A DNA stretch of 8,308 nucleotides from Acinetobacter sp. C32I (GTDB taxonomy: Bacteria; Pseudomonadota; Gammaproteobacteria; Pseudomonadales; Moraxellaceae): NCBI RefSeq assembly GCF_023702715.1, contig NZ_CP098481.1, positions 1 through 8,308 on the forward strand, given 5' to 3'. Shown here piece after piece: positions 1 through 8,308 of the stretch. Position 1 is the first letter of the stretch, and each line of letters begins with the position of its first letter. The position numbers were made by a program, and so were the translations under genes. Below the pieces are notes generated by a model that was not told where the DNA came from, searched no databases, and was given only the letters and a program-made list of their open reading frames with translations.

Positions 1-277
1 TCGCGTCCTGTCGCTGATCTTATTGTTGTTATATGGAACATCCTGTTCTCGATGAGTCCATGATAGGAAATTGAGCTGAGTATGGCTATTGGCAATTTTC
101 TGGAATGAATGTACGCCAAAACGTACATGGTTTTATCAGAGATTTATCCCAAGATTTGTCCGCAGGAAATGGGGATAAAATAGCATCAGAGAAGTCTTAA
201 GAAATCAGGAAAAATGAAATCTTGAGTGTTTTTCAACCAATTTTATTGGCTAAAAGTGACAAAACTGCTTAAAAAGC
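1..277. other. Non-coding stretch with two short inverted repeats
   Basis: I see no convincing gene here. Two inverted repeats stand out: ATGTACG (109-115) facing CGTACAT (122-128) across a 6-nt loop, and TTTATCCC (143-150) facing GGGATAAA (172-179). The motif TCCTGT recurs near both ends of the window (5-10, 41-46, 8260-8265, 8297-8302), which fits one continuous region if the molecule is a circle. The function of these repeats is unknown. The TTATCCC elements only weakly resemble DnaA boxes. Confidence 0.4.
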
Positions 278-305
278 AGCCGACTTGTTTCCGAGTCGGC
301 TTTTT
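278..305. terminator. Bidirectional intrinsic terminator
   Basis: AGCCGACT (278-285) pairs with AGTCGGCT (294-301) across an 8-nt loop. Five T follow on the plus strand (301-305), and five A lie just upstream (271-275), so the minus strand also has a T run three bases after the stem. It could end minus-strand transcripts from the Abi_2 gene, whose stop lies about 120 bp away, or plus-strand transcripts entering from the window start. Confidence 0.8.
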
Positions 306-367
306 AGTGTTTTTTAGGATTATGTAAAATTCACAAATTATTGATTTAATTAAAATAATTAAGATTA

Positions 368-395
368 GTTTCGCATAACGTGCATTATGTTAATT
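368..395 (+). other. pdif-like XerD/XerC recombination site 1
   Basis: The site reads XerD-like arm GTTTCGCATAA (368-378), spacer CGTGCA (379-384), XerC-like arm TTATGTTAATT (385-395). This is the 11+6+11 layout of Acinetobacter pdif sites, at which host XerC/XerD exchange plasmid modules. The first base of the XerD arm departs from the usual A. The XerC arm and the next 12 bases are identical to those of site 2 (6271-6298). It lies just beyond the 3' end of the Abi_2 gene and so probably marks one edge of the defence module. Confidence 0.85.
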
Positions 396-426
396 TTAGA
401 AAAACTTTACGATCAACTTATAGCAA

Positions 427-1449
427 TCAAGAAAACATTGGGTCATCAAACCATTTCTCAGGTATACCCATTGCTGGTAAAAACTCTAACCCTATTGGGT
501 GATCTACAAAAAGTTGCTTTAATTTTGTAGGTACAATATTTCCATAGCTCGTCTTTTTCAATAGTAAATTCATAATAATAATTGAGCTATAAATCCTATT
601 ATGTTGATCCTTAAGAACCCCATGCTCGTTTGTATATTTTACAAAAGGAATAGTGACTTTACTTGCAATACTGGTAGGTGCTCTAAAGTTTCTATTAAAA
701 ACACGTGAATGATGGCAACAGCAATTGCGTACATCCAAAATCAAAGATATCCAATTTTCTAAAGTTTGATAATTAGCAACATTTAATGCCTTAGCATATC
801 GATCTAACTTATATTCTTGTCTCGTCTCCTCAGAAACATTTTCCATAAATGACTTTAAATTTCCAAAAGTCATTAATTCAATAGCAACCCATCCTGGAGG
901 CAAATCTCTATAAAATGGACAGTAAGGATTAAAATAATTCTTTCTAAAAAATGTCGCGAATTCTTCCTGCGACTCAATAAAATAACTTCTAACAGTGTTT
1001 ACTGTTCCATGAATTTTTTTATTTTCTTTAAATAGCCTATTGTCTAAATACCAAAAATTATTTGCGGTATTTTTATTTAAATGTCTATCAAATGTACTTC
1101 GTAAAAGTACTTCTATTTTTTGAATTAAACCAAAAAGCATTTCTCTTAAAGCTTCATCAAATTTATACAAAGCAATTAAGTGCTTGGAATGAATATTTTT
1201 TTTAAAAAAATCTTTAGGTAATTGATAAGGCACTACTTTTTTTTCAATAAGACTAAACTCTGTTGCATACTTAAAACTTAGTTTTGATAGTCGAAAAGGA
1301 ATGAAATAAGCTTTAAAGCGATAATAACTAAACACTGTTATAGCATCTATTAGTTCTTTTTTATCATCAATAACCAGCCCCTCTTTATGTAACTTACGAT
1401 ACATATACTCTTGATCACGGAAAGGCTTAACGTATGGTTTTAAAGACAT
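427..1449 (-). CDS. Abi_2 (AbiD/AbiF-type) abortive infection HEPN protein
   Basis: This 340-residue protein matches the Abi_2 family of lactococcal AbiD/AbiF type. Visible family blocks, in order, are the N-terminal KPF with EGLVIDD, then SYYRFKAYFIPFR (41-53), the helix LYKFDEALREML followed by IQKIEVLLRS (94-118), PGWVAIELMTFGNL (185-198), and the C-terminal NWISLILDVRNCCCHHSRVFNR block (232-253, here 22 residues: N232 to R253). The last contains R241-x4-H246, the R-X4-6-H signature of HEPN ribonucleases, so RNA cleavage leading to growth arrest is the likely activity. Length is normal. The ATG has no clear Shine-Dalgarno sequence and lies only 26 nt after the terminator of the upstream RNA, so expression probably relies on readthrough. 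The DNA is very AT-rich, which suggests an acquired module. The family call is firm; the phage-defence role is inferred from relatives. Confidence 0.92.
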   Translation of the reverse strand: MSLKPYVKPFRDQEYMYRKLHKEGLVIDDKKELIDAITVFSYYRFKAYFIPFRLSKLSFKYATEFSLIEKKVVPYQLPKDFFKKNIHSKHLIALYKFDEALREMLFGLIQKIEVLLRSTFDRHLNKNTANNFWYLDNRLFKENKKIHGTVNTVRSYFIESQEEFATFFRKNYFNPYCPFYRDLPPGWVAIELMTFGNLKSFMENVSEETRQEYKLDRYAKALNVANYQTLENWISLILDVRNCCCHHSRVFNRNFRAPTSIASKVTIPFVKYTNEHGVLKDQHNRIYSSIIIMNLLLKKTSYGNIVPTKLKQLFVDHPIGLEFLPAMGIPEKWFDDPMFS

Positions 1450-1475
1450 TTTTTTAATTAGCTTTTTTAAAGACG

Positions 1476-1575
1476 AAAAAAAGGTACTTCCGCTTACAGA
1501 TTGCTCTTGGAAAGTACCGTTGTTAAATCCAGTTTATCTTTAAAAAAGATAAACTGGAAACTTCACAAAAACAAA
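1476..1575 (-). ncRNA. Candidate structured RNA upstream of Abi_2 gene (AbiF-RNA-like)
   Basis: On the minus strand two hairpins precede the abi gene. The first pairs 1528-1541 with 1545-1558 (14 bp, 3-nt loop). The second pairs GGTACTTTCC (1518-1509) with GGAAGTACC (1491-1483), has one bulged base and a 17-nt loop, and is followed by seven T, so it is an intrinsic terminator. A -10-like GATATAGC lies about 20 nt upstream of hairpin 1, so the 5' end (about 1575) is only a guess. A conserved RNA motif named abiF has been described near genes of this family; I cannot test here whether this RNA fits that model. The promoter-RNA-terminator-toxin order resembles type III toxin-antitoxin loci, but without their tandem RNA repeats. 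Confidence 0.6.
1483..1518 (-). terminator. Intrinsic terminator between upstream RNA and Abi_2 gene
   Basis: The stem GGTACTTTCC/GGAAGTACC has one bulge, and seven T follow on the minus strand (1482-1476). It ends 26 nt before the Abi_2 start codon, so most transcripts from upstream should stop before the gene. There is little room for a separate promoter after it. Confidence 0.75.
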
Positions 1576-1630
1576 AAAGCTATATCTTCTAAAAAAATAT
1601 ATTTATAAACAACTACTTAACAACACCCTC

Positions 1631-1659
1631 TTGACATGTTGGAGAATATCAAATATAAG
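1631..1659 (+). promoter_or_regulatory. Sigma70 promoter for the AbiEi-like gene
   Basis: A consensus -35 TTGACA (1631-1636) is followed by a 17-bp spacer and a -10 TATAAG (1654-1659). The predicted transcription start is near 1666. The -10 and start point lie inside the 41-bp palindrome 1644-1684, so a protein bound there would block RNA polymerase. The leader to the ATG at 1694 would be about 28 nt. This promoter is the main reason for rejecting the upstream in-frame TTG at 1631 as the start codon. Confidence 0.7.
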
Positions 1660-1684
1660 TCCTAAGGACTTATATTTGATATTC
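1644..1684. repeat. Perfect 41-bp palindrome over a promoter (candidate operator)
   Basis: Arms of 20 bp (1644-1663 and 1665-1684) are perfect inverted repeats around a single central A at 1664; the centre reads AAGTCCTAAGGACTT. It overlaps the -10 and start point of the plus-strand promoter and ends 9 bp before the ATG at 1694. Its position suggests an operator bound by a dimer or tetramer, most simply the AbiEi-like protein itself. In RNA, the part transcribed would be mainly the right arm, so a DNA role is more likely than an RNA hairpin. There is no flanking T run, so it is not a terminator. Confidence 0.85.
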
Positions 1685-1693
1685 AGTATAGAT

Positions 1694-2644
1694 ATGTTTT
1701 TTTCAGAAGCTCTATTTGATAATTTCAATAAATCTTCCCAAATGGCGATTTCAAGACAAGAGCTATACAGTATTTTTCTAAATATTTGGAGTGACAAAGA
1801 ATATAATAATATAAAAATCAATGATTTAAGGTATAACAGCAAACATTATAAGAAAAAGTTTAAAAGTGTTTTATACGAATTAAGATCTCATCCTCAATTA
1901 AAAAGTATTGGCGATGAAATGCATGGCCCTACATACCTTCTCAATATCAATAAAGCCCCATTCGATGCATCTAAAATTATTTGTGATATCTATCCTATAG
2001 GCTATATCTCATATCTTTCAGCTATGGAGTTTCATAAATTAATTCCCTCTAGAAATCATAAGAATATTTTTTTTACAACTATTGATAGGAAAGCCTGGAA
2101 GGAAATTTTTTATCATCTAATAACAGAAAAAGAGTACCCATTTTTTGAAGATACTTACGCACACGACTTATTGGACTTAATTCCTAGGTTTCCTACCGAA
2201 GAAAAATACTTGGATCATGAGCTTATTGTCTTTACTACGAAAAACTTACAAGGATTTGAGCAACAAAAAGGTTTAAGAGTTAGGGAACTTCCTTTTTTGT
2301 TTTTAGATATGGTAAGAACACCTCAATACTGTGGTGGAGTAGAAACTGTTTTAAGTGTTTTTAAAACATATGCGACCCTACTTTTAGAAGATATTCTTGA
2401 TATATGTCAAACACATGGTACGAATATTGATAAAGCTCGAATTGGTTTTATATTAGATGAAATATTAGGAATCCAGCACCCAATTATTGATAAATGGAAA
2501 ATATTAATGATAGGCCAAAGAGGTGGATCAAGAAAATTTGTAGCGTATCTAAATTTTGAACCTAGGTTTTCTGAAACTTGGAATATTTCCTTAAATCATA
2601 CAGCAGTAAGCACTTATGGAATGGTCTTATCAAATCAGGAATAA
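1694..2644 (+). CDS. AbiEi-like antitoxin/transcriptional regulator
   Basis: The protein has 316 residues from the ATG at 1694. Features recalling the AbiEi antitoxin superfamily (type IV toxin-antitoxin) are: a possible N-terminal winged-helix region (about 18-85), the block YPIGYISYLSAMEFHKL (100-116), the LPFLFLDMVRTPQYCGG block (199-215), ARIGFILDEILG (248-259), and a C-terminal RGGSRKF...FSETWNISLN (276-301). AbiEi proteins bind inverted repeats and repress their own operon. The nucleotidyltransferase partner AbiEii, normally directly downstream, is absent. The gene is divergent from the Abi_2 gene and its RNA, and its own promoter sits in a perfect palindrome. There is no clear Shine-Dalgarno sequence before 1694; a further in-frame ATG at 1742 is an alternative start. 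The similarity is at motif level, so the family call is moderate and the regulatory role is inferred. Confidence 0.72.
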   Translation: MFFSEALFDNFNKSSQMAISRQELYSIFLNIWSDKEYNNIKINDLRYNSKHYKKKFKSVLYELRSHPQLKSIGDEMHGPTYLLNINKAPFDASKIICDIYPIGYISYLSAMEFHKLIPSRNHKNIFFTTIDRKAWKEIFYHLITEKEYPFFEDTYAHDLLDLIPRFPTEEKYLDHELIVFTTKNLQGFEQQKGLRVRELPFLFLDMVRTPQYCGGVETVLSVFKTYATLLLEDILDICQTHGTNIDKARIGFILDEILGIQHPIIDKWKILMIGQRGGSRKFVAYLNFEPRFSETWNISLNHTAVSTYGMVLSNQE

Positions 2645-2841
2645 GCCCCATAAAATTAGATATAAGTTACTGTTTAATATATAAATTAATCTAAAACTCA
2701 AATCTCATACTTTGTGTTAAATAAACAACTCAGCAGAAAAAGATCCAACGTTGAGCAATAGCGAATTGTTGTCGGTGATGTAGTAGTTCACCTTGCGTGT
2801 ACTATTACATTACACATCTTGCCTCACCATACAAATTCCAG
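2645..2841. other. Non-coding stretch with an imperfect GTAGTA/TACTAT hairpin
   Basis: No gene is visible. ATGTAGTAGT (2778-2787) faces ACTATTACAT (2801-2810), matching at 9 of 10 positions across a 13-nt loop. The same GTAGTA element recurs beside the rep promoter (4556-4590), so a shared binding protein is conceivable but unproven. I found no terminator directly after the AbiEi-like gene and no third pdif site here. Confidence 0.35.
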
Positions 2842-2851
2842 TTTGCGTATA

Positions 2852-2983
2852 TTTGCCTTTACTTGATACATACAACATCTGGGTTTTGCCTTTATTTGAT
2901 CTTATTTGCTAATTTTTGCTTTTAGTTGCGTATTTTTGATAAAACCATTTGCTTTAATTTGATGAAATTTGCTGTTTTTTGAT
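2852..2983. repeat. Degenerate 16-bp iteron-like direct repeats
   Basis: Six copies approximating TTTGCNTWWWTTTGAT start at 2852, 2885, 2905, 2925, 2948 and 2968. The copies at 2885 and 2948 are the cleanest; those at 2905 and 2925 are degenerate. From 2885 on the spacing is 20, 20, 23 and 20 bp, about two DNA turns, which puts all copies on one face of the helix. That is typical of iterons or of cooperative operator arrays. The repeats do not resemble the 22-bp rep iterons of this plasmid. They end 13 bp before the stop codon of the small gene at 2996-3199. The function is unknown: a vestigial second origin, a partition site or a regulatory array are all possible. Confidence 0.6.
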
Positions 2984-2995
2984 AAAAAATAGAAC

Positions 2996-3199
2996 TCAAC
3001 ACGAAGAATTATTCAATTTTCTCCATTCAGCCATCAAAACAGCATCTTCTTCCTCAAAAGTCGTTTCACCCTCTAAAATACGTTGCTGTCTAGCCAGATC
3101 TTTAACATGACAGGCATCAATGACTTCCTGGGAAAACTCATGATCAACAATCCCTTTAGCACTTTTAAAGGCACTAAGTAGCTTCTCTCTGTCATACAT
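2996..3199 (-). CDS. Small hypothetical protein, 67 aa
   Basis: I do not recognise this protein. It is a soluble, charged polypeptide that looks mostly helical, with an acidic middle to C-terminal stretch (ILEGETTFEEEDAVLMAEW) and one histidine-rich/aspartate patch near residue 19. The start is well supported: on the minus strand a strong GAGGAG Shine-Dalgarno sequence lies about 10 nt before the ATG. It follows the zinc-ribbon-like gene at 3248-3439 by 48 nt on the same strand, so the two probably form an operon. Size and location would fit an antitoxin-like or regulatory peptide, but no toxin partner is adjacent and I assign no function. Confidence 0.65.
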   Translation of the reverse strand: MYDREKLLSAFKSAKGIVDHEFSQEVIDACHVKDLARQQRILEGETTFEEEDAVLMAEWRKLNNSSC

Positions 3200-3247
3200 A
3201 TCTTTAGATCTCCTCTATTCAAACACCCAAGCTTGATCGAATCAGGA

Positions 3248-3439
3248 TCAATCCTGGGCTTTAGGTTCAATTATTTCATTAACAGCAAACAGACCAGGAT
3301 TAGTGATCCTGATATTTTCCTGACAGCAGCCACAAAGCATTAGCCCCGCAAAAGGCTGAACATTTTCCTTTGATTCACAAATTCCACATGACTTAGGAAA
3401 AGTAATGATAGTTGCTGAATTGACTAACTCTGTTGACAT
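3248..3439 (-). CDS. Small four-cysteine zinc-ribbon-like protein, 63 aa
   Basis: The chosen start is the ATG at 3439, because AAGGA lies 8 nt upstream on the minus strand; the longer reading from 3463 has no such signal. The protein has two CxxC knuckles, C18-G-I-C21 and C36-G-C-C39, separated by 14 residues, which fits a single structural zinc site of ribbon or treble-clef type. The rest has no recognisable domain and no membrane segment. Zinc binding is inferred from cysteine spacing only. It is the first gene of a probable two-gene unit with 2996-3199, and the TGTACA cluster (3457-3671) begins 18 bp upstream of the ATG, so that cluster may control it. Confidence 0.65.
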   Translation of the reverse strand: MSTELVNSATIITFPKSCGICESKENVQPFAGLMLCGCCQENIRITNPGLFAVNEIIEPKAQD

Positions 3440-3456
3440 AACAGCTATCCTTAAAA

Positions 3457-3671
3457 TGTACACACTTATTTTTGATAATTTTCAATACCTTATAATCAAT
3501 TTTTCACCAAAAATCTGTACACTCCTTGTATGATCTAGGTGTACAAATAATTCTCTATAACTTTCAAATCCTTACACCGAAAAAATCCTGAAATTTTGTA
3601 CACGACCTTGTACAAACTAATAATTATATAAATAAAAAACTTAGTTTTAAAATTATCAATTATTTTGTACA
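3457..3671. repeat. Cluster of six TGTACA palindromes
   Basis: TGTACA occurs at 3457-3462, 3516-3521, 3540-3545, 3597-3602, 3609-3614 and 3666-3671, far more often than expected for a hexamer in about 215 bp. Four copies read TGTACAC on the plus strand, and the 3540 copy is GTGTACA. Two pairs are exactly 57 bp apart (3540/3597 and 3609/3666). The cluster sits upstream of the small minus-strand operon 3439-2996 in an otherwise empty AT-rich stretch, which fits a multi-site operator. The binding protein is unknown. Confidence 0.5.
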
Positions 3672-3687
3672 CAATTTCTCACTTAAA

Positions 3688-3705
3688 AAAGGGCCTAAAC
3701 CCTTT
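3688..3705. terminator. Possible weak hairpin terminator
   Basis: AAAGGG (3688-3693) pairs with CCCTTT (3700-3705) across a 6-nt loop, with A-rich sequence before and T/A-rich sequence after. The T tract is interrupted, and no gene ends directly upstream on either strand, so the assignment is weak. Confidence 0.3.
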
Positions 3706-3896
3706 ATTTAAAAGGCTTTCAGGCTTATATCTTTAGATGCGTGGTGTGTGAACAAAAAATTGTCGGTATGTACCGACTTCCAAAAAAACCAGTTGACTGA
3801 AATGACCACAAAGATAGTGCTTGATTATTACTTTTACTTAAAAAGCTTAAGAAAACATTTTGATCTACTGATCAGAAGCAAAATTTAGAACAAGAG

Positions 3897-3983
3897 ATGA
3901 AATTAGAGCTAGAACTTTTTAGAGGACAATTTAAAAACACCAAATTTAAACGCTGTATTTTCGCCATAGCCGCTTTATTTTAA
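3897..3983 (+). CDS. Possible 28-aa peptide (uncertain)
   Basis: This short frame begins ATG AAA TTA GAG and encodes MKLELELFRGQF followed by a basic then hydrophobic C-terminus ending FAIAALF. Codon choice looks plausible, but the ribosome binding site is weak (AAGAG directly before the ATG). The same frame continues upstream without a start to a TGA at 3861, so it may equally be the tail of a decayed gene. It lies in the origin leader and has no recognised relative. Confidence 0.2.
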   Translation: MKLELELFRGQFKNTKFKRCIFAIAALF

Positions 3984-4200
3984 CCTTAACTAGAGATCAG
4001 TACCTAAAAACAAAAAAGTTGTCTCTAAACGCAAATGAAAGCAAATGAGACAATGCTTATTAACCACTAGATACTCTTAACCAAGCGAGTGTCTACGAGC
4101 GGCATCCCCAAAATTTGAGCTTTGACCCTCTGAAAAACTGCTTTTTTAGGTTGATTAGCCTAAAAAGGTGAAGTTTAGATGCAGAAATTTGAGCCTAGAC

Positions 4201-4342
4201 CGAGCGAAGCGAGCATAAAGTTCTATGAGCAAAGCGAATTCCGAGTTGCTTTTGCTTTTTCTTAAATTCACGAAGGAATTAACCGAAAAATTGCCCCCGA
4301 ATCGAGCGAAAGCGAGATTCAATAGAGTTTGAGCGAAGCGAA
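4201..4342. repeat. Four GAGCGAAGCGA-type repeats
   Basis: Copies lie at 4201-4213, 4227-4238 (one substitution), 4303-4316 (one extra A) and 4331-4342. They are GC-rich islands in AT-rich sequence just upstream of the iterons. Two of them lie inside the loop of the 4287-4358 stem. They could be protein-binding sites of the origin or parts of a folded transcript. Confidence 0.5.
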
Positions 4343-4444
4343 AACCAAGGGCAATTTTGACTAGACTAGGCTTTTAATTGTTTTTAAAGTTTTTTAATGC
4401 TTTTAGCTCGACTAAAAGTATTTAATAGCAATGGTCTTAGAGGC

Positions 4445-4531
4445 CATATCACTACGTTTATCGACCCATATCACTACGTTTATCGACCCATATCACTACG
4501 TTTATCGACCCATATCACTACGTTTATCGAC
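4445..4531. repeat. Replication iterons, four tandem 22-bp copies
   Basis: Four perfect head-to-tail copies start at 4445, 4467, 4489 and 4511; the last lacks the final base. The unit begins CATATCACTACG and ends TTTATCGACC. Direct iterons of 22 bp immediately upstream of a Rep_3 initiator are the expected RepM binding sites and define the origin: binding opens the origin, and handcuffing limits copy number. An additional copy with two mismatches lies at 5938-5959 inside the downstream gene. Confidence 0.93.
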
Positions 4532-4534
4532 TAT

Positions 4535-4590
4535 TTGACTACCTCAATATTTAATGTAGTATTACTACGTTATTTAATAATGTAGTAATA
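4535..4590 (+). promoter_or_regulatory. Probable rep promoter and overlapping inverted repeats
   Basis: TTGACT (4535-4540), a 16-bp spacer and TAGTAT (4557-4562) form a reasonable sigma70 promoter directly after the last iteron. Overlapping it are GTAGT/ACTAC (4556-4560/4564-4568) and the longer TATTACTAC/GTAGTAATA (4560-4568/4582-4590). In iteron plasmids, Rep dimers often repress rep by binding inverted repeats in exactly this place, so autorepression is likely but inferred. Confidence 0.5.
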
Positions 4591-4596
4591 AGAATA

Positions 4597-5520
4597 ATGA
4601 AAGACTTAGTTGTCAAAGATAATGCTCTAATTAATGCAAGTTATAATCTTGATTTAGTTGAGCAAAGGCTAGTTCTACTAGCAATTATTGAAGCCAGACA
4701 AACAGGTAAAGGAATCAATGCTAATGATGCTTTAGTAATTCATGCATCAAGCTATATTGAGAATTTCGGTGTAGAGAAACATACGGCTTATGCTGTTTTG
4801 AAAGAGGCAAGTAAGGTCTTATTTGATAGGAGATTTACTTATCAATCTTTAACAGATAAAGGGAATGTAAAAACTACTCATAGCCGTTGGGTAAGCGAAA
4901 TTAGCTATATTGATAATGAAGCATCAGTAAGTCTTATCTTTTCACCAGCTGTCGTCCCATTAATTACAAGGCTTGAGGAACGGTTTACTAGCTATGAATT
5001 AAAGCAAGTAAGTCAATTGACAAGCAGATATGCCACTAGACTTTACGAACTATTAGTTGCTTGGCGCACCACTGGTCAAACTCCAATATTTGAGATTTCA
5101 GAATTTAGGCAGCAACTTGGTATTGCGGATGATGAATACACACGCTCAGATAATTTCAAAAGAAGAGTTCTAGATATAGCTATATCCCAAATCAATACTT
5201 TTACAGACATCAAAGTTAAGTCTGAACAGCATAAAACTGGGCGATCAATTTCAGGCTATAGTTTTTCATTTAAGCCAAAGACATCAGTTAAAAATATTTC
5301 TAAAGCAAGGAGCGAACAGCTAGAGCTGATTGGCCAATTGACAGATAAACAGATTTTTTTGTTCTCTGGTAAGTTAGCTTATGAACCCACATTCGCATCA
5401 AAATATAGTAAAGCTGGTGAAAGCTATGATGACTTTATAATTAGAATAGCTGGAGACTTAACAGATCCTAAAAAAATTAAAGAATATTCTCCATATCTTA
5501 AAGAATTAGGATTTAAATAG
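4597..5520 (+). CDS. repM: Replication initiation protein RepM (Rep_3 family)
   Basis: This 307-residue initiator has the typical Acinetobacter Rep_3 opening (MKDLVVKDNALINASYNLDLVEQRLVLLAI) and conserved blocks across two winged-helix domains. The first spans roughly 1-125, including VEKHTAYAVLKEASK and the segment ending in RWVSEISYI. The second spans roughly 130-227, with SYELKQVSQLTSRYATRLYELL, the FEISEFRQQLGI strand-helix and the DNA-binding NFKRRVLDIAISQIN helix. The tail (about 230-307) is more variable. It binds the iterons at 4445-4531 to open the origin and, as a dimer, probably represses its own promoter. The Shine-Dalgarno sequence is weak (AAGAA just upstream). RepB is a common alternative name. 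Length is normal and the gene is intact. Confidence 0.96.
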   Translation: MKDLVVKDNALINASYNLDLVEQRLVLLAIIEARQTGKGINANDALVIHASSYIENFGVEKHTAYAVLKEASKVLFDRRFTYQSLTDKGNVKTTHSRWVSEISYIDNEASVSLIFSPAVVPLITRLEERFTSYELKQVSQLTSRYATRLYELLVAWRTTGQTPIFEISEFRQQLGIADDEYTRSDNFKRRVLDIAISQINTFTDIKVKSEQHKTGRSISGYSFSFKPKTSVKNISKARSEQLELIGQLTDKQIFLFSGKLAYEPTFASKYSKAGESYDDFIIRIAGDLTDPKKIKEYSPYLKELGFK

Positions 5521-5522
5521 AT

Positions 5523-5585
5523 TTGTAAATTGACATTGTCAACTTAACAGTAAAGTATTAACTCAATTTAACCCCCAATTTACAA
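5523..5585. repeat. Inverted repeat spanning the rep-to-companion gap
   Basis: TTGTAAATTG (5523-5532) is the exact inverse of CAATTTACAA (5576-5585), and the ATG of the next gene is at 5587. A smaller TTGAC/GTCAA hairpin (5530-5534/5538-5542) overlaps its left arm. In the mRNA the whole gap could fold up to the start codon, which has no Shine-Dalgarno sequence, so translation of the companion may be restrained or coupled to rep. Confidence 0.45.
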
Positions 5586-5586
5586 T

Positions 5587-6120
5587 ATGAAAAAATTATC
5601 AGTTTCAGAATTAGCTAAACTGTATGGATACTCAAGGCAAGCCATATATGCTCATATAAATAAAGGAAATTTGTCAAAAGGTTCTGATGGATTAATTGAC
5701 TTTTCAGAAGCTTTAAGAGTATTTGGAGAACCTCAAAACAAAGTATCCAATGTCAACTTGAGTCAATCAACTAACAGTCAAAACTTGACTGAAATTGACT
5801 TGTTAAAACGACAAGTTGACATACTTGAAAAACAATTGAATCAAGCTTTACTTAGAGAAAACCAATCATTAGAACGTGAATCTTTCTATCAAGAACAAAT
5901 TGAAGCTATGCAACGTCTTTTAGAGGCCCCAAAACCTCATATCACTACGTCTGTCGACCCAGAGTCTACTCAGATGACAGAGGAAAATGAAGAAGTCACA
6001 GCTATGACGCAAAAAGAACCAGAGTCTAGTGAAAATAAGCGAATTCCAGTGCCGGAGCATGTTGAACCAGAGCAGCCGAAAAGAGGGTGGTTAAGCCGGT
6101 TTTTCTTGCCTAACGGCTAA
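5587..6120 (+). CDS. Plasmid replication-associated DNA-binding protein
   Basis: This is a 177-residue protein of the type usually found after repM on Acinetobacter plasmids. An N-terminal helix-turn-helix (LSVSELAKLYGYSRQAIYAHINKGNL, about 4-29) is followed by DFSEALRVFG (38-47), a long coiled coil (about 68-113, rich in L, E, K and Q), an acidic Glu/Pro/Ser-rich linker (about 120-163) and a short basic-aromatic tail PKRGWLSRFFLPNG (164-177). The role is accessory: probably DNA binding at the origin or copy control, as a coiled-coil oligomer. The precise function of the family is not settled. Two oddities are visible: codons 118-124 are an extra replication iteron, and 5750-5822 is a strong imperfect palindrome. 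No Shine-Dalgarno sequence precedes the ATG. It lies 66 bp after repM and is probably co-transcribed with it. Confidence 0.85.
   Translation: MKKLSVSELAKLYGYSRQAIYAHINKGNLSKGSDGLIDFSEALRVFGEPQNKVSNVNLSQSTNSQNLTEIDLLKRQVDILEKQLNQALLRENQSLERESFYQEQIEAMQRLLEAPKPHITTSVDPESTQMTEENEEVTAMTQKEPESSENKRIPVPEHVEPEQPKRGWLSRFFLPNG
5938..5959 (+). repeat. Fifth iteron copy inside the companion gene
   Basis: This 22-bp stretch matches the rep iteron at 20 of 22 positions; the middle reads ACTACGTCTGTCGACC instead of ACTACGTTTATCGACC. It has the same orientation as the array about 1.4 kb upstream and encodes HITTSVD in frame. RepM may bind it and loop to the origin (handcuffing), or it may be a relic of recombination. 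Confidence 0.8.
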
Positions 6121-6198
6121 GAGCATTATTCAGCTGACCTAATCAAAACTGTAAACCTTTGATCAAAGAATAGGTGTGAAACGTGAATAGTCACGAAA

Positions 6199-6233
6199 AA
6201 GCCGTTCCAGTGCGCTGAACCCAAGAACGGCTT
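6199..6233. terminator. Terminator between companion gene and pdif site 2
   Basis: AAGCCGTTC (6199-6207) pairs with GAACGGCTT (6225-6233) across a 17-nt loop. Five A precede the GCC on the plus strand, giving a clean T run on the minus strand; the plus-strand side has only a broken T run. It therefore ends minus-strand transcripts from 6597-6337 best and may also serve the repM operon. A small CGTGA/TCACG hairpin (6182-6186/6191-6195) lies beside it. Confidence 0.7.
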
Positions 6234-6270
6234 ACTTTAAGATATTGATGCGAAAAGGAAAAGTTCAAGT

Positions 6271-6298
6271 ATTTCGCATAAGGCGTATTATGTTAATT
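6271..6298 (+). other. pdif-like XerD/XerC recombination site 2
   Basis: XerD-like arm ATTTCGCATAA (6271-6281), spacer GGCGTA (6282-6287) and XerC-like arm TTATGTTAATT (6288-6298) are close to the Acinetobacter pdif consensus. It has the same orientation as site 1 (368-395), and the 12 bases after both sites are identical. The spacers differ (GGCGTA against CGTGCA), which should lower recombination between these two sites. It separates the replication block from the toxin-antitoxin block. Confidence 0.9.
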
Positions 6299-6336
6299 TT
6301 AGAAAAACTTAATTTCTTAATGTGACAGCACTATAT

Positions 6337-6597
6337 TTATTCTGGATCAGCATATAAATGACTAACACATATACCACATACAGACCGGCCTAATTGAGCA
6401 CATTTAACACGCACAATGGATTCATCCACTTCACAAGAGATATCCTTAGATCCAGAGACCCATTTCATCTTTTCACAAATTGAAAAACTTTCAGATGAAC
6501 ATTTCGTCTCTGAATCAGGTGGATTCAATTTGCCTTCAAAAAGATGAAACTGATCTGTATTAGGATTCTTTTTCAAGGTATAGGTCGTTTTGGTCAT
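6337..6597 (-). CDS. Cysteine-rich hypothetical protein, 86 aa
   Basis: I do not recognise this protein. It has six cysteines (33, 41, 55, 66, 74, 77), the last two as CGIC in VCGICVSH, and no signal peptide or membrane segment, so a metal-binding or redox-active cytoplasmic protein is possible. The start at 6597 is supported by AAGAAG about 7 nt upstream on the minus strand. It stands alone between the terminator at 6670-6712 and pdif site 2, so it is probably transcribed by itself and ends at the 6199-6233 hairpin. No toxin, antitoxin or enzyme motif is visible. Confidence 0.65.
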   Translation of the reverse strand: MTKTTYTLKKNPNTDQFHLFEGKLNPPDSETKCSSESFSICEKMKWVSGSKDISCEVDESIVRVKCAQLGRSVCGICVSHLYADPE

Positions 6598-6669
6598 AGG
6601 ATTCTTCTTTAAAGTTAAAAATATTATTCAACCAATAAAAACATCGTAAAAAATTAAATATAAATAATT

Positions 6670-6712
6670 TTTTAATAAGAACCGTGACGTTTTGTCAGGG
6701 TTCTTATTAAAA
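6670..6712. terminator. Bidirectional terminator after the membrane-protein gene
   Basis: A long hairpin: 14 bp (TTTTAATAAGAACC, 6670-6683, with GGTTCTTATTAAAA, 6699-6712), a G-G mismatch, then TGAC/GTCA (6685-6688/6694-6697) around a 5-nt loop. It lies 30 bp after the stop of the minus-strand gene 7075-6743 and separates that operon from the 6597-6337 gene. Confidence 0.8.
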
Positions 6713-6742
6713 TAAATTTTCAATTCAATCTAACTGAATATT

Positions 6743-7075
6743 TTATTTTTTTAGCTCTTTAATACTTTTAAACAAGTAAAATAAAGCTAATACAATAATG
6801 ATAACTGGTATAAAACTTACTTCTAATTTCAGAACTTTATTTAACCCTGAAACTAGAAAGGCTATACCAAATAATACTTCAAATCCATCCCAGCCAATAT
6901 TTTTCAATAACTTAATTAAGTTTACTAAAAGAATTATGCTGCCAGCTACCACAAACATAGATCCTTCAGGAAAAATATTTGGAATTAAATAAGAAATTCC
7001 AAAAAAAATCAAAAATACAGCTAAACCAATAGAGCCGTATACAGTTGGTTTATCATTTGAACTACTATTTTCCAT
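6743..7075 (-). CDS. Small integral membrane protein, 110 aa
   Basis: Hydrophobic segments at about 13-31, 40-57, 66-83 and 85-103 suggest three or four transmembrane helices, with a hydrophilic N-terminus (MENSSSNDKP) and a lysine-rich C-terminus (KSIKELKK). This layout is vaguely like LiaI/LiaF-type membrane domains, but no specific family is certain. The start is supported by AGGGGAA a few bases before the ATG. It follows the ribbon-helix-helix gene with a 28-nt gap and no terminator, so the two are probably co-transcribed and share the terminator at 6670-6712. Whether it belongs to the toxin-antitoxin function or is a passenger cannot be told from the sequence. Confidence 0.7.
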   Translation of the reverse strand: MENSSSNDKPTVYGSIGLAVFLIFFGISYLIPNIFPEGSMFVVAGSIILLVNLIKLLKNIGWDGFEVLFGIAFLVSGLNKVLKLEVSFIPVIIIVLALFYLFKSIKELKK

Positions 7076-7103
7076 ATCTTCCCCTTTAAATTGACTTAGA
7101 TAA

Positions 7104-7496
7104 TTAAGCTGTCTTTCGTGTCTTGCGGTGCTGTTTCAAAAGTAATTCAGCCTCATGAAGTTTCTTTTCAAGCTCTTCATTAGCTTGCATTAGCTCTCTG
7201 TACATGATTTTCTTTTCAGCATCTACAAACCTTTTAAGAACCTCACGCATTAATGCTTGATATCCTAATTTTTGAGCTGAGCCAATTTCTTTCAAATCAG
7301 CAATTAAATCTTTCGGTAAACGAATAGAAATCATTTGCATATTGCTAGATTTATTTAAAATTTCATGAAAACTAGCAGGAACTGGTGAAGCCTTTACGAA
7401 ATTAGGATCTCCGCCTAACTCTCTACTTTCCCATAAGTTTTCATCATCTAGCTCAAGTGACTCTATTATTGCTTGAACTTGATCTTTATTTTTCAT
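7104..7496 (-). CDS. Ribbon-helix-helix (CopG/BrnA-like) antitoxin
   Basis: The 130-residue protein has an N-terminal segment LWESRELGGDPNFVKASPVP (21-40), typical of BrnA-like antitoxins, a ribbon-helix-helix domain (MISIRLPKDLIADLKEIGSAQKLGYQALMREVLKRFV, about 55-91) and a charged coiled-coil tail (about 94-122) ending in a basic RKTRKTA. RHH antitoxins dimerise, bind their promoter and neutralise the toxin. Its likely partner is the BrnT-like protein at 7635-7943, upstream on the same strand, giving toxin-first order. Unusually, 138 nt and a hairpin terminator separate them, so this gene probably has its own promoter; no clear one is seen. It may resemble the SplTA/AbkAB type reported from Acinetobacter plasmids, but I name this from memory only. 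Confidence 0.8.
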   Translation of the reverse strand: MKNKDQVQAIIESLELDDENLWESRELGGDPNFVKASPVPASFHEILNKSSNMQMISIRLPKDLIADLKEIGSAQKLGYQALMREVLKRFVDAEKKIMYRELMQANEELEKKLHEAELLLKQHRKTRKTA

Positions 7497-7560
7497 ATCT
7501 CTACCTAACTATTTAATCGTGTTAGCTGCACGGCACTTGAATAAGTACATTTCGATGGAT

Positions 7561-7583
7561 AACTGAATAATTTTCATTCAGTT
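7561..7583. repeat. Inverted repeat between toxin and antitoxin genes
   Basis: AACTGAAT (7561-7568) faces ATTCAGTT (7576-7583) across 7 bp. It lies next to the terminator and 65 bp upstream of the antitoxin ATG, where an operator for the RHH protein or a second hairpin would be expected. Either reading is possible. Confidence 0.45.
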
Positions 7584-7586
7584 TCT

Positions 7587-7630
7587 AAAGCACTCTAAAA
7601 AGTGTGTAACACCACCTTTTAGAGTGCTTT
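7587..7630. terminator. Hairpin terminator inside the toxin-antitoxin unit
   Basis: AAAGCACTCTAAAA (7587-7600) pairs with TTTTAGAGTGCTTT (7617-7630), a perfect 14-bp stem with a 16-nt loop, 4 bp past the stop of the putative toxin gene. The longer T run (7628-7632) is on the plus strand; on the minus strand only three T follow, so in the direction of the genes it may be leaky. Confidence 0.75.
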
Positions 7631-7634
7631 TTCA

Positions 7635-7943
7635 TTAATTAGCGTTAAAGAACATGTCTATTTCAGTTTGATTAGGATCAAAAGCAGATTTAATTGCAAA
7701 CTTTTGACTCTTTTCATGAAGAATAAAACAGATTTTCAATAAGCGCCCTGAATCAGTTTCACTAATAAACCATAATGTAGGTGGATTAGTTTTGTGGTCT
7801 TCACGCTCATCTTCTAGAAAATGAGTGCCGCTAAAATTAAAAAAACATTGCTCAACTTCTGTAGGAACTACATTGTGCTTATCGACTAGCTTCTGTCGGA
7901 CACGAGCTGAGATTAAAAATGGATCATCATTACCACCAGACAT
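7635..7943 (-). CDS. BrnT-like putative toxin, 102 aa
   Basis: This small protein shows the order RVRQKLVDKHNVVPTEVEQCFFN (14-36), FLEDEREDHKTNPPTLWFISETDSGRLLK (42-70), ICFILHEKSQKFAIKSAFDPNQTEIDMF (71-98). That recalls BrnT-type ribonuclease toxins and related plasmid toxins paired with RHH antitoxins. The pairing of a basic strand after GR with a C-terminal strand carrying an acidic DPNQTEID motif supports the family. The start has a GGAG Shine-Dalgarno sequence about 11 nt upstream. Toxicity by mRNA cleavage is inferred from relatives. Its partner would be the 7104-7496 gene. TTGTATATACAA palindromes lie upstream and may be its operator. Confidence 0.7.
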   Translation of the reverse strand: MSGGNDDPFLISARVRQKLVDKHNVVPTEVEQCFFNFSGTHFLEDEREDHKTNPPTLWFISETDSGRLLKICFILHEKSQKFAIKSAFDPNQTEIDMFFNAN

Positions 7944-7980
7944 CTATATTAACACTCCACAATAAAAATATATATACGTT

Positions 7981-8129
7981 TTGTATATACAACATGTGTA
8001 TAAATATCTAATAATTGTGTGACATAGTCAATAAAAATTTGATGAATATTAGCATTTTGGCGTTGAAAAACAAATTATTGTTGAAAAAATATACTTAATT
8101 TGTATATACAATATGTATATACTTAATTT
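7981..8129. promoter_or_regulatory. TTGTATATACAA palindromes upstream of the toxin gene
   Basis: The perfect 12-bp palindrome TTGTATATACAA occurs at 7981-7992 and 8100-8111, and its core GTATATAC again at 8115-8122. The 12-mer TATACTTAATTT is repeated at 8090-8101 and 8118-8129. The first palindrome lies 38 bp before the toxin ATG and could overlap a minus-strand -35 (TTGTAT) followed by AT-rich -10 candidates. This fits a toxin-antitoxin operator with sites that bind cooperatively, but no binding protein is proven. Confidence 0.5.
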
Positions 8130-8177
8130 TTTTAAATTTCAATCTTTATCTTATTATTTTTTTAAATTTCAATCTTT
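8126..8177. repeat. 22-bp direct repeat, period 30
   Basis: The 22-bp sequence starting ATTTTTTTAAA and ending TTCAATCTTT occurs exactly at 8126-8147 and 8156-8177. The unit is AT-rich, so a slippage duplication is possible, but identity over 22 bp with a less simple 3' half (TTCAATCTTT) argues for a real duplication. It borders the palindrome cluster. No gene lies between 7944 and the window end. Confidence 0.8.
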
Positions 8178-8245
8178 GGGCATCGGACTCGTCTAGTAAG
8201 TCATAATTTGATAGATCTAAACTGATTTAAAAATCATAGGCAATA

Positions 8246-8274
8246 AAAAACCCCGACATCCTGTCGGGGTTTTT
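8246..8274. terminator. Strong bidirectional terminator
   Basis: AAAAACCCCGACA (8246-8258) pairs perfectly with TGTCGGGGTTTTT (8262-8274) across a 3-nt loop: a GC-rich stem with A and T runs on both sides. No gene ends close by inside the window. It insulates the toxin promoter region from transcription coming across the presumed circle junction. Confidence 0.9.
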
Positions 8275-8308
8275 CGTATTTGGTACTAGGGTCAACTCCT
8301 GTCATCCC

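Follow-up and report, generated by a model that had tools for sequence, protein, structure and literature searches.

An Abi_2 gene, its upstream RNA and a divergent AbiEi gene without AbiEii form a three-part locus on an Acinetobacter plasmid

Overall organization of the locus

What does an AbiEi-type gene do beside an Abi_2 gene that has an RNA of its own, at a locus where AbiEii is absent? The question is raised by the window, that is, the whole stretch of DNA analysed here, which at 8,308 bp is an entire Acinetobacter plasmid. The three-part locus, consisting of the Abi_2 gene, its RNA and the divergent AbiEi gene, is genuine. Its two genes and the flanking Xer sites are as follows.

427-1449, minus strand: 340-aa HEPN protein of the Abi_2/AbiD family, predicted to be an RNase toxin (Pfam PF07751, PADLOC AbiD, RX4H)
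1694-2644, plus strand: 316-aa protein of AbiEi type with a winged helix and a C-terminal domain, AbiEii lacking (PADLOC profile, predicted fold)
369-396, plus strand: pdif-type Xer site, 0 mismatches, none in 200 shuffles; bounds the segment that holds the locus
6272-6299, plus strand: second pdif-type Xer site, found by the same search

Near-identical copies of the 369-396 sequence occur on six other Acinetobacter plasmids. The name pdif agrees with its use in PMC13141974.

The original prediction had described an Abi_2 gene with an R-x4-H motif, a two-hairpin RNA with a terminator before it and a divergent AbiEi-like gene without AbiEii, in a non-standard arrangement; all of this is borne out by the evidence below.

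The Abi_2 protein carries the family profile and the HEPN motif

The Abi_2 protein matches PF07751 with an E value of 7.3e-35 (121.4 bits against a Pfam cut-off of 25.6), the PADLOC AbiD profile with 1.1e-51, and the PDB entry 8vz6, an 'Abi family protein', with 4.7e-26. The R-x4-H motif reads RNCCCH at residue 241 and is kept in 41/41 distinct Abi_2 proteins of at least 200 aa that were compared, so that both marks of the family, PF07751 above cut-off and the HEPN RX4-6H motif, are present. The Abi_2 tree, which has long branches including those of the window and locus L002, places the window and A. cumulans proteins in different clades.

A predicted terminated RNA precedes the Abi_2 gene

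1528-1558, minus strand: hairpin 1 of the RNA, in which a perfect 14-bp stem closes a 3-nt loop (folding)
1477-1524, minus strand: abiF-like RNA element, terminator (held-out covariance model R2)
1596-1623, minus strand: candidate promoter shared by the RNA and Abi_2, TTGTTA-16-TATATT (9/12 matches)

Folding of the minus strand of 1450-1600 gives -39.4 kcal/mol (z -4.55), a value equalled by 0/200 shuffles. The element at 1477-1524 consists, in order, of AACAAC, an outer stem, one 5' A, a 3-bp inner stem, a six-base 3' loop GUAAGC and a U-run, and this U-run hairpin ends about 26 nt 5' of the Abi_2 ATG. A simple terminator scan of 300-2800, which allows only loops of 3-8, found none. The transcript predicted from the candidate promoter spans about 1589-1477 on the minus strand; this promoter is weak, its 9/12 matches alone not being above chance, and promoter-like sites are rarer than in shuffles.

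Two covariance models were built from RNAs of other Abi_2 loci. The training set of model R2 comprised five RNAs of E. coli, Enterobacter, Salmonella, Salinivibrio and Pantoea, with the window held out. R2 finds 1477-1524 on the minus strand of the window at 30.2 bits (E 5.6e-5) as the sole strong match, the next one scoring 12.0 bits. Model R1, trained on ten other RNAs and showing covariation in its stems, recovers the A. cumulans RNA when that RNA is held out (E 5.6e-6) and has a match directly 5' of Abi_2 in 38/45 loci searched, of which 10 are the training loci and many are near copies. On the window, R1 missed the RNA with default filters and gave it only 11.1 bits without them; its top window match, 8245-8274 on the minus strand (E 0.022), is an unrelated terminator. 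Among the strong R1 matches in the genus (E ≤ 3.5e-4, n = 34), 26 are next to an Abi_2 match and the other 8 are not. Some RNA copies without Abi_2 occur in phage-like surroundings, and such lone copies are what a phage decoy would look like.

The check originally proposed for 1450-1620 of the minus strand, a scan with the Rfam abiF model (RF03085), finds nothing there; the model has no match in the window at E ≤ 5 or, with the limit raised to E ≤ 10, anywhere in the genome, and the window RNA lies below its gathering score of 37 bits. Loci L002-L005 (E ≤ 5) and L063-L066 (E ≤ 1) are likewise without a match, the phiC2 positive control scoring 37.6 bits, and 4/11 homologous loci (L032, L068, L069 and L071) have matches at the corresponding position that stay below threshold, at 31-36 bits. 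The window RNA does have the position of abiF, directly 5' of Abi_2, and its shape of outer stem, inner stem and six-base 3' loop, as judged by eye from the window folding and the Rfam consensus. By the held-out model, the window RNA is homologous to other Abi_2-associated RNAs, and it adds a gammaproteobacterial class beyond the reach of the public model.

RCd22 of C. difficile phi027 is reported to bind and neutralise AbiF (PMC12373285). As far as that account goes, both systems combine an Abi_2 HEPN protein with a short RNA and terminator directly 5' on the same strand and an abiF-like motif, and the read-through transcript shown for RCd22 is predicted for the window RNA. They differ in that RCd22 has two abiF motifs and a separate terminator, whereas in the window a plain hairpin is followed by a single motif-like hairpin doubling as the terminator; the window RNA is also outside the reach of RF03085, has a predicted antitoxin role and belongs to a locus with a divergent AbiEi gene. 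By this analogy, the RNA most likely binds and neutralises Abi_2 as a type III-like antitoxin, which keeps the restraint of the HEPN toxin by RNA, as first suggested, the best reading. The class bears on the spread of RNA-gagged HEPN nucleases, described in PMC12373285 as relatives of the ancestors of Cas13.

The divergent gene encodes an AbiEi protein without AbiEii

The original prediction had left room for the divergent protein to fall outside AbiEi; the PADLOC AbiEi profile covers residues 3-301 with an E value of 7.6e-59 and places it inside. Pfam gives no family at E ≤ 1. The AlphaFold model (pLDDT 91.5) has 1zel and 6y8q as its closest folds; a PDB sequence search with the AbiEi alignment A1 returned no AbiEi match, and the AbiEi structures were found by fold only. 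The protein shows the full-length profile, the winged-helix plus C-terminal fold and the inverted repeat across its own promoter by which the family was tested.

AbiEii was not found among the window proteins scanned with Pfam, and its Pfam family (DUF1814) has no match at E ≤ 0.001 in the whole genome (G000). Similarly, 5/5 genomes with a partnerless AbiEi are without an AbiEii match of their own. As a query against genome contigs, the single AbiEi protein yielded nothing and alignment A1 yielded 11 loci. The AbiEi protein had no match in the phage collection and viral contigs, nor did Abi_2, the palindrome and the RNA pattern in viral contigs.

The predicted AbiEi promoter overlaps a perfect palindrome

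1644-1684: putative operator of AbiEi, a 41-bp palindrome with perfectly matching 20-bp arms; core TAAGTCCTAAGGACTTA, centre at 1664
1631-1659, plus strand: candidate AbiEi promoter, TTGACA-17-TATAAG (11/12 matches); -10 within the palindrome, start near its centre

The palindrome, which was absent from the original prediction, has a core found once in the window at up to 3 mismatches, against 0.03 expected. In 23/23 AbiEi loci having upstream DNA, the candidate promoter is set in a palindrome that measures about 41 bp and keeps a fixed core (the count leaves out L047, whose contig begins at the AbiEi gene). The -35/-10-like boxes have a similar layout across the loci scanned, with the -10 ending 5-7 bp 5' of the palindrome centre. 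In 20 aligned loci, which leave out the near copies L050, L051 and L078 where the palindrome is also present, 397/400 cells are Watson-Crick paired, or 400 allowing G-T, and 12/20 pairs have changed on both sides. An RNA hairpin is not the main reading of the palindrome and was set aside, because the predicted transcript starts near the centre and holds one arm only.

AbiEi proteins are reported to autorepress via inverted repeats over their own promoter (PMC3985639, PMC7319586). The AbiE type IV toxin-antitoxin systems, as described there, resemble the window in the AbiEi fold and this inverted repeat, and differ in having AbiEii beside AbiEi, which the window locus lacks. The window arms are perfect and 1 bp apart, whereas the S. 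agalactiae AbiE repeat of the same accounts has 23-bp arms with 4 mismatches, a 3-bp gap and a different core. AbiEi-AbiEii-PP2C operons on Klebsiella, Citrobacter and Providencia plasmids, with AbiEi proteins about 31-34% identical to that of the window, share the proximal palindrome (core GTCCTWAGGAC); unlike the window, they encode AbiEii together with a phosphatase and have another palindrome farther upstream. By analogy with the autorepressing proteins, the window AbiEi most likely acts at the palindrome to repress its own promoter.

We propose, with moderate confidence, that the RNA silences the Abi_2 toxin and that AbiEi, without AbiEii, represses its own promoter via the 41-bp palindrome. 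An RNA of about 113 nt would start near 1589 and mostly stop at about 1477, with occasional read-through producing Abi_2. Abi_2 would be kept inactive by the RNA hairpins for as long as no phage or other shock reduces the RNA supply. Two copies of AbiEi on the two arms would shut the AbiEi promoter.

Possible control of the Abi_2 promoter by AbiEi

The original prediction had AbiEi repress the Abi_2 locus or act as a second control, which is not borne out, the sole operator-like palindrome covering AbiEi's own promoter. That AbiEi directly represses the divergent RNA/Abi_2 promoter, as a true second toxin control, appears somewhat unlikely. The loci with divergent toxin-like genes do share an intergenic region of 189-254 bp (six loci), the two candidate -35 boxes of the window stand back to back only 7 bp apart, and AbiEi is paired with a second Abi_2 lineage as well; however, a distal second palindrome occurs in 14/15 AbiEii-bearing loci and 0/8 partnerless loci, and candidate divergent promoters lie at differing distances in other loci. 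Under autorepression, since the two boxes are so close, occupancy of the palindrome might also push RNA polymerase to the RNA/Abi_2 promoter, which is a guess; the back-to-back layout is not evidently kept in other loci.

Partnerless AbiEi genes face changing toxin-like neighbours

The partnerless Acinetobacter AbiEi proteins form one clade in the AbiEi tree (99/97, six proteins), in which those of the window and A. cumulans are joined (100/99); L005, whose gene is split in two frames, was left out. The divergent neighbour is toxin-like in 6/7 Acinetobacter partnerless loci, namely Abi_2 of two lineages, two weakly matching YafO-like genes, NYN and DUF3800. L046 and L048 do not enter the neighbour counts. 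Leader hairpins 5' of the NYN gene (z -1.1) and the DUF3800 gene (z -4.2) are a lead only.

The original prediction called for counting homologous loci, and the two proteins proved rarely adjacent: among 175 Acinetobacter species genomes, they adjoin in 2/6 that bear AbiEi and 2/31 that bear Abi_2, the pairing beyond the window being in one other genome, A. cumulans G023. The A. cumulans plasmid p5_060092 (NZ_CP035940) matches the window in the order and orientation of its Abi_2, RNA, palindrome and AbiEi, the last being 55% identical; its Abi_2 is only 27% identical and of another lineage, and its AbiEi has an extra C-terminal domain. The model of this 457-aa type of AbiEi reaches a pLDDT of 52.6. 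A close Abi_2 (87%) is carried by a contig of 26.6 kb, which exceeds in length every contig listed for the AbiEi clusters above 35% identity. In the metagenome clusters P0008 and P0058, the longest contigs both measure 3,157 nt.

Abi_2 looks like an exchangeable neighbour and no fixed partner, because members of this AbiEi clade stand opposite other toxin-like genes elsewhere and the pairing recurs in one other genome. From these comparisons, the most fitting description of the clade is a regulator cassette next to which toxin modules have been swapped, and the changing neighbours hint at a swappable toxin platform. Since the clade lacks AbiEii and stands beside changing toxin-like genes, AbiEi may live as a stand-alone regulator.

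The same data could be read as showing an AbiEi gene that travels independently, perhaps to serve in anti-addiction by protecting its host against AbiEii of other plasmids, with the Abi_2 adjacency an accident of shuffling. The neighbours differing along the clade, the missing AbiEii partners, the retention of both AbiEi domains and the existence of an AbiEii-bearing Acinetobacter plasmid agree with this reading. We nevertheless regard it as unlikely: toxin-like genes prevail as divergent neighbours at similar spacing, and none was seen in ten AbiEii-bearing loci whose upstream neighbours were read by annotation or eye.

Sequence or symmetry as a possible signal for AbiEi

The palindrome might also be a DNA-structure switch, a cruciform or hairpin, of which AbiEi reads the structure and the fixed core and not the outer letters. 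Arm positions 11-18 carry only 0.2-1.1 bits of letter information, yet are paired in 20/20 loci; proximal and distal arms of one locus have on average 3.0/10 letters in common, against 2.8/10 between different loci (11 loci, range 1-8); and the window palindrome strand, when folded as DNA, reaches -16.9 kcal/mol (z -10.7). This reading remains doubtful, as a dimer with a co-evolving half-site preference could also keep the symmetry, replication template switching could perfect palindromes, and L074 has 8/10 letters common to its proximal and distal sites, the distal one being a putative AbiEi site. The persistence of pairing despite drifting letters raises a question that lends itself to testing: is it the sequence or the symmetry that AbiEi would read? 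A wider proposal, which we offer as quite speculative and improbable, is that partnerless AbiEi on Acinetobacter plasmids forms a portable platform that has shed AbiEii and captures, on the divergent side, RNase-type toxins of unrelated kinds (Abi_2 with its RNA, NYN, DUF3800, YafO-like), and that AbiEi proteins at large read promoter symmetry, a fixed 11-bp core with drifting pairing arms, as a cruciform-type DNA switch.

It is very unlikely that AbiEi is a protein antitoxin touching Abi_2 or its RNA, despite the divergent adjacency in two Abi_2 lineages and the extra C-terminal domain of about 140 aa in the A. cumulans-type AbiEi, since unrelated toxin-like families face the same clade, Abi_2 already has its RNA, and the toxin partner of AbiEi described in PMC3985639 is a nucleotidyltransferase.

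Beyond the distal palindromes, homology is lost within about 35 nt in the four pairs compared and no conserved RNA was made out there; as exceptions, L048 and L052 have a further 68-nt stretch in common, and L049 and L050 are near copies throughout.

AbiEi genes lacking AbiEii adjoin different divergent neighbours

Comparison of homologous loci (L-handles) shows that Acinetobacter AbiEi genes without the AbiEii toxin partner, here called partnerless (seven loci), have upstream neighbours of several families:

Window, divergent: Abi_2
L002 (A. cumulans plasmid p5_060092), divergent: Abi_2
L004, divergent: DUF3800 (1e-17)
L008, divergent: NYN (5.3e-10)
L005, divergent: protein annotated as YafO family plus a small gene (Pfam 0.0061, below cut-off)
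L011, divergent: pair similar to that of L005 (Pfam 0.05, weak)
L003, no divergent neighbour: co-directional upstream gene with a weak PBECR1 nuclease match

The intergenic distances of the six divergent loci are 189–254 bp, measured from the starts that the frame finder assigned. A divergent toxin-like neighbour was not seen, by annotation or by eye (with a family search on few), in ten AbiEii-bearing loci (L010, L044, L045, L049, L050, L051, L052, L074, L075 and L079). In the papers searched, no title or abstract opening described partnerless AbiEi beside other toxins; the available part of an A. baumannii plasmid survey names only AbiEii/AbiGii modules (PMC7315799), and a paper on dif modules (PMC13141974) does not mention abiE, Abi family or abortive.

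In the AbiEi tree, the partnerless proteins of Acinetobacter cluster in a single clade (99/97; six proteins, L005 excluded), with those of the window and L002 as sisters (100/99). In the Abi_2 tree, the window protein shares a clade (100/99) with proteins of Pantoea, E. coli, Enterobacter and Salinivibrio; that of L002 falls in the neighbouring clade (96/90), and both are on long branches. Two AbiEi proteins with 55% identity thus adjoin Abi_2 proteins that are 27% identical and of different lineages. Among metagenome protein clusters, AbiEi P0008 (69%) and Abi_2 P0058 (83%) probably lie on one contig, since both have a longest contig of 3,157 nt. A fixed AbiEi–Abi_2 pairing is disfavoured because the contig with Abi_2 P0055 (87%), of 26.6 kb, exceeds in length every contig listed for AbiEi clusters above 35% identity.

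Several further features were observed around these genes. The A. cumulans-type AbiEi (P0010–P0016; L002:6452–7825(+)) has an additional C-terminal domain of ~140 aa; a Pfam search of P0016 gave no match, and the structure model of this type was poor. Hairpins near a U-run, which may or may not be RNA antitoxins, stand just 5′ of the NYN gene (L008:1216–1345(−)) and the DUF3800 gene (L004:3760–3905(−)). In L049 (Photorhabdus), a 109-aa frame at 2878–3207(−), ~1.7 kb from AbiEi, resembles by eye a broken N-terminal piece of Abi_2. A RexA-family protein (PF15969, 8.8e-85) is encoded upstream of the AbiEi-AbiEii pair on the same strand in L010 (Acinetobacter genome G082, contig C44, 2231–3064(−)). 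On Klebsiella, Providencia and Citrobacter plasmids (L075, L076 and L078), the abiE operon comprises AbiEi, AbiEii and a PP2C phosphatase, which gains interest from the auto-phosphorylation reportedly shown by related nucleotidyltransferase toxins.

A palindrome overlies the predicted AbiEi promoter

Each of the 23 distinct AbiEi loci for which upstream DNA exists has its proximal promoter in a palindrome. In an alignment of 20 loci, from which three near copies were excluded, Watson-Crick pairing counted from the centre holds in 20/20 for pairs 1–18, in 19/20 for pair 19 and in 18/20 for pair 20, and beyond this drops to 13/20, 6/20 and 5/20; the 41-bp element thus ends sharply, with 397/400 cells Watson-Crick. 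Positions 1–5, 7, 9 and 10 are invariant, and positions 11–20 carry 0.2–1.1 bits of information and pair nonetheless. With G-U accepted, 400/400 cells pair, both sides change in 12/20 pairs, and the covariation score is 0.673 versus 0.122 for shuffles and no more than 0.114 on sliding, the 20 rows not being independent events because several are close relatives (Psychrobacter, Halomonas). A −10-like box in the left arm ends 5–7 bp before the centre, and a TTGACA-like −35 lies outside the palindrome. Exact TAAGTCCTWAGGACTTA copies occur in six genomes of the genus, which are precisely those with AbiEi homologues; one-mismatch copies occur in four further genomes, and the reversed control pattern matches six genomes. 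By analogy with AbiEi and Rv2827c, which in the available parts of the reports repress their own promoters on inverted repeats (PMC3985639, PMC7319586), the AbiEi protein would probably repress its own promoter.

Partnerless loci carry one palindrome each (8/8). Among the 15 loci with AbiEii, another palindrome lies ~100–130 bp further upstream in 14, the exception being L079, with one (Fisher p 2.8e-5 for association with AbiEii; L044 and L051, of one strain, merged, kinship uncorrected). The distal palindrome is perfect, for example at L044 4742–4788, and contains a promoter-like site (at least 9/12 matches) directed away from AbiEi in 13/14. Because of this direction, and because homology between relatives fades within ~35 nt beyond, the distal promoter-like site seems to drive transcription outwards from the cassette.

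An abiF-like RNA precedes Abi_2

The originally predicted Abi_2 gene with R-x4-H was confirmed: its 340-aa product matches Pfam Abi_2, PADLOC AbiD and the solved structure 8vz6 ('Abi family protein'), and RX4H is present in 41/41 distinct Abi_2 proteins of at least 200 aa from the compared loci, the window's included. Upstream, the 1450–1600(−) strand folds far more strongly than shuffles (z −4.55). Most regions upstream of Abi_2 genes from Acinetobacter, Enterobacteriaceae, Pantoea, Salinivibrio and others share AACAAC followed by a hairpin (outer stem, short inner stem, 3′-side unpaired stretch) and then a U-run near the gene. The window hairpin consists of an outer stem, one A, an AGA/UCU inner stem and a GUAAGC loop; judged by eye, this matches the shape of the Rfam abiF consensus (CCCGCC-A-AGC ... 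GCU-CAAAUC-GGCGGG).

We trained covariance model R1 on ten such RNAs, excluding those of the window and A. cumulans; 89.8% of its alignment cells pair versus 74.6% in shuffles, and both sides change in 7/10 pairs. R1 matched directly 5′ of Abi_2 in 38 of 45 searched loci (E 3.8e-12 to 0.3, such E-values being rough by the tool's own statement), a count that includes the ten training loci and also L064, a circular record with the match at one end and the gene at the other; many of the 38 are near copies of one another. R1 missed L014, L015, L026, L041, L063, L066 and L070; in L063 and L066 the RNA is visible by eye, and both were used to train model R2. R1 recovered the held-out A. cumulans RNA (E 5.6e-6) and did not recover that of the window. 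R2, trained on five sequences from loci whose Abi_2 is related closely to that of the window, with the window excluded, matched 1477–1524(−) (30.2 bits, E 5.6e-5; runner-up 12.0 bits). Rfam abiF (RF03085) scored sub-threshold, 31–36 bits with gathering at 37, at the same place in 4/11 Abi_2 loci, so this RNA class grades into abiF. The window RNA is abiF-like, and outside RF03085 as the present model stands. Proteobacterial variants may already be described in the paper cited for abiF RNA (Weinberg 2017) or in the Cas13-origin paper cited in PMC12373285.

The nearest functional precedent is RCd22, RNA antitoxin of the C. difficile phi027 toxin AbiF, for which the available part of PMC12373285 presents neutralisation, binding and read-through as experimentally established. 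On this model, the RNA would probably act as antitoxin of Abi_2 and probably also limit Abi_2 synthesis through termination.

Solitary abiF-like RNAs

Across the genus, R1 matched in 72/175 genomes at E ≤ 0.01, with many matches short and resembling plain terminators. At E ≤ 3.5e-4, 26 of 34 matches adjoin an Abi_2 match and eight do not; no downstream Abi_2 frame was seen by eye in the seven of these inspected (L087, L088, L089, L090, L091, L092 and L093; the eighth is in G098), so the RNA also occurs alone:

L088:307–354, (+), solitary abiF-like RNA, genome G005
L089:1986–2035, (−), solitary abiF-like RNA, genome G005
L090:271–319, (+), solitary abiF-like RNA, genome G058
L087:394–456, (+), solitary abiF-like RNA near restriction-type or IS-type genes
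L092:1609–1667, (−), solitary abiF-like RNA near restriction-type or IS-type genes
L093:401–459, (+), solitary abiF-like RNA near restriction-type or IS-type genes

The first three (R1 36–38 bits) precede small phage-like genes, with PHROG families including HNH endonuclease in L088 and L090, and the genus-wide search gave no Abi_2 match in G005 or G058. Phage mimics of ToxI are known, and by analogy these three RNAs could possibly be phage decoys against Abi_2 toxins.

Plasmid setting

The genome (G000; 4.19 Mb) has two contigs, the window being the entire contig C2 of 8,308 bp. This plasmid carries a RepM gene of Acinetobacter type (NF038290, 6.9e-136) and two Xer sites:

369–396, pdif-type Xer site
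6272–6299, pdif-type Xer site

AbiEi homologues are also found on A. cumulans NZ_CP035940 and A. nosocomialis CP107050. Additionally, the window contains a likely BrnT/BrnA-type toxin-antitoxin pair at 7104–7943(−) (BrnT weak, 0.036; CopG-type antitoxin 8.9e-6, just below cut-off) and a sub-threshold match to traJ-II RNA at 2727–2824(−) (32.5 bits versus gathering 40).
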